DNA of 64,000 nucleotides from NCBI GenBank assembly GCA_022560615.1, contig JADFSR010000001.1, positions 186,001 to 250,000 on the forward strand. Reading direction: 5' to 3'. The DNA is from Gemmatimonadota bacterium (GTDB lineage Bacteria > Gemmatimonadota > Gemmatimonadetes > Longimicrobiales > Gaopeijiaceae). Positions 1-64,000 of the stretch are shown piece by piece; position 1 is the stretch's first letter; the number at the start of each line of letters is the position of its first letter. Both the position numbers and the translations under genes were made by a program. A model generated the notes under the pieces. The model made no database searches. It saw only the letters and a program-made list of their open reading frames with translations, and had not been told where the DNA came from.

Positions 1-2852
1 AGCGTCTCGCCCAAGGCCCCGAAGTTGATGTAGAGGAGGAGGAAGATGATGAGCAGTGTCGCCGGGACCACGACCTTCAGCTTCTCCTGGGCCCGCTGCA
101 TGTACTCGTATTGCCCGGACCAGGTGAGCGTGTAGCCCGGCGGGAGCTCCACCATCTGGGACACCACCTCCTGAGCGGCCGCGACGTAGGAGCCCAGGTC
201 GCTCTGCTCGACGTCCACGAATACCCACGCCGTGGGGACCGCCTGTTCGGTTTTCACCACCATGGGGCCATCCACGATGCGGATCTCAGCGACCTGCCCG
301 AGTGGGATCTGCGCGACCCCCATGGCACTACTCCCGCCCATCGAGGCGGTCGGCGCCATCCCGTCGATCCCGGCCATCGTGGCCGGTGTGACCATGTCAT
401 CCATGCCGGTGCTCCGGGATCCGACCGGAATCAGAATCTCCGCCAGCTTCTCGGGCTGGTCCCGAAGCTCCTGGGGATAGCGCACGCGCACGGAGTAGCG
501 CTCTCTCCCCTCGACCGTCCGCGTGATGCTCATGCCACCCACCGCCGATGCGATCACCATCTGAATCGTCGCGACGCTGATCCCGTATCGGGCCGCCGCG
601 TCGCGATCGATGTCGATGTCCAGATACGACCCGGAAACGACCCGCTCTCCGACGGCCGACCGAGTGCCCGGAACGGTCCGCACCGCCGCCTCCACCTCGG
701 TCGCGAGTCTCTCGAGCACGGCCAGCTCCGGACCGAAGATCTTCACGCCCACCGGGGTTCGGATTCCGGTCGCGAGCATGTCGATGCGTCCCTTGATGGG
801 CATCGTCCAGGAATTGGTCACACCGGCCATGCGAAGCTCGGCGTCCATCTCCTCGATCAGCGTCTCCTGCGTCATCCCCGGGCGCCATTCCTCCTCTGGC
901 TTCAGCACGATGGTCGTCTCGATCATCGAGAGGGGAGCTGGATCCGTGGCCGTCGTGGCTCGGCCGGCCTTGCCGAAAACGCTCTCGACTTCGGGGAACG
1001 TCGCGAGAATCGAGTCTTGAACCCGCAGTATGTCTTGGACCTTCGCAACGCTGACCCCGGGAAGGGTGGTCGGCATGAAGAGGATGGTGCCTTCGTTGAG
1101 GGGCGGCATGAACTCCGAACCCAGGCGACGAAGCGGTAATACCGTCAGCACGAGCACCGCCACCGCCACCGCGATGACCGGCCAGCGGTAGTTGAGCACG
1201 GTCTCCAGAATCGGACGGTACAGCGACATGAGGACCCGGTTGACCGGATTCTTGTGCTCCCTATGGATCCGTCCCTGGATGAACAGCCCCATCGTCACGG
1301 GAACCAGGGTCAGGGAGAGCAAGCTCGCACTCGCCATCGCGAGCGTCTTGGTCCACGCCAGCGGCTTGAAGAGTCGACCTTCCTGGGCCTCCAGGCTGAA
1401 GACGGGGAGGAACGACACGGTGATGATGAGCAGGGAGAAGAAGAGCGCAGGACCCACTTCCTTGGAGGACCGCACGACCACCTCCCAGCGCTCCTTCGAC
1501 GTCAACAACCGGGTGTGGAGGTAATCTCCTCCTTCATCGCCGGGAATCGAGACGCCCAGCTCCTTCGCTCGTCGTCGCTTCTCGTCGATGGCGCGCTCCA
1601 GGTGCTTGTGCATGTTCTCGACCATCACGATCGCGGCGTCGATCATCGCACCGATGGCGATGGCGATACCACCGAGGCTCATGATGTCGGCTCCCAGGCC
1701 GAGCCCGCGCATCGCGATGAACGCCATCAGGATGCCGAGAGGCAGCGTGAGGATCACGACGAGCGCGCTGCGCACGTGGACCAGGAAGATCACGGTGACC
1801 AGCGCCACCACGAGCGACTCCTCGAGGAGCTTTTCCTTGAGGGTGTCGACGGCCCTGTGGATCAGATCCGAGCGGTCGTACACCGGCCTGATGACCAGCC
1901 CTTCCGGGAATCCCGACTCGATCGCCGCGAGCTTGGCCTTCACGCGGTCGATCGTGGCCAGCGCGTTCTCACCGTAGCGCATGATGACGATACCGCCAAC
2001 CACGTCGCCCCTACCGTCGAGATCGGCGACCCCGCGCCTCACGTCCGGCGCGAGACGGACCGTCGCCAGATCCTCCACGCGCACGGGAGTGCCGTGATCG
2101 GTAGCGCTGACGACGACCTTCTCGATGTCCTCGAGCCCCTCGAGGTACCCGAGCCCGCGAATCATGTATTCCCGCTCGGCCAACTCGAGGACCATCGCCC
2201 CGACATCCTCGTTCGAGGCCCGGATGGCTGCGATCACCTGAGTCACGGGGATACCGAAGCCGCGAAGCTTGATGGGGTCCACCGTCACCTCGTAGACCTG
2301 CTCGTACCCGCCCACCGTGGCGACTTCGCTGACGCCGGGCACCGCCGTGAGCTGGTACCGTAGATACCAGTCCTGATAGGACCGCAAGTCCGCCAAGGAC
2401 ATGGTCCCCGTGGTGTCTAACAGCACGTATTGGTAGACCCATCCGAGTCCCGTCGCGTCCGGACCCAACGAGGGCTGGGCCGCCTCGGGGAGGCGTCCGC
2501 GGATCGAGGACAGGTACTCGAGGACCCGGCTCCGCGCCCAATAGAGGTCGGTTCCGTCCTCGAAGATGATGTAGACGAACGACGTACCGAAGAACGAGTA
2601 GCCACGGACCGTCTGGGCACCCGGAACCTTGAGCATCTCCGAGGCCACCGGATACGTGACCTGATCCTCAACGATCTGCGGCGCCTGGCCCGCATAGTCG
2701 GTCCGGATGATGACCTGAACGTCCGAGAGGTCCGGAATCGCGTCGAGCGGCGTATTCCGCATGGCCATGACACCGGCGGCGGCCACGGAGAGCGCGAAGA
2801 CCAGGACGAGAAACCTGTTCCTGACTGACGCTTCGATGATGCGCTTCAGCAT
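1..2852 (-). CDS. cusA: CusA-type copper/silver RND efflux pump (3' end outside window)
   Basis: This is the inner-membrane, proton-driven pump of a tripartite Cu(I)/Ag(I) exporter. The frame is open from the ATG at 2852 to the window edge, giving about 950 of the roughly 1,040 residues expected. The three methionines that bind metal in E. coli CusA (M573, M623, M672) align with Met593 (context LFMPTTLPG), Met643 (PLSMIETT) and Met692 (RIDMLATG), with identical 50- and 49-residue spacing. That favours monovalent copper/silver over the divalent CzcA type. A GAMIDAAIVMVEN segment matches the transmembrane aspartate region of the proton relay. The gene starts 9 bases after the stop of the adaptor gene, so it is the last recognised gene of a cusC-cusB-cusA operon. 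The missing C-terminus cannot be assessed. Confidence 0.93.
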   Translation of the reverse strand, partial: MLKRIIEASVRNRFLVLVFALSVAAAGVMAMRNTPLDAIPDLSDVQVIIRTDYAGQAPQIVEDQVTYPVASEMLKVPGAQTVRGYSFFGTSFVYIIFEDGTDLYWARSRVLEYLSSIRGRLPEAAQPSLGPDATGLGWVYQYVLLDTTGTMSLADLRSYQDWYLRYQLTAVPGVSEVATVGGYEQVYEVTVDPIKLRGFGIPVTQVIAAIRASNEDVGAMVLELAEREYMIRGLGYLEGLEDIEKVVVSATDHGTPVRVEDLATVRLAPDVRRGVADLDGRGDVVGGIVIMRYGENALATIDRVKAKLAAIESGFPEGLVIRPVYDRSDLIHRAVDTLKEKLLEESLVVALVTVIFLVHVRSALVVILTLPLGILMAFIAMRGLGLGADIMSLGGIAIAIGAMIDAAIVMVENMHKHLERAIDEKRRRAKELGVSIPGDEGGDYLHTRLLTSKERWEVVVRSSKEVGPALFFSLLIITVSFLPVFSLEAQEGRLFKPLAWTKTLAMASASLLSLTLVPVTMGLFIQGRIHREHKNPVNRVLMSLYRPILETVLNYRWPVIAVAVAVLVLTVLPLRRLGSEFMPPLNEGTILFMPTTLPGVSVAKVQDILRVQDSILATFPEVESVFGKAGRATTATDPAPLSMIETTIVLKPEEEWRPGMTQETLIEEMDAELRMAGVTNSWTMPIKGRIDMLATGIRTPVGVKIFGPELAVLERLATEVEAAVRTVPGTRSAVGERVVSGSYLDIDIDRDAAARYGISVATIQMVIASAVGGMSITRTVEGRERYSVRVRYPQELRDQPEKLAEILIPVGSRSTGMDDMVTPATMAGIDGMAPTASMGGSSAMGVAQIPLGQVAEIRIVDGPMVVKTEQAVPTAWVFVDVEQSDLGSYVAAAQEVVSQMVELPPGYTLTWSGQYEYMQRAQEKLKVVVPATLLIIFLLLYINFGALGET

Positions 2853-2861
2853 GACGATTCC

Positions 2862-4130
2862 CTACTCCTCGTGCCCTTCGTGGGACGTCTCGCGGCTCGG
2901 CTTGGCCGTGTCCGGCTCCATGGACAGGGTGTCGCTCCCGGAGTGGTCCATGCTTTCCATTCCGCCGGCGTCGTCCGTAATGTCCAGATCGCCGGTCATC
3001 GTGCCCAGATTGGACTCGGCGTCCACGAGGAACGCGGCCGACGAGACGACCCGCTCACCCATCTCGAGCCCCGACAGAATCTCCATGTACCGGCCCGCTG
3101 TCCTACCGGGCTGGACCTCCCGCGGCAGCAACGCTCCGTCGGCTTCCTGGACGAAGACCAACGCGCGCTCTCCCGTCACGATGACCGCGCTACGCGGGAC
3201 CACCAGAGTCGCCGGCGTCGGGAGTGATTCGAGTCGGATTTGGGCGTACATCCCGGGCTTGAACGCGAGGTCCGGGTTGGGCAGCTCCAAACGGACGCGT
3301 GCGGTTCTCGACCGCACCGAGACCGTCGGATAGACATAGGTGACGCGCCCGGTGAAGACCTGCCCCGGGTATGCCTGGAAAGAGATCAGGGCACCCTGGC
3401 GCTCTCTCACGAGCGCGAGGTCCTTCTCGAAGATGTCGGCCTCGATCCAGACGCGAGAGAGGTCGGCGATACGATACACGGTCATGCCGTCCATGATGCG
3501 GTCGCCCACGACGACGTTCTTCTCCACCACGATTCCGGTCGCCGGCGAGCGCAGCGTGAGCGTCTTGGAGGGCTCGCCGCGCTCCTCTATGCGACGGATC
3601 TCGTCCTCGTGGATATCCCAGTACGCGAGGCGTCGCCGAGCGGAGGCCAGAAGCCCTTCCGCGTTCGTGAGCGGCCGGCCCGCTTTGGCTTCACGGACGA
3701 GCCGCGCCGCGAGGAGGAGCTCCTCCTGCGCCGACACGAGGGCCGGGCTATAGATCTCCATGAGCGGTTCGCCCTCACGAATCGGCGCGCCCGTGAAGTC
3801 GACGTACAGGTGCTCGACCCAGCCCTCGACCTTCGGGCTGACCGTCGTGAGACGCGTCTCGTCGTATACGACCGTACCCACGGTCTGGACGAAGCCGGGA
3901 AGCACTCTGTGCTCCACCGAGGCAAACGTGACACCGATTAGCCGAGCTGCCTCCGCGTCCAGCACGACCGGCTGCATGTCCCCGCCCCCGGCCGTCATCG
4001 CCGCCATGTCATGCTCCCCGCCCACCGCCTGCTCGGCGGCAGGCTCGCCAGAGCGAATCTGAAACGTCACTACCGCCACCGCCGCCACAACGACGAACAC
4101 GGACAGTGCGATCTGCTTGGGCGTGCTCAT
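2862..4130 (-). CDS. cusB: CusB-like periplasmic adaptor (membrane fusion protein)
   Basis: This 422-residue adaptor links the RND pump to the outer-membrane channel and is expected to hand metal to CusA. It has an N-terminal membrane anchor (about residues 8-23). A His/Met-rich stretch follows (HDMAAM, GDMQ, residues 40-53), as in CusB proteins that capture Cu(I). The barrel-sandwich hybrid and alpha-hairpin lie near residues 75-200, with 'SPALVSAQEELL' typical of the hairpin entry. A beta-barrel and membrane-proximal domain follow. The C-terminus is again rich in Met and His (SMDHSG, SHEGHEE) and may be an extra metal site. The start codon overlaps the stop of the channel gene by 4 bases (ATGA), so the two are translationally coupled. 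Confidence 0.93.
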   Translation of the reverse strand: MSTPKQIALSVFVVVAAVAVVTFQIRSGEPAAEQAVGGEHDMAAMTAGGGDMQPVVLDAEAARLIGVTFASVEHRVLPGFVQTVGTVVYDETRLTTVSPKVEGWVEHLYVDFTGAPIREGEPLMEIYSPALVSAQEELLLAARLVREAKAGRPLTNAEGLLASARRRLAYWDIHEDEIRRIEERGEPSKTLTLRSPATGIVVEKNVVVGDRIMDGMTVYRIADLSRVWIEADIFEKDLALVRERQGALISFQAYPGQVFTGRVTYVYPTVSVRSRTARVRLELPNPDLAFKPGMYAQIRLESLPTPATLVVPRSAVIVTGERALVFVQEADGALLPREVQPGRTAGRYMEILSGLEMGERVVSSAAFLVDAESNLGTMTGDLDITDDAGGMESMDHSGSDTLSMEPDTAKPSRETSHEGHEE

Positions 4131-5437
4131 CGTTCCTCCGTAAGGACGGGTCCTGATCTCGGGAGTGCTCGGCCGATCGTCGACTCGAGCGTGGCGAAAG
4201 CCTTCCCGTAGTCGCCGAGGAGCGTGAAGAGCTCCCCTTCATATCGATTGACGGTCATTTGCGCATCGACGAGCGTCAGGAAGTCCACCGCCCCGACTCT
4301 GTAGGACGAGAACGCCGACTCCACCGTGGCGCGCGCCTCTGGGATGACTTCGTCCCGGTACAGCTCGGCCAGGCTCCTGGCTCGGGTCAACTCGGCCAGC
4401 AGTACTCCGATGTCGGCGTCCACCTCGGCCTCACGACTGGACAGCTCTGCCTCGGCCAGTCGCTCCATTGCGGCCGCTTCATCGCGGAGCGCGTATTGGC
4501 GCTTCCCCGCGTGTATGGGAAGACTGAAGCCCAACATCGCACTGGCCATGCGCTCGGTGCCGCCACCGCGATCGCGCTGTCCGTACGACAACCCGAAGGT
4601 CAGGTCCGGCCAGATCTGACGGTCGGCGAGCGCCGATAGTGATTGGGCCTGGGCCACACCGAGCCGCGCCCGGGCCAGAATGGGTCGGCTCTGGGCAGCC
4701 GAGGCACGCAGTTCATCACGATCGGGGACGTCCAGGGGCAGGTCGCCCAGAGCCGGAGACGCCACCGTGGCATCCGAGGGCCGATCCAGGACTCCGTTGA
4801 GCATGGCCGCCTTGGCAATGCGAAACGCCTGCATCTGGCGAATGTCGCCATCGACGCGCGCGACCTCGACGTCGGCTCTGAGCACGTCGGCTTGACGCCC
4901 CGTACCGGCCGAGTACATCGCTTTCGCAACCTGCTGGAAGTCCTCCAGAAGCGCCAGCGTCTCCCGCATGACTCCGATCCGCCGGTCCAGCGAATAGATA
5001 TCGAAGAAGAGCGAGGACGCCTGCCCACGTACGTTCCACCATGCCTCGTCCGCAGTCGCGAAGGCCATCTCCGTCCCGTATGCGGCGATCTCGCCCTTGA
5101 GCGACAGCTTCCCGGGGAACGGCACCATCTGCATGAGCTGGACCGACGGGGCCATCGACATGGCCATATCTGTGTTCAGATTCGGCACGCCGAAGTTCAT
5201 TATGCCGAGCTGCAGCGTCGGGTCGGGTAGCGTCGACGCCTCCGGCTCTCGATAGGTCGCAGCCTCGGCGGCAGACTGAAGGGCCTGCAGACGCGGATTC
5301 CGGTCCCTAACCAGCTCCAGGACTTCGTCGAGGTGGAGTGCGGTGTGGGCGGTTTGGGCGGCCAGCGGCCCACTGAGCAGAAGCGTGACCGCAGTTGCGG
5401 TCAGGCACCGGGCAAATTCCTGAGATCTCACGGGCAT
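4127..5437 (-). CDS. TolC/CusC-family outer-membrane efflux channel
   Basis: This 436-residue outer-membrane factor forms the exit duct of the adjacent RND system. It has an N-terminal signal peptide (hydrophobic core LTATAVTLLL, Ala-X-Ala cleavage near residue 28). Two TolC-type repeats are built of long amphipathic helices, for example 'DADIGVLLAELTRARSLAELYRDEVIPEA' region near residues 345-375, and the family-typical segment 'AVDFLTLVDAQ' lies near residue 393. The length fits the 420-460 residues usual for CusC/CzcC. It is the first gene of the operon, so the promoter should lie between 5438 and 5571. CzcC-like channels cannot be separated from CusC-like ones by sequence alone; the pump's methionines argue for copper or silver. 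Confidence 0.88.
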   Translation of the reverse strand: MPVRSQEFARCLTATAVTLLLSGPLAAQTAHTALHLDEVLELVRDRNPRLQALQSAAEAATYREPEASTLPDPTLQLGIMNFGVPNLNTDMAMSMAPSVQLMQMVPFPGKLSLKGEIAAYGTEMAFATADEAWWNVRGQASSLFFDIYSLDRRIGVMRETLALLEDFQQVAKAMYSAGTGRQADVLRADVEVARVDGDIRQMQAFRIAKAAMLNGVLDRPSDATVASPALGDLPLDVPDRDELRASAAQSRPILARARLGVAQAQSLSALADRQIWPDLTFGLSYGQRDRGGGTERMASAMLGFSLPIHAGKRQYALRDEAAAMERLAEAELSSREAEVDADIGVLLAELTRARSLAELYRDEVIPEARATVESAFSSYRVGAVDFLTLVDAQMTVNRYEGELFTLLGDYGKAFATLESTIGRALPRSGPVLTEER

Positions 5438-5571
5438 GCTCTCGAAGGAGGTCCGTCATGACTGAACGGAAGTTGCCCTCGGATACGTGAAGGTCCGGTG
5501 AGATGGAGATGAAGAAGCCTTCAGGATCGAAGCGACCGGCAGCGGCTCCCTCGCGGGACCGCGTACCTCCC

Positions 5572-6513
5572 TCAAATCTTTCGGTGGTGCCTACGCGACG
5601 TATTCGGCTCGATGTGAACCAGCGCATCCAGAACGGGCAGCTCTGATTGAAGTATTCGGTCCTTGACGCGATGAGCGATCGCGTGCCCCTCCCGGACTGG
5701 CAAACCGCCGTCCACTTCAACATGAATATCAGCCAGGAACACCAGCCCGCTTCGCCTGACCCTCAGGACATCGACTCCTTCAACGCCTGGCACAGCCTCC
5801 GTGAGTTGTCGGATTCGCGCGTGAATATCTCCGGGGGCCGCGACATCGAGCACGTCCCGCACGGCTGACCGGAGCAGGCGAACGGCATTCCACGCGATTA
5901 CGCCACACGCCAACAACGCGGCCCAGTCGTCCGCACTCTCAAAACCGCCGCCCCCCAGCAACGCAATCGAGATCCCTACGAACGCGGCAAGAGACGTCAG
6001 CGCATCAGACCGATGATGCCAAGCATCTGTACTCAGCGCCTGGCTGCCCAACTCTCGACCCTTGGAGCGCAGGATTCGATAAGTCACCTCCTTCGCGATC
6101 ACGACTCCGGCAAGTACGGGAAGTGTGAAAGCCGCCGGTGCTTCGTGCGGGACGACGATCTCTCGCAGCGCACCCAACGCGATTCCCACCGCGGCAGTCA
6201 GCAACATCGTCGCCACAGCGAGCGCAGCCAGCTGTTCTGCCTTCCCCTGCCCGTATGGAAATCTATCGGTCGGTGGTGCACCGCTGACTCGAAGCCCGCC
6301 CCATACCACAAGTGCACTGAAGATGTCCAGGGTCGACTCGACGCCATCGGCGATCAGGACATACGAATTTCCTAGGATTCCAGCGCCCAGCTTGACGACG
6401 GCAAGCACGGCACTCACCACCAGACCCATGACCGTGGCGCGAGTACCCTCGGCGACCGCCGCGCGAAGCTGCTGCGGAGTTGCGGACGCCTCTCGCCCGG
6501 AGTACTCAGTCAT
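5572..6513 (-). CDS. Cation diffusion facilitator (CDF) metal transporter
   Basis: This 313-residue inner-membrane metal/proton antiporter has about six transmembrane helices followed by a cytoplasmic ferredoxin-like domain. The canonical metal site is visible: Asp residues in 'ADGVESTLD' of helix 2, and His/Asp in 'HHRSDALTS' of helix 5. The C-terminal domain (about residues 220-313) carries 'FLADIHVEVDGGLPVREGHA', as in FieF/CzcD proteins, and ends in 'RRHHRKI'. It lies on the same strand just upstream of the CusCBA-type operon, which suggests a local metal-resistance cluster. Substrate choice (Zn, Fe, Co, Mn) cannot be read with confidence; a DD-HD site is commonly seen with Zn or Fe. Confidence 0.92.
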   Translation of the reverse strand: MTEYSGREASATPQQLRAAVAEGTRATVMGLVVSAVLAVVKLGAGILGNSYVLIADGVESTLDIFSALVVWGGLRVSGAPPTDRFPYGQGKAEQLAALAVATMLLTAAVGIALGALREIVVPHEAPAAFTLPVLAGVVIAKEVTYRILRSKGRELGSQALSTDAWHHRSDALTSLAAFVGISIALLGGGGFESADDWAALLACGVIAWNAVRLLRSAVRDVLDVAAPGDIHARIRQLTEAVPGVEGVDVLRVRRSGLVFLADIHVEVDGGLPVREGHAIAHRVKDRILQSELPVLDALVHIEPNTSRRHHRKI

Positions 6514-6531
6514 GGCTATGGGGGACTGAGG

Positions 6532-9036
6532 CTATCGTTGCGTGAGATCCGCTCGCGCGCGGTCGACGCAAGGATATGCCTGGTCCGGGGCAATGGTCGA
6601 CTCGGTCGCGACCGCATCCAGGCACTCAGCGAACAACCGGCGGCCGGCGGCGATCCGGCGGGCCTCGGTCATCCGATCCGAGCGCGTGTCTCCCTCCCCC
6701 GAGGCGCCTGCCACCTCCCCCAGACCACCCAGTGCGCCCTTGGTGAGCCAAAGCAGCTCGACGGCTCGCGCCTCGTTCCCGTCCTTCCACTCCAGGTAAC
6801 CGCTCAAGAAGAGCGCGGACGCCGCCCGGTCGTTCATCCGGTACGCGGCCCGGAGAGAAGTACGTGCTGTGGCCAGATCGCCGAGGGCCAACGCCGCCTC
6901 TCCCCGAAGCACCAACGGGTTGCTCTCTTCGCGGTTCAGGTCATACGCGACCTCGAAAGCCCGAAGAGCCTCCCGCAGGTCGAACAGAGCGCCGGCGGCG
7001 GGGATGGTGTGGACGATTCCCAGTTGCGCCCATGCGCGGGCGCTCGCCTGGTCCACGCCGACCAGCCGACGCCATGCGGCGATAGCCTCGTCGTAGCGCC
7101 GCATTTCCAGGAGCGCGTTGCCGAGGTCGTACAGCGAGTCCTCGTGGTCGGGGTTCAGCGACAGCATCTGTTCCAGGCCCTGGACCGCCTCTGCCCAGCG
7201 GCCTTCGTTGTACGCCCGACGGACCGTGCGGTCCAGCTCCCAGAAGCGTCGCGTCTCCTCTCTCGTGAGGCGTCCGGCGAGCCGACTCGGAGGCTCTCCC
7301 TCCCGGAGCAGGTATCGTCGATCGGATGCCAGGTCGCGCCAAACCTCCCGATGTCCACCCGGCCACGTCACGACGACGCTGTCCACACGCTGCGCACTCC
7401 CGAGCCCAATCCGCACTTCGGCGTCGTTCTGCGACAGGTACGAAGGTCCGACTCCGACCTCGCGGAGAAAGCCGCGGTCTCCGGTAAACGCGATGACCCG
7501 CGCACCAATAGCCGAGGGATGTCCCGAGGAGGCCTCCACGCTGAACCCGATCCAACGACCGGTCTGCGAGTCATTCCTGAACAGCTTCGCGGGCCCGCCT
7601 ACGTGCATGACGAGCACGTCGAGGTCGCCGTCCTGGTCGTAGTCAGCCACAGCCCCGCCACGTCCGACGCCGGGGGGCTCGACGCGGAATCCGGCCGCCT
7701 CACCGACCTCGAAGAAGCCGTCGGCCCCGCCTCGATTCCAATAGAGGTGTAGGTCCATCGGGACGAGTCGGGACCGGTCCTTGCGATCCTGCATCGTGCT
7801 CCCGTTCGCCACCCACAGGTCCAGCCAGCCGTCGTTGTCGAAGTCGCTGAACGAGGTAGCCCAACCGATCACGTCGAGCGAGATCTGCCCGAGACCGAGC
7901 CGGTCCGAATCGTCACCGAAGTTAAGTGTGCCCTCCACGCCGGAGCCCTCGAGGTCCGAGAGCATGCTCGTATAGAGCGCGTTTTCCTGCGCGATCCAGT
8001 GGGTGATGAAGAGATCCTGATCCAGATCACCGTCCCAGTCGCCGACCGCGATTCCCATCGCACCTCTGTAATCTGCAACGAGCGCGCTGTAGCTCACGTC
8101 CTCGAAGCTCCCGTCGCCCCGGTTGCGGTAGAGCCGATTGTCCGAAACGTCGTTCGCCACGTACAGGTCGAGCCAACCGTCCTGGTCCAGATCGACCCAT
8201 GCTGCGGACATTCCCTTGCCCTCGGGGTCGCGAACGCCCGCTGACTCCGCTAGGTCGACGAACGTCCCGTCGCCTCGGTTCACGAAGAGCCGGTTCGGCT
8301 CGGCCGGGTAGGAAGATGGATTCAGTGTGAAGGGAAAGTCGGCGTCGCGATTGCCGTCCGCTTCCAGGCCGGCGGGCTCCGGCTCGTATTGCACGTAGCC
8401 GACGACGTAGAGGTCGAGATCGCCGTCCAGGTCGTAGTCCGCCCACGAGGCGCCGGTCCAGAAGCCTCGTCCTCGCACGCCCGCCCGGAGTGAGACGTCG
8501 GTGAACGTCCCGTCGCCCCCGTTCTCCCAGAGCACGATGTCGCCCCATGAGGTGACGATCAGGTCGAGGTCGCCATCCGCGTCGTAGTCCCCCCATGCTG
8601 CCCCCATCCCGTAGTGCGCGCGCCCGACTCCCGCGGCGAGCGTGACGTCCTCGAAGGTGCCGTCACCGCGGTTCCGATACAGGCGATCGGTGTCGCCCGA
8701 GGCCTCGAGCTCGGCGGGCGGCGTCCCGATGGGCGCAGCGAAATTCACCAGGAACAGGTCGGGGAAGCCGTCTCCATCGTAGTCACCCCACGCGGCACCG
8801 GGTCCCATGTCCTCGGGGATCTGGCTCGTCCGCTCGTGCGGGAAGTGATTGAAGTCGATGCCGACCTCGGCCGTCACGTCCGTGAAGAGCAGACCCGATT
8901 CAGCGCCTCCTCCCGACCGGTCCAGAGCGCTCGTGATTCCTTCGGCGCTCTGGTCGGGCACGTACGTCGCACGTTCACGCAAGCGCGAACCGAGCAGGAA
9001 ACCGGTGACGAGCAGTACCGGTATCGAGCCGAGCAA
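6532..9036 (-). CDS. Secreted/anchored FG-GAP (VCBS) - ASPIC/UnbV - TPR protein (CRTAC1-like)
   Basis: This 834-residue protein has an N-terminal hydrophobic segment (LLGSIPVLLVTGFLLG) acting as signal or anchor. At least seven calcium-binding FG-GAP repeats follow between residues 80 and 480, each with a DxDxDG loop (DYDGDGFPDL, DYDADGDLDL, DFDNDGWLDL, DYDQDGDLDV). An ASPIC/UnbV domain sits near 495-585 (VVTWPGGHREVW). TPR helices at about 600-760 (EDSLYDLGNALLEMRRYDEAI) are an unusual addition. The start is a TTG preceded by GGAAG at good spacing. The gene lies 40 bases after the multiheme cytochrome gene and is probably co-transcribed with it. The molecular role is unknown; extracytoplasmic binding or scaffolding is inferred. 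Confidence 0.85.
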   Translation of the reverse strand: MLGSIPVLLVTGFLLGSRLRERATYVPDQSAEGITSALDRSGGGAESGLLFTDVTAEVGIDFNHFPHERTSQIPEDMGPGAAWGDYDGDGFPDLFLVNFAAPIGTPPAELEASGDTDRLYRNRGDGTFEDVTLAAGVGRAHYGMGAAWGDYDADGDLDLIVTSWGDIVLWENGGDGTFTDVSLRAGVRGRGFWTGASWADYDLDGDLDLYVVGYVQYEPEPAGLEADGNRDADFPFTLNPSSYPAEPNRLFVNRGDGTFVDLAESAGVRDPEGKGMSAAWVDLDQDGWLDLYVANDVSDNRLYRNRGDGSFEDVSYSALVADYRGAMGIAVGDWDGDLDQDLFITHWIAQENALYTSMLSDLEGSGVEGTLNFGDDSDRLGLGQISLDVIGWATSFSDFDNDGWLDLWVANGSTMQDRKDRSRLVPMDLHLYWNRGGADGFFEVGEAAGFRVEPPGVGRGGAVADYDQDGDLDVLVMHVGGPAKLFRNDSQTGRWIGFSVEASSGHPSAIGARVIAFTGDRGFLREVGVGPSYLSQNDAEVRIGLGSAQRVDSVVVTWPGGHREVWRDLASDRRYLLREGEPPSRLAGRLTREETRRFWELDRTVRRAYNEGRWAEAVQGLEQMLSLNPDHEDSLYDLGNALLEMRRYDEAIAAWRRLVGVDQASARAWAQLGIVHTIPAAGALFDLREALRAFEVAYDLNREESNPLVLRGEAALALGDLATARTSLRAAYRMNDRAASALFLSGYLEWKDGNEARAVELLWLTKGALGGLGEVAGASGEGDTRSDRMTEARRIAAGRRLFAECLDAVATESTIAPDQAYPCVDRARADLTQR

Positions 9037-9076
9037 CGAGGTCTTCCATATGAGCCGCCGGCGCTTCGATAGCCTG

Positions 9077-11116
<2,040 letters not shown>

Positions 11117-11596
11117 GACCCACCCCTCCGAGCTCATGGACATTCGAGCGTCGGCGGGAGGGTCCCCAATAATACGGAATCGTGGCGTGATCATCCACCC
11201 GTCCCGTTGCGATGCCATCGGATCGGCCTGGAGACATCACTCTTTTTCAGGTCGTGGCCCAGGTCGTGCGATTGCCAATGCCCTGGTGACAGCGCTCGAG
11301 ATGATGGGCTACGGCGTCCCACGTTTCCGCCTCACTCGGCACAATTCCCCACACAACCTCCGGGAGATTCCCGGCATCGTGCAACGAAGGGAACCGGTAG
11401 CGTTTCTTGGTTGTGTGCCGGCCCGCGGCGCTGCCGGGCCGGCGCACGACAAGCGATCCACCGCTCCTGCTGAGGGCAGCCGCAGTCGTCATGTCACTAA
11501 GAAACAATCGTGCTCGATGTCGGCTCGGGACGCAGTCCGGGGCGACGGTAGGGCAAATTCATCGACCCTCCCTTACTTCCACTCAAGAGGGGGCGT
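11117..11596. other. 480-bp divergent intergenic region
   Basis: It separates the multiheme cytochrome gene (minus) from susC (plus), so both promoters should lie here. No convincing open frame was found. It contains one strong hairpin (listed separately) and the ribosome site AGAGGGGG just before susC. No sigma-factor box could be assigned with confidence. Confidence 0.6.
11413..11447. other. Strong 13-bp hairpin upstream of susC
   Basis: The arms 11413-11425 and 11435-11447 pair over 13 positions (one G-T wobble) around a 9-base loop. There is no T-run on either strand, so a simple intrinsic terminator is not supported. It lies about 150 bases before susC and could be a regulator site, an RNA leader structure or a remnant. 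Confidence 0.5.
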
Positions 11597-14500
11597 ATGA
11601 ACCGTCTCACTAGTACGAAAGTGCTCCTCCTGGCCGTGTTCCTCGCCGTGCCTGGGCTTCTGCAAGCCCAGATGCGCACGGTGTCTGGACTCGTGTCGGA
11701 TGGAGGCTCGTCACAACCCGTGGCCGGCGTGCAGATCATGGTCATGGGCACGACTCGGGGAACCCTAACGGACGCGCAGGGTCGGTTCTCACTGCCCGTT
11801 CCGGAGGGATCCACACACCTCGTCTTCACCTACATCGGCTTCAAGTCGGTCGAGATGCTGATCTCCGACAACATGGAGGTCGTCCTGGAGCCGCAGGCGT
11901 TGGGGCTCGAGGGCATCGTGGTCACCGCGCTCGGCGTTCAGAGGGAGAAGCGGTCCCTCGGCTATTCGGTGCAGGACATTAGTGGTGCCCAGCTCACCGA
12001 AGTGCCCGAGATCAACCTCGTGAACTCTCTGCAAGGTCGGATCGCGGGCGTGCACGTCACAGCAGCTGGGCCCACCGGGGGCTCGTCACGCATCGTGATC
12101 CGTGGCGCGAGCTCCATCGCCGGGGACAACCAGCCCTTGTTCGTCGTGGACGGCGTGCCGGTCGACAACTCGGCTCCACGGAACACGGGGTACGGCGGCA
12201 TCGACTACGGCAATGCGATCCAGGACATCGACCCGGCCAACATCGAGTCGATCAGCGTGCTCAAGGGCCCCAACGCCGCGGCACTCTACGGCTCGCGTGC
12301 ATCGAACGGGGCCGTGGTAATCACGACCAAGTCCGGCCGCACCTCGCGCGGCTTTTCGATCACGTCGAGTTTCACGACCGAGAACCCGCTCCGCCTCCCG
12401 AGCTACCAGAACGTCTACGGCCAAGGGGTCGATGGGGAGTTCCGCTTCGTGGACGGTGCGGGCGCCGGGACCTGGGACTTCGTCGACGAGAGTTGGGGGC
12501 CGAAGATGGACGGCCGCCTCATCGACCAGTTTACAGGGCCGAATCAGCCATGGCTGCCACAGCCCGACAACGTGCGCAGCTTCTTCCGCACCGGCCTGAC
12601 CTCGCACACGAACCTGTCGTTCGAGCAGGCGAGCGAACGCGGCAACGTGCGCCTGTCCTTGAGCAACATGATGGTCGAAGGAATGGCGCCAGGCGAAGCC
12701 ATCGACCGAGTGGGTGTGGCGCTCAAGGGCGGCACGACGGTATCGAACCGGCTTTCGACCCAAGCATCGCTCAACTATTCGACTCAGCAGGGCGAAAACC
12801 GTATGGGCACCGGGTACGACGAGGACAATCCGATGCAGAGCTTCATCTGGTTCGGGCGCCAAGTCGACATGGACGCTCTACGTAACTTCCGCTGCACAGG
12901 GACCGAGATGAGCTCCTGCGACCCCGACGGCGGTCAGTACAACTGGAACTACAACTACCACAACAACCCATTCTGGGAGCAGTTGGTCAACACCAACGAG
13001 GACCAGCGGGACCGGCTGCTCGGTCACGTGTCCGCGACGTATCAGCTCAACGATTGGATCACCGCAACCGGCCGCGTCGGTCGAGACTGGTATCGGGAGA
13101 ACCGCAAGAAGGTCACCGCGTTCAACAGTCTCGATGACGCGGGTGACGGCGGCTTCACTCAGACATCGATTTTCCGTTCTGAGACGAACGCCGATATGAT
13201 CTTGACCGCGGCCCGGCAGCTCACGCCCGATGTGTCGTTGGACGTAACCGCCGGCGGCAACATCCGGACGAACGACTACGAGACGTCCGGAGTGTCGGTC
13301 GGCGCGCTCACGGCGCCCGGCATCTACACGATCGACAACGCGTCCGAAACGCCAAACCCCACGGACTTCGAGTCGCACAAGAAGGTGAGGAGCGTTTACG
13401 CCTTAGCGAGCTTCAACTACCGCGGCTATCTCAACGTCGATCTCACGGGCCGCAACGACTGGTCTTCCACTCTTCCCGAGGACAATCGCTCGTACTTCTA
13501 TCCCTCGGTCTCATCAGCGTTCGTCTTCAGCGACGCGCTCGATCTCGAGAGCGACGTGTTCAGCTCCGGTAAGATCCGCGCGAGCTGGACGCGGGTCGGG
13601 AACGACACGAACCCCTACCAGATGACGTCGGTCTACAACGCTCAACAGGCGTTTGGCTCGGTACCGATGTTCGCGGTGCCGAACGAGCTACCGAACCTCG
13701 GGCTGAAGCCTGAAGAGACCACAGCGTACGAGTTCGGCGCCGACATCGGACTCTTCAACGAGCGTTTGGGCTTCGTGCTCACGCACTACCGCAGCAATAC
13801 GAAGAACCAGATCCTCGGTGTGCAGATCTCGGCGACGAGCGGATTCACGAACCAGGTACTCAACGCGGGTGAGGTCGAAAACTGGGGATACGAGCTCCTG
13901 GTGCGGGCCACGCCGGTTCGCCTCGAGAACGGGTTCCAATGGGACGCGACGCTCAACTGGAGCAAGAACAACTCCGAGGTCAAGAACCTGTACGGCGACC
14001 TCGAGACCTTGGTTCTGGGCACGTATTGGAGCATGAACATCGAGGCTCGGAAGGGTGAGCCTTACGGCGTGATGTACGGCAACGGTTACCTGACCGACGA
14101 GAACGGCACCTGGCTGCTCGATTCCCGTGGACGGCCGCGATCCGATCCGGAACGGCGGATCCTGGGCAACTACAACCCGGACTGGTTCGGCGGTTTCCAG
14201 AACCGGTTCAGCTACGGGCCTCTCGACCTGAGCGTGTTGGTCGACGGCCAGAGGGGCGGAGACATCTTCTCGGTCACGAACTGGTTCGGCGAGTATGCGG
14301 GGGTGCTCGAGTCTACGCTCAGGGGCCGGGAGGACGACTTCTGTGATCCGGGCATCATCGTGGACGGCATCATGCCGGACGGCAGCGTCAACGGCGACGG
14401 CGTCGACGACGTGATGGTATGTCCGGAGAGCTACTTCGGTCGTAACTGGGGCAATCAGCAAGCGGGCATAAACGACGCGACGTACTTCAAGCTGCGCGAG

Positions 14501-14719
14501 CTCCGCCTCGGTTACAGCCTGCCGGACGGAGTCCTGGACCGCTTCGGGTTCTCCAGTGGGAGTGTCGCAGTGATCGGCCGTAACCTGTTCCTGTGGGCGC
14601 CCAACATGCCGAACATCGATCCGGAGACCGCTTTCGACGCCAGCAACGTGCAAGGCATCGAGTTCGGGCAGTTCCCGTCCGCCAGAAGCCTCGGCTTCTC
14701 CATCTCCATCCAGCCGTGA
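11597..14719 (+). CDS. SusC/RagA-family TonB-dependent outer-membrane receptor
   Basis: This 1,040-residue receptor imports a large or scarce substrate across the outer membrane using TonB energy. A signal peptide (TKVLLLAVFLAVPGLLQA) is followed by a carboxypeptidase-regulatory-like beta-sandwich (about 27-100, 'VSGLVSDGGSSQPVAGV'). The plug domain (about 110-245) has 'NSLQGRIAGVHV', 'IRGASSIAGDNQPLFVVDGVPV' and 'LKGPNAAALYGSRASNGAV', all SusC hallmarks. The remainder is a 22-strand barrel ending in the aromatic-poor 'ARSLGFSISIQP'. A clear ribosome site (AGAGGGGG) precedes the ATG. It forms an operon with susD 14 bases downstream. No glycosidase lies nearby, so the substrate need not be a glycan; peptides or cofactors are possible. 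Confidence 0.94.
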   Translation: MNRLTSTKVLLLAVFLAVPGLLQAQMRTVSGLVSDGGSSQPVAGVQIMVMGTTRGTLTDAQGRFSLPVPEGSTHLVFTYIGFKSVEMLISDNMEVVLEPQALGLEGIVVTALGVQREKRSLGYSVQDISGAQLTEVPEINLVNSLQGRIAGVHVTAAGPTGGSSRIVIRGASSIAGDNQPLFVVDGVPVDNSAPRNTGYGGIDYGNAIQDIDPANIESISVLKGPNAAALYGSRASNGAVVITTKSGRTSRGFSITSSFTTENPLRLPSYQNVYGQGVDGEFRFVDGAGAGTWDFVDESWGPKMDGRLIDQFTGPNQPWLPQPDNVRSFFRTGLTSHTNLSFEQASERGNVRLSLSNMMVEGMAPGEAIDRVGVALKGGTTVSNRLSTQASLNYSTQQGENRMGTGYDEDNPMQSFIWFGRQVDMDALRNFRCTGTEMSSCDPDGGQYNWNYNYHNNPFWEQLVNTNEDQRDRLLGHVSATYQLNDWITATGRVGRDWYRENRKKVTAFNSLDDAGDGGFTQTSIFRSETNADMILTAARQLTPDVSLDVTAGGNIRTNDYETSGVSVGALTAPGIYTIDNASETPNPTDFESHKKVRSVYALASFNYRGYLNVDLTGRNDWSSTLPEDNRSYFYPSVSSAFVFSDALDLESDVFSSGKIRASWTRVGNDTNPYQMTSVYNAQQAFGSVPMFAVPNELPNLGLKPEETTAYEFGADIGLFNERLGFVLTHYRSNTKNQILGVQISATSGFTNQVLNAGEVENWGYELLVRATPVRLENGFQWDATLNWSKNNSEVKNLYGDLETLVLGTYWSMNIEARKGEPYGVMYGNGYLTDENGTWLLDSRGRPRSDPERRILGNYNPDWFGGFQNRFSYGPLDLSVLVDGQRGGDIFSVTNWFGEYAGVLESTLRGREDDFCDPGIIVDGIMPDGSVNGDGVDDVMVCPESYFGRNWGNQQAGINDATYFKLRELRLGYSLPDGVLDRFGFSSGSVAVIGRNLFLWAPNMPNIDPETAFDASNVQGIEFGQFPSARSLGFSISIQP

Positions 14720-14733
14720 GCCAGGAGACAATC

Positions 14734-16179
14734 ATGAACAGAGCCATGCTAACCAAGCGGGTACTGGTCGCCGGTCTCGTGCTGGTGATGAGTGCTTGTG
14801 ACGAAGGATTGACCGAGATCAACCTGAACCCCAACGCGCCGACCGACGTCGGCGCACAGTTCCTGCTGCCTCAGGCGATCCGCGCCTCCGTGGAAGCCAC
14901 GTTCGGCAGCAGCCAAATGCTGTCTCACACGGCCATCTGGCCACAGCACGCAGTCCAGCTCCAGTACCCGGACGAGGAAGAGGGAATCGTCCGTGCCAGC
15001 CGCATGCAGGCGTATTGGGACGGCTACTACGCGGGTTCCCTCGCCGACATCCAGATGGTAATCGACAAAGGCCGGGAGATCGGAAACGCCAACATCGAGG
15101 GCGTAGGCATGATCTGGAAGAGTTGGATCTTCCACATCGCGACGGACCTGTGGGGCGACCTACCGTACTCCGAAGCACTAGCGGGGGCGGACGGAGTCAC
15201 CACGCCGGCGTACGATACGCAACAGCAGGTCTATGCCGGTCTCCTGCAGACGCTCGGGGGCGGAGCGGCCATGTTGTCCAGTGGATCCTCCGTTTTAGGA
15301 TCCGGTGACGTCCTGTACGGGGACGACATGGAGAAGTGGCGCAGATTCGGCAACTCGCTGCGCATGCGTCTCGCGATGCGGATGTCCGAAGTCGACGCGG
15401 CCACAGCCCGATCCGAGTTCGTGGCGGCGTACAACGCCGGCGGCTTCCTGAGCAACGACGACAACGCGATGCTCTCTTGGCCGGGTTCGCCCTACCGCAA
15501 TCCTCTCTTCGAGGATTGGCAGGGACGTGACGACCACGGCATCAGTGCCACCATGGTGGACACGCTGAAGTCGATGGCTGACCCGCGCCTCGCGCTGTAC
15601 GCGGAACCGGCTACGGAGGACGGCGAGTACCGCGGTCTCCAGAACGGTGACATCACGCCGGAGCTGTCGCTGGCTTGGTACTCACGCATCGGTAACCACT
15701 GGCGCTCCGGCGGGGCCGCGACGCCCACCGCGGTGATGACGTATTCCGAGGTGATGCTGCTGGCGGCTGAGGCCGCGCACCGCGGGTGGATCGCGGGAGA
15801 CCCGGCCACGCTCTATGCCGACGGCATCCGCGCCAACATGACGCAGTACAGTGCGGCCAACTCGCCGACGACCGTGGAGATCGACGCCTACCTGGCACAA
15901 CCCGTGGTCGCATACGACGCCGCGACCGGTCTCGAGCAGATCCAGCTTCAGCAGTGGATCGGGCTCTTCATGAACGGAAGCGAGGCGTGGGCCCACGTGC
16001 GCCGGACCGGCCTTCCGGCCCTGCAGGCGGGTCCCGATCTGACGCTGAGCAGGATCCCGGTGCGGTTCAAGTATCCGGACCTGGAACAGTCGCTGAACGC
16101 GGCCAACCTCGCCGCTGCGGTCTCCAGGCAGGGCGGTGGCCTCGACCTCGTGACTCCTGTGTGGTGGCAGATCAACTGA
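14734..16179 (+). CDS. SusD/RagB-family outer-membrane lipoprotein
   Basis: This 481-residue partner of the SusC-type channel acts as the hinged lid that captures substrate at the cell surface. The start is the ATG at 14734, shortly after the susC stop, preceded by CAGGAG. The lipobox 'LVMSAC' places the lipidated Cys near residue 21. The family opening 'NLNPNAPTDV' follows, then TPR-like helices ('WIFHIATDLWGDLPYSEAL') and the late segment 'EVMLLAAEAAHRGWI'. The best class is the SusD_2-like type often seen with SusC in Gemmatimonadota and Bacteroidota. The final residues 'VTPVWWQIN' match the usual SusD_2 ending. It is followed directly by a strong terminator. Confidence 0.92.
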   Translation: MNRAMLTKRVLVAGLVLVMSACDEGLTEINLNPNAPTDVGAQFLLPQAIRASVEATFGSSQMLSHTAIWPQHAVQLQYPDEEEGIVRASRMQAYWDGYYAGSLADIQMVIDKGREIGNANIEGVGMIWKSWIFHIATDLWGDLPYSEALAGADGVTTPAYDTQQQVYAGLLQTLGGGAAMLSSGSSVLGSGDVLYGDDMEKWRRFGNSLRMRLAMRMSEVDAATARSEFVAAYNAGGFLSNDDNAMLSWPGSPYRNPLFEDWQGRDDHGISATMVDTLKSMADPRLALYAEPATEDGEYRGLQNGDITPELSLAWYSRIGNHWRSGGAATPTAVMTYSEVMLLAAEAAHRGWIAGDPATLYADGIRANMTQYSAANSPTTVEIDAYLAQPVVAYDAATGLEQIQLQQWIGLFMNGSEAWAHVRRTGLPALQAGPDLTLSRIPVRFKYPDLEQSLNAANLAAAVSRQGGGLDLVTPVWWQIN

Positions 16180-16208
16180 CGCCGACCACCAATGCGCCAA
16201 GGCGCACG

Positions 16209-16243
16209 AAGCCCCCCGGAGCCTCGCTCCGGGGGGCTTCTTC
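16209..16243 (+). terminator. Intrinsic terminator after susCD
   Basis: A perfect 13-bp stem (16209-16221 with 16227-16239, core CCCCCCGGAG) encloses a 5-base loop and is followed by a short T-rich tail. It lies 30 bases after the susD stop. The reverse strand also reads as a hairpin, so it may also act on the minus-strand gene that ends at 16248. Confidence 0.88.
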
Positions 16244-16247
16244 TGAT

Positions 16248-16592
16248 CTATCCCGATCGCATGAAGACGAGAATCAGACCGTGCGCGTGGGTTCCGTCGA
16301 CGTATACGTGCGGATTCACCACGCCCTGGAAGGTCACTGCGCTCCGCAGGGTCACGACTGGGCACCCCCCCGAGTTCCGCCGTAACCGGAAGTTCGGCAC
16401 TTTGCCCTCCATCGCCGCGAGCACCGAGCCTGGGCCGTCTTCGAGCGCCCTGCCTGAAAGCACGAAGCCGCCACGCTCGTGGCTGACGCCGTTGCGGTTC
16501 GTGGCGCTCTCTCCCTTACGGAGCGGCCCGCACGCGGCAACGAGGATCACGGCCCCGACGAGTCCTGCTGCGGCCAAGCGACGTGTTTTCAC
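16248..16592 (-). CDS. Small lipoprotein resembling an isolated TonB-receptor plug domain
   Basis: This 114-residue protein is read from a GTG at 16592. A lysine/arginine start and hydrophobic run end in a lipobox (AVILVAAC), predicting an outer- or inner-membrane lipoprotein. The mature part reads like a truncated plug domain: 'LEDGPGSVLAAMEGKVPNFRLRR' recalls '...LLDALRRRVPGLRV', and 'NPHVYVDGTHA' recalls the 'PLVYVDGV' signature. No barrel follows, so it cannot be a channel itself. Function is unknown; stand-alone plug-like proteins could gate or bind partners. The resemblance was judged by eye and is moderate. Confidence 0.6.
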   Translation of the reverse strand: MKTRRLAAAGLVGAVILVAACGPLRKGESATNRNGVSHERGGFVLSGRALEDGPGSVLAAMEGKVPNFRLRRNSGGCPVVTLRSAVTFQGVVNPHVYVDGTHAHGLILVFMRSG

Positions 16593-16745
16593 GCGAACGA
16601 CTTTCGCGCTCAAGGGAGTCCCGGCGTGGTCACCACCTGGATCACTCCACGAGCGTGGCCCACGCCCCACCGTGCCGTAGCTACGGCCGCGCTGATGAAT
16701 CGAATCGAGTCGATGGTGTCCACGCTGAGCCCGATAAGGGCACCC

Positions 16746-17231
16746 TTAGTGCGATGTGTCGGAGAGTATCAGATAGGACAGGCCGTGTGTCGGTCCCACG
16801 ACCAGCGTGTAGCTGTCGCCCGGATACATCCAACTGCCGTGACCCCGAATCACATGATCGAACCGGGCACCGACGGCGTGCACCTCGAAAGCCGGGGCCG
16901 CGAGCACGCCGCACACCTCGAGGCTCTCAGAGGCAAACCCCTCGACGATCCCCAACCGACGCCTGGGTGACTCGAGGTAGACGACCACATTCTCGAGAGT
17001 TTGGTTCTCGACCAGGACCACGGGACATGGGAGCGGGTCTCGCCGGCTGGCCGGCGCCGTGGCGCAACCCGCCAGGAGAATCCACGTCCACACACGGATC
17101 CACCACTTCCGTGCCCACCGCCTCGTAGCCAGATCAACTCTGCCAGCTTCGTCATCGTGACCGCCCCGGCTATCGCCCTCAGAAAGAGCCCGCTCGAGTC
17201 TTATCATCCGGGTACAACCTTGGTCGTCCAT
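16746..17231 (-). CDS. Hypothetical protein with membrane/lipoprotein segment
   Basis: The start is fixed at the ATG 17231 by a textbook GGAGGTGA four bases upstream, giving 161 residues. The first 47 residues are charged and soluble. A hydrophobic stretch (WWIRVWTWILLAGC) then ends in a lipobox-like Cys, followed by an exported part beginning ATAPASRRDP. The exported domain has two cysteines (PCPVV and EVCGVL) and alternating hydrophobic residues suggesting a small beta-sandwich. A lipoprotein with a 47-residue leader would be odd, so translation may begin later or the protein may be a single-pass membrane protein. No family was recognised. Confidence 0.55.
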   Translation of the reverse strand: MDDQGCTRMIRLERALSEGDSRGGHDDEAGRVDLATRRWARKWWIRVWTWILLAGCATAPASRRDPLPCPVVLVENQTLENVVVYLESPRRRLGIVEGFASESLEVCGVLAAPAFEVHAVGARFDHVIRGHGSWMYPGDSYTLVVGPTHGLSYLILSDTSH

Positions 17232-17688
17232 CGAATCACCTCCGTCACGGGGCTGCGCCTGCCACTTCCGGTAGTGCGCCCGGGACCTCAGCCAGCGAGA
17301 CTGGGCCGACATTAGCCACCTCGGTGGCAGCTGCCTGAAGAAAGTGAGATCGCCGCGACTCAGTTAGCGGGAGTAGGATGAACCGTCCGTGGGGAAATTC
17401 ACTCCTCCGCCACCCTGTCGACTGCCGTCGCACCCGCGCCGATGGTCGGTAGCTTCATCGCCATTCCTTCCCCCTGCAGAGGGTCGGTTTGTATGTACAG
17501 CCTCACGGCTGCTGGCCCATTGAGAAGCTATGGGTGGCCCGTTCCGTCGGATGTCGGGAGGAAAATGGACCGGTCGGTGGGGAAACTCCCCACGGGCCCG
17601 CCGATGGCCACCGGCGGCGTCCTCGACAAGCGGGCGGAACTCAACTCTCCATTCGACGCGCTGGACGCCGAGTGGAACCCGGAGCTGC
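17232..17688. other. 457-bp region with no supported gene
   Basis: Short open frames exist on both strands but none has a ribosome site, family motif or natural composition. Two imperfect copies of a GTGGGGAAA-containing block (near 17389 and 17577) are visible. It probably holds the promoter of the minus-strand gene 16746-17231. Confidence 0.5.
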
Positions 17689-18183
17689 CTACCCGCCCCG
17701 TGCCACCTTCACCGCGAAGTAGACCAGCAGCAATGCGAAGAGCGCGTTCGCTCGCGCCAACCAGGCTGCTCTCATCCGGAGCGAGCGCGCCTCTTCGGAG
17801 CCCGCTCTGGCGCGCCCGGCGGCTGGCCCGAGCCAAAAGTCATGCACGCCCTGCACAGTGAGCATCATCGCCACGAGGCCGAACTTCCAGGCCAGCGCAG
17901 AACCGAGCGCGCTGCCCCAAAACCCTGGCGTTCCCCAAAACGCGCCACCCCACCAACCGCGCAAGTGCAATTGGCCGACACCAGTGGCGAGCAGCACGGC
18001 GATACACACCCATCCCACGGTCCGAAGCCTCCGGCCCAGAGACCCGAAGAGGCTCGCCCTCAGCGCATCGTCCTCGATGTCGCGCAAGATCGGCGCGATG
18101 AGCGCGAAGAAGAGCATGCCACCGAGCCACACGAGCGTGGCGAGCACGTGCAGAGTCACGGTCAGGAAGTAGGCTGTCGTCAC
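17689..18183 (-). CDS. CopD-like four-helix membrane protein
   Basis: This 164-residue integral membrane protein has about four helices: residues 5-27, 53-72, 93-113 and 138-158. The start 'LTVTLHVLATLVWLGGMLFFALI' matches the CopD/DUF4149-type copper-resistance membrane family, in which the helix-1 His and the WLGG motif are conserved; His is also found in helix 3 ('GVHDFWLGP'). These may ligate heme or copper. It is followed downstream by small lipoprotein genes and preceded by a PCYCGC protein gene 37 bases away, probably in one operon. A metal-related role is inferred from family and context only. Confidence 0.7.
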   Translation of the reverse strand: MTTAYFLTVTLHVLATLVWLGGMLFFALIAPILRDIEDDALRASLFGSLGRRLRTVGWVCIAVLLATGVGQLHLRGWWGGAFWGTPGFWGSALGSALAWKFGLVAMMLTVQGVHDFWLGPAAGRARAGSEEARSLRMRAAWLARANALFALLLVYFAVKVARGG

Positions 18184-18220
18184 GAGGGCCCCTATCGCGG
18201 TGTTCGAAGAGACCGGGCTC

Positions 18221-18691
18221 TCAGGCCCCGTACGTCCTGTCCACTTCCGCTCGAATGGCCCCTAGCGACGCACCCTCCCTGGTCATCTCATGCGCGATCT
18301 CGGCCTCAGACATGCACACGTCGCACCCGGCCGCGTGATCGCTCGCGAAGCAGTCCAACAGCGAATAGTGGCCCGAGTGCTCGGAGCAGCGACAGTAGCA
18401 GTAGAGTCCATCGAGGACTCCGGGGACCGCGGCCGCCATCTGGTACGCCTGCCGCGCCCTTGCTTGGCCGGCATATCGCGCGTCGGGCACGACATGCGAT
18501 GCCATCTCGACGACTCGCGGAGTGGGATGTAGGGCACCGCCTCGCCCTACTTGGCTGATGACCGCCAGCACAAGCAATGCTGCCCCAGCGCTCGCGACCA
18601 GAATCCACGCGGGGTGCCGGCTGCGGCCGGGTCCTCCGCGGCCACGAGAGTCTCTGTTGCGTGCCCAACGTCGATTCTCCGCGCGACTCAT
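18221..18691 (-). CDS. PCYCGC-motif metal-binding protein, membrane-anchored
   Basis: This 156-residue protein has a basic N-terminus, one transmembrane helix (about 29-47) and an extracytoplasmic domain. The domain carries 'YCYCRCSEHSGHYSLLDCF' near residue 98 and a second pair 'CDVC' near 125. This is the PCYCGC arrangement (CYCxC, then H, then C, then CxxC), known from small secreted or lipoprotein metal binders but not biochemically well defined. Seven cysteines and nearby histidines suggest copper or a thiol-redox role. It sits between the CopD-like gene and a 50-residue membrane peptide gene on the same strand. Confidence 0.78.
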   Translation of the reverse strand: MSRAENRRWARNRDSRGRGGPGRSRHPAWILVASAGAALLVLAVISQVGRGGALHPTPRVVEMASHVVPDARYAGQARARQAYQMAAAVPGVLDGLYCYCRCSEHSGHYSLLDCFASDHAAGCDVCMSEAEIAHEMTREGASLGAIRAEVDRTYGA

Positions 18692-18729
18692 GGGTCTTGC
18701 TCCTCTAGAAGGCTTGACCCGACCAAGCT

Positions 18730-18882
18730 TCAGAGGAAGGGTCCCAGGATCAAGGCCAGGGCGAACCAGGCAAGGATGAAGGCCGCGAAGGCGACGGGGG
18801 CCAAGATGGCAACAAGGGCTGCGGCCACGGCCTGTCGCAGAAGTTCCAACCCTGCCATCGGATGATGGTGTATGGCGGACAC
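18730..18882 (-). CDS. Small hydrophobic membrane protein (50 aa)
   Basis: The start is the GTG at 18882, with AAGGAGG seven bases before it, which argues that the frame is real. The protein has a short His-rich N-terminus (AIHHHPMAG) and one or two membrane spans (about residues 16-49, 'AALVAILAPVAFAAFILAWFALALILG' region). It is the first gene of the minus-strand cluster running to 17689. The three adjacent histidines could bind metal in keeping with its neighbours, but no family was recognised. Confidence 0.6.
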   Translation of the reverse strand: MSAIHHHPMAGLELLRQAVAAALVAILAPVAFAAFILAWFALALILGPFL

Positions 18883-19027
18883 ATCAAGCCTCCTTGGGCA
18901 AGGAGATCCTGTCAAAGATCGAGGGTAGGGGCAGACTCGGGCGAGCGGGAGCTACCCGCGAGCTAGCGTAGGGAGTTTTTCCCGCAGCGATCCCAGGCAA
19001 TGTCGCGCTGGGTCGCTGGGGGAAGGC

Positions 19028-20317
19028 GTGGCGGCCGTTGACGAGCTATTGTCTCAGCAGGGATCCAACCCACCTGTGTCGACCGGACTCATGCAGTTCC
19101 GCAGCGTATTCATCGCGGTTTTTCTCGGTACATCGCTAATCCTGGCGGCGGTGCTGATCAACCGAGCCCGTCCTGCCGTGGAGACGGGCCAGCCGTCCGC
19201 CGACTTCGTGCGGGCCACCGGACGATGCGCTTCGTGCCACATGCAAGAGACTGGCGGGATCGTGCATCAGTTCGAGCGTAGCGTACACGCGGGGCGAGGC
19301 GTGACGTGTCTCGACTGCCACCAGGTGCTCGACCGTCAGGAACCGCTCGACCATCGGGGCTTCACGATCACCGTAATGCCTACGTCGCAGAACTGCGCGG
19401 CGTGTCACGCGACTCAGTACGACCAGTTCTTGCGCAGCCGACACGCTGCACCGGCATGGGCAGCGGTACTTGGGAGCACCGGCTTCAGCGAGGATGTGAT
19501 CGCCGCTTCCGAGCTTTTGCATCCGGGGGCGGTCAGACGGGCGCCGAACCCGTTGGCGCTTCTGGAAGGTGCCAGCGCGTCCGAGGTGGGCTGTCAGGGG
19601 TGTCATGACATCGGCCGGCCGAACCTCGACGGATCCGTCGGGAAGTGTACCGAGTGCCACTCCGCACACTCCGCGTCGGTTTCGCTGGCCCGGGAGCCCG
19701 CCACCTGCGGTCAGTGCCACATGGGTCCGGACCACTCCCAGCTGGAGATCTACAACGAGTCCAAGCATGGGGTGCTTTTCAACTCGCAACGCGCGTCACA
19801 GAACCTGCACGCCGACCCGAGGACGCTCTCCACGGCGGACATGTCCGTCCCGACCTGCGCGACCTGCCATATGAGCGGGCTCGACGGCATGGGGTTCACG
19901 CACGACGTGACCGAGCGACTTTCGTGGTGGCTCTTCGCCCCGATCTCAGAGCGGCGCCCGACCTACCTGCAAGGCCAGGCGGAAATGAAGACGCTGTGTC
20001 AGAAATGTCACACAGCCCCGCGCGTGGAGGCCTTCTACGAGGCCGCCGAGACCGTCGTCACTTCCACCAATGAGAAGGTGCAGGCGGCGATGGACCTGAT
20101 GGCGGAGCTGGCGGACGAGGGCCTCATCACGGCCGAGCCGTTCGACGCCTCCATCGACTTCGTCTTCTTCGACCTCTGGCACTACTACGGACGCACGGCC
20201 AAGCACGGCGCGTTCATGGGCGGTGCGGACTTCGTGCAGTGGCATGGGAACTACGAGCTTCTGGCCAAGATGGTGGAGATGGAGGAGCTTGCCGCGGAGA
20301 TGAGAGGACTGCGTTGA
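19028..20317 (+). CDS. Octaheme c-type cytochrome, hydroxylamine oxidoreductase (HAO)-like
   Basis: This 429-residue membrane-anchored cytochrome (span about residues 24-45) has eight CXXCH heme sites at residues 67, 94, 123, 189, 207, 227, 277 and 324. That number, the spacing, 'YNESKHG' near 242 and the C-terminal 'KHGAFMGGADFVQWHGNYELL' region (about 387-408) match the HAO/octaheme family. Members oxidise hydroxylamine or, in respiratory bacteria, reduce nitrite or hydroxylamine. Whether the tyrosine that crosslinks heme 4 in ammonia oxidisers is present could not be decided by eye. The GTG start is supported by GGGGGAAG. It overlaps the next gene by 4 bases and faces the nar operon, so a role in processing nitrate-derived nitrogen is inferred. 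Confidence 0.83.
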   Translation: MAAVDELLSQQGSNPPVSTGLMQFRSVFIAVFLGTSLILAAVLINRARPAVETGQPSADFVRATGRCASCHMQETGGIVHQFERSVHAGRGVTCLDCHQVLDRQEPLDHRGFTITVMPTSQNCAACHATQYDQFLRSRHAAPAWAAVLGSTGFSEDVIAASELLHPGAVRRAPNPLALLEGASASEVGCQGCHDIGRPNLDGSVGKCTECHSAHSASVSLAREPATCGQCHMGPDHSQLEIYNESKHGVLFNSQRASQNLHADPRTLSTADMSVPTCATCHMSGLDGMGFTHDVTERLSWWLFAPISERRPTYLQGQAEMKTLCQKCHTAPRVEAFYEAAETVVTSTNEKVQAAMDLMAELADEGLITAEPFDASIDFVFFDLWHYYGRTAKHGAFMGGADFVQWHGNYELLAKMVEMEELAAEMRGLR

Positions 20318-21216
20318 TCGCGCGGAAGCGCCTCAGAGAGGCCGATGTGCTTCTCGAGATCTTCATCTTCGCCAACTTCGCCTTCCTCAGCCTCGACATC
20401 TATGTAGCTCACTCGATCAACCGGTTTCGGCACTGGGCGGAGTGGATTCCGTTCGTGTTCTCGATCGCGGCAGCCCTCGCGCTGCTACCCGGCGTGATAC
20501 GCAGCCTGGGGAGGGGAGAGCACTGGCAGCCGTCCCCCGTCGGGTCGGCGGTGGGCACGCTCGCGATCCTCGTCGGCATCGCGGGCATGTTCTGGCACCT
20601 CGACAGCCACTTCTTCTCGTATCAGACGATTCGAAACCTCGTGTACGCCGCCCCGTTCGCGGCACCGCTCGCGTACGCGGGACTCGGGTTCTTGCTGCTC
20701 GCGAACCGTATGCTGGAGCGTCGCTCGACCGAGTGGGCCCGGTGGGTGCTTTTCTTTGCTCTGGGCGGGTTCGTTGGCAACTTCATCCTGTCGCTGCTCG
20801 ATCACGCGCAGAACGGGTTCTTCGTCACGTCAGAGTGGATTCCCGTCGTGGCAAGCGCGCTCGCGATCGGTACGCTCGCCGTCGCCCTGGCGAAGCCTCA
20901 CGACAGGGGGTACCTGCCCTTCGTTGGGCTGGTTCTGGCGCTCCAAATCGTTGTCGGGGTTGTGGGCTTCGCGCTCCACTTCGCGGCAGACCTTCGCGGA
21001 CCTGGCGGCATGCGGGAGAACTTTCTCTACGGGGCCCCGATCTTTTCCCCGCTCCTTTTCCCCAACCTGGCCCTACTCGCTGGCATTGCCGTGTTGGTGC
21101 TGACCGATACTGAGCTCGATGTGGGTCTCCCGCCTCGAGATGCGCACGACGGTGATGTGAAGCCAGAGGAGGCACGCCAACGTCACGAAGAAGACGAAGG
21201 AGATCCAGGTCGGTGA
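20314..21216 (+). CDS. Polytopic membrane protein coupled to the octaheme cytochrome
   Basis: The TTG start overlaps the cytochrome stop (TTGA) and has AGAGGA upstream, so the two are translationally coupled. The 300-residue product has about eight membrane helices and scattered His residues near membrane faces (FWHLDSHFFSYQ, LLDHAQNGFF, FALHFAADL). No known quinol-oxidising family was recognised; it is not NapC/NrfH-like because there is no heme c site. By context it may connect the cytochrome with the quinone pool. The last 33 residues (after about ELDV) are charged and are encoded by the antisense of a narK remnant, so the native C-terminus was probably shorter and the extension is acquired. 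Confidence 0.75.
   Translation: MIARKRLREADVLLEIFIFANFAFLSLDIYVAHSINRFRHWAEWIPFVFSIAAALALLPGVIRSLGRGEHWQPSPVGSAVGTLAILVGIAGMFWHLDSHFFSYQTIRNLVYAAPFAAPLAYAGLGFLLLANRMLERRSTEWARWVLFFALGGFVGNFILSLLDHAQNGFFVTSEWIPVVASALAIGTLAVALAKPHDRGYLPFVGLVLALQIVVGVVGFALHFAADLRGPGGMRENFLYGAPIFSPLLFPNLALLAGIAVLVLTDTELDVGLPPRDAHDGDVKPEEARQRHEEDEGDPGR
21116..21214 (-). pseudogene. 3' remnant of a lost narK paralogue
   Basis: Read on the minus strand, this gives TWISFVFFVTLACLLWLH and then ITVVRISRRETHIE, nearly the same as the C-terminus of the intact NarK encoded at 21451-22923. A hand alignment of about 98 bases shows roughly ten substitutions and one 3-base indel. Most differences are synonymous or conservative, suggesting it diverged while functional. 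Homology stops abruptly on both sides. It is now read antisense as the tail of the membrane-protein gene. Confidence 0.85.
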
Positions 21217-21304
21217 CCCCGCACTGCCTGACGCCAGCCGCTCAGCCAATGGGGACGGGCGCTCCGCCGTTGGCGAGAGCGCGCCCCCTCTCCGGGGAGC
21301 TGCC

Positions 21305-21332
21305 CATCCTCCTCAGAGCATCCTCCTCAGAG
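21305..21332. repeat. 14-bp perfect tandem duplication
   Basis: CATCCTCCTCAGAG occurs twice in direct succession in the 234-bp non-coding gap between the convergent membrane-protein and narK genes. It lies in the scar where a narK copy was lost. Confidence 0.8.
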
Positions 21333-21450
21333 GCAGCAAGGGACCGGTTCAGGAACGAGACACAGGCGTGTTGTACGCGCTGGCCTGCGAGCGGGGCTGG
21401 TCCTCTGCGTGCGGGTCCAGCTTCACCGAGCCGGGATCCTGACGCCGGCA

Positions 21451-22923
21451 TCACCCAACTTGCTCGATGTGGGTCTCCCGCTTCGAGATGCGCATGACCG
21501 TGATGTGAAGCCAAACCAAGCAGGCCAACGTCACGAAGAAGAAGAAGATCCAGGTCGTGGTCCAGAGACCGATGCCCCTGAGTAGATATCCGAAGATTAT
21601 CGGGCAAAAAAACCCGCCCAGGCCTCCGATGACACCCACCATGCCGCCCACGACCCCCACCTCTTCTGGGAAGTACTCGGGGATGTACTTGTAGACTGCG
21701 GCCTTCCCGATGCCCATCGCGATTCCGATGATGAAGACGAAGATCGTGAAGACCCACACGTTGGCCTGGAAGAAGATGTTGGTGACGCCGCTCGCCAGTA
21801 GCGATCTGCGCTCAACCAACTGGCCCACCTCGACCTCCGGCACGTGCCACGACCTGATGACGGGCATGAGGTGCGTCTCCGATTCGTCGATCTCGCTGAG
21901 GACCATCGACTGGAGCGGATACAAGTCCTCCCCGACACGGATCTCGGTGTCCGACACGACGGTCACCGTACCGCCACGTGTCGCCATGACGCCGCTGCCG
22001 GGAGACTCGATCTCCATCCTCGGGAAGAAGAGGGCCAAGCAGCACACACCGATCACGCTCAGCGTCCAATACATCACCGAGCGGGCCCCCAACTTGTCCG
22101 ACAGGTATCCGCCGAAGGCTCGGATCACGCCGCCGGGCAGTGAGAAGAGCGACGTGAGTAGTCCCGCGGTGACGATCGTCATCGAGTAGACGTTCACGTA
22201 GTAGGGAACGAGCCACTGAGCTAGCGCAACGAATCCGCCAAATACCAGGAAGTAGTAAAGTCCGAACCGCCACACGCGGACGTCTTTGAGCGGCCGCAGC
22301 ATTTGCATCACTGTACGCTGAGCCGCGGCCTCCGGCTTTTTGTTTTCGGTGAACACGTAGAACAGGATCGCCATGACGACGAGCGTGATCGCGTAGTACA
22401 CGGGAAGCGTCCGCCAGCCCTCGAGGTTCTGGCCGTCGTCGGTCAGCCAGCGTAGCACGCTCGGCGCGCCCATCGCTGTGAGCGCAGCACCAGCGTTGCC
22501 TGCTCCGAAAATGCCCAGCGCGGTACCCTGACGCTCTCGGGTGAACCAGACGGATGAGAACGCGATTCCCACCGCGAACGCCGTGCCGGTCAGGCCGAAG
22601 CCGAGGCTGGCGAGCATATAGCCGTTGTACGAATCCACACGGCTGAGCAGATACATCGGCACGGCGCACAGGAGCATGAGCGCCGTGTAGACGGGGCGGC
22701 CCCCGAATTTGTCGGTGAACATGCCCAGCGGGAGACGCATGACCGACCCGGTGAGGACGGGGATGCCGATCAACGTGCCCATCTGAGCCGCATCCCAGTC
22801 GAACACTCCGTTCTCGACCAGGAACGTCACGAGCACGCCGTTCAACATCCAGCACGCGAAGCAGACGGTGAACGCGGTCGTGTTGAGGGCCAGGACTCGC
22901 CAGGCCACCGGCCGCTCCTTCAT
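21451..22923 (-). CDS. narK: NarK-family nitrate/nitrite transporter with soluble insert
   Basis: This 490-residue major-facilitator transporter has about 12 helices. Residues such as 'RLPLGMFTDKFGGRPVY' (loop 2-3) and 'GAGNAGAALTAMGAP' match NarK/NasA signatures; the glycine-rich signature in the second half reads 'GVVGGMVGVIGGLGGF'. Between helices near residues 290 and 385 lies a hydrophilic insert of about 90 residues (from 'RMEIESPGSG' to 'VEVGQLVERR'), predicted beta-rich and unusual for the family. The ATG at 22923 overlaps the preceding small gene (ATGA). It is the last gene of the nar operon and probably handles nitrate uptake or nitrite export. Confidence 0.9.
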   Translation of the reverse strand: MKERPVAWRVLALNTTAFTVCFACWMLNGVLVTFLVENGVFDWDAAQMGTLIGIPVLTGSVMRLPLGMFTDKFGGRPVYTALMLLCAVPMYLLSRVDSYNGYMLASLGFGLTGTAFAVGIAFSSVWFTRERQGTALGIFGAGNAGAALTAMGAPSVLRWLTDDGQNLEGWRTLPVYYAITLVVMAILFYVFTENKKPEAAAQRTVMQMLRPLKDVRVWRFGLYYFLVFGGFVALAQWLVPYYVNVYSMTIVTAGLLTSLFSLPGGVIRAFGGYLSDKLGARSVMYWTLSVIGVCCLALFFPRMEIESPGSGVMATRGGTVTVVSDTEIRVGEDLYPLQSMVLSEIDESETHLMPVIRSWHVPEVEVGQLVERRSLLASGVTNIFFQANVWVFTIFVFIIGIAMGIGKAAVYKYIPEYFPEEVGVVGGMVGVIGGLGGFFCPIIFGYLLRGIGLWTTTWIFFFFVTLACLVWLHITVMRISKRETHIEQVG

Positions 22924-23114
22924 TCGCCGCGCTCCGTTGGCTGTCCGCTGAGTACTTGACGAAGCCCGGGGCGCACGGTCCACAGGTAGTAGCCCATGGA
23001 CCCGGCGGCGATGAGGTTGCCGGCCGCTACGTTCGTCCAGGCGAGTGCGGCCAGCAGAGGAGCGAAGAGCAGCCCGACCACGGCGTAGAAGCCGACCTCG
23101 AGGATGGTCAGCAT
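22920..23114 (-). CDS. Small two-helix membrane protein inside the nar operon
   Basis: This 64-residue product has two membrane spans (about 5-25 and 30-47, 'GNLIAAGSMGYYLWTV') and a polar tail. Both ends overlap their neighbours: its ATG lies within the end of the upstream narK and its stop overlaps the ATG of the downstream one. Translation is therefore coupled and the gene is almost certainly real. No family was recognised. A subunit or stabiliser of one of the flanking transporters is a reasonable guess from position only. Confidence 0.75.
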   Translation of the reverse strand: MLTILEVGFYAVVGLLFAPLLAALAWTNVAAGNLIAAGSMGYYLWTVRPGLRQVLSGQPTERGE

Positions 23115-24673
23115 GGCATCTCAGCGTTCCTTCTCGCGTAGAACCACCAGTTCACGGCGAGGCAACTCACGTAATAGGCGATGAATCCGTACATGGCGTA
23201 TTCGGGCGTTTCGGCCTCGATCTGGCCGCCGAAGATCCTCGGGATCAGGAAGGCTCCGTAGGCGGCGACCGCCGAGGTCCAGCCGAGCACCGGGCCGGCG
23301 AGCTCGGGCTTGAAGATGATCGGGATCATCCGGAAGGTTGAGCCGTTCCCGATGCCGGTTGTGACGAAGAGCAGCATGAAGAGCCAGAAGAACGGCCACC
23401 AATACTGTTCGGGCGTGGTGGACGTCCCCGCGGCCTTGATGAAGAAGGCGACCCCCGCGGCAGATCCGATCATCACGACGGTGTCCCAGTGCGTGACCCG
23501 CGCTCCGCCGAGCTTGTCGGAGAGCCATCCACCCATGGGTCGCACCAGGGACCCGACCAGGGGACCGAGCCAGGCGTACTGGAGTGGGTTCGGCGCGTTG
23601 GGGTTGAGCGCTCCGTCCGGGAGCGTGCCGAAGATGTCCTGGATCAGCTTGGGAAACGCGGCCGAATATCCGATGAAGGAGCCGAACGTCATCGTGTAGA
23701 GCCAGGTCATCACCCAGTTGTGCTTCTTCCGGAAGATGACGAACTGGCCGGCGAGGCTGTCGCGCACAGGTCTAGGCGTCGCGTAGCGCATCACCGCCAG
23801 CGTGACGCAGATGGTGACGACGAGCACGAGGAAGACCTTCAGCAGATCGGGCAGGCCGAACGTCGGGCCGAGAAGGAGTCCGATGCCGACCGCGGCCCCG
23901 AGCAGCCCCATCGCCTCGAGCCAGAGCATCTTCCCGATCGCGACCGGTGTGGAGCCGACCTCGTGCTGGGGCAGATTGTTCATGAACGCGAACGCGAGGA
24001 TCACGAACAGCAGCAGGACCGGGATCCACACCAGCCCGCTGTTCTGGATCCAGAGCATCCCGCCTGCGGGGTCGGCCGGGACGGCTCTACCCTCGCCGCC
24101 AAGCGCTCCGAACAGTCCGAAGGTGGTCACCCAGGGGAGCACCACCTGCATGATGCTCACGCCGACGTTGCCCAGTCCCGCGTTGAGGCCGAGGGACAGG
24201 CCCTGCATCCGCTTCGGGAAAAAGAAGCTGATGTTGGACATCGAGGACGCGAAGGCACCGCCACCGATCCCGCTCAACGCCGCGAGCACCGCGTAGGTCG
24301 TGTAGCCCGTGTCGGGGTTCTGGAGCGCGATGCCCACGCCGGCCGCGGGCAAGACCAGGAGCGCGGTCGTCACGGCAATGACGTTGCGGCCCCCCGAGAT
24401 CCCGATCATGAACGAGTTTGGGATCCTGAGCGTGGCTCCGGCCAAACCCGCGATCGCGGGGAGCGTGTAGAGCTGGGCGGTGGAGAAGGGGGAGCCCAAG
24501 GTCTGCATCTGGACGATGATGATCGACCAGTAGAGCCAGATCGCGAAAGCGAATAGCAGGCACGGAATGGAGATGAAGAGGTTCCGGAAGGCGACGGTTC
24601 TCCCCTGGCTCAGCCAGAAGTCAGGCCGCTCGATCTCCCACTCTTTGATCTTGCCGGCGACGGAACTGCTCAT
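23108..24673 (-). CDS. narK: NarK-type nitrate/nitrite MFS transporter
   Basis: This 521-residue, 12-helix transporter carries the family nitrate signature in the first half ('GGGAFASSMSNISFFFPKR', about residues 146-164, then 'GLNAGLGNVGVS'), with the Arg expected to bind nitrate in helix 2 ('ATLRIPNSFMIGISGGRN'). The second half holds 'GNGSTFRMIP', the matching motif. The sequence is quite distinct from the second NarK of the operon, so one may be a proton symporter and the other a nitrate/nitrite antiporter, as in organisms with two NarK types. It lies 87 bases downstream of narI. Confidence 0.95.
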   Translation of the reverse strand: MSSSVAGKIKEWEIERPDFWLSQGRTVAFRNLFISIPCLLFAFAIWLYWSIIIVQMQTLGSPFSTAQLYTLPAIAGLAGATLRIPNSFMIGISGGRNVIAVTTALLVLPAAGVGIALQNPDTGYTTYAVLAALSGIGGGAFASSMSNISFFFPKRMQGLSLGLNAGLGNVGVSIMQVVLPWVTTFGLFGALGGEGRAVPADPAGGMLWIQNSGLVWIPVLLLFVILAFAFMNNLPQHEVGSTPVAIGKMLWLEAMGLLGAAVGIGLLLGPTFGLPDLLKVFLVLVVTICVTLAVMRYATPRPVRDSLAGQFVIFRKKHNWVMTWLYTMTFGSFIGYSAAFPKLIQDIFGTLPDGALNPNAPNPLQYAWLGPLVGSLVRPMGGWLSDKLGGARVTHWDTVVMIGSAAGVAFFIKAAGTSTTPEQYWWPFFWLFMLLFVTTGIGNGSTFRMIPIIFKPELAGPVLGWTSAVAAYGAFLIPRIFGGQIEAETPEYAMYGFIAYYVSCLAVNWWFYARRNAEMPC

Positions 24674-24760
24674 CGACTCTCGGGATGCGGCTTCGACGCT
24701 AGCCCGCGAGGGGCTCCGACGCCCGCAGGCGTCGGCGGGAGGGTCCTACGTTGCCTCGGT

Positions 24761-25489
24761 TCAGTTGTTGTGTGGCCGCGCGTCGCTCCACGCGGTGCCC
24801 GGGTCCCGGATCGTCCTGCGGTTCCAGTTCCAGATGACCAGCTGATACGGCCGCCCGATGTAGTGAAGCGGCGCCACGATGAAGTGCATCAGGCGAGTGA
24901 ACGGGACCATGAGGACGAGGGCGAACGCGCCCACGATGTGGAACTTGATGACCCAGGGGAGTGCGAAGACCGCTGATGTCTCGGGCGAAAATCTCACGAG
25001 CGACCACAGGTAGGGCGTGAGGTCGGCGGCGAACCAGGACGAGCCCCAACGGAAGCCCAGGGCAATCCAGAGCCCCAGCACCACCTGAGCCAAGAGAAGG
25101 AGCTCGATGGCGATGTCGGCCGGGGTGGTCACCGCACGGATGCGCGCGTTCGTCAGCCGCCGGTACATGAGCGCGACCAGTCCGACGAACACGGTGAGCC
25201 CGAACACGAAAGCACTCACCTCCAGAACTATGAGCCGAAGCGGAATCCGGTTCCACGCGAGAATCGCCTGTGGAAGCAAGAACGCTGTGAGGTGCCCCAA
25301 GAGCACCACGAGTATCCCGATGTGGAACGGCACACTCCCCCAGAAGAGGCCCTTCCCCTCCAGAAACTGCGAACTGAGCGACGACACCGTAAAGCCCTTC
25401 TGCCGGTACCGGTACGAGACGCCGACCACGAAGACCAGCACCGCCGCGTAGGGGAACGCCACGAACAGAAACGTGTTGAGCGCATTCAC
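24761..25489 (-). CDS. narI: Respiratory nitrate reductase gamma subunit (cytochrome b)
   Basis: This 242-residue, five-helix membrane subunit oxidises quinol and passes electrons to NarH. Four histidines sit where the two hemes b are ligated in E. coli NarI: His56 and His66 at identical positions, and His184 and His202 (E. coli 187 and 205). The segments 'WGSVPFHIGILVVLLGHL' and 'KFHIVGAFALVLMVPFTRLMHF' are typical. The start overlaps narJ by 4 bases. The gap to narK holds a small GC hairpin (CCGACGC/GGCGTCGG near 24716). Confidence 0.96.
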   Translation of the reverse strand: MNALNTFLFVAFPYAAVLVFVVGVSYRYRQKGFTVSSLSSQFLEGKGLFWGSVPFHIGILVVLLGHLTAFLLPQAILAWNRIPLRLIVLEVSAFVFGLTVFVGLVALMYRRLTNARIRAVTTPADIAIELLLLAQVVLGLWIALGFRWGSSWFAADLTPYLWSLVRFSPETSAVFALPWVIKFHIVGAFALVLMVPFTRLMHFIVAPLHYIGRPYQLVIWNWNRRTIRDPGTAWSDARPHNN

Positions 25490-26202
25490 AGCATCCTCCC
25501 GGATGGGGCCGCCTTGCCCTCGTTGGCTTCGATCTCCATCTCACGCCCGATCGAGCTCAGGAAGTCGTTGTCCTGCTCGGGCGGCTTCCATTCGGCGAGC
25601 TCGAAGTCGTCCTTGAGAACTTGCAGCACAGCCGCGAGGGGCTCGCGGAAGATCGTGGCTCGCTCGGCGGACGAGATGATGAGCGTCTTGTAGTGCTTCT
25701 GGTACAGACCTTCACGTGCCGCCATGCGCCGCTGGCTGAATTCAGCCACCATGCACTCGAGCGCCGGGTGGAGGATTTCCTCCACGAACTCCCGCGCCAG
25801 CTCGCGATCTTGCCACCGCGCTACGAGCCGCAACACGGTCGGCAGGTGGTCGGAGAGCTCCGTTCCGCAGTCGATGCCCGCGTCGCGCATCTCTCGGTTC
25901 AGGTTCACGAGCAGTTCGCCGCGCTTGTAGTCGTCGCCGAACATGACGTAGCCCACGCCGAGCGTGGTGATCGCCTGCACGTCGAACGAGCGCGTGAAGA
26001 TCTCCTGGACCTCATCCAGTGCTTCCGGAGTGAGCGGCTCCCCCTCAGTGGGCAGAGCTCGGGCGAATGCGTCGATCTCGGCCGCGGCCAGCACGTGCCG
26101 GCCCGCGAGCATGTCGTACACGCTCTGGACCCATGCGGGATAGTCGTGCCGCGGATAGTCGAAGAGCCTGGCAAGGTGCTCGTAGTGTGCGAACGGATGC
26201 AT
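25486..26202 (-). CDS. narJ: Nitrate reductase assembly chaperone
   Basis: This 238-residue cytoplasmic NarJ/TorD-like chaperone is all-helical and needed to insert the molybdenum cofactor and attach NarGH to NarI. Family features include 'LARLFDYP' near residue 10, the 'SFDVQAITTLGVGYVMFGDDYKRGELLVNL' region (about 71-100) with the conserved DxxKRG, and the following 'LSDHLPTVLRL'. The last 40 residues are charged and poorly conserved. It lies between narH (2 bases upstream) and narI (4-base overlap) in the usual order. Confidence 0.95.
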   Translation of the reverse strand: MHPFAHYEHLARLFDYPRHDYPAWVQSVYDMLAGRHVLAAAEIDAFARALPTEGEPLTPEALDEVQEIFTRSFDVQAITTLGVGYVMFGDDYKRGELLVNLNREMRDAGIDCGTELSDHLPTVLRLVARWQDRELAREFVEEILHPALECMVAEFSQRRMAAREGLYQKHYKTLIISSAERATIFREPLAAVLQVLKDDFELAEWKPPEQDNDFLSSIGREMEIEANEGKAAPSGRML

Positions 26203-26204
26203 GC

Positions 26205-27758
26205 TCAGGCCCCCCGCACGGCGGTCTCGGCCTTGAAGCCGAAGCCCGTGCTGCCCTGCACGTCACCGGTGAACTCCATCATCTCGATGGCCTGCTCACG
26301 ATGCGCGGCGGGAATCACGAAGCGGTCGTCGAACTTGGCCAACGAGGTCAAGTAGTAGATGTCGTCGGCGGTCTGAGGGGTCAGGCCGGTGTCGGATAGC
26401 GCCGCCTCCACCACGCTGTCGTCGACGTCACCCACCGTGACCTTCCGCCTGTGCAAGCGCACCGCCATCAGCTTCTTGATGCGGTCGCTCACCCAGCTCG
26501 TCTCCCCGGCGCTGAACAGGCTCGCCATGTACTCGATCGGGAAACGCTGGTTATCGATCGTGCCGAACATCTCCTTTGTGCTCGTATCGTACAGCCAGTT
26601 GTCCGGCCAGTACTTCGCCTTTTCGTTCATCTTCTTCGACTGCTCGGTGTTGTCGACGTCGGTGACCGACGCCATCACCGGCAGCAGCGGCGGAACGTAG
26701 AAGAGCATCGGCAGCGTGCGGAACTCCGGGTGCAGCGGCAACGCCAGATTCCACTCCTTCACGAACTTGTACGTTGGGGAGTTCTGAGCTGCGTGGATCG
26801 TGGAATCGGCGATCCCGTTCTCCTCTGACGCGGCGATGACAGCCGGATCGAACGGATCCAGGAGCATGTCCATCTGCCGTTGCACGATTTCGCTCTCTTC
26901 GGCCGAGGCCACAGCCTCGATCTGATCGGCATCATAGAGCATGACGCCGAGATACCGGATCCGACCCACACAGGAGTGCATACACGCCGGCGCGTGTCCG
27001 GACTCGATGCGCGGGTAGCACAGAATGCACTTCTCGGACTTCCCGGTGCTCCAGTTGTAGTAGGTCTTCTTGTACGGGCACGCGGTGACGCACATGCGCC
27101 AACCCCTGCACACCGACTGATCGATGAGGACGATGCCGTCCTCTCCACGCTTGTAGATCGCACCCGAGGGGCACGAGGCGACGCACGCAGCGTTCAGACA
27201 GTGGTTGCAGATCCGTGGCAGATAGAAAAAGGCCATGCGCTCCATCTCGAACATGGCTTTCTGCTGCTCGGGAGTGAGGTTCTTCAGGTTGGGGTCGTTA
27301 CGCGCGTAGTCCGGCGTCCCGCTCAGGTCGTCGTCCCAGTTCGGGCCCATCTTGATGTCCATCGGCTCGCCGGTGATCATCGAGATGGGTCGAGCGGTCG
27401 GCTGGTCGTCCCCGGCCGGTGACTCGATCAGGTCGAGGTACTTGTAGGTGAACGGCTCGTAGTAGTCGTCGATCACCGGCATGTTGGGGTTGTGGAAGAT
27501 GTTGGTGAGGCTCTTACGCTTGCCGGCGCCCTTCAGCTCGATGCCGTCACCGTCCTTCACCCAGCCACCCTTGTAGATGTCCTGGTCTTCCCACTTCCCG
27601 GGATACCCCGTGCCGGGCTTGGTCTCGACGTTGTTCCACCACATGTACTCCGCGCCCTTGCGGTCCGTCCAGATGTTCTTGCAGGCGATCGAGCACGTGT
27701 GGCAGCCGATGCACTTGTCGAGGTGGAACACCATCGAGATTTGCGAGCGGACATCCAT
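26205..27758 (-). CDS. narH: Respiratory nitrate reductase beta subunit (iron-sulfur)
   Basis: This 517-residue electron-transfer subunit links NarI hemes to NarG. Four cluster motifs are visible: CIGCHTCSIAC (residues 16-26), CNHCLNAACVASCP, CRGWRMCVTACP, and CILCYPR with a later CMHSC. The Trp in the third motif (CRGWRMC) marks the [3Fe-4S] site as in canonical NarH. The following 'NLALPLHPEFRTLPMLFYVPPLLPV' region is also diagnostic. There is no export signal, so the enzyme faces the cytoplasm with NarG. It lies 36 bases after narG. Confidence 0.97.
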   Translation of the reverse strand: MDVRSQISMVFHLDKCIGCHTCSIACKNIWTDRKGAEYMWWNNVETKPGTGYPGKWEDQDIYKGGWVKDGDGIELKGAGKRKSLTNIFHNPNMPVIDDYYEPFTYKYLDLIESPAGDDQPTARPISMITGEPMDIKMGPNWDDDLSGTPDYARNDPNLKNLTPEQQKAMFEMERMAFFYLPRICNHCLNAACVASCPSGAIYKRGEDGIVLIDQSVCRGWRMCVTACPYKKTYYNWSTGKSEKCILCYPRIESGHAPACMHSCVGRIRYLGVMLYDADQIEAVASAEESEIVQRQMDMLLDPFDPAVIAASEENGIADSTIHAAQNSPTYKFVKEWNLALPLHPEFRTLPMLFYVPPLLPVMASVTDVDNTEQSKKMNEKAKYWPDNWLYDTSTKEMFGTIDNQRFPIEYMASLFSAGETSWVSDRIKKLMAVRLHRRKVTVGDVDDSVVEAALSDTGLTPQTADDIYYLTSLAKFDDRFVIPAAHREQAIEMMEFTGDVQGSTGFGFKAETAVRGA

Positions 27759-27794
27759 GTCAGTTTCCCCTTCCCCGGCGCGATTTCGTGGTCA

Positions 27795-30700
27795 TCAGAA
27801 CACCACCTTGTCCATGCGTTTGACCACGACATGGGTGTCGCGATTCGGGGCGATGGGGCCCCAGTAGTTGAAGCCGTAGGTGAACTGCCCGTAGCCTCCG
27901 GCGAGAAAATTCGGCTTGAGGTGGATACGCGTGAAGCTGTTGTGACCCCCGGCCCGCTTGCCGCCACGTACCTGGGACTTGGGGATGCCGACGGTACGCT
28001 CCGGCACGTGGTAGACGATGCAGACGCCCTTGGGAATCCGGGCGCTCACGCATGCGCGCGCGGCGTACACACCGTGGTCGTTGTAGACCTCGACCCAGTC
28101 GTTGTCCTGGATGTCGAGCGCCTCCGCATCGGCCTCGCTCATCCAGACGGGCTCGCAGCCCCGGGAGAGCGTCAGCATCCGGTGATTCTCCATGTAGGTG
28201 GAGTGGATGTGCCACTTCCCGTGCGGGGTGAGGCAGTTGAGGATGCGAGCTTCGCCGTTCTTCAGCGTGGTCTTGAGATCGCCGTACGCGGCCGGCTTGG
28301 GAGACGGCTTGTACGTCGGCAGGTTTTCGCCGTACGCCAGGTACATCTCGTGGTCGAGGTAGAAGTGTTGCCGACCCGTGAGCGTCCGCCACGGAACCAG
28401 CTTCTCGACGTTATAGGTGTAGGCGGCGTACGCCCGGCCACCGGTCATGATCCCGGACCACGCCGGCGCGGTGTTGTAGCGCCGGGGCTGAGCCTGGAGA
28501 TCCGCATACCGGATCCGGACGTCCTCGCTGCCGGCCCCGAGATCCGCGAGCTCGAGGCCGGTACGTTTCTCCGCGTCTCGGTACGCGCGCATGTTGAGCA
28601 CGCCGTTCGTCAGCGTCGAGAGGTGAAGCACCGCGTTGGCCGCCGACACGTCCTCTCTCAGCGAGGGCAGCACGCTGCCGTTCTCACGCTCCACCGGGAA
28701 GTGGTTGGACGTGATCATCTCGTCGTACATGTCCGCGCAGTCGTACGGATTCCCGTGCGCACCGAGGCCGGTGGTGCGGATGCGCTCACCGAGCGTGATG
28801 AACTTCTCGTGCAGCTTGGTATAGTCGCGATCCACCACGGTGAGGTCGTGCATGGTCTTGCCCAGGATTGGCTCGCACTCACCACGGTACCAGTCTTTGA
28901 TGACCGGTTGCGCAATCTCACCGGAGGAATCATGTGCGATGGGGGAGGCGACGATATCCTTTTGCGGCTCCGAGAAGTACTTCTCGGCCGCCATGCTGGT
29001 GACCTTCGCGAGGTCGCGGAAGATGTTCCAGTCGGTCTTGGACTCCCACACCGGCGCGATCGCCGCGGACAGCGGGTGGATGAAGGAGTGTAGGTCGGTG
29101 CTGTTGAGGTCCGCCTTCTCGTACCAGGAAGCCGCCGGGAGCACGATGTCCGAGTACAGCGCCGAGGAGTCCATGCGGAAGTTCAGATCGACGATGAGAT
29201 CCATCTTGCCGACAGGCGCGAACTCATGCCACTTCACTTCCGTGGTGTGGTCTTCGGAGTCCTCCGCGATCGAGTTGTGGTGCGTGCCCAGGTAGTGCTT
29301 CAGGGCGTATTCGTGCCCCTTCATGCTCCCCATGATCGCGTTGCCTCTCCAGATGTACCACACGCGCGGGAAGTTCTCGGGGGCTTCGGGATCGCTCACC
29401 GAGTACTTCAACTCCTTGCTCTTGAGCTTGTCGAGCACGTACTGCTTGATGCCGTCGTCGTCCGTGGCCCCGTTCTCGATGGCCTCCCTACATAGGTCCA
29501 GGGTGTTCTGATCGAACTGCGGATAGAACGGCATCCAGCCCATGCGAACCGATTTGTAGATCTGGTCGGCGGTGTGCTGCCGCGTCATGTCGTTGTCGGG
29601 CACCGTGTTGTACTTGGAGAACTGTCCGTCGTAGCGGTATTGGCACGTGTTGATGTAGTGCCAAATGGGCGCCTGCTGGAGCCGAACCGCACCGACGTGG
29701 TCCTTGGCGAACGCGATCGCGCTCCAGGAGTCCACGGGCGCGAGCTTCTCCTGGCCCACGTAGTGGTTGAGGCCGCCACCGTTCTTACCCACGCAACCCG
29801 TGAGCATGAGCGCCATGGCGCCCGCCCGGTACATGAGGTTCCCGTGATACCAGTGGTTGATGCCGGCGCCCACGATGATCATGCACTTCCCGCCGGTCAC
29901 CTCCGCGGTATTCGCCCACTCACGCGCGAACTGGAGAACCGTGGCGGAAGCGACGCCGGTGAAGATCTCCTGCCAGGCCGGCGTGTACGCGGCGTCCTTG
30001 TCGGTGTAGTCCTCGGGGTATGCGCCGGGCAGTCCACGGCTCACGCCGTACTGCGCCATCGTGAGGTCGTAGACGGTCGTGACCAACGCCGTTCCGTCTG
30101 GAGTCTGGACCTCCATGACCGGAACACCACGGTACACAGTCTGATCGAGTCCGAACTCAGTGAACGCGGTCTGGACCACCTGCTCGGTCCGTCCGAGCAG
30201 CGTGAGCACTGGATCGTACGGCTGATCGTCGGCAATGTTTTCATACTTCATGTTCCAGTTGCCCTGCTTCTCGTCCCACCGGGAACCGGAGCTGCCTTTT
30301 GGAACCACGAAGTCGCCAGTAGCGGCGTCGATGTTCACGAACTTCCAGTCGCCGTTCGAGATGTCCTCGTACTCGCCGATCTCGTTGGCGCGCAGCAGGC
30401 GGCCAGGTTTGTAGTTGTCCCCGTCCTTCTCCAGCTTCACGAGGTAGGGGCTGTCGGTGTACTTCTTCACATAGTCGAGGAAGTACGGCGTCTGCTTCTC
30501 GTGATGGAATTCCTTGAGGATCACGTGGGTCGTCGCCATCCAGAACGCGCCGTCACTTCCCGCGTGTAGCGGCACCCACTGATCTGCGTACTTGCACACC
30601 TGACTGAAGTCGGGCGAGAAAACCACAGCCTTTGTCCCGTTGTGCCGTGACTCGGCGAAGAAGTGGCAGTCAGGCGTGCGCGTCATATTGAGGCACGCAC

Positions 30701-31409
30701 CCATGTCCGCGATCATCTTCGAGTTGTACCAGTCGGCGCTTTCACAGACGTCGGTCTGCTCTCCCCAGATCTCCGGGAAGGCGGTCGGCAGGTCGCAGTA
30801 CCAGTCGTAGAAGCTGAGGTTGACGCCCCCAAAGAGCTGGAGGAAGCGCGCGCCCGCGGCGTAGCTCAGCATCGACATGGCCGGGATCGGGCTGAAACCG
30901 ATCACCCGGTCGGGCCCGTACTCCTCGGCGGTGCTGATGTTGGCCACCGCCATGATCTCCATGACCTCATCCCAACTCGCTCGCCGGAAACCACCCTTGC
31001 CGCGTGCCTGTTGGTATTTGCGTCGCGCACCCTCGTCGGCCTGAAGCGCTTTCCAGGCCTTCATCGCGTCTCCCGTTTCGCGCTTCTTCGCGCGGAAGGC
31101 GTCGATCAAAGCGGCCCGAATGAGCGGATACTTGATGCGGAGGGGGCTATAGAGGTACCAAGAATAGGAGATGCCACGCTGGCACCCTCGTGGCTCGTAC
31201 GGAGGCAGTGAGTCCTCGAGCAGCGGGTAGTCGATCTGCTGCGTCTCCCACGTCACGATCCCGTCCTTGACGTGGATCTGCCAGGAGCAGCCTCCGGTAC
31301 AGTTCACACCGTGCGTGCTGCGCACGATGCGGTCGTGCTGGAAGCGGTTGCGGTAGAACTCCTCCCACTTCCGCGTCTCCGGCGAAACGATGTCTTTGAT
31401 CCAACCCAT
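27795..31409 (-). CDS. narG: Respiratory nitrate reductase alpha subunit (molybdopterin)
   Basis: This 1,204-residue catalytic subunit reduces nitrate to nitrite with a Mo-bisPGD cofactor. The FS0 [4Fe-4S] ligands His33, Cys37, Cys41 and Cys76 are present ([13 protein letters not shown]), and the molybdenum-binding aspartate is Asp206 in '[11 protein letters not shown]'. The N-terminus lacks a Tat RR motif, so this is the cytoplasm-facing NarG type. It cannot be excluded from sequence alone that the enzyme runs in reverse as in Nitrobacter-type nitrite oxidoreductases, which are close relatives. The two NarK genes, NarJ and a NarXL-like pair nearby favour nitrate reduction. Confidence 0.97.
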
Positions 31410-31443
31410 GTGATTGATTTCCCAGCTGTCGTGAGTGGTGTGC

Positions 31444-32313
31444 TTACGTGGATTTCACCTGTCTGTCGTAGATCGCCTGGTTGACGGAGCCCCTCATGCG
31501 TCCGTTCCATAGGAGGGAGTAGAACCCGAGGAGGATCACGCACCCGGCGAGACCGGCCAGGAACAGCTTCGGGCCGTAATCTCTGGGCTGATGAAACGCC
31601 TGCTCGGCATCGGCCTGCTCGAGAAAGCCGACCAGCGCGACCACCTCTTCGTCGGTGAGCGGCCTGCCCTCATACGCGCGCTGCATGACCGGGAACGGCG
31701 GGCTCCCGATGACGGCCCGGACGCCGGCACCTCCGAGTCGCGTGAACACGGTCGTGAGCTCGGCAGCCAGTATGCCTCCACCGATCACGGCGTCGTTGGT
31801 GACGTCATGACACGAGTTGCAGGAAGGGCCACTGTTCGTCAGGCGCGTGGTGCCTTGGAAGAGGCCTTGCCCGAGGATCACCTGATCCTCGGTGGCCGGT
31901 CCCAACTCGACCGGCGCTGCCGTCGTCGCCAGTCCCTCGTCGACGAACGCCATCACGGCTCGAACCTGAGCGTCGGTGAGCGCGTTGTCGGGCATCAGAA
32001 GCCCGGGAAACTCCTCCGCTAGCGCAACGGCAGCGGGATCTCCCGACTCGATGACGGCTTGCGAACGCTGCACGAAGCTGATGATCCAGTCTTCGTCCCG
32101 GCGCTCGGTGACGCCTTGCAAATCGGGTCCCACCAAGCGTCCACCGCCCACGGTGTGGCACGCGAAGCAGGTGGTCTCGAATATCTCTTGTCCCTGCTCA
32201 ATCGGACTCTGGCGGGCAGAGCCCGCGGTCGGGATGAGCAGAGAGAGAATCGAGAGCGACACGCCGATTGCGGCCGTTCTTCCGATCCGACGAACGCGAC
32301 GAAGCGTCGACAT
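31444..32313 (-). CDS. narC: Diheme cytochrome c of the nar operon (NarC-like)
   Basis: This 289-residue protein has a signal peptide, two cytochrome c domains with CFACH (49-53) and CNSCH (165-169), and a C-terminal membrane helix (about 250-268) ending in a basic cytoplasmic tail. A diheme cytochrome c as first gene before narGHJI is the arrangement of the Thermus thermophilus nar operon, where NarC is needed for an active, correctly assembled enzyme and carries electrons. The same role is inferred here. AAGG precedes the ATG, and the operon promoter should lie in 32314-32479. Confidence 0.85.
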
Positions 32314-32479
32314 AGACCTTACCCGCCACTTGGAGCTTCGAGTTCCACACCTTCAGATGAGGAAATCTCCAAATCACGCCGTCGCGTGCCCAGTCGGAAT
32401 CCCCCCGCACGTCCGTGTCGGGCAATACCCTACACGCATGCCGCTCGACATCGCGTTCCGTTCATCTCCATCGTCCGTA

Positions 32480-32521
32480 GCCGGGCTCCGGAGCCGGGCT
32501 TGCGCCCGGTCGGAGCCCGGC
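32480..32521. other. Nested hairpin between narC and the barrel-protein gene
   Basis: An 11-bp perfect outer stem (GCCGGGCTCCG at 32480-32490 with 32511-32521) encloses a second stem CCGGGC/GCCCGG. It lies 31 bases beyond the stop of the minus-strand gene ending at 32552. It may end that transcript, but no T-run follows. Confidence 0.55.
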
Positions 32522-32551
32522 AAAGACACACGGTCGCTCACGAAGCTTCGA

Positions 32552-33148
32552 TCAGAAGCTCAGCGTGATCCCGCCGGTCCAGACCAAATCGTGCTGGGTC
32601 TCGTCGATCCCATAGAGCTCGAAGCTGGAGACGTAGTCGCGCGCCTCCAGGTTGACCCCCCATCGCGAGGAGGGAAAGCGATACTCAACTCCGCCTCCGA
32701 AACTCACTGCGAGCTCCGTCTCCGTGTCGACGCCATCGAAGTCATAAGTCTTCGCACCTAGACCACCGACGATGTACGGAACGATCCATCCGCTCCGGGC
32801 ATCGATGGGCACGCGCAGGACAACGTCGCCGCTGTATGCCCAAACATTCGGGTCAACGCCCGTAACATCTGCCGACGCCGGCCCACTCACGTCCGTCTGG
32901 GCCCACACCACGCTCGCCCGGATGCCCACGTACCGGTGCAGCCAAACTCCAACCGTTCCGCCTACCGTTCCTGCAGCATCGAACTGGCTGCTGCCCAGGT
33001 CCGACACTGGACTGAACCCTCCGCCGATCACGTTCAGGGTGATGATGTCCTGCGCGGGGTCGTGAGTTGACTGGGCGGTCAACTCTAGAGCCGAGGCGAG
33101 GGGCCACAAGGCCAAAGCGAACATGGTAGCTTTTCTCATAGTCTTCAT
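32552..33148 (-). CDS. Secreted outer-membrane beta-barrel protein
   Basis: Read from the ATG at 33148, the protein is 198 residues: a signal peptide (KATMFALALWPLASALELTAQS) and alternating polar/hydrophobic strands ending in the aromatic terminal 'GGITLSF' recognised by the barrel-assembly machinery. Features such as 'VGVWLHRYVGIRASVVWAQ' and 'SFGGGVEYRFPSSRWGVNLEARDY' are typical of eight-stranded OmpA/OmpW-like barrels. The longer frame to 33316 adds an arginine-rich unlikely leader. No specific function can be assigned. Confidence 0.78.
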   Translation of the reverse strand: MKTMRKATMFALALWPLASALELTAQSTHDPAQDIITLNVIGGGFSPVSDLGSSQFDAAGTVGGTVGVWLHRYVGIRASVVWAQTDVSGPASADVTGVDPNVWAYSGDVVLRVPIDARSGWIVPYIVGGLGAKTYDFDGVDTETELAVSFGGGVEYRFPSSRWGVNLEARDYVSSFELYGIDETQHDLVWTGGITLSF

Positions 33149-33566
33149 CGTCAGTTTCCCAAGTATTGTGGATTCAGCAACAAGGGCCGCCCTCCTATCG
33201 CGAGGGCAGACCCACTCATGCGAGGCCTCGCAGGGGAAGAAACGCCTGACGGCCGGATCGCGGTTCCCGGCGGGTCTGGCGTTGTGGACGAGGCGGTCTC
33301 GAAGCTCGCGTGCCACGGAACCGGGCCGGCTGGTTTGCGGATTGGAAGGGGCTCAGGCGGCGCGAAACTCCAGTGGGAATTCCGAGGTCCGCCATGAAGA
33401 GCAGGCCATCGGCAGGACTCCATAGTCCAGGCTTCGGCAGGTGGAGCGTCAACGTCGCGTGGGCGTCGACAGGAACCCTCCCGGCCTCTCCATTATTCGC
33501 TTCAAGTGCACCCCGGGGACGCTTCGCCCGGAAGAAAGCAAACGACTTGACGTTGGGGAGACACCG
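33149..33566. other. 418-bp divergent intergenic region
   Basis: It separates the barrel-protein gene (minus) from the cupredoxin gene (plus) and should hold both promoters. An open minus-strand frame crosses it, but it lacks a ribosome site and family resemblance. I see no further feature that I can defend. Confidence 0.5.
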
Positions 33567-34418
33567 ATGCGGCATACATGGAGTCGCAGAAAGATGTTGG
33601 GCACTACCGCCGGAGCGATCGCCGGTCTAGGGGTGATTGCAACAGGGCTTCGGCTCGGAAGGGGGCGTGCAGCCTCGAGCGCGGAAGGCGACGGTGATGA
33701 GGAGCTCGGCAGTCGGCCACCTCGGGTCGTGGGGCTTCGGACCTCCGGTGGGGACTTCCGGTTCGATCCGGTGGGCCTGCGAATCGAGCCCGGAACCAGC
33801 GTGATTTGGCTGAACATGGGAGACTTCCACTCGAGCACGGCTTTTCACCCGGACCACAGCCACCTGTTGGGCGGGGACGTTCCATTGCGCATTCCGGAGG
33901 GGGCGGAGCCCTGGCACTCGGGAATGCTCGGGCTCATGGACGGGACACAGTACGAGCACACATTTACCGTGGAGGGCGTCTACGACTACTTCTGCCAACC
34001 ACACTATCTGTTCGGCATGGTTGCGCGGATCATTGTCGGCCCGGCGCAGGGTGGGCAGGTGCCCGTGGCGCGCCCACTGTCCGGGCTGCCCGAGGTGGCG
34101 CGGGGCACAATGCCGTCCGTCGAGTCGATCATGGGTCCGGCAGGACGCGCGTTCGAATGGTCTGCGCGGCTGAACGGAGTGCTCTACCTCATCGCCAATG
34201 GCGAGGAAGCGACTCCGTCTGCCCGGCGCGCCCAGGCGGGGATGGGGGGAGACGCGGGGCTCCAGGATCTCGTGGCGGCCACGGACCAGCGCGGTACGCT
34301 CGCCGCCGCGATGAGCGGGTTCGTCGAGGGCGTCGAAGCGGCAGCGGACTACGAGGAGTTGATCGCTCGATCCGACGCCGTGAAAAGCAAGCTGGCCGCC
34401 GTTACCGGACTGGCATGA
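33567..34418 (+). CDS. Tat-exported cupredoxin-domain protein
   Basis: This 283-residue protein starts at the ATG 33567, preceded by GGGGAG. A Tat-type signal is visible (SRRKMLGTT, then a hydrophobic stretch to about residue 26). The plastocyanin-like domain spans about 52-158 with a complete type 1 copper site: His88 (GDFHSS), Cys143 and His146 (YFCQPH) and Met151 (LFGM). Extra His residues (HPDHSH, 94-99) lie next to the site. A C-terminal part of about 120 residues is helical and unrecognised. It probably carries electrons in the periplasm, perhaps for the nearby nitrogen or oxygen enzymes. Confidence 0.88.
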   Translation: MRHTWSRRKMLGTTAGAIAGLGVIATGLRLGRGRAASSAEGDGDEELGSRPPRVVGLRTSGGDFRFDPVGLRIEPGTSVIWLNMGDFHSSTAFHPDHSHLLGGDVPLRIPEGAEPWHSGMLGLMDGTQYEHTFTVEGVYDYFCQPHYLFGMVARIIVGPAQGGQVPVARPLSGLPEVARGTMPSVESIMGPAGRAFEWSARLNGVLYLIANGEEATPSARRAQAGMGGDAGLQDLVAATDQRGTLAAAMSGFVEGVEAAADYEELIARSDAVKSKLAAVTGLA

Positions 34419-34551
34419 GACCGAGCATCGCCACCGCCCGCCCAGTCATGTGGGAACGATCTCGGCCGGTAAGCGATTCGTGCGGTCAGGTGCAGGCACG
34501 CACGCCAAGGCGTGCATCACGTAACCCAGTTTGGAAACCTCGGAGAGGACG

Positions 34552-35319
34552 ATGAAGAATTCAGCAAGACTACTGTACGGGCTCGGGTTCGCGACGTTGC
34601 TCGCGACGACCACCGCATTTGCCACCGTGCGTTCAGGGGATCGTACGGCAGGAGAGGCCGAAGCTACCGCCGGAACGTGGCGCCTCGAGGCCACCGGTGT
34701 GCGCATCGTGGGCGGCTACGGACAGAACTTCGCCTACAATGGCGAGAACGTGCGGTGGTTGGACGGGAAGGCGGAGATCGAGGTGGATGCGTCCAGCGGA
34801 ACCGCGCGGATCGTGATCGAGGTGGAGACCACGGATGAGTCGGGTCCCATCCGGTACTCGAAGGACGACAGCTGGAGCGGCAAGATTCGGATCGTGCAGC
34901 AGCTGAACACGAGTCAGATGGAGGGCGCGAGGATCGAGGAGGGTCTGATGCTCCACGGTGACACGGGGAATGAGGCTCCAGTCATGCCCAACATCTACAA
35001 CTACTTCGCGACTTGGGGACCGTCCAAGATCTGGGTCAACGGCGAGGAAGTGGTATCGATGGTGGGTAGCCACACCATGTTCAGCGAACAGGCCCGCGGC
35101 CAGAACGGAAGGATAGAGAACAGTTCCGGTGCGGTGTACTCACCGATGGCCCAGGTCAAGACCGGGTTCGTGAATTCGAACGAGACGGAGTTCCACTTCG
35201 TCGCCCACACGATGCAGCCCGATCAGAATAATTTCCCGCCACACACCGCTTGGATCCATCTGCACTTCTCCAACGTCAGAGTTCTCGAAAAGCCCGACGG
35301 CGTACAGATTCCGCGGTAG
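34552..35319 (+). CDS. Exported protein of unknown function
   Basis: This 255-residue product starts at the ATG 34552 with GGAGAGG just upstream. It has a signal peptide (ARLLYGLGFATLLATTTAFA). The mature part looks beta-rich and contains 'NIYNYFATWGPSKIWVNGEEV' near residues 145-165 and a His-containing segment 'FVAHTMQPDQNNFPPHTAWIHLHF' region near 220-243. No cysteines remain after export, so it does not bind heme c. It follows the cupredoxin gene on the same strand after 133 bases and may share its regulation. No family was recognised. Confidence 0.65.
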   Translation: MKNSARLLYGLGFATLLATTTAFATVRSGDRTAGEAEATAGTWRLEATGVRIVGGYGQNFAYNGENVRWLDGKAEIEVDASSGTARIVIEVETTDESGPIRYSKDDSWSGKIRIVQQLNTSQMEGARIEEGLMLHGDTGNEAPVMPNIYNYFATWGPSKIWVNGEEVVSMVGSHTMFSEQARGQNGRIENSSGAVYSPMAQVKTGFVNSNETEFHFVAHTMQPDQNNFPPHTAWIHLHFSNVRVLEKPDGVQIPR

Positions 35320-35459
35320 CGGATCAGTAGCGTCCCGCTACGGAGACCGATCCGCCGGCTTCCAAGAGCGCACGGCGTACAAGTCGAGGGGGGCGGGCCA
35401 CACCTGTGGTCCGCTCCCGCTGTGCTGCCGGGTCGACCCATCACGCTGACGACGGATGG

Positions 35460-36113
35460 TCACATCTCTTTCAACAGCCCCACGCGCAACGCGAAGCGCA
35501 CGAGTTCACTGCGGTGGTTGAGCCCTAGCTTTTCCATGATTCGCGAGCGGTACGTGTCCACAGTCTTCGGGCTGATGAATAGCTTCTTGCCGATTTCACG
35601 AGAGCTGAACCCCTCCGCCGTCAGCGCCATGACCTCCTGTTCGCGTGTGCTCAGGTCGTGGAGACCTACACCGTCGTCGCCGTCCGCCTGCTTGTAGCGC
35701 CGGAGCAGCAGCGTAGTAGCCTTCGGAGGCAGGAACACCTGTCCCCTGGCGACGATCTTGATCGCCTCCAGAAGCTCTGTATCGGCGCTGGTCTTGGTCA
35801 GGTATCCGCTTGCCCCGGCGTCGACGACCGGTACGAGGTACTCCTCTTCGGCGTGTACCGTGAGCACGAGCACCTTGGTATCGAGACCCAACGCGACGAT
35901 CCGCCGAGTTGCCTCCAGCCCATTCGAGCCGGGCATCGACAAGTCCATGACGACGACGTCCGGTTTGAGCTCGCGGGCGCGATCCACTGCCTCGTCACCA
36001 GTGGACGCCTCCCCGACCACCGTGACCCGACCCTCCGCCTCGAGCAGGGCTTTGATACCTGCCCGAAACATGGCGTGGTCGTCTACGAGGAGAACGGTCA
36101 ATGCTTCCACCAT
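35460..36113 (-). CDS. NarL/LuxR-family response regulator
   Basis: This 217-residue regulator has an N-terminal receiver domain (acidic pair Asp11-Asp12, phospho-acceptor Asp57 in MDLSMPG, conserved Lys in YLTKTSAD). A C-terminal LuxR helix-turn-helix lies at about 150-210 ('LSTREQEVMALTAEGFSSREIGKKL'). It is encoded 3 bases downstream of a cognate histidine kinase gene. The location 3 kb from the nar operon and the NarL-type architecture suggest control of nitrate respiration, but NarL-family regulators serve many signals, so the target is inferred. Confidence 0.93.
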   Translation of the reverse strand: MVEALTVLLVDDHAMFRAGIKALLEAEGRVTVVGEASTGDEAVDRARELKPDVVVMDLSMPGSNGLEATRRIVALGLDTKVLVLTVHAEEEYLVPVVDAGASGYLTKTSADTELLEAIKIVARGQVFLPPKATTLLLRRYKQADGDDGVGLHDLSTREQEVMALTAEGFSSREIGKKLFISPKTVDTYRSRIMEKLGLNHRSELVRFALRVGLLKEM

Positions 36114-36116
36114 GCG

Positions 36117-37160
36117 CTAGCCGCCTTCCGTCTTTGGGAGTTCGATGCGAACCCGGGTTCCCTCACCGGGAGCAGTCTCGATCGTCAATCGAGCTCCGAA
36201 CATGGTGGCGCGCTCCTGCATGCCCAACAAGCCGAGCCCCCCTCCCCCCTCGGGACTGCGTGCGAGTTCGAAGCCCTGTCCAGAGTCCGACACCTCGGCA
36301 AAGACCGATCCGTTGTCGACGCCCACCACCAGGCGCGCGACCCGCACGTCGGCATGCCTCATCACGTTCGACAGCGCCTCCTGAACGACTCGGTAGATCA
36401 AGAGGCGCTCGTTGGAGTCGAGGAATGGATCCACGAGCCCGACCTCCAAATCGACATCCAACCCGGCCCCCTCGCGAAGGCCCCTCAAGTGGGACTGAAG
36501 CGCGGCAGCGAGGCCTACCTCGCTGAGTTCCGGGGGCCGGAGGCCCCGAGCGATGCGCTTTACCCCCTCGACGGTCTCGACGATCTCTTGGCGGATTTCC
36601 TCGAGCAGCGAGCTCCGGCTCTCCTCATCTGGCTCCTCAGCAAGCACGCGCACTCGAAGCATCAAGGTTGCGAGACGCTGCGCAGTGTCGTCGTGTAGCT
36701 CCCGAGCGATCCGTCGGCGCTCGTCTTCCGTGGCGCGCAGCATGCCCTCCGAGAAATCCTGAAGACGCTTTCTATCGGACACGTCGCGCACGCAGCAAAT
36801 CACCCGTGTGTCACCGTCCAGTGACGTCCAGGGGCTGAGGCTGATCTCGGCTGGGAATCGCGATCCATCCCGACGCAGACCGCTCAGGTCGAGTCCGGCA
36901 CCCATCGGGCGAACGTAGGAGTTAGCCGTGTAGCCATGCCGTTGCTGTTCGTGCCCCGACCGCTGAGCCTCCGGCACGAGCGTCTCTACCGACTGACCTA
37001 CCAGCTCTTCACGCGGCCAGCCAAATAGGGCCTCGACCTGCGGGTTCATTTCGCGAATCACACCCTTCGAATCGACAACCATGCAACCATCGGGCGACGC
37101 CTCGAAGATCGCGCGGTATTCCTCCGCTGACAGCACCGGAACCGTGACCTCCTTTCTCAT
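36117..37160 (-). CDS. Cytoplasmic PAS-domain histidine kinase (HisKA_3 type)
   Basis: This 347-residue soluble kinase has a PAS domain at residues 11-130 (FEASPDGCMVV, GWPREELVG). The dimerisation helix carries the phospho-acceptor His156 (ERRRIARELHDDTAQRL), and the NarX-type ATPase domain has an N box (EALSNVMRHA), G1 (DSGQG) and G2 (GGLGLLGMQER). There is no membrane span, so the signal is internal, possibly redox or oxygen through the PAS domain. PAS residue Cys26 and the CC pair at 122-123 could respond to oxidation. It is paired with the response regulator downstream. Confidence 0.93.
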   Translation of the reverse strand: MRKEVTVPVLSAEEYRAIFEASPDGCMVVDSKGVIREMNPQVEALFGWPREELVGQSVETLVPEAQRSGHEQQRHGYTANSYVRPMGAGLDLSGLRRDGSRFPAEISLSPWTSLDGDTRVICCVRDVSDRKRLQDFSEGMLRATEDERRRIARELHDDTAQRLATLMLRVRVLAEEPDEESRSSLLEEIRQEIVETVEGVKRIARGLRPPELSEVGLAAALQSHLRGLREGAGLDVDLEVGLVDPFLDSNERLLIYRVVQEALSNVMRHADVRVARLVVGVDNGSVFAEVSDSGQGFELARSPEGGGGLGLLGMQERATMFGARLTIETAPGEGTRVRIELPKTEGG

Positions 37161-37312
37161 CTGAAGCTTTGGGGGAGGAAACCCCTACATGCCGAGGAGC
37201 ACATTCCCCACCGTGATTTCCGCAGAGTCCCTGACAGCGATCGCAGCCTGCCTCTCGAAGAATAATGTAGTCGAGGCCGTGCTGGTCACGGCAGGTCCGC
37301 AACTTCGGGCTT

Positions 37313-38437
37313 ATGAGGGTCAAACTGCCGCCAGATCAAAAGGAGGTCTCGAAGACGATCCCGCCGACGTCGCGGACCAATGCAACAGCTACGTCGCTGC
37401 CGCAATCACCATACGCGAAGAAGTTCCTCGCGGTACCCCTGTTCTGGAAGATCCTGCTTGGCAACCTCGTGGTCGCCGGCCTGGGGATCGTCGCCGGGTC
37501 GTGGCTCACGCGGGGCGCGTCGGGCGGGCTGCTGCTGCTTCCCGTGGTGGAGGTGATCACGGCGGTGATCCTGGGAGCCGGTCTGGTGAACGCCGCGCTC
37601 ATCCATCTCGCGCTACGTCCGCTGGAGTCGCTGGAAGATGCCGCCATGCACGTGAGCGCGGGAGATCTGAGCATCCGTGTCCCGGAGACGGCCCTCGCCG
37701 ACCCGGATCTGCGGCGCCTTTCACGGACCTTCAACCACATGCTCGAAACGCTCGAAGAAGCCCAACGCCATCAGCAAGAGAGCTCGAAGCAGCTCATCCG
37801 CTCCGGCGAGCAGGAGCGGAGAAGGGTTTCACGTGGGCTCTATTCTGACGTCGCTCAACGGCTGGCCGGGGTGTTGGTCCGGCTCCAAACCGATCTGGAC
37901 CAGCCGTTTTCGGGCACGCCCGGTGGCACTGCCGGTCTGGCGCACGAGATCCGGGCCGCCCTCGATGGAGTCCGCCGGATGGCGCGCCACTTGCATCCGC
38001 CCGAACTTGACGAGCTGGGAGTGTACGCGGCGCTTGCAGCCCATGCCCGCTCGGTCACCGAGCAAACCGCAATGGAAGTGAGCCTGATCGGTGACATCCC
38101 CGAGCTGCGACTATCCGCTGACGCACGGTTGGAACTCTTTCGAATCGTCGAGGAGTTGACCGCCAACGCGGCACGGCTGGACGCGTCCAAGGTCACCGTG
38201 CATTTCCACTCATCGGAGAGTGCGCTGGTCACTAATGTTACCGATGACGGCACGGGTGCGGGCAGCGGACGAGGCTCTGGGGAAATGGGAAGGCATTCCG
38301 ACTACCTGACCCTCTACGAGAGGGCTCGACACATCGGCGGCACCTTCCAGATCGAGTCCGGCCGAGGCCGGGGCATGCACTTTCGCCTCGTGATTCCGTG
38401 GCAGGCCACGGAAACGGAGCGCATGGCCTCGGCCTAG
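37313..38437 (+). CDS. HAMP-containing NarX-like kinase lacking the phospho-acceptor histidine
   Basis: This 374-residue protein has two closely spaced membrane helices (about 44-66 and 72-100) with almost no periplasmic loop. A HAMP domain (about 98-150) and a HisKA_3/HATPase region follow. Where the family has ELHDD, this protein reads GLYSD: the phosphorylated His is Tyr177. The N box retains Asn285 but loses its partner histidine (ANAARLDA). A DDGTG G1-like motif remains. The frame is intact and well composed, so decay is unlikely. It is probably a pseudokinase modulating the divergent NarXL-like pair; this role is inference. It is divergently transcribed from the active kinase. Confidence 0.8.
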   Translation: MRVKLPPDQKEVSKTIPPTSRTNATATSLPQSPYAKKFLAVPLFWKILLGNLVVAGLGIVAGSWLTRGASGGLLLLPVVEVITAVILGAGLVNAALIHLALRPLESLEDAAMHVSAGDLSIRVPETALADPDLRRLSRTFNHMLETLEEAQRHQQESSKQLIRSGEQERRRVSRGLYSDVAQRLAGVLVRLQTDLDQPFSGTPGGTAGLAHEIRAALDGVRRMARHLHPPELDELGVYAALAAHARSVTEQTAMEVSLIGDIPELRLSADARLELFRIVEELTANAARLDASKVTVHFHSSESALVTNVTDDGTGAGSGRGSGEMGRHSDYLTLYERARHIGGTFQIESGRGRGMHFRLVIPWQATETERMASA

Positions 38438-38467
38438 GGGGGACCGTCGTGCTCGAGCTCGCGGCGG

Positions 38468-38851
38468 TTAGCGGGCCGCAAGCACCGCGTACCTTCCGTC
38501 CGCCTTCTTCAAGAGCGCCACCGGGTTGGTAGTATCGCAGAGTGGGCAAAACACGTGGCCGCCATCGAGCACTTCCATTTCGACCACGCACCCACATCCC
38601 CCGCATGCGAGCCGGACGTGTGGCCAGTCTTCGTCCGGTATCACACCGCTTCTGGCCAGGCGTACCGCCATCAAGAGCGTCGAGCTTCCGGAGAGGGGGC
38701 ACGTCATCCCCTCACAGTCCTCTCCAACTTCGAGGCACACCAGCTTGCCGCCATCGGGAACGTTGGCGTGCGTGTCGTGCGGTGCGACCCGTGTCACCGC
38801 AGCGTGCACCGTCTTGTCGCACCGTGGGCAGTAGACGGTCTGTGATTCCAT
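38468..38851 (-). CDS. Small multi-cysteine zinc-ribbon-like protein
   Basis: The start at 38851 follows AGGAGAAAGG, giving 127 residues. Three cysteine pairs are visible: CPRC near residue 8, CGGC near 84 and CPLC near 106. The first and last resemble rubredoxin knuckles, so one or two zinc sites are likely. 'LLKKADGRYAVLAAR' ends the protein. Between the ribbons a central segment (GEDCEGMTCPLSGSS) adds two more cysteines. No named family was recognised; a cytoplasmic regulator or adaptor is possible. Confidence 0.65.
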   Translation of the reverse strand: MESQTVYCPRCDKTVHAAVTRVAPHDTHANVPDGGKLVCLEVGEDCEGMTCPLSGSSTLLMAVRLARSGVIPDEDWPHVRLACGGCGCVVEMEVLDGGHVFCPLCDTTNPVALLKKADGRYAVLAAR

Positions 38852-38889
38852 CGGCCTTTCTCCTACTTCGTCGCCCCACGCACGCGTGA

Positions 38890-40835
38890 TCAGGCGTCGC
38901 GTGAGACGAATGGCGTTCCGTCCGTCGTACCGCCAGCCAGGTCGCTGGCGACGACTTCCACACCCTGCCGTGACATGTCCTTGTAGAGTTGCCATTTGCG
39001 GTCCACCTCGGCCTGAGCCTCGTCCATCAGCCGATCGGCGTCTTCCGGCCGGGCGTGGGCCAAGAGCCGGTAACGCCCCTCACGGTATGCGTACTCTTTG
39101 AACGGGATCGAGGGCTCCAAGCAATCGAGCTGGAGTCGGGCGACACCGTTCGCACCTCCGTCGGGGTGGTAGCGGTACAGGGGCCAATACCCGGACCGGA
39201 CAGCCAACTGCTGGTGGAGCAGCCCATCGGCGATGTCGATCCCCCAGGCGATGCAGTGGCTGTACGCAATGATGAGCGACGTGCCCTCATACTCCTCGGC
39301 CTCCTGGAACGCCCGCAGCGTCTGCTCATCGTTGCCTCCCATGGCGATCTGCGCAACGGACACGCTCCCATAGGCTGTAGCCATGAGCCGACGCGCACGC
39401 GCTGCGCCTGGAGCTGCTGAGCGGTCCTCTGCGGAGCCGTCGTAAGCTCGTCGATGGATGCGTCGCCCAGCTGGGGCGCGAGAGCCCGGAGGAGCTCGCC
39501 GGCGTGCTCGCGATGCTTGTCCACCGCGAGTCGGAAGCCATACCCGAACTCGGCGTTGTCCTCGAAGAGCGAGTTGGACCACGCAGGCCCTCTGCCGTCG
39601 GCATTCACGGTCCACGGGTGCGTCGGGAGGTTGCCCCCGAAGATCGACGAGCACCCCGTCGCGTTGGCGATCAGGAGGCGGTCGCCGTAGAGCTGCGTCA
39701 TCAGCTTGATATAGGGGGTCTCCCCGCAGCCGGCGCACGCGCCCGAGAACTCGAAGAGCGGCCGCAGGAACTGCACGCCGCGGACGTGCGTCGTGTCGAT
39801 GCGGTGGACTTCGTGCTCCGGCAGCTGGGCGAAGAAGGTGAGATTCTCCTTCTCTTCCTCGAGGATGGGCGTCTTGTCGCCCATGTTGATCGCCTTGAAG
39901 TCCTCCCGGTCGGGACTCAGGGCCGGACACGCCTCGACGCAGATCAGACTGCCGGTGCAGTCCTCGACGGAGATGTGGAGCGTGTACTTCATCTCCGGGA
40001 AGCCACGTCCGGCGAGCGGCGCGGACTTGAAGCCGGTGGGCGCACCCTCGAGCTCACTCTCGTCGTAGAACTTGGCCTGGATAACCGCCTGCGGGCACAC
40101 ATAGGCGCAGTTGCCGCACTGGATGCAAATGTCGGGCTCCCAGATCGGTACCTCGGTCGAGAGGTTTCGCTTCTCCCATGCGGTCGTGCCCATAGGGTAT
40201 GTCCCGTCCACCGGCAGAGCGCTGACCGGGAGCTCGTCGCCCCGGCCCGCGAGCATCATCGCGGTAACGTTGCGAACGAAGTCCGGAGCGTGATCGGGGA
40301 TCAGGACGGGCAGGGGCCGGCCCGTACTCCGACCCCGCGGCACCTCGATGCGGTGCAGGTTCGCTACAGCCTCATCCACAGCGGCGAAATTCTTCGCCAC
40401 CACATCCGCACCCTTCTTCGCGTATGTCTTCTCGATCGCCTCCTTGATCTGACGTACCGCCACGTCGCTGGGGATTACGGCCGCGATCTCGAAGAAGCAC
40501 GTCTGCATGATCGTGTTGATACGCGTGCCCATGCCGACCTGAGGGGCGACGGCGTATGCGTCGATCGCGTAGAGCTGGAGTTTCTTGTCGCGGATCTGCT
40601 CTTGCACCTCGCGCGGGATCGCGTCCCAGACCTCGTCCGGCGGGTGGGGACTGTTGAGGAGGAAGACGCTCCCTGGCTTGGCCACCGAAAGCACGTCGAT
40701 CTGCTCGAGGAACTGAAGCTGGTGGCATGCCACGAAGTCGGAGGAGCCGATGAGATATGTGGACTGGATTCGGGGCGCGGTCCGAAGCGGAGATGCGACA
40801 CGGTGCGGCTCCCCGCCTTCCGAGAGTCGTAGATG
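38890..40835 (-). pseudogene. nifJ: Decayed pyruvate:ferredoxin (flavodoxin) oxidoreductase
   Basis: Fragments of NifJ are recognisable in order: the gamma-domain start 'SHLRFGPRP', then 'STYLIGSSDFVACHQLQF' and 'AKNFAAVDEAVANL', the ferredoxin clusters CIQCGNCAYVCP and CTGSLICVEACP, the TPP half 'CAGCGETPYIKL', and the end 'EGTSLIIAYSHCIAWG'. The intact protein has about 1,190 residues; here about 420 N-terminal residues are missing. A frameshift lies near 40778. Near 39385 another frame change coincides with loss of roughly 80-90 residues that normally hold the GDG...N Mg-TPP motif. Three independent lesions make a pseudogene much likelier than a sequencing error. The 5' break abuts the fur-like promoter region. 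Confidence 0.88.
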
Positions 40836-40995
40836 GGTCGAGTCCGATCTCCGGTATCCACGCTCCTGCTGTCGTGATGTCGTCCAGAGCCAGAAGATCC
40901 GCAGCGCGCGGAAGGTGGAATTCGATGGCTCAGCGCGTAGATTAGAGGAGTTGATGGTAGGAGTTCGATATGGACTTTCTGGAAAACTCGCAGCC

Positions 40996-41496
40996 GTGAG
41001 TTCGGTGGAAGCGCTGCCGACGTTCATTCGGCTCTTTGGTCGCTACCTCCGCGACCAGGGTCTCCCGATGACGCAGCAACGACAGGCCGTCGCGGAGGTC
41101 GTCTTCACTTCAGACGCACACCCGTCGGTCGACGACATCGACCAGTGGCTCCGCGGTCGCGGTGACCGGATCGGGAAGGCCACGATCTACCGCACCCTCG
41201 ATCTGCTCGTGCGCAGCCGACTCGTAGAGGAGCACGACTTCGGAGAAGGCTTCAAGCGGTACGAGCACCGGCTCTCGCAGCGCCCCGTCCACGAGCACCT
41301 CATCTGTCTCGAGTGCGGAATCGTGGTGGAGTTCGAGAGCAGGGAGCTGTACGGCGTTGAGAACCGGGTCCGCCGCGAACGCGGCTTCCTCCCGTTGCGG
41401 CACCGGCTGGAGATCTACGGCCTGTGCCGCGCATGCGACGAGGTGGGCGTCGAGCTACCCATCGAGGGCTTTACCTGTCCCATCGAGACCGTCTGA
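40996..41496 (+). CDS. Fur-family metalloregulator
   Basis: This 166-residue Fur/Zur/PerR-type repressor is read from the GTG at 40996. A winged helix lies at about 10-90 ('KATIYRTLDLLVRSRLVEE'), followed by the metal motif HEHLICLEC (residues 99-107) and a late CRAC pair, predicting a structural zinc site plus a regulatory metal site. The metal sensed cannot be read. A nine-codon frame (ATG 40969) ends in a TGA overlapping this GTG and has GTAGGAG upstream, so it may act as a coupled leader. Earlier in-frame starts, such as ATG 40954, are possible. Confidence 0.88.
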   Translation: MSSVEALPTFIRLFGRYLRDQGLPMTQQRQAVAEVVFTSDAHPSVDDIDQWLRGRGDRIGKATIYRTLDLLVRSRLVEEHDFGEGFKRYEHRLSQRPVHEHLICLECGIVVEFESRELYGVENRVRRERGFLPLRHRLEIYGLCRACDEVGVELPIEGFTCPIETV

Positions 41497-41647
41497 CCAG
41501 CCCCTTCGTTGCCTGACCAGCGGGACCCTGACGTGCCCGCGCGCTTCGTATGGGTCGTGAACCGGTTCCGGGAGCTGCGCGCGAGAAGGTAGGGGGTAAC
41601 CAGGCGGGCTCGCGCCTCCAGGACGGCGGGCGTCGGCCCAAGGCGCC

Positions 41648-43333
41648 CTACATCTGCCGGTACGCCGGCCCGCTCCCACCCTCACGCGGCGTCCACCGAG
41701 GCCCCAACACGTCTGTCGCCTTGCAGTCGACACAGTTCGGAGCGTTGACGCGCAGCTCGCTCCCATCGCGCTCGTAGACCCCGGCTGGGCACATGTGCAC
41801 GAACAGCTCGGCGGCCTCCGCGCTCACGTGTTCGCCCACGAGGAGGTGTGACGGGATATCGTCCCGGGTCTGATTCCCAGACTTGTAGACGCCGTCGACC
41901 TTGGAGAAGGTCAGCTTCCCGTCCGGCACGAATGGCTCGGCGGCGATGCCTAGCGTGCGCGACTCCGCTGCATCTTCCTGGATCGAGATCTTGCCGCCGG
42001 GAAACATGCCCTTCGTGAGTGACATGAGCACCGCTTTGGCTCCTCCGATGAAGAAGCCGCTCTTGAAGGCGAGCCGCAAGTTACGGCACTCCTCGAGGTC
42101 CTTCATGATCACGCTCGAGTCGACCGCCTCGGTGTAGCCGGCAAGTCCCACTTCCGAGGTGTCGTCCACCTTCAGCGCCTCGAAAATTTGGCGCGCGGCC
42201 ATGATGCCGGAATGCATCGCGTAGTGGATCCCCTTGAGCGACGAGACTTCCACGTAGCCCGCCGCGTCCCCTACGAGGCACACGCCGTCCCCGTGACGCC
42301 GCGAGGGCACCGAATAGAAGCCTCCTTCCGGGATCGTCTTGGCGCCCCACTCGACCATGTCACCGCCTTCGAGGTACTGCCGAAAAAGCGGGTGCAGCTT
42401 CATGCGCTGCAGCGCCTCGTGTACGTCGAAGCGCGCGTCCCGGTAGTCGAGTCCGACCACCAGGCCGAGAGCGACGACATCGTCCGACATCGGATACATG
42501 AAGGAGCCGCCGAATGCGTCCCTCGGCAGCGGCCACCCCATGGTGTGGATGATCCGGTCCAGAGGCTTCTTCACCTCCCACAGCTCTTTCACGCCGAGCG
42601 CGAAGATCTGCGGATTGTCCGAAGCGACCTGCTGCCACTCCAGCCACGCTTGGGAGAGCGGCCCGCGCGTACCCTCGGCGAGCACCGTGACTCGGGCAGT
42701 GAGGTCCGTCGCGGGCATCGCGTCCGGGCCGGTTGGTTCGCCGTTGCGGTCGAGTCCCGCCGGGGTCGTTCGCACCCCGATCACTCTCTGGCCCTCGACC
42801 AGCAGCGAGTCCACCGGGAAACCCGGGAAGACATTGACGCCGAGACCCTCGGCCTTGTCGCCTAGCCAGCGCACGATCTCACAGATCGACGCGATGTGGT
42901 TGCCGTGGTTCTTCATGGTCGGAGGCGTCGGGATCCTGAACGCGTTCGACCCAGTCATGAAATAGACCGACTCCCTGTCGACCGGACGCCGGAACGGGAA
43001 GTCCGCCAGCGACAACTCCGGAAAGAGCTCCTGGAAGCCGCTCGGGTTCACTACCGCCCCTGAAAGACTGTGCTCCCCGAGCTGGCCTGCCTTTTCCAAT
43101 ACGCCGATCTCGACGTCTCCGAGCCCTCCGCCTGCCTCGTTGTCCCCCTGAACGAGCCGCGCGAGCTCGATCGCTCCCGCAAGGCCTGCTGGACCACCAC
43201 CCACGAAGACCACGTCCATGGGGATCGCCTCGGCGTCGGGCTGATCCTCCACGATGAACCGGTCGCGCGGAAGCGGCGGCTGGGCATCGATCGAACGTAC
43301 AGATGTGCGGAGGACGCTGGTGCCCTCGGACAT
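41648..43333 (-). CDS. Electron-transfer flavoprotein:ubiquinone oxidoreductase with a missing cluster cysteine
   Basis: This 561-residue membrane-associated flavoprotein passes electrons from ETF to quinone. The FAD motif VFVGGGPAGLAGAIELA is at about 42-58, and 'EHSLSGAVVNP' and 'GDAAGYVEVSSLKGIHYAM' are typical ETF-QO. The C-terminal [4Fe-4S] domain keeps Cys515 (CPAGVYE), Cys534 and Cys537 (NCVDC), but the fourth ligand, expected three residues later, is Thr540 (CKATD in place of CKTCD). The cluster may be altered or ligated differently. The ending 'EGGSGPAYRQM' is normal. The start at 43333 is chosen at the family-typical position; no ETF alpha/beta genes are present. Confidence 0.88.
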   Translation of the reverse strand: MSEGTSVLRTSVRSIDAQPPLPRDRFIVEDQPDAEAIPMDVVFVGGGPAGLAGAIELARLVQGDNEAGGGLGDVEIGVLEKAGQLGEHSLSGAVVNPSGFQELFPELSLADFPFRRPVDRESVYFMTGSNAFRIPTPPTMKNHGNHIASICEIVRWLGDKAEGLGVNVFPGFPVDSLLVEGQRVIGVRTTPAGLDRNGEPTGPDAMPATDLTARVTVLAEGTRGPLSQAWLEWQQVASDNPQIFALGVKELWEVKKPLDRIIHTMGWPLPRDAFGGSFMYPMSDDVVALGLVVGLDYRDARFDVHEALQRMKLHPLFRQYLEGGDMVEWGAKTIPEGGFYSVPSRRHGDGVCLVGDAAGYVEVSSLKGIHYAMHSGIMAARQIFEALKVDDTSEVGLAGYTEAVDSSVIMKDLEECRNLRLAFKSGFFIGGAKAVLMSLTKGMFPGGKISIQEDAAESRTLGIAAEPFVPDGKLTFSKVDGVYKSGNQTRDDIPSHLLVGEHVSAEAAELFVHMCPAGVYERDGSELRVNAPNCVDCKATDVLGPRWTPREGGSGPAYRQM

Positions 43334-43475
43334 GTGTGCTCCGGGATGTGGAGGTGGCGGGATCCGTGGAATCGGAAGCGTGTACCTGAATCGACTCAAA
43401 AGATCGCCAACTCGCGTGCGGGGCTCTACCCTTCCGGGGGCCCCGTTCGTTGACTCCATGAGGAGTGTCCGGCGC

Positions 43476-44945
43476 ATGAGCGAGCACCGTCCGACCACAC
43501 TGGGTGAGCTGAAGGCTGAGGGCTACGAGCCGCGTACCGTCAAAGACGAGATGCGCTCCAACCTCATAGGCAAGCTGCGTTCAGGCGAAGAGCTGTTCCC
43601 TGGCATCATGGGCTTTTCCGACACCGTCGTGCCCCAGATCGTCAACGCGGTCCTGGCCAAGCACGACTTCATTCTGCTCGGGCTCCGCGGCCAGGCGAAG
43701 AGCCGGATTCTGCGCCAACTCGTCTCGCTACTCGACGAGTCGGTACCGATCATCACCGGAAGCGAAATCAACGATGATCCCCTCGCGCCGATCTCGAAGT
43801 ACGGCCGGCAACGCTTGGAGGAGTACGGTGACGAGACGCCGATCGCGTGGATCGGGCGCGACCACCGCTACGTAGAGAAGCTCGCCACCCCCGACGTGAC
43901 CATCGCGGACATGATCGGTGACCTCGACCCGATCAAGGCAGCGCACGGTGGGCATATCCTCGGGGACGAGCTGACGATCCACTACGGGCTGCTCCCGCGT
44001 GCGAACCGCGGCATCTTCGCGATCAACGAGTTGCCCGACCTCGCAGGCAAGATCCAGGTGGGCCTCTTCAACATCCTCGAGGAGGGGGATGTTCAGGTGA
44101 AGGGATACCCCGTTCGCCTCGCGCTCGATGTGTTCATGGTCTTCACGGCAAACCCCGAGGACTACACGTCGCGCGGGAAGATCATCACGCCGCTCAAGGA
44201 CCGAATCGGAGCTGAGATCAGCACACATTACCCGCCGGATCTCGAGACCGGAATCGACATCACGCGTCAGGAGGCGTGGGTCGGCCGGGGAGGCACGTCC
44301 GTGGAGATCCCCGACTTCATGGAAGAGACGGTGGAGCGCGTCGCGTTCATCGCGCGCGAGGACAAGCGCGTCGATCAGCGCTCGGGCGTCAGCCAGCGAA
44401 TGCCGATCACCGTGATGGAGACAATCGTCTCGAATGCTGAGCGACGCGCGATCCAGCACGGGGAAGACACCGCCGTGCCGCGCATCGGGGATCTGTATGC
44501 CGCGCTTCCCGCAATCACCGGCAAGCTGGAGCTCGAGTACGAGGGCGAGCTTCACGGGTCGGACAAGATTGCGCAGGAGCTCATCCAGCAGGGCGCGTCG
44601 TTCACCTTCGACATCCGGGCGGGCGGCGCAGACGTCGAGGACATCATCGACTACTTCGAGACCGGTGGTGCGCTCCAGGTGGGCGAGGACGCGTCGGCGT
44701 CGGCGTGTGTGCAGGGCTTCGAGACCGTGCCCGGGCTGCTAGAGCTGGTCGAGAACGTCGGCCTCGCGGGCGCCGCGTCAGGCGATGGCGTGCGAGCCGC
44801 CGCGTGTGAGTTGGTGCTCGAGGCGCTCGTCGCCCAGAAACGCATCAGCCGGAGCAGCGCCGGGTACGCCCGGGCGCCGCAACCCGGTCCCGAGCCCGGG
44901 AAGGGACATCAGGGCTTCGACCCGATCGGCGGGCTGAACATCTGA
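43476..44945 (+). CDS. ChlI/MoxR-type AAA+ ATPase
   Basis: This 489-residue ATPase is related to magnesium-chelatase subunit I. A Walker A-like GLRGQAKS is at 69-76, a Walker B-like segment 'GIFAINELPDL' near 190, and 'VFTANPEDYTSRGKIITPLKDR' is the sensor/ChlI signature. AAA proteins of this type act with a vWA-domain protein to remodel or insert metal into client proteins. A matching vWA gene lies at 50241-51533, about 5 kb downstream on the same strand. AGGAG lies about ten bases before the chosen ATG. The C-terminus ends with a Pro/Gly-rich tail. The chlorophyll pathway is not implied. Confidence 0.88.
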   Translation: MSEHRPTTLGELKAEGYEPRTVKDEMRSNLIGKLRSGEELFPGIMGFSDTVVPQIVNAVLAKHDFILLGLRGQAKSRILRQLVSLLDESVPIITGSEINDDPLAPISKYGRQRLEEYGDETPIAWIGRDHRYVEKLATPDVTIADMIGDLDPIKAAHGGHILGDELTIHYGLLPRANRGIFAINELPDLAGKIQVGLFNILEEGDVQVKGYPVRLALDVFMVFTANPEDYTSRGKIITPLKDRIGAEISTHYPPDLETGIDITRQEAWVGRGGTSVEIPDFMEETVERVAFIAREDKRVDQRSGVSQRMPITVMETIVSNAERRAIQHGEDTAVPRIGDLYAALPAITGKLELEYEGELHGSDKIAQELIQQGASFTFDIRAGGADVEDIIDYFETGGALQVGEDASASACVQGFETVPGLLELVENVGLAGAASGDGVRAAACELVLEALVAQKRISRSSAGYARAPQPGPEPGKGHQGFDPIGGLNI

Positions 44946-44946
44946 G

Positions 44947-45510
44947 ATGACCGCCCCACCGCCCCTGACACCGGAGCAGCAGAAGGCGCTCCAGCGAGCG
45001 GGCGAGCGCGCCGGAGCGTTCGCCGGAGCAGCCAGGGTGGCCGCGTTCAACGGGTGGTCCATCGGCTTCTTCGCGGCCGTGACCGTGCTGTTCGGCATTT
45101 TCAACCTCACCGCGCTCGTTCTCGGTGTGGGAATGGCCGTGGTGGCGCGCAACGAGCTCAAGGGCCGTGCCCGGACCCTCGCATCCGATCCGGCAGGTCC
45201 CGATCTTCTCTGGCGGAACCAGATCGGTTTCATGGCGCTTATCATCGCGTATTGCCTGTGGAGCATGTACCAGATGACGTCTCGGCCCGATCCGCAGATG
45301 GCTGAACTGACCGAGCTGCTCGGTGGGGACTTGGACGAACTGGTGCGCTCGCTGACGCTCACGGTGTACGGCGCCGTGATCGCGGCGACCGTGCTGTTTC
45401 AGGGCTTGAACGCCCGCTACTACTTCCGCCGGGTCGCGCTGATCGAGGAGTATCTCAGCGACACGCCCGACTGGGTGCTGGAGCTGCAGGAGAGCGCCAA
45501 GCTCGGCTGA
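44947..45510 (+). CDS. Three-helix membrane protein following the AAA gene
   Basis: This 187-residue product starts 1 base after the AAA stop (TGAGATG), so it is co-translated. It has a soluble N-terminus rich in Ala/Arg (about 1-32) and membrane helices at about 35-65, 90-105 and 133-152. A charged tail ends 'YLSDTPDWVLELQESAKLG'. No family was recognised. Position suggests a membrane docking site or client of the AAA ATPase; this is inference. Confidence 0.75.
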   Translation: MTAPPPLTPEQQKALQRAGERAGAFAGAARVAAFNGWSIGFFAAVTVLFGIFNLTALVLGVGMAVVARNELKGRARTLASDPAGPDLLWRNQIGFMALIIAYCLWSMYQMTSRPDPQMAELTELLGGDLDELVRSLTLTVYGAVIAATVLFQGLNARYYFRRVALIEEYLSDTPDWVLELQESAKLG

Positions 45511-45564
45511 GGAAGCTCAGGAACCCCGAGTTACGCGAGCGGCCCGATATCAAGGCCCTCAACA

Positions 45565-48294
45565 TCACTCGTGTCCCAACGCCACCATTGGATCAACGCT
45601 TGCCGCTCGGCGAGCCGGTACGAAGGTCGCGGCGATCGCCACGCCGCCGAGCAAGACAGAAGTGGCAACGAAAGTCGCTGGATCGGTGGCGCCAACCTCA
45701 TAGAGCTGTGAAGCTAGCAGGCGGGTTAGTGCCAATGCGCCGGCGATCCCAACAGCTAGACCGATCCCTGTCAGTATCACCCCCTGACCGACCACCAACC
45801 TTAGAACGTCGTCGCGGCTTGCGCCTAGGGCTACGCGAACACCGATCTCGTGCGTCCGCTGAGTCACCGAGTACCAGATCGCTCCGTAGACTCCGATGGT
45901 TGCCAAGAGGAATGCGACACCGGCGAAGATCGTCAACAGAAGCGTGTAGAAACGGGCCTCCGCGACCTGCGACGCTACGAACTGCTCCAACGAGTTGACA
46001 TTGTAGACCGGGATGTTCGGGTCCACGTCCGTCACGATGGTCCGTACCGCAGGGACGATATCGAGCGGGTCGCTGGTGGTGCGGGCCAGAAAAATTACAC
46101 GGAGGATGCCTCCCCCAGAACGGCGGGCGACGGACTGTTTCATGGCGATGTAAAATCCTTGCGCCGCTTCCTCACGGAGCCCCCACTGTCTGACATCGCC
46201 CACTATCCCGACGACCTCCAACGTGTCCATGCGGATTTGGTCGGCGGAAGAGCTGGGGGAATATATATCCGGCTCTATGAGCTCCTTGCCGAGAGGGTCA
46301 TCGCCCGGCCACAGATTACGGGCCAAGGTCTGGTTAACAACGGCAACCCTCGGCGTTCCGGGTCCGTCACTCTCCGTGAAGTTCCTGCCACGCAGCAGGG
46401 GAATGTCCAGAGTGCGAAAGTAATCCACGCTCACCGGATTGATTGCGAACACTTCTTCACCGCCCCCCCGGCCACCATAACGTCCGGTGAGCGGAGCATG
46501 CAGCGCGTAACTGGCAGACAGCACTCCTGGAATTTCGTGGACTCGCCGATGGACCTCCGTCAAGAAGGCCTCCAACCGGGGAGTGGCTTGCCATGCCGAA
46601 CCGCCGAAGAAGGTTATGCCGGCGGGCACCGCATACTGGGAAGTCGGGAGCCGCACCTCAAAGGCCAGCACGTTCTCCCGATCGAAACCCGGATCAATAT
46701 TGAGCAGCCGCAAAAAGCTGTTCATCATGAGGCCACCACCGATCAATAGCACCAACGCCAACGCCACTTCCCCCACCACCAACACACTCCGCAGCCGATT
46801 ACGACGCAACAATCCGAACAGCGACCGGCTGCCGTCTTTGAGCGCATTGCTCAGGTTCGGCTTGGAGCTTCGCAGCGCCGGAATGATTCCGAAGAGGATA
46901 GCCGTCAAGAGCGAGATTGTGATCGTGGCACCGAGCATATGTCCGTCGACGCCAATGTCATTGAGTCGCGGGATATCTCCCGGATTGATCGCCACCAAGG
47001 TATTGACACCCCATCCGGCGAGCGCGAGCCCGAGAGCGCCGCCGAGCAGTGCCAATACCAGAACTTCCGTCAGGAGCTGCTGCGCAAGACGCTTTCTGCC
47101 GGCGCCGAGCGTGGCACGGACGGCGATCTCCCGCTCCCGAAGCGATCCGCGGGTTAACAGCATATTGGCTACGTTGGCGCAGGCAATGAGCAACACGAAA
47201 GCGACTGCTCCCAGAAGCACGAGGAGTGTCTGCCGAGCGCTGCTCACCATCGCCTGATGAAACGGTTCGATGGTCACAGCTCGCCAGGGTTCGTCCTCCC
47301 ACTGCGGTGGGTGGTCGTGCCCGGCGTGAATGCGGTTCTGCAACGGCCCCAAGTCCGCGGCCATGGCTTCCGTCGTGGCCCCCGGCTTAGGCCGCGCGAT
47401 GACCCCATGGTACATTCCCTGCCGACTCCGATCAAAATCGCGGGGTGCCCAGATCTGGATATCACACGGCGTCTGGCACACCCAGCCCAGATGTAACTGC
47501 GAATCGGGTGGGAGCACTCCAATGACCGTGTGTGTGCGATCATTGAGAATAAGCGTTCGTCCGATGATATCCGGATCGGCACCAAAGCGCTGGGTCCACA
47601 TCGCGTGGCCGAGAAGTACAACCGCCGCGCCGGGCATGTCCTCGCCGGAGGCAAAAGCCCGCCCGATGAGCGGGCTGATGCCCAGGAACTGGAAGAAATT
47701 CCACGATGTCAGTCCAACCCTGACTCGCTCGGGCGCTTCGCCGCCGTAGAGCGTCCGAGTCGTTATGGTGTATGATGCCAGATCTTCCAGCGTCTCGTTT
47801 TCCTCGCGCCAGAGGAGGAAGGCGTCATCCCCCACGGAGGTATAGGGGGAGCCGCCGTTGCCGTCTTTGAGCTGGTTATCCCAGATCCGTTGAATCCGAT
47901 CCGCATCTGGATACGGCAAGGGGCGCATGAGGATGCCGTTTACCACACTAAAGATGGCGGTGGTGGACCCAATGCCGAGTGCCAAGGTGAGGACGGCCGC
48001 GGCGGTGAATCCCGGGTTGCGCCGAAGACCGCGGAGTGCCAGCCGCAAGTCTGCTCTTATTCCGTCCAGCCACGTCTTCATCCCCCACCCCTCCCTGTTC
48101 CTGGACCGTCCCAACTCCACACCGATCCTGCACAAGAGATCGACGACGCTCGTCACATACAGCCAGCCAACGGACAGGCCGCCCGAACGCCGGGCCTCCG
48201 AGAGCATGTCCTCGAAGACGCGCTCCATCTCGTCCGCGTGGCGCGATCGGAAGCGCCCGGGAAGGAGCCGGAGGAGGGAACGGTAGAGCCGCAT
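45565..48294 (-). CDS. MacB/FtsX-like ABC permease with N-terminal prefix (ADOP type)
   Basis: This 909-residue permease is of the acidobacterial/gemmatimonadal 'ADOP' type: an 80-residue prefix (MRLYRSLLRLLPGRFR), then two MacB periplasmic core domains and two FtsX-like four-helix sets. Helices are visible near residues 100-125, 365-390, 415-440 and 455-480, and again near 780-900. The segment 'LRGLRRNPGFTAAAVLTLALGIGSTTAIFSVVNGIL' region at 85-120 is diagnostic. No ATPase is encoded alongside, as is usual for this class. The ATG at 48294 follows the PadR stop by 3 bases, so both form one transcript controlled by the PadR site. Confidence 0.9.
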   Translation of the reverse strand: MRLYRSLLRLLPGRFRSRHADEMERVFEDMLSEARRSGGLSVGWLYVTSVVDLLCRIGVELGRSRNREGWGMKTWLDGIRADLRLALRGLRRNPGFTAAAVLTLALGIGSTTAIFSVVNGILMRPLPYPDADRIQRIWDNQLKDGNGGSPYTSVGDDAFLLWREENETLEDLASYTITTRTLYGGEAPERVRVGLTSWNFFQFLGISPLIGRAFASGEDMPGAAVVLLGHAMWTQRFGADPDIIGRTLILNDRTHTVIGVLPPDSQLHLGWVCQTPCDIQIWAPRDFDRSRQGMYHGVIARPKPGATTEAMAADLGPLQNRIHAGHDHPPQWEDEPWRAVTIEPFHQAMVSSARQTLLVLLGAVAFVLLIACANVANMLLTRGSLREREIAVRATLGAGRKRLAQQLLTEVLVLALLGGALGLALAGWGVNTLVAINPGDIPRLNDIGVDGHMLGATITISLLTAILFGIIPALRSSKPNLSNALKDGSRSLFGLLRRNRLRSVLVVGEVALALVLLIGGGLMMNSFLRLLNIDPGFDRENVLAFEVRLPTSQYAVPAGITFFGGSAWQATPRLEAFLTEVHRRVHEIPGVLSASYALHAPLTGRYGGRGGGEEVFAINPVSVDYFRTLDIPLLRGRNFTESDGPGTPRVAVVNQTLARNLWPGDDPLGKELIEPDIYSPSSSADQIRMDTLEVVGIVGDVRQWGLREEAAQGFYIAMKQSVARRSGGGILRVIFLARTTSDPLDIVPAVRTIVTDVDPNIPVYNVNSLEQFVASQVAEARFYTLLLTIFAGVAFLLATIGVYGAIWYSVTQRTHEIGVRVALGASRDDVLRLVVGQGVILTGIGLAVGIAGALALTRLLASQLYEVGATDPATFVATSVLLGGVAIAATFVPARRAASVDPMVALGHE

Positions 48295-48299
48295 AGCTC

Positions 48300-48611
48300 T
48301 TACGCAGGCCGAAGCGAGGCGCGGGCTCTCGCCACCACCGATTCCAGGCGCTTCGTCTCGGCCTCCAACGCCGCGCGCCCCTCGAGCGTGAGCGCGTAGA
48401 ATCGCCATCGTGTCTGGTCGGGCTCCGGCGAAGGCGGCTCGGTCTCGCGGATCCACTCCGCGGCCGTCAGCTCGTCCAGCGACCCGTACAGCATCGCCGG
48501 ATAGACCTTGACGGCAGCTTCGCTCTGCTCGGCGACTCGACGGCGCACTTCCGCGCCGTGCTGCGCACCGTCTGCAAGCGCGAGGAGGATGTGATATCGA
48601 ACCGGTTTCAT
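48300..48611 (-). CDS. PadR-family transcriptional regulator
   Basis: This 103-residue winged-helix regulator begins 'MKPVRYHILLALADG' and has the conserved 'VYPAMLYGSLDELTAAEWI' recognition/wing region at about 37-55. 'RWRFYALTLEGRAALEAE' marks the wing's end. It lacks the long C-terminal dimerisation arm of larger PadR proteins, as is normal for the short PadR-s2 class found before ADOP permeases. A perfect 17-bp palindrome lies 25 bases upstream of its start, so autoregulation is likely. The signal is unknown. Confidence 0.92.
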   Translation of the reverse strand: MKPVRYHILLALADGAQHGAEVRRRVAEQSEAAVKVYPAMLYGSLDELTAAEWIRETEPPSPEPDQTRWRFYALTLEGRAALEAETKRLESVVARARASLRPA

Positions 48612-48635
48612 GCTCGAGCGCTCCCTGTCGGAATA

Positions 48636-48652
48636 CTATCATAGTATGATAG
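48636..48652. promoter_or_regulatory. Palindromic operator, probably for PadR
   Basis: CTATCATA-G-TATGATAG is a perfect inverted repeat in an otherwise GC-rich region, 25 bases before the padR start. The flanks extend the symmetry (ATACTAT ... ATAGTAT at 48633-48660). AT-rich symmetrical sites are typical PadR operators, and the site would overlap the promoter. Confidence 0.75.
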
Positions 48653-48729
48653 CATAGTATGTCTTCGATCAAGAGTGGGCGTTGGTGCGTGGCCACAGCG
48701 AGTTGAGGTACAGCTGGCGAGCAACATTC

Positions 48730-49815
48730 TCAATACGATGACCTTGCCTCCGCGGCTGTGCGCTCGTTCGCGAACGCGAGCACCTTCTGCTGCGCGACAG
48801 GCACCGCGAGATCGTTGGAGGCGGCGGGATCGATCCACGCCCGGCCCTCGCCTTCGGCCGGGGCGGCGACGGGCACCAGCCATGGCTCATACGTCGCGTG
48901 CAGGTGTGTGAAGCGGTGCTCCACGAGTGGGAGCGCCTCGGGACAGCCCGTCGCGACAAGTCCTCGCTCCGCTATTGTCGCGAGTACCGACTCGCGGGAA
49001 CGGGCAGCGTCCACCCGCATGTCTGGGCAAGTGTCACACTCCCCCACCTCTGGGAACGACCACAATCCGGCCAGGAGGCCCTTGCTAGGACGACGCTCGA
49101 GCAGGACACGCCCATTCGCCTCGAGCACTGCGAGCACGATTCCGCGCTTCTTCGTCTTCCTCTTCACGGGCGCGACAGGGCGCTCTTCCTGAGTGCCTGC
49201 GCCATGTGCGGCACACCACTCGGCAACCGGGCAAGCGGCGCACTGTGGCGAGCGCGGCGAACACAGAGTCGCACCCAACTCCATGAGCGCCTGGTTCCAG
49301 TCCCCAGGCCGCTCCGGGTCCAGGAGCTCAGCGGCCTTCGTGCCCAGCCAAGTCGCTGTCGGCTCCTTCTCATCGAAGAGGCGTGAGAGGACCCTGCGCA
49401 CATTGCCATCCACCGCGGGCACCGCCTCACCAAACGCGATGCTCGCCACGGCACCGGCGGTATATGCGCCAACGCCGGGAAGTGCCCTGAGGCCGGCGAA
49501 AGTGCCGGGCAAGTCACCGTCCGGGCGCTCGCGAACGAGGCGCGCGGCCCGATGGAGATTCCGAGCCCGCCGGTAGTAGCCGAGTCCCTCCCACACCTTG
49601 AGCACGTCGTCGATCTCCGCGTCGGCCAGCGCCTCGACATCAGGGAACCGCTCCAGCCAGCCGTCGTAGTAAGCAAGCACGGTTTGCACACGCGTCTGCT
49701 GCAGCATGACCTCCGACACGAGTATCCGGTACGGGTCGGACTCGCCGCGCCACGGCAGTTCTCGGCGCTCCCGATCGTAGTGATCGAGCAGCGCGTGTCG
49801 GATTGCACGGTTCAT
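48730..49815 (-). CDS. mutY: A/G-specific adenine DNA glycosylase
   Basis: This 361-residue repair enzyme removes adenine mispaired with 8-oxoguanine. Visible features are the catalytic Glu in 'SEVMLQQTRV' near residue 35, the helix-hairpin-helix 'LPGVGAYTAGAV' at about 112-123, the catalytic Asp in 'AVDGNVRRVLSR' near 136, and the [4Fe-4S] motif CSPRSPQCAACPVAEWC near 188. The C-terminal NUDIX-like domain (about 228-345), which reads 8-oxoG, is complete ('RVLLERRPSKGLLAGLWSFPEV'). Its start faces the structured element at 49837-50231. Confidence 0.96.
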   Translation of the reverse strand: MNRAIRHALLDHYDRERRELPWRGESDPYRILVSEVMLQQTRVQTVLAYYDGWLERFPDVEALADAEIDDVLKVWEGLGYYRRARNLHRAARLVRERPDGDLPGTFAGLRALPGVGAYTAGAVASIAFGEAVPAVDGNVRRVLSRLFDEKEPTATWLGTKAAELLDPERPGDWNQALMELGATLCSPRSPQCAACPVAEWCAAHGAGTQEERPVAPVKRKTKKRGIVLAVLEANGRVLLERRPSKGLLAGLWSFPEVGECDTCPDMRVDAARSRESVLATIAERGLVATGCPEALPLVEHRFTHLHATYEPWLVPVAAPAEGEGRAWIDPAASNDLAVPVAQQKVLAFANERTAAEARSSY

Positions 49816-49836
49816 GGCGAGAACGTACTCACAGAC

Positions 49837-49868
49837 CTAGAAGGGTGATCGGAACGGGGGGTGGGCCG
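49837..49868 (+). repeat. Left terminal inverted repeat of the 395-bp element
   Basis: The 32 bases from CTAGAAGGGTGATCGG onward match the reverse complement of 50200-50231 at 31 of 32 positions. Confidence 0.9.
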
Positions 49869-50199
49869 CGCGACCCACGCCTTGCGGCGTGGGTGCCCCG
49901 CGCTTTGCGCGCGTTCAGACAAGGAACGACGAGGAGTCGTAGCCGAGCGGGCACCGCCGCCGAAGGCGGTGGTCCGACGAGGAGAGACGATGGATCAACC
50001 GCGCGGGCACCGACGCGAAGCGTTGGTCGCAATGTGCCCAACACCAAACGTGATCATACATTACAAGTCGGTGGGTTGCGGTGCCACGGCCCCATCTCCG
50101 TCGTTGGAGCGCCTCGACGTAGCTACGGCTATGCCTTCGCCGCTCCGCCTAGGATCTGAGGCCGTGGCACCCGGGGACCCATGCGTTTAGCATGGGTGG

Positions 50200-50231
50200 C
50201 GGCCCGCCCCCCGTTCCGATCACCCTTCTAG
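50200..50231 (-). repeat. Right terminal inverted repeat of the 395-bp element
   Basis: It is the inverted partner of 49837-49868. Its outer end lies 9 bases from the ATG of the vWA gene. Confidence 0.9.
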
Positions 50232-50240
50232 TCTGATAAC

Positions 50241-51533
50241 ATGCGCTTTACGACCTACTCCAAGTACAAGGGCCGCTGGCTCGACGCGCTGAATCTCGAG
50301 GCGCTGCTGGAGACGCTCTCGGACTTTCTCATGGACGGTGGGTTCGCGGGTGGACCGCACTACCATCCGTATTGGGGCTGGTCCGGCACGGAAGACCCGA
50401 ACTCGAAGGACTCGCTCAAGAACGCACTGCTCAAGGCGCTGCTCGAGAGTGGTCAGCTCACGCCCGAGATGATCGACGAGCTGCGTGGCGAGGGTCAGGG
50501 CGACGAGGCGCTTCAGAAGCAGATCGCCGCGATGTTGGACGACCTCATTCAGAGAATGGTCGAGGAAGGGTACATCAACCTCGAGACGGGTGCTCCCCAG
50601 ATGCCCGGCGCCACATACGACGTGACGGGTCAGGGCAAGATCGACGAAGCGAAGCAGGCCGCCCAGCAAGTGCAGTTCAACCTCACGCAGAAGGGGATGG
50701 ACTTCCTGGCCTACCGGTCGCTCAAGGGACTGCTCTCCGCACTCGGCAAAGCGAGCGCTGGCGCCCACGACACCCCCCACCTCTCGACGGGCATCGAGGC
50801 CGAGGCAGCGTCGAAGCCGTACGAGTTCGGCGACACGCTGAACCTCGACATCGCGGCTACCCTCAAGAACGCGATCGAGCGCGAGGGCCTCTCGGTTCCG
50901 CTCAACCTCGAGTACGGTGACCTCATGGTGCACCAGGCGGAGTACCGTTCGTCGTGCGCGACGGTGCTCCTGCTCGACATCTCACACTCGATGGTGCTCT
51001 ACGGAGAGGATCGCTTTGCTCCCGCAAAGCGCGTCGCGCTCGCGATGTCGCACATGATCCGCACGCAGTTCCCGGGTGACTCGCTGCACGTCGTGACGTT
51101 CGGGGACAAGGCCCAGGAGATCCCACTCTCGCAGCTCGGAAAAGCGCAGGTCGGACCGTTCCACACGAATACCGCGGAAGGCCTGGAGGTAGCCCGTCGC
51201 ATTCTGGGCGCGCAAAAGAAGGACATGCGACAGATCATCATGATCACAGACGGGAAGCCGAGTGCGATGACGCTGCCCGACGGGCGCGTCTACACGAACT
51301 CGGGCGCGCTCGACCCGATGATCCTGAAGCGAACGTTTCAGGAAGTCTCCGCGTGCCGCAAGGCCGGCATCCTCATCAACACATTCATGCTCGCAAGTGA
51401 CCCCTATCTGGTGCAGTTCGTGCAGAAAGTCTCCGAGATCGCTCGTGGCAAGGCGTACTTCACCAGTACGATGACGTTGGGTCAGTACATCATGATGGAC
51501 TTTCTGAAGAACAAGCGGAGGAGGTTGTCGTGA
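50241..51533 (+). CDS. vWA-domain protein, probable partner of the ChlI/MoxR-type ATPase
   Basis: This 430-residue protein has an alpha-helical N-terminal half and a von Willebrand A domain from about residue 233. The metal-ion-dependent adhesion site reads DISHS (LLDISHSMVL) with a later 'ITDGKPSAM' segment. Proteins of this type pair with the AAA ATPase encoded at 43476-44945. No ribosome site is visible before the ATG, because the upstream 395-bp element ends only 9 bases away. The native 5' region may have been displaced, or the element's RNA may form the leader. The gene overlaps the following lipoprotein gene by 4 bases. Confidence 0.87.
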   Translation: MRFTTYSKYKGRWLDALNLEALLETLSDFLMDGGFAGGPHYHPYWGWSGTEDPNSKDSLKNALLKALLESGQLTPEMIDELRGEGQGDEALQKQIAAMLDDLIQRMVEEGYINLETGAPQMPGATYDVTGQGKIDEAKQAAQQVQFNLTQKGMDFLAYRSLKGLLSALGKASAGAHDTPHLSTGIEAEAASKPYEFGDTLNLDIAATLKNAIEREGLSVPLNLEYGDLMVHQAEYRSSCATVLLLDISHSMVLYGEDRFAPAKRVALAMSHMIRTQFPGDSLHVVTFGDKAQEIPLSQLGKAQVGPFHTNTAEGLEVARRILGAQKKDMRQIIMITDGKPSAMTLPDGRVYTNSGALDPMILKRTFQEVSACRKAGILINTFMLASDPYLVQFVQKVSEIARGKAYFTSTMTLGQYIMMDFLKNKRRRLS

Positions 51534-52234
51534 GGGGAATCTGGAGAGGTAACGACCGACGATGCGGATGGTGGTCAGGCATCTGTATGATGCTGCTCGT
51601 CTCGATCGCCGGTTGTGCCGAAGACGTCGCCCCTCCCACCGAGCAACCGGGCCCCGAGTCGGCAACCCCGCCAGGGAGCTACACATTCCGACTCGACAGC
51701 GAGCGCAGTGACCCCGGCCAGTTCCGCCTCTCCGAAGCCGACGGATCCGTTCGCATTCTGACCGGCCCTGCCGGAATCGCCTTCAAGTCGGGAGATCAGG
51801 TCCTCAGCGGGGACTTCCGCGTCGAAGCGACGTTCGTCCAGTTCGGGGCACCCGTAGGGTACCGTGAGGCGTACGGAATCTTCGTTGGGGGCCGCGACCT
51901 GGAGAGCCCCGACCAGGAATACACGTATCTGCTGGTCCGGCCCACGGGCGACTACCTGATCAAGCGCCGCATCGGCGAGGTCCTCGAGACCTTCGTGGAC
52001 TGGACCTCGCACGAGGCCGTGCGGCGCGTCGTCGATGTGGGCGACGAACCCGAGAACACGTTGGCGGTCGAGGTCGTGCAGGGCGAGACGCGCTTCCACG
52101 TAAACGGTACGTTGGTGCACACCATGCCGGCGCCGGAGGCCCGCCCCTATGGCGTCGCCGGACTGCGCGCCAACCACAGGCTGGACATCCGCGTCACCGG
52201 CTGGGCCCTCACGGCCCGGAGCAACGACTCATAG
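51530..52234 (+). CDS. Lipoprotein with a lectin/DUF1080-like fold
   Basis: A GTG start overlaps the vWA stop (GTGA). The 234-residue product has a hydrophobic stretch ending in the lipobox 'SIAGC' near residue 29, so it is exported and lipidated. A Pro-rich linker leads to a beta-sandwich of about 170 residues ('DFRVEATFVQFGAP', 'YTYLLVRPTGDYLIKRR', 'VEVVQGETRFHVNGTLVHTM'), resembling concanavalin-like or 3-keto-disaccharide-hydrolase (DUF1080) folds. No catalytic residues could be assigned, so a binding role is safer. Co-expression with the vWA gene is inferred from the overlap. Confidence 0.7.
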   Translation: MRGIWRGNDRRCGWWSGICMMLLVSIAGCAEDVAPPTEQPGPESATPPGSYTFRLDSERSDPGQFRLSEADGSVRILTGPAGIAFKSGDQVLSGDFRVEATFVQFGAPVGYREAYGIFVGGRDLESPDQEYTYLLVRPTGDYLIKRRIGEVLETFVDWTSHEAVRRVVDVGDEPENTLAVEVVQGETRFHVNGTLVHTMPAPEARPYGVAGLRANHRLDIRVTGWALTARSNDS

Positions 52235-53560
52235 CTAACCGCTCGCCGTGGCGGCCACCCCTCCCAGTAGGGGCAGCACACGCCTGCGAGCCATCACCTG
52301 CAGGAAGACGTTCTCGGCAACGAGTCCCACGACGGCGACGGTGACGCCGAGTCGAGCACCGTTGCTTCCCATCGGTCCGAGCAGCAGAGGACCTGCCGCG
52401 AGGACCACCACAATGCGCACCACGGCACCCCGCCCCACCAGTCCAGTGCGCCCGACTCGCACGAAGAGACCCTGGTAATACTGGCGATGCCCATAAAGCA
52501 CTGGATACAGCGCGGCCACAGGGAATGCGAGACCGGCCGGCTCGAGCAGGGATGGGTCGAGCCGGAACCCGGTCCACAGAATTGCCTCGCGGACGGCCGG
52601 GATCGACAGGATCGCGAGCAGGCCCGTGACGGTCACCGCGAGCGCGCCCGCATAGAGGCGCACGCGACTGTGAGCCACGCGTGAGTCCACCAGGGCGATC
52701 GAAGCGTGTTGGAGCTGACCGACCGGCGCTGTGAGGAACCACGCCACCGCTTCCACGACGGTGAACGCAGCGATCGAACAGTCCGGCTCCGGAGTGCGTG
52801 CGAGAACCGACATGATGATGAGCGGCGTGCTCCACCACAGCATGACGTTGAGCATGAGCGGCGTCGAGAAGGAGAGCAGCCGGTCCTCACCCTCCCGCTC
52901 CGTGGAGGATCTCTCGGGGACCGCCGGTTTGGGCGCGTGCGCAAGCGCCACGATCCCGGTCTCGAAGATCAGACCCGCGGTGAACGCCGCCCCGCCCAGC
53001 CATGCACCCGCGGGCGTCATAGTCAGTGAGAACGCCACTACGACGAGAACCGCAGTGCGCACTCCGGTCGCGGCCGCGATCGGGTTGGTGCGATGGCCCG
53101 CGACGAGGCGCCCCTGGTGCAGCGCCCTCACACCTGTGAGCAACGGAACGGGCCACAGCACCGTCATCGCCGAGATCCCCTGGTCGAGGATCGAGTCGTG
53201 CACGCCGACTCCACCCTCCAGCACGAGCACGCCCAGCGGCGTGAAGGCCACTATCGCTGCCAACGCCGACATGGCGAGCCCCATGAACAGGGCGAAGCGC
53301 CGGACGGGAGCCAGGTCACCGGCATCGAGCAGTCGCGCCGCCGACACTTGCTGTACCACGAGAAGAGGAGCGTACAGAACCCCGATGAGCGCGAACGCCA
53401 CTCCGAAGCCAGCGAGTGACCCGGCCGGGTCGGACGTGCGAGCGAGCGCAGCCGCGATGAGCGGATTCGTAGCCGTGAGCAGGAAGCTCGTTGCCACGAG
53501 GGGCGCGTAGAAACGGGCGAAGAAGCTCGGACTAAGAGTGTCCGTGCCGACGCGGTTCAG
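52235..53560 (-). CDS. MATE/MOP-like polytopic transporter
   Basis: This protein of about 440 residues has roughly 12 membrane helices in two similar halves, as in MATE or polysaccharide/lipid flippases; the second half begins near 'STPLMLNVMLWWSTPLIIMSV'. The middle loop is charged. The start is uncertain: the frame runs through the upstream gene, no ATG or GTG lies at the junction, and the best guess is a CTG at 53560 overlapping the upstream TGA. A GTG at 53497 would cut into helix 1. Substrate is unknown. Local clues (a TPR membrane protein upstream) do not identify it. Confidence 0.65.
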   Translation of the reverse strand: MNRVGTDTLSPSFFARFYAPLVATSFLLTATNPLIAAALARTSDPAGSLAGFGVAFALIGVLYAPLLVVQQVSAARLLDAGDLAPVRRFALFMGLAMSALAAIVAFTPLGVLVLEGGVGVHDSILDQGISAMTVLWPVPLLTGVRALHQGRLVAGHRTNPIAAATGVRTAVLVVVAFSLTMTPAGAWLGGAAFTAGLIFETGIVALAHAPKPAVPERSSTEREGEDRLLSFSTPLMLNVMLWWSTPLIIMSVLARTPEPDCSIAAFTVVEAVAWFLTAPVGQLQHASIALVDSRVAHSRVRLYAGALAVTVTGLLAILSIPAVREAILWTGFRLDPSLLEPAGLAFPVAALYPVLYGHRQYYQGLFVRVGRTGLVGRGAVVRIVVVLAAGPLLLGPMGSNGARLGVTVAVVGLVAENVFLQVMARRRVLPLLGGVAATASG

Positions 53561-54306
53561 GTCTCCCGCTCCCGCATCGACTGCTTGACGTCGCGAAGTT
53601 GCTGGGCGGCCCACTCGCCGTCTGGCGTGCCTTCCATATCCTCCGCGAGACGCGCCAGCGTCGGGGCGGCCTTCTGTGGCATTTTCAGCTTCACACGATA
53701 AAGCTCGACCAACTCCTTTCGCACGAGCGCCTGGAGCCCCCTGTGCATGTCCGACTCGCTGAGCGCGCGATTGAACCACCGGGCGGCATCCTCATACCGC
53801 TCGACATCGTCTCGATAGATGCGCGCAATCCTGAGGAACGGTGTCGGGTCGGTCGACTTCTCCCCAACGATGACCAGCTCGAACGCCGAGATGGCGTCCT
53901 CGTACAGGCCCCGCATCGCTAGCGACTCCGGGTAGGAATACTCCTTCTTATGGGGTGTGCTTGAACCAGACGGGTTGTAGAGGCCCTTCGCGGTTCCCGA
54001 TGCACTGCCAACGACCAAGAGCAGGCTCGTGCTCACCATGAGCCCCATCCCGGCCATGCACGCTGGGATCGCCCAGAGGCCAAGGCCGTACTGCTCCATC
54101 ATGAAGAAACCGAGTGCAGCGCCCATGATCGCCCCGAGCATCGCGGCCACGAGCGCCATCGTCTTGACGCCTACATCCTGGAGATCGCGGTCTCTGACCT
54201 TGCTCTTGGACAGCTTGGAAAAAGCGCGTCTCGGGGCACGCTCCCCGTCCAAGTTCCGTGAGTGGAACGCTGGGCCACGTTCTCTGGGGTCGGACGGCTT
54301 GGACAC
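53557..54306 (-). CDS. Membrane protein with C-terminal TPR-like helices
   Basis: This 249-residue protein has a basic, disordered N-terminus (1-45) and two membrane helices (about 48-70 and 75-100, rich in Gly/Met/Ala). A cytoplasmic or periplasmic helical region at about 120-240 reads like tetratricopeptide repeats ('LYEDAISAFELVIVGEKS', 'RYEDAARWFNRALSES'). TPR regions bind partner proteins. It is encoded just downstream of the cytochrome oxidase cluster on the same strand, and its stop overlaps the likely start of the transporter gene. No named family was recognised. Confidence 0.75.
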   Translation of the reverse strand: MSKPSDPRERGPAFHSRNLDGERAPRRAFSKLSKSKVRDRDLQDVGVKTMALVAAMLGAIMGAALGFFMMEQYGLGLWAIPACMAGMGLMVSTSLLLVVGSASGTAKGLYNPSGSSTPHKKEYSYPESLAMRGLYEDAISAFELVIVGEKSTDPTPFLRIARIYRDDVERYEDAARWFNRALSESDMHRGLQALVRKELVELYRVKLKMPQKAAPTLARLAEDMEGTPDGEWAAQQLRDVKQSMRERET

Positions 54307-54334
54307 GCTCAGGAGCCTCCTGGCGTTCGGGCTG

Positions 54335-54574
54335 CTAGCGGTCCGAAGGAGCCTCGAAGTCGATCTTCACGTCGATCTCCCGCGAGCGCTTGCGCAGCCA
54401 CAGACCTGCGCCCGCAACCATGCCGAGCGGCAGAAGCGACAAGAACGCCGTCATGGCCAGGAACGCCCGACGGTTTTCGTCCCGGGCGTCGAAGCAAACC
54501 GGACATGCTTGTGCGATGTCCGGAAAAATGGCCAAGGCGACCAGAACAAGAACAGGAATCCAGGCGCGGTTCAT
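54335..54574 (-). CDS. Small exported CPVC-motif membrane protein
   Basis: This 79-residue product starts at the ATG overlapping the stop of the subunit III gene (ATGA). It has an N-terminal signal-like helix, then 'ACPVCFDARDENRRAF' and a C-terminal transmembrane helix (about 42-60) followed by a basic tail. The single CXXC in the exported loop could hold copper or take part in thiol exchange during oxidase assembly. It closes the cytochrome oxidase operon. No family name could be assigned. Confidence 0.75.
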   Translation of the reverse strand: MNRAWIPVLVLVALAIFPDIAQACPVCFDARDENRRAFLAMTAFLSLLPLGMVAGAGLWLRKRSREIDVKIDFEAPSDR

Positions 54575-55173
54575 AGGTACACGTTCAGGTAGAGCACCGG
54601 CCAAAGCAAGACCACGAAGTACCAGAAGACCGATACCGTGGCGAGCTGGACCTCGTCGAGTCGGCCCTTGTCGAGCTCGTACCAGACCCAGCCGAGAGCC
54701 AAGATCGCCGCGATCGCGTGCACGCCGTGCGCGCCGACGATGAGATAGAAAAACCCGCCGTACGTACTCGACTTGATCGTGAGACCTTCACCGAGCAGCG
54801 CAACCCACTCCGCGCCCTGCGAGCCGACGAAAAAGAGACCGAGTAGCAGCGCAATCAACACCGGCACGCGCGCGCGCGACGCTTCCTTCTTGAAGGCGAC
54901 TTGCGCGAACACGAGCACGACGCCGCTCACCAAGAGAGCGGCGGTGTTCACCGCGGTCTCCTGTACCGGTAGTCGCGGTTGGCCGTAAGGGGGCCACATC
55001 TCGCCAGCCACTCGGGAACGCACGATCGAGTGCGCCGAGATCAGACCCGCGAACATCATGATCTCCGCGAACACGAAAAGCAGCATACCCATCACGCCGT
55101 CCGCCAGGAGCTTGGGACGGCGCACCGGCTCGGGGCCCTGCTCCATCGCATAGGTGACGGGCTCAGTGACCAT
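54571..55173 (-). CDS. Cytochrome c oxidase subunit III paralogue
   Basis: This 200-residue protein has five membrane helices and typical subunit III segments: 'LLFVFAEIMMFAGLISAHSIV' with the conserved Glu, 'GGFFYLIVGAHGVHAIAAILAL' with His residues, and 'VSVFWYFVVLLWPVLY'. It is clearly related to, but distinct from, the subunit III encoded at 55931-56506. Two five-helix subunit III proteins in one operon are uncommon; the paralogue may serve a different oxidase form or have a regulatory role. Confidence 0.87.
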   Translation of the reverse strand: MVTEPVTYAMEQGPEPVRRPKLLADGVMGMLLFVFAEIMMFAGLISAHSIVRSRVAGEMWPPYGQPRLPVQETAVNTAALLVSGVVLVFAQVAFKKEASRARVPVLIALLLGLFFVGSQGAEWVALLGEGLTIKSSTYGGFFYLIVGAHGVHAIAAILALGWVWYELDKGRLDEVQLATVSVFWYFVVLLWPVLYLNVYL

Positions 55174-55186
55174 GATTCCCCCCGCT

Positions 55187-55924
55187 CTACCGGCCAGCCG
55201 GCCTGAAGGAGTTCACGTACTCGACCATCGCATCGAGCTGGGCGTCGTCGTAGAGGGCACCCCACGGCGCCATCAGCGGCGAGGCGCCGACCGCGGCACC
55301 ACCGTCGCGGATCACGGTCTTGATGCGCTCGTCGTCGCTGGTCTCCCAGAACGCTGGGTCGGTGAAGTTGGCCGGAGGGGGGTCGAGCGCCAGACCGGCC
55401 GCGCCGGTGCCATCACCGGTCGTGCCATGGCACACGGCGCAAATCGTGTTGAACGAGCCGGCCGCGTCGAACGCGCCTGGCTCGGCAGCCACCACTTCGG
55501 TCTCCTCCTCGGCGTGCTCCTCTTCCGCCGCGTGCTCGTCCCCGATCCCACGCTCGACCGCATCTGCCGCGGCCACGTTCACCCAGTTCTGGCCCTCGTG
55601 ACGCATGACGTCGGGGGCTACGCCTGCGACGAAGAGCGCCATCAGGGCCAGCGACGAGATGAGCACCCACTTTATCAGGCGCTTCTCCCATCTCAGGTGC
55701 ATGAAGTTCTGAATCACGAGGTTCGCCTTCACCACGGCGATCCCGAACGCCGTGATCAGCGTGATCCACACGATACCGACGAAGGGGCCCGCCACGCTGA
55801 CCACCAGGAGGACCACGAGCGTGAAGTAGATCTTCCTGTAGTCGGGGTGCTCGTCGCCCTGCTCGTGGTCGTGCGTCTGCACTTGCTCGTGGTTGTGCTC
55901 GTTCACTTGCTCGTGCTCGGACAT
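55187..55924 (-). CDS. Cytochrome oxidase subunit IV - cytochrome c fusion
   Basis: This 245-residue protein begins with a His/Glu-rich leader (repeated HEQV-type units, residues 3-26). Three membrane helices of the prokaryotic COX4 type follow (about 31-50, 52-72 and 84-103, with 'VKANLVIQNFMHLRWEKR' between). After an acidic linker (120-150) comes a class I cytochrome c domain with CAVCH (162-166) and a likely axial Met in 'SPLMAPWG'. The domain would sit outside and deliver electrons to the CuA site. Such a fusion is not in textbook aa3 oxidases, where heme c is on subunit II (caa3). Confidence 0.87.
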   Translation of the reverse strand: MSEHEQVNEHNHEQVQTHDHEQGDEHPDYRKIYFTLVVLLVVSVAGPFVGIVWITLITAFGIAVVKANLVIQNFMHLRWEKRLIKWVLISSLALMALFVAGVAPDVMRHEGQNWVNVAAADAVERGIGDEHAAEEEHAEEETEVVAAEPGAFDAAGSFNTICAVCHGTTGDGTGAAGLALDPPPANFTDPAFWETSDDERIKTVIRDGGAAVGASPLMAPWGALYDDAQLDAMVEYVNSFRPAGR

Positions 55925-55930
55925 GTCGGC

Positions 55931-56506
55931 CTACTTCGCGATGTAGAGCAGGGGGAACAGGAAAATCCAAACCAGGTCGACGAAGTGCCAATAGATGCCG
56001 ATGAGCTCCACGCGATGGAGTTCTCGACCCCTCCACGCGTCCGCCGCTACGAACGCCATGATGATCGCCCCCGCGATCACGTGGAGCCCGTGTAACCCGG
56101 CCGCGGTGTAATAGAACGACCAGAAGTTGTTCGCCGTGATCGTGTAGCCGTGAGAGATCTCGATCGTCCACTCGACCGACTTCACCATGAGGAAGGTGAG
56201 CGCGCCGCCCATCGTCATCAACAAGTACTTCGCCGCCTTCTTCCCGTCTCCGCTCTCGGCGGCCTGATGAGCGAGCACCGCCGTGAAGCTCGAGGTGAGG
56301 AGGACGAGCGTGTTGAACGCCCCGAACCAGGTGTTGGTATGCGCCGCAGCCTCCGCCCACTCGGGGTGGCCTATGCGATGCATCACGTATGAGCCGAGCA
56401 AGCCGCCGAAGATGACGACCTCGGACGCCAGGACCCACCAGACGGCCAGTCGGCCAGTCGGGATCCCGGTCGCGCTGCGCGTGGTCGCTATCGGTTTCGC
56501 GAACAT
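55931..56506 (-). CDS. Cytochrome c oxidase subunit III
   Basis: This 191-residue, five-helix protein has the hallmarks of short bacterial subunit III: 'VWWVLASEVVIFGGLLGSYVMHRIGHPEW' and 'YYTAAGLHGLHVIAGAIIMAF'. The final helix reads 'IGIYWHFVDLVWIFLFPLLYIAK', including the conserved WHFVDxVW. Its ATG overlaps the subunit I stop (TGATG), so translation is coupled. It stabilises subunit I and helps proton delivery. Confidence 0.94.
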   Translation of the reverse strand: MFAKPIATTRSATGIPTGRLAVWWVLASEVVIFGGLLGSYVMHRIGHPEWAEAAAHTNTWFGAFNTLVLLTSSFTAVLAHQAAESGDGKKAAKYLLMTMGGALTFLMVKSVEWTIEISHGYTITANNFWSFYYTAAGLHGLHVIAGAIIMAFVAADAWRGRELHRVELIGIYWHFVDLVWIFLFPLLYIAK

Positions 56507-58212
56507 CAGGCGGGCTCGTCCTGGGGCCAGTAGTCTGATTCACGGTCCGGGTGGCCGTACTCGTACGGTCCCCGGTAGACCTTCGGCATCTCCTCCGGAG
56601 GCCAGTTGCCGTGCGGGGGTGGCGACTCGGTTGTCCACTCGAGCGTATTCGCGTTCCACGGGTTCTTCCCGGCCTTCTCACCCCACAGCAGGCTGCGGAT
56701 GAAGTTGAAGAAGAACACGAGCTGGAACGCGAGCATGACGAGTAGAGCGATGGTCGCGATCACTCGGAGACGCTGGAAGTCCGCGCCCGCCAGATCCGGG
56801 AAGTGTTGGTAGTTGTAGATCCGGCGGTGCTGACCACCGATTCCGAGCACGAACAGCGGGATGAAGATGACGTTGAACGGAATGATCGTGCCCCAGAAAT
56901 GGATCTTCCCGAGGGTGTCGCTCATCATCTTCCCGAACATCTTCGGGAACCAGTACGTCAGCCCGGCGAAGGTCCCGATGACCGCGATGGGGAAGAACGT
57001 GTAGTGGAAGTGCGCGAGCACGAAGTATGTGTCGTGGAAGTAGATGTCCGCGCCGCTGGCCCCGAGGAAGATTCCGGTCACGCCGCCGATCAGGAACTCG
57101 GCGATGAACGCGAGCGCCCACAGCATCGGCGTGGTCAGCCTGATCGAGCCGCCGTAGAGCGTGGCGATGATCACGAACATGAGCTCCGCGATCGGCACCG
57201 AGATCAGGAGCGTCGTGACCGTGAACACGTTCGCCATTCGAGGGTCGATACCCGCCACGTACTGGTGGTGCGCCCACACGAAGAAGCTCAACACACCCGT
57301 GGCGACGGCGGTATAGAGCATCACCTTGTAGCCGAAGAGCTTCTTGCGAGCGAAGGTCGCGACGATATCGATCGTGATGCCCATCGCGGGCAGGAGCACC
57401 ACGTAGACCTCGGGATGTCCGAAGAACCAGAACAGGTGCTGCCACAGGATGGGGTCGCCGCCCATAGCCGGGTTGTAGAAGCCGGTCCCGAGCGTTTGGT
57501 CCAACAGCAGCATCATCGCGCCGGCGATGAGCGGTCCCACCGAAAGCATGAACAGGATGCTCGCGATCACGATCATCCAGCACACCATCGGGATGTCGTA
57601 TGCCTTCATCCCGGGGGCACGAGCGTTCATCAGGGTGGTGATGAAGTTGATCCCGCCCAGGAGGAACGCCACGAACTCCAGACTCACGCCGATGAGCCAC
57701 AGCGTCGCGCCGAGCGGGGTCTGGTTGTAGATCTCCTGCGCAGAGAGCGGCGGGTACGCCGTCCACGCGCCACCGAAGCCACCACCCTCGACGAAAAGCG
57801 AGCCCAGGATCACGAGCGTGCTGATGAAGAAGATGTGGAACGATAGGCGATTGATCCGCGGGAACACCATGTCGTCCGCGCCGATCATGAGCGGGATCAG
57901 GAAGTTTCCGAACGCGGCGATCAGAATCGGCATCGCGACCCAGAAGATCATGATCGTGCCGTGGTTCGTGACCAGCGAGTTGTACTCGCCCGGCGACACG
58001 ATGCCGAAGCCCGGAACCCAGCTTCCAGGGAAAGCGAGCTGCATCCGGAAGACGTACGCCATGAAGCCGCCGATCACCGCCATGAACATCCCCGTGAAGA
58101 GGTACTGCATGGAGATGATCTTGTGGTCCGTCGACCAGAGGTACTTCAGGACGCCTTGCGGCCCGTGATGCTCGGAGACGTCGTGCCGGACCTCTACCGG
58201 TGCTTCGGCCAT
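56506..58212 (-). CDS. coxA: Cytochrome c oxidase subunit I (aa3-type)
   Basis: This 568-residue catalytic subunit reduces oxygen and pumps protons. It carries the heme a ligand in 'VTNHGTIMIFWV', the CuB/Tyr crosslink motif GHPEVYVVLLP, the CuB pair WAHHQYV, and the heme a3 and a histidines in 'VLAHFHYTF'. The Glu of GHPEVY supports A-type proton input. The start at 58212 has AGAGG upstream; a longer frame to 58404 encodes an unlikely Arg/Ser-rich leader. It lies between subunit II and subunit III genes. Confidence 0.97.
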   Translation of the reverse strand: MAEAPVEVRHDVSEHHGPQGVLKYLWSTDHKIISMQYLFTGMFMAVIGGFMAYVFRMQLAFPGSWVPGFGIVSPGEYNSLVTNHGTIMIFWVAMPILIAAFGNFLIPLMIGADDMVFPRINRLSFHIFFISTLVILGSLFVEGGGFGGAWTAYPPLSAQEIYNQTPLGATLWLIGVSLEFVAFLLGGINFITTLMNARAPGMKAYDIPMVCWMIVIASILFMLSVGPLIAGAMMLLLDQTLGTGFYNPAMGGDPILWQHLFWFFGHPEVYVVLLPAMGITIDIVATFARKKLFGYKVMLYTAVATGVLSFFVWAHHQYVAGIDPRMANVFTVTTLLISVPIAELMFVIIATLYGGSIRLTTPMLWALAFIAEFLIGGVTGIFLGASGADIYFHDTYFVLAHFHYTFFPIAVIGTFAGLTYWFPKMFGKMMSDTLGKIHFWGTIIPFNVIFIPLFVLGIGGQHRRIYNYQHFPDLAGADFQRLRVIATIALLVMLAFQLVFFFNFIRSLLWGEKAGKNPWNANTLEWTTESPPPHGNWPPEEMPKVYRGPYEYGHPDRESDYWPQDEPA

Positions 58213-58228
58213 CGATGGGTTCCTCTCG

Positions 58229-58897
58229 CTACCGGGTCGGAGTGTTCTGTGTGACCCACGCCGCGTGCTGAGCTTCGTCGGCAACGAAGATCCTCGCGGC
58301 CATGAGGCCATGGCCGATCCCGCAGATCTCGGCGCACTGCACGTCGAACTCACCAGTCCGAGTCGGTCGGAACCAGCCCGTGATGGACCGACCCGGGACC
58401 GCATCCTGCTTCAGCCGGAACACCGGGACGGAGAACGAGTGCAGGACGTCCCTGGCCTCCAGGCGGAAATGGTAGATCTTGTCCACCTCGACGTGGAGCT
58501 CGTCCACCACGTAGATGTCGTCATCGGTGTCGAGCTCGCCGTCGCTGCCCGGATGCTGGAACGTCCAAGCCCACTGCTGCCCGGTGATGCGCACGACGCG
58601 GTCGGGCTCGGGCAACCGCTGCTTGACGTCGTACCACACGCTGATGGAGGCGATGATGATGAAGACGTCGCAGACGAGAACCAGCCCGTGCGGGAAGTTG
58701 ATCCAACGCTTGAGGTGCTTCTCACGCCCCGTGATGTATCTCGACTTCGTCCCCGGCTTGGCCCGGTAGCGGAAGATCAGCCAAAAGAAGACGGCCTCGG
58801 CGATCAGGAACCAGAAGCCGCTGAGCACGGCGATCAGAATGATGAGACCGTCGATGTCAGCCGCATAGGAAGAGGCCTGCTGAAGCATCTCGATCAT
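58229..58897 (-). CDS. coxB: Cytochrome c oxidase subunit II (CuA)
   Basis: This 222-residue subunit has two N-terminal membrane helices (about 17-42 and 68-88) and a periplasmic cupredoxin domain with a complete binuclear CuA site: His153 (VLHSFSVP), Cys188, Cys192, His196 and Met199 (CAEICGIGHGLM). Glu190 is also in its usual place. There is no fused cytochrome c domain here; the heme is on the separate subunit IV fusion in the same operon. Electrons come from a soluble or membrane cytochrome c, perhaps the diheme protein encoded just upstream. Confidence 0.97.
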   Translation of the reverse strand: MIEMLQQASSYAADIDGLIILIAVLSGFWFLIAEAVFFWLIFRYRAKPGTKSRYITGREKHLKRWINFPHGLVLVCDVFIIIASISVWYDVKQRLPEPDRVVRITGQQWAWTFQHPGSDGELDTDDDIYVVDELHVEVDKIYHFRLEARDVLHSFSVPVFRLKQDAVPGRSITGWFRPTRTGEFDVQCAEICGIGHGLMAARIFVADEAQHAAWVTQNTPTR

Positions 58898-58916
58898 GCG
58901 ATTTCGAGTCGGCGCG

Positions 58917-59087
58917 TCAGAGGATGAACGAGATCACGACACCGACGAACACCGCGGTGCAGAACAGCGTAGCGACGAACGTCTTGTACGCGTCGATGAG
59001 CGCGGGATTGTCGTCTTCCGGGAGGTGCTCGCCGCGCACTGCCGCGCTTTCCGGGTCCTCGATCGCCGCCTGCTTGAACTCCGGCAT
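58917..59087 (-). CDS. 56-residue single-helix protein of the oxidase operon
   Basis: An ATG at 59087 opens a 56-residue frame ending at a TGA 19 bases before coxB. The first half is charged (MPEFKQAAIEDPES ... LPEDDNPALIDAY). The second half is one membrane helix (FVATLFCTAVFVGVVISFIL). It lies in a tight cluster with 16-19-base gaps on both sides and no alternative gene, which supports it. Small single-helix accessory subunits are usual in bacterial heme-copper oxidases. Confidence 0.75.
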   Translation of the reverse strand: MPEFKQAAIEDPESAAVRGEHLPEDDNPALIDAYKTFVATLFCTAVFVGVVISFIL

Positions 59088-59103
59088 GATTCGGTTCCGC
59101 TAT

Positions 59104-59736
59104 CTATCTGAGAGTCTGGATATAGGCCACAACGTCCTCCATCGCCGGGTCGGAGAGCGCGAGCGTATTCACCTGCATGGTGATGCCCCACGTGTCGCCG
59201 GCTACGGCACCGCGCGCGCCGTGCTTGAAGTTCTGGAGCTGCCGCACGAGGTACCAGTCGTCCATCTGGACGATCGGCGGGGAATGCAGCACTTCGTTCC
59301 CCAGGCCGTCGGTCCCGTGGCACACGGCGCACGGAGTGTAGATTTCGGCCCCGGCGCCCGCGTTTCCTTGCAGCGTGCTCGGGGTGAGGACCGGCGTGAG
59401 CGAGGCAACGTATTCCGCGACAGACTCGATGTCACCCTCGCGGTTGAGCGAGACGGCCATCGGACGCATCCGGAGCCCGGGCAAATCGTCGGCGTGCCTG
59501 CCGCGGAAGCCGGCCTTGAACCCCTCCAACTGGGCTGCCACGTACCACTGTGGAAGACCCGCGATGGCCGGTGCGGCAATCACGGGGTTGCCACCGCCGT
59601 TCGCGCCGTGGCACGGCGCGCACGTATCGAACAGCTCCTCGCCCAGCGCCACGCCCGCAGCGGGTCGGCCGCAAGCAGCCGCGCCCAGGACGAGCAGCAC
59701 GGTCGCGAGGCTCCGTCCGTTGCCTAGTCGTACCAT
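59104..59736 (-). CDS. Diheme cytochrome c lipoprotein (c4-like)
   Basis: This 210-residue protein has a signal ending in the lipobox 'LGAAAC' (Cys22) and two similar cytochrome c domains. The motifs are CAPCH near residue 39 and CAVCH near 136, each followed by a Met-containing segment ('RMRPMAVSL' and 'ITMQVNTL'). The tandem arrangement matches cytochrome c4 family electron carriers, which feed heme-copper oxidases. As the first gene of the cox operon it is probably the direct donor to CuA or to the subunit IV cytochrome domain. Confidence 0.9.
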   Translation of the reverse strand: MVRLGNGRSLATVLLVLGAAACGRPAAGVALGEELFDTCAPCHGANGGGNPVIAAPAIAGLPQWYVAAQLEGFKAGFRGRHADDLPGLRMRPMAVSLNREGDIESVAEYVASLTPVLTPSTLQGNAGAGAEIYTPCAVCHGTDGLGNEVLHSPPIVQMDDWYLVRQLQNFKHGARGAVAGDTWGITMQVNTLALSDPAMEDVVAYIQTLR

Positions 59737-59756
59737 CGTCGTGAAACGGGACTGTA

Positions 59757-60023
59757 TCAGGTGGTCTTCACAACGTCGTCGAGCGGGATCGCCTCGTCGA
59801 TCAACATGATCGGGATGGAATCTCGCACGGGGTACAGCACACCGTTGTCCTCGCGGACGAGGCCCTCCTCGATGCGGTCTTCCACCAGCTGTCCGTCCCG
59901 CGTCTTGACCTCGCCGGCATCGATCGCTCGGTTCAGCATGCGCAACAGGTCAGTTCCGGCTAGTCGGACGGGCTGCTTGGTCTCGGGACATACGAGGATG
60001 TCCAACAATTCCTGATCGACCAT
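59757..60023 (-). CDS. Trm112/UPF0434-like small protein
   Basis: This 88-residue protein has the Trm112-type opening 'MVDQELLDILVCPETKQPV' and the ending 'YPVRDSIPIMLIDEAIPL'. Usual members carry CxxC zinc pairs; here only one Cys (in VCPETK) is present, so zinc is probably not bound. Such proteins can partner methyltransferases or act alone. The start is set at 60023; a GTG three codons earlier (60032) has a slightly better ribosome site. Confidence 0.87.
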   Translation of the reverse strand: MVDQELLDILVCPETKQPVRLAGTDLLRMLNRAIDAGEVKTRDGQLVEDRIEEGLVREDNGVLYPVRDSIPIMLIDEAIPLDDVVKTT

Positions 60024-60138
60024 GCTCGTCACCGACTCCGTCGCTACACTTAGGAAAAGAAGAAAGGAGAGTCCCCACTGGGCTTCAGGCGGGAGCCAAG
60101 TAACCTATCAGCGTCGGCTGGGGAACGGGAGGTCGTTA

Positions 60139-60702
60139 ATGTTGAGCGAGATAAGCACTCGGATCGAGGCCGAGAGTAGGGGTCGAGCGGCGTGCATGAC
60201 GACCGCCCTCCTCACCGCGCTCACCGTCCTGGGCTGCTCAGGAGAGGGCAGTGCCGCGGACACGGCCGTGTCGGCTCAGACGGTTCCCGAGAGCGATGGA
60301 GCCACGCTCGAGGTCCGTCGGCCCCCGGCGAACCGAGCATGGGTCATCTTCGGCACCGATACGATCGTCGCGGAGATCGCAAGGACATCTGACGAGAGGG
60401 CCCAGGGCCTCATGTACCGGGATGAGCTCCCGGACGGCACGGGCATGCTCTTCGTATTCGAAGACGTCCAGATCCGTTCGTTCTGGATGGCGAACACCTA
60501 CGTGCCGCTGGACATCGCCTATATCAATGTGTCCTACGTGATCGTGGATATTCAGCAAATGGAGCCCCTGGTCACCGACTCCTACCCGAGCGCGGCGCCG
60601 GCGATGTTCGCGTTGGAGGTCGCGCAGGGGTGGTTCGCCAAGCACGGCGTCGTGGTAGGGGACCAGGCACAGATCGAGTTCGGCATCCAGGTCGGGCGCT
60701 GA
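60139..60702 (+). CDS. DUF192-family lipoprotein
   Basis: This 187-residue protein starts at the ATG 60139 (GGGAGG upstream). A hydrophobic stretch with the lipobox 'VLGC' near residue 33 suggests export and lipidation. The DUF192 domain (about 70-185) has 'ERAQGLMYRDELPDGTGMLFVFED' and 'FWMANTYVPLDIAYIN' with the conserved central Trp-Met. DUF192 is a small beta-barrel domain of unknown activity, widely found in periplasmic proteins. It stands alone between the cox operon and the DUF420 gene. Confidence 0.88.
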   Translation: MLSEISTRIEAESRGRAACMTTALLTALTVLGCSGEGSAADTAVSAQTVPESDGATLEVRRPPANRAWVIFGTDTIVAEIARTSDERAQGLMYRDELPDGTGMLFVFEDVQIRSFWMANTYVPLDIAYINVSYVIVDIQQMEPLVTDSYPSAAPAMFALEVAQGWFAKHGVVVGDQAQIEFGIQVGR

Positions 60703-60732
60703 ATTGGTCTCGAGCTCATCCCGTCCCGTGTC

Positions 60733-61266
60733 GTGACTACGGTAACAGCAGAGTCCGCCGGGGCACGCTGGGTGATCGGTGTCCTTTCCGTCGTCGTGTT
60801 CGCCGCTGTGCTCATCGTACTCTACGCCATGCCGGGGCGCGGCCCGGAACCCAGTGCGCCCGGAGTGCTGGCAACGGTGAACGCCGTCCTCAACGGAGGT
60901 GCGGCGTGTTTCCTGCTAATCGGCTACGCGTTCATTCGTAACGAAAACGTCAAAGCCCACAGAATCTGCATGGTCAGCGCTTTCGTTCTGTCGTCGCTCT
61001 TCCTCGTCACCTACCTGCTTCATCACGCCCAGGTCGGCTCCGTTCACTTCCAGCACGAGGGGTGGATCCGCGGCGTGTACTTCGCCGTGCTCGTGCCGCA
61101 CGTCACGCTGGCGGCGCTGATCGTTCCGCTCGCGCTTCTCACGATCTATCGCGGTTGGACCGAGCGCATTGCGCTGCATCGCAAGATCGCGCGCTGGACG
61201 CTACCGCTCTGGCTTTATGTTTCCGTGAGCGGCGTCGCCGTCTACGTCATGCTGTATCATCTGTAA
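60733..61266 (+). CDS. DUF420 membrane protein (CtaM-like oxidase accessory)
   Basis: This 177-residue protein has four to five membrane helices with family histidines: 'NENVKAHRICMV' in the first loop, 'TYLLHHAQVGSVHF', 'VLVPHVTLAALIV' and 'IALHRKIARWTLPLWLYVSVSG'. DUF420 proteins (YozB/CtaM) assist maturation of aa3-type cytochrome oxidase in Firmicutes. Placement 30 bases after the DUF192 gene and near ctaG and sco1 fits that role. The start is a GTG at 60733 with no strong ribosome site. Confidence 0.85.
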   Translation: MTTVTAESAGARWVIGVLSVVVFAAVLIVLYAMPGRGPEPSAPGVLATVNAVLNGGAACFLLIGYAFIRNENVKAHRICMVSAFVLSSLFLVTYLLHHAQVGSVHFQHEGWIRGVYFAVLVPHVTLAALIVPLALLTIYRGWTERIALHRKIARWTLPLWLYVSVSGVAVYVMLYHL

Positions 61267-61326
61267 CCGGATCGTGAGACGCATTCGGCGGTAGTGCCGT
61301 GCGAGCCGCGTCAGCGAGTGATCGGA

Positions 61327-61758
61327 TCAGCCGGCACCCTGGATATACTGCCGAAGTTGGGAGTTCTCCTCCTCCGCCATCACCCGGCACGCGTTCACGA
61401 GGTCGCCGATCGAGATGATGCCGGCGAGTCGATCCCCTTCCATGACCGGCAGGTGACGAATCTTGCTCTCGGTCATCACGTCCATCATTTCGGCGAGTTG
61501 ATCCTCGGGCCTCGCCGTGATCAACTCCCGCGTCATCACGCTACCCACCTGGATCGAACCGAGCTCACCCGGGTTTCGTGCAGTGAGACGCAGTATGTCG
61601 CGCTCGGTTAGGATGCCCGTCGGACGCTCACCGTCCATGACCACCAGTCCGCCAATATTGTGGTCTACGAGGACCTGAGCAGCGTCAAGCACACTCTTGG
61701 ATTCCGTGATCGTGACGACGTCATGGCCCTTGCTGCGAAGGATCTCCTCGATCTTCAT
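61327..61758 (-). CDS. Tandem CBS-domain protein
   Basis: This 143-residue cytoplasmic protein is made of two CBS domains (about 1-60 and 70-130). It has family features 'LVDHNIGGLVVMDGERPTGILTERD' and 'MTESKIRHLPVMEGDRLAGIISIGDLV'. CBS pairs bind adenosine nucleotides and sense energy state. The protein has no attached catalytic domain, so it probably regulates a partner in trans. It follows a membrane-protein gene on the same strand after 33 bases. Confidence 0.93.
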   Translation of the reverse strand: MKIEEILRSKGHDVVTITESKSVLDAAQVLVDHNIGGLVVMDGERPTGILTERDILRLTARNPGELGSIQVGSVMTRELITARPEDQLAEMMDVMTESKIRHLPVMEGDRLAGIISIGDLVNACRVMAEEENSQLRQYIQGAG

Positions 61759-61791
61759 GGCTACCTCCCGGACACGGATACTTCGTTTTCG

Positions 61792-62349
61792 CTAGTAGAT
61801 CGGCTCGATCGGCCTTCCGCGAAGCAGTCGGTCCCACGCCTTCGGGTTGTGTGACCTGAGCATGAAGAGCGCCATGGCCGTCGCGGTCAGAATGTTCCCA
61901 ACCAAGATTCGACCGAAACCGATCGCGGAGACGACGCCGGGCATGAAGGTGTTGGCCGAGATCAGGAACCCTCCCTCGATGACCAGGAAGAGTAGCGCCA
62001 TCACGCGCGCGGGGTGGTGAGAGTGCAGCTCCACCTCATAGACCAAGATCGAGAACGCGATCCCTAGCGCGCCGAAAGCGCCCATATGGATCATGGTGAA
62101 ATATGCGACCAGGTCGAGCCGGATCTCGGTGACGGCCTCCGGCGTCATCCCCAGGAACAAGACACTGCCCATGAGGGATGGAGTGTAGAACGGTTGGCCG
62201 GCAACGGTGTCGACCAACAGAAAGAAGAGCCCCAGCACCGACCCGCCGATCGCCGCGGAATAGAACGCGTCATACAGTAGGTCCTCGAGCTTGGTGGGAC
62301 CCTCTCTCTGTCCCTCTCGGCGCTCGTCATGGACAGCCGGGTTCTCCAT
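61792..62349 (-). CDS. Four-helix membrane protein, unknown family
   Basis: This 185-residue protein has an acidic/basic N-terminus and membrane helices at about 31-50, 80-104, 116-134 and 142-162. Notable residues are 'EVELHSHHPARVMALL' between helices. No catalytic or metal motif stands out beyond these histidines. It lies between ctaG and the CBS gene on the same strand, in a gene set concerned with oxidase assembly, but a role there is guesswork. Confidence 0.7.
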   Translation of the reverse strand: MENPAVHDERREGQREGPTKLEDLLYDAFYSAAIGGSVLGLFFLLVDTVAGQPFYTPSLMGSVLFLGMTPEAVTEIRLDLVAYFTMIHMGAFGALGIAFSILVYEVELHSHHPARVMALLFLVIEGGFLISANTFMPGVVSAIGFGRILVGNILTATAMALFMLRSHNPKAWDRLLRGRPIEPIY

Positions 62350-62513
62350 CGCGGACGCTCCTTTGCGACGGTTCCCGGCCAGGCCCGGTACACCTGTCGG
62401 GGACCTCGATATCGTAGCCTACTGCGCAGAGGGTGCGCCCCACAAGTGCAGGCGGCACCGGACGATCCCCGAGCGGGACGCGGGCGCGGCTCGACGCGCG
62501 GCCGGGGGCCGGC

Positions 62514-63329
62514 TCAGGTAGCAGAAGCCTCTGCGGCGCTCTCCGAGTGCACCCATCGTTTGAAGACGACGACGACGCCCACGAACAGGATCCAGGCGGT
62601 ACCGATCTTCATGATCGCGCCGCCGAACTGTTGATCGTTGAGGGCGTCACCACCAGGCGGCGGCGCCAACTCGTAGATCGAGTAGATCGGATGCTCGCTG
62701 AAGATCATCATCGCGAACGGCGGACGAATCAGGAACGCGTTGAGCGCCAGGTAGGCGATCTTGCCGAGCGGGTGGAATCCGGGGCGATGGGGTACGGGCG
62801 CGATGACCGGCCACCAGAAGATCAGCCCGCCCGCGAACCACGCGGCGTCCAGCAGGAACGAGCCCAACTGGGTGGGCATGAGGGAGTCGACCACGCCGGG
62901 CCAGTGGGTGACCGTCATGACGATGTTGAAGATGAAGAATGCGCTCACGGGGCTCGTGACTTCCTCGAGCATGGAGAGCGTGCGCGGACGAGTCAGGAGG
63001 CCATCGTACGCCTTCGGCGGGAGTGAGAGCAGGAGCAACGCGGGCGCCGCGAGGCCCACGGCCAGGAACTGGATCATGTGCACGCTCGCGAGATAGCCGG
63101 CGCCGAGCGGGCCGAGCGGCCAATCCAGCGATGCCCACAGGAGAAATACGCCGAGCCCGAACGCCAACCGACGCCAGCGCGTGGTCCGGTCCGACTCCGG
63201 GTCAGCGGACGGACGCCGCACGAGACGACGATACGCCAGCACGAGCAGCACCACACCGACCCAGACGCCCAGCAGAGGCCGCCAGGTCCAGGTCCAAGGC
63301 TGCTGCTGCGCGAAGCACCACCACTGCAT
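62514..63329 (-). CDS. ctaG: CtaG-type cytochrome oxidase assembly protein
   Basis: This 271-residue membrane protein has about seven helices and resembles the Bacillus CtaG (caa3_CtaG) family rather than Cox11. 'WASLDWPLGPLGAGYLASVHMIQF' carries the conserved His-Met-x-Gln segment, and other His/Met residues occur in 'VTHWPGVVDSLMP' and 'FSEHPIYSIYE'. These proteins are needed to form CuB or CuA centres of aa3/caa3 oxidases. It starts 4 bases after sco1 and is probably co-expressed with it. Confidence 0.9.
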   Translation of the reverse strand: MQWWCFAQQQPWTWTWRPLLGVWVGVVLLVLAYRRLVRRPSADPESDRTTRWRRLAFGLGVFLLWASLDWPLGPLGAGYLASVHMIQFLAVGLAAPALLLLSLPPKAYDGLLTRPRTLSMLEEVTSPVSAFFIFNIVMTVTHWPGVVDSLMPTQLGSFLLDAAWFAGGLIFWWPVIAPVPHRPGFHPLGKIAYLALNAFLIRPPFAMMIFSEHPIYSIYELAPPPGGDALNDQQFGGAIMKIGTAWILFVGVVVVFKRWVHSESAAEASAT

Positions 63330-63333
63330 CGCC

Positions 63334-63963
63334 TCAGAAACCTTCCACGAGCAGCGGCAGGTCGTGAGCCCAATCCGCCTGCCGCACGCCGAAAGGGTAC
63401 CGGACGTGGGCCAGCCCGTCCGGACCGAACGCCAGGACCGCGGCGGGGTGCCCGACCATCGGCTCCGAGCCGTGCTCCCCCGGGATGACGGCGACTCCGG
63501 GCAGCATCATCGACGACAGCGCGGCGTTGATATCGTCCAGAGACCCCCGAAGCCCGATGAAGGCCCGGTTGAAGTTGTCCAGCCACGAACGCAGTCTCTC
63601 GGGCGTGTCCCGCTCGGGATCCGTAGAGACGAAGACGACCTTGGTGCGATCGCGTACCTCGGGCGGCAGATCCCCGAATACAGCGCCCAGGTTCGCCATG
63701 TGGACCGGGCAGACGTCCGGACAGTGCGTGTAGCCGAAGAAGAGGAGCGTCAGGTACCCGTTGGTTTCCGCTCTCAGATCGAACGCTTCACCGTTCGTAT
63801 CGGTGAGCGTGAGGTCCGGCTTCGCGATCGGCGTGTCCATGACCCAACCCCGCAGCTCGCCCACATTGCCACCCTCCGCCGGCACGCCACACGCCGAGAC
63901 CGAGATGCCGACAAGCGTGACCAGGAGAAGGCTCCTCGCCTTCGCATCACTGCGACGTGACAT
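63334..63963 (-). CDS. SCO1/SenC/PrrC copper chaperone
   Basis: This 209-residue lipoprotein (lipobox 'SVSAC' at Cys25) has a thioredoxin-like fold with the copper/thiol motif C81PDVC85P in 'FFGYTHCPDVCP'. A distal His near residue 178 (MVGHPAAVLAFG) completes the usual Cys-Cys-His site. SCO proteins load copper into CuA of subunit II. The strong ribosome site GGAGGGGGAGG supports the ATG at 63963. The gene stands with ctaG and near the cox operon. Confidence 0.94.
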   Translation of the reverse strand: MSRRSDAKARSLLLVTLVGISVSACGVPAEGGNVGELRGWVMDTPIAKPDLTLTDTNGEAFDLRAETNGYLTLLFFGYTHCPDVCPVHMANLGAVFGDLPPEVRDRTKVVFVSTDPERDTPERLRSWLDNFNRAFIGLRGSLDDINAALSSMMLPGVAVIPGEHGSEPMVGHPAAVLAFGPDGLAHVRYPFGVRQADWAHDLPLLVEGF

Positions 63964-64000
63964 CGGTGCCTCCCCCTCCTTGATAGACGAACTCGAACGT
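63947..64000 (-). CDS. 3' end of an upstream gene (partial)
   Basis: A minus-strand frame enters from the right edge, reads TFEFVYQGGGGTDVTSQ and stops at 63947, overlapping the sco1 start by 17 bases. Only 17 residues are visible. Overlapping neighbours are common here, but the frame may be chance, and no family can be named. Confidence 0.3.
   Translation of the reverse strand, partial: TFEFVYQGGGGTDVTSQ

Follow-up and report, generated by a model that had tools for sequence, protein, structure and literature searches.

A CTAG-inserted mobile element of Gemmatimonadota with a covarying hairpin core that recurs under unrelated ends in several phyla

The ends commonly serve to define a MITE, and the interior is regarded as debris. 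In the IS1182 family, MITEs of 160 and 169 bp linked to ISMac2 were described in Methanosarcina acetivorans (PMC3852290). ERIC is a TA-flanked MITE-like repeat whose hairpin is transcribed with its neighbours, and its orientation decides the effect on the joint mRNAs (PMC2229807). RUP (IS630-Spn1) and Correia/NEMIS show a TA duplication and hairpin transcripts; mobilisation of RUP in trans has been ascribed to an IS, and NEMIS is cut by RNase III or proposed as a substrate of it (PMC2229807). BOX elements of streptococci are modular repeats with predicted RNA structure, and in S. suis the same boxB module is found between either boxA/C or boxE/F ends (PMC3049150), which is the nearest precedent for one module within two end kinds. 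Finally, the GTAG- and CGTC-tagged REP/REPIN sequences are palindromes known from many phyla and frequently arranged in pairs facing head to head (PMC3733652, PMC3116915).

The element described here was found in a stretch of 64,000 nucleotides of a Gemmatimonadota genome, in the following called the window. Like the IS1182-family MITEs it is small and non-coding with ends resembling an IS1182 element; unlike them, it measures 210-430 bp across its copies, keeps its interior across end classes, and contains a duplicated core as well as hairpin cassettes. Compared by anatomy as given in the papers, it shares the TA flanks with ERIC, which differs by very short terminal repeats and a single end type, and the TA duplication with RUP and Correia/NEMIS, which are smaller and have one end type per family; BOX was described from streptococci alone, with another order of modules and no CTAG/IS1182 ends. 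REP/REPIN sequences measure 20-40 bp and lack terminal repeats with TA duplication, the GTAG/CGTC foot being a REP feature. Contrary to the usual view of MITE interiors, the interior is here the conserved part: it persists in different phyla and between unrelated ends, it covaries, and it shows a sense-strand bias.

Comparison of the copies placed the mobile unit at positions 49838-50230 of the window (393 bp, from TA to TA). The C before it (49837) and the G after it (50231) are part of the CTAG target and lie outside the mobile unit. The features are as follows.

49838-50230, plus strand: whole mobile element, located in a CTAG site and bounded on each side by the duplicated TA (copy comparison; same-genus empty site L196)
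49838-49869, plus strand: left terminal inverted repeat, class T1 (TAGAAGGGTGATCGGAA.GGGGGG) (match to right end)
49872-49898, plus strand: cassette A, a removable hairpin (GACCCACGCC...GGCGTGGGTGCCC), present or absent between copies
49916-49999, minus strand: left core copy, diverged from the right core and carrying cassette B in the loop (sequence comparison of copies)
49949-49975, minus strand: cassette B (GGGCACCGCCGCCGAAGGCGGTGGTCC), in opposite orientation to A, absent for example in L045 and L049
50005-50028, minus strand: cassette C (GGGCACCGACGCGAAGCGTTGGTC), absent for example in L032 and L045
50077-50174, plus strand: right core hairpin, 98 nt, with compensatory changes (RNAalifold; shuffles and slides)
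50112-50139, plus strand: 28-nt motif CCTCGNCGTAGC-NNNN-GCTAYGCCTTCG, common to several phyla (motif searches)
50176-50198, plus strand: cassette F (GACCCATGCG...GCATGGGTG) (copy comparison)
50199-50230, minus strand: right terminal inverted repeat (match to left end; 20-mer search)

Positions 1-32 of the element match the inverted positions 362-393 at 31 of 32 letters, in agreement with the preliminary description of this DNA. The other structures listed there were also recovered, namely mirrored sub-terminal hairpins, two motif-plus-hairpin units (GGGCACC...GGTC) and a long-range pairing, which spans 12 bp (GGTGCCACGGCC/GGCCGTGGCACC). The terminal 20-mer of class T1 gave 52 matches in the own genome and none in the control. 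Outside the TA pairs of 80 well-bounded copies, the flanks read CTAG in 43, TTAG in 10, CTAA in 6 and TTAA in 4. The G and C directly inside the TA are invariant even where the outer flank carries a letter other than C or G, thus the target duplication is TA and not CTAG.

At the locus itself, the left neighbour is a divergent mutY gene (HhH-GPD and NUDIX_4 domains; 48730-49815, minus strand) and the right neighbour is a vWA-domain gene (50241-51533, plus strand), whose start codon follows the end of the element after 10 bases. The orthologous mutY/vWA junction of a same-genus genome (L196) is an empty site and reads GGCGGGAACGTACTCACACGCCTAGTCTGAAAACATG, compared to GGCGAGAACGTACTCACAGACC-TA-[element]-TA-GTCTGATAACATG in the window. 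It had been proposed that the right end of the element replaces the ribosome site of the vWA gene. This did not hold: the bases before the vWA ATG are nearly identical with and without the element (CACACGCCTAGTCTGAAAACATG in the empty site), so no ribosome site was replaced. Insertion of about 393 bp stretched a divergent junction of about 33 bp. As the two divergent genes start only about 33 bp apart in L196, their promoters must there overlap or sit inside each other's genes. Neither a sigma-70-like promoter nor an intrinsic terminator was found in the window copy.

A search of the own genome with the element gave 84 matches, and at least 50 copies are detectable there. With stricter pairing of the ends, 46 complete copies were obtained besides the window copy (about 47 in all). 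Together with the TA duplication and the empty site, these dispersed copies with variable flanks establish a mobile element; terminal inverted repeats, target duplication with an empty site, and dispersed non-coding copies are the three marks of a MITE, and all were found. The 46 copies fall into the terminal classes T1 (TAGAAGGGTGATCGG, 18 copies), T3 (TAGCAGCCCGTGGTAG, 13) and T2 (TAGAAGGCTGTTGAAG, 12), with T5 (TAGGGAGCCTCTG, 2) and T4 (TAGCAGGTCGCTG, 1) as rare classes. For 18 of them the nearest interior relative stands under a different end class. For instance, the T2 copy L030 and the T1 copy L050 have interiors that are 94% identical over 375 nt. In these exchanges both 24-bp ends change together, and further end types surround the same core in related genera. 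The core has moved among elements that differ in their ends.

The own genome also holds about ten solitary T1 ends (L061, L062, L065-L070, L072, L074), which measure 20-35 bp and run into unrelated sequence. They are one-ended remnants, and in several of them the TAG is perhaps the stop codon of the upstream gene.

To describe possible carriers, transposases and their ends were compared with the element. Three IS1182-type transposases (NF033551, cut-off 270 bits) were found, two in relatives (L188, 329.8 bits; L189, 267.6 bits) and one in the own genome (L192, 164.7 bits, best family). The elements of the relatives end in TAGGAAGCTGACCGGAAAGC or TAGAAGTCTGTTGAAAATCG and that of the own genome in TAGGAGCCCGTGGCAGAAA. 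The ends of L192 are near-identical to the class T3 ends of the own copies, and the T1 ends of the window copy are similar, though not near-identical, to those of L188, L189 and L192; no transposase with exact T1 ends was found in this genome. The resemblance of the ends suggests that an IS1182 enzyme mobilises the T1 elements. IS630 was considered as carrier of the window copy and rejected, as the ends of the own-genome IS630 (L092, TAGTGTAGTGTTGCAG) are unlike T1; they resemble two more distant core copies (L026 and L027). In the genomes of the distant hosts, the search for IS1182 transposases gave only one weak match.

The interior consists of a core hairpin duplicated head to head and of removable hairpin cassettes (GACC-stem-GGTGCCC). 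These cassettes occur in either orientation at few fixed places, vary in stem sequence, and are gained or lost whole. Although two open reading frames (109 and 118 aa) run across the element, the apparent GAGGAG-ATG start reads GCAG or GAAG in other copies. Since this start is not conserved and the cassettes come and go, the element is not coding, as had been concluded from the single copy. In an alignment of 34 right cores, RNAalifold proposed unprompted 28 pairs, 15 of them with compensatory changes. In our own structure, 16 of 28 pairs were changed on both sides, a count reached in none of 500 shuffles, although conversion between the arms of a palindrome can also keep them complementary. 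Pairing held in 95.9% of the cells of the 28-pair core compared to 84.9 ± 0.6% in shuffles, and it was destroyed when partner columns were slid by 1-3. The strongest mutual information of the entire alignment lies in nested standard pairs. Two unpaired internal loops, CGTTG/CGCCT and CCTCGA/GCCTTCG, are nearly fixed and among the most conserved columns. The interior is a conserved structured core rather than the remains of a transposase. The excess of pairing, the 84 genomic matches and the 46 further complete copies place the element far outside what chance would give. Rfam gave no match in the window at gathering score, and a permissive search of eight loci gave nothing on the element.

Within the core, the motif CCTCGNCGTAGC-NNNN-GCTAYGCCTTCG was found in 73 contigs of the GTDB collection, where about 0.015 were expected by chance for sequence of even composition. 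Most of these contigs belong to Gemmatimonadota; the others belong to Desulfarculaceae, Pseudodesulfovibrio, and MAGs of Actinomycetes, Lachnospiraceae, Clostridiales and Deltaproteobacteria. In these hosts beyond the own phylum (Desulfobacterota, Bacillota, Actinomycetes, Deltaproteobacteria), the motif lies mostly at the centre of CTAG-flanked elements with unrelated ends, as it does in elements of 159-184 bp. Where readable, nearly all of these ends are terminal repeats starting with TAG, the exceptions being TACTGAT and an incomplete TATTTCATGAAG. As the 28-nt motif was fixed in the search pattern, the search itself accounts for part of its conservation; the pattern did not specify the outer CGTTG...CGCCTTG boxes, the central position or the CTAG ends. 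Allowing up to two mismatches, the motif was present in 26 of 395 genomes of the own phylum (three single matches in the backward control), and with up to one mismatch in multiple copies in 7 of the 297 genomes from the Pseudodesulfovibrio phylum (control 0). One Desulfobacterota genome holds core copies of about 120 nt without terminal repeats or CTAG ends (L301, L306, L311). A scan of IMG/VR for the motif gave nothing, PLSDB plasmids and phage records gave only one weak chance match inside a gene, and a literature search for its letters turned up nothing but primers and coding sequences without relation to it.

Across copies, the element lies between operon genes and at stop codons, usually placed such that the fold would become part of the host mRNA. 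Between co-directional genes, as called by a simple codon-usage script, the core was in sense in 46 cases and in antisense in 8 (p = 1.4e-7), with splits of 21:2 in the own genome and 25:6 in other genomes. The few copies outside Gemmatimonadota show no clear orientation bias, and the window copy, located in a divergent gene pair, is uninformative on this point. In 33 cases the edge of the element supplies the TAG stop codon of the neighbour, with the core in sense in 24 and not in sense in 9. A strand test based on G.U versus A.C pairs yielded one fixed G.U, the alignment over all copies being too noisy. No promoter or terminator pattern explaining the bias was found, and intrinsic terminators were absent on both strands. 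Because CTAG is palindromic and the ends are equivalent, insertion should be blind to strand, and the bias should therefore arise after insertion. By analogy to ERIC, selection probably acts on the transcript.

Overall, we consider it likely that the element is a non-autonomous DNA transposon (MITE) with a conserved structured core that acts when transcribed, and that it is mobilised in trans by an IS1182-type enzyme. Such a transposase would recognise the 24-bp ends. The core would act as a hairpin once transcribed; insertions would occur at stop codons and between operon genes, and copies with the core in mRNA sense would be retained. The folded RNA would most likely process or stabilise the joint transcript, similar to proposals for ERIC and NEMIS, which are the closest precedents that have been tested, and so make the insertion tolerable. 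The preliminary description had offered a MITE or a structured RNA as alternatives. Its mobile half is proven and its RNA half is supported by the compensatory changes in the core hairpin and by the sense-strand bias, so that the two do not exclude each other and this reading largely holds; the proposed replacement of the vWA ribosome site is not supported.

An ordinary MITE, with the core as neutral ancestral baggage, would explain the covariation by homogenisation of the arms and the orientation bias by trivial means, e.g. Rho-dependent termination. Long palindromes are indeed usual for MITEs, and the sense strand is C-rich in its right 100 nt and G-rich elsewhere, so that the two orientations give different transcripts. 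However, the two internal loops are unpaired and yet belong to the best-conserved columns. They reappear between unrelated ends in other phyla, where neutral baggage would be expected to have decayed, and intrinsic terminators are absent from both strands. We thus regard this explanation as unlikely. An explanation specific to the locus, a cis-regulatory RNA of the vWA gene whose repetition is a chance resemblance, would fit a structured sequence that stops 10 bases short of the vWA start codon; the dozens of copies scattered next to unrelated genes and the lack of an Rfam match make it highly improbable, and the same-genus orthologous vWA gene without the element refutes it as a conserved property of the gene.

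A different alternative is that the core itself is mobile or selfish, a REP-like hairpin spreading by its own route and lodging in, or acquiring, transposon ends. The end-less Desulfobacterota copies, the many unrelated ends around one core and the 18 own-genome copies with their nearest interior relative under other ends speak for it, whereas matched terminal repeats and a TA duplication bound most copies, and the end-less copies may be decayed; on balance it seems rather improbable. A bolder reading, less likely than not, is a cross-phylum structured RNA or hairpin module that persists as a selfish unit, repeatedly changes its carrier ends, and whose transcript makes insertion into operons harmless or useful. 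If true, the module would be an RNA domain that is mobile without depending on one particular transposase. The MITE with a transcribed functional core, which we prefer, opens two tests: whether bacterial MITEs carry a functional RNA that compensates for their insertion into operons, and how an element can swap its two ends at the same time.

Some minor observations concern individual hosts. In Desulfobacterota (L294, L306), a hairpin of the GTAGGTTGGGT...ACCCAACA type lies near the core copies and is possibly a GTAG-tagged REP. In the Lachnospiraceae MAG ABMPRH_190_1 (L119, L133-L186), a 166-bp element centred on the core stands at the ends of many contigs and must therefore be high-copy there. 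The highest count seen in one genome was 49 copies of the core motif, in a Gemmatimonadota member of the same class (G340).
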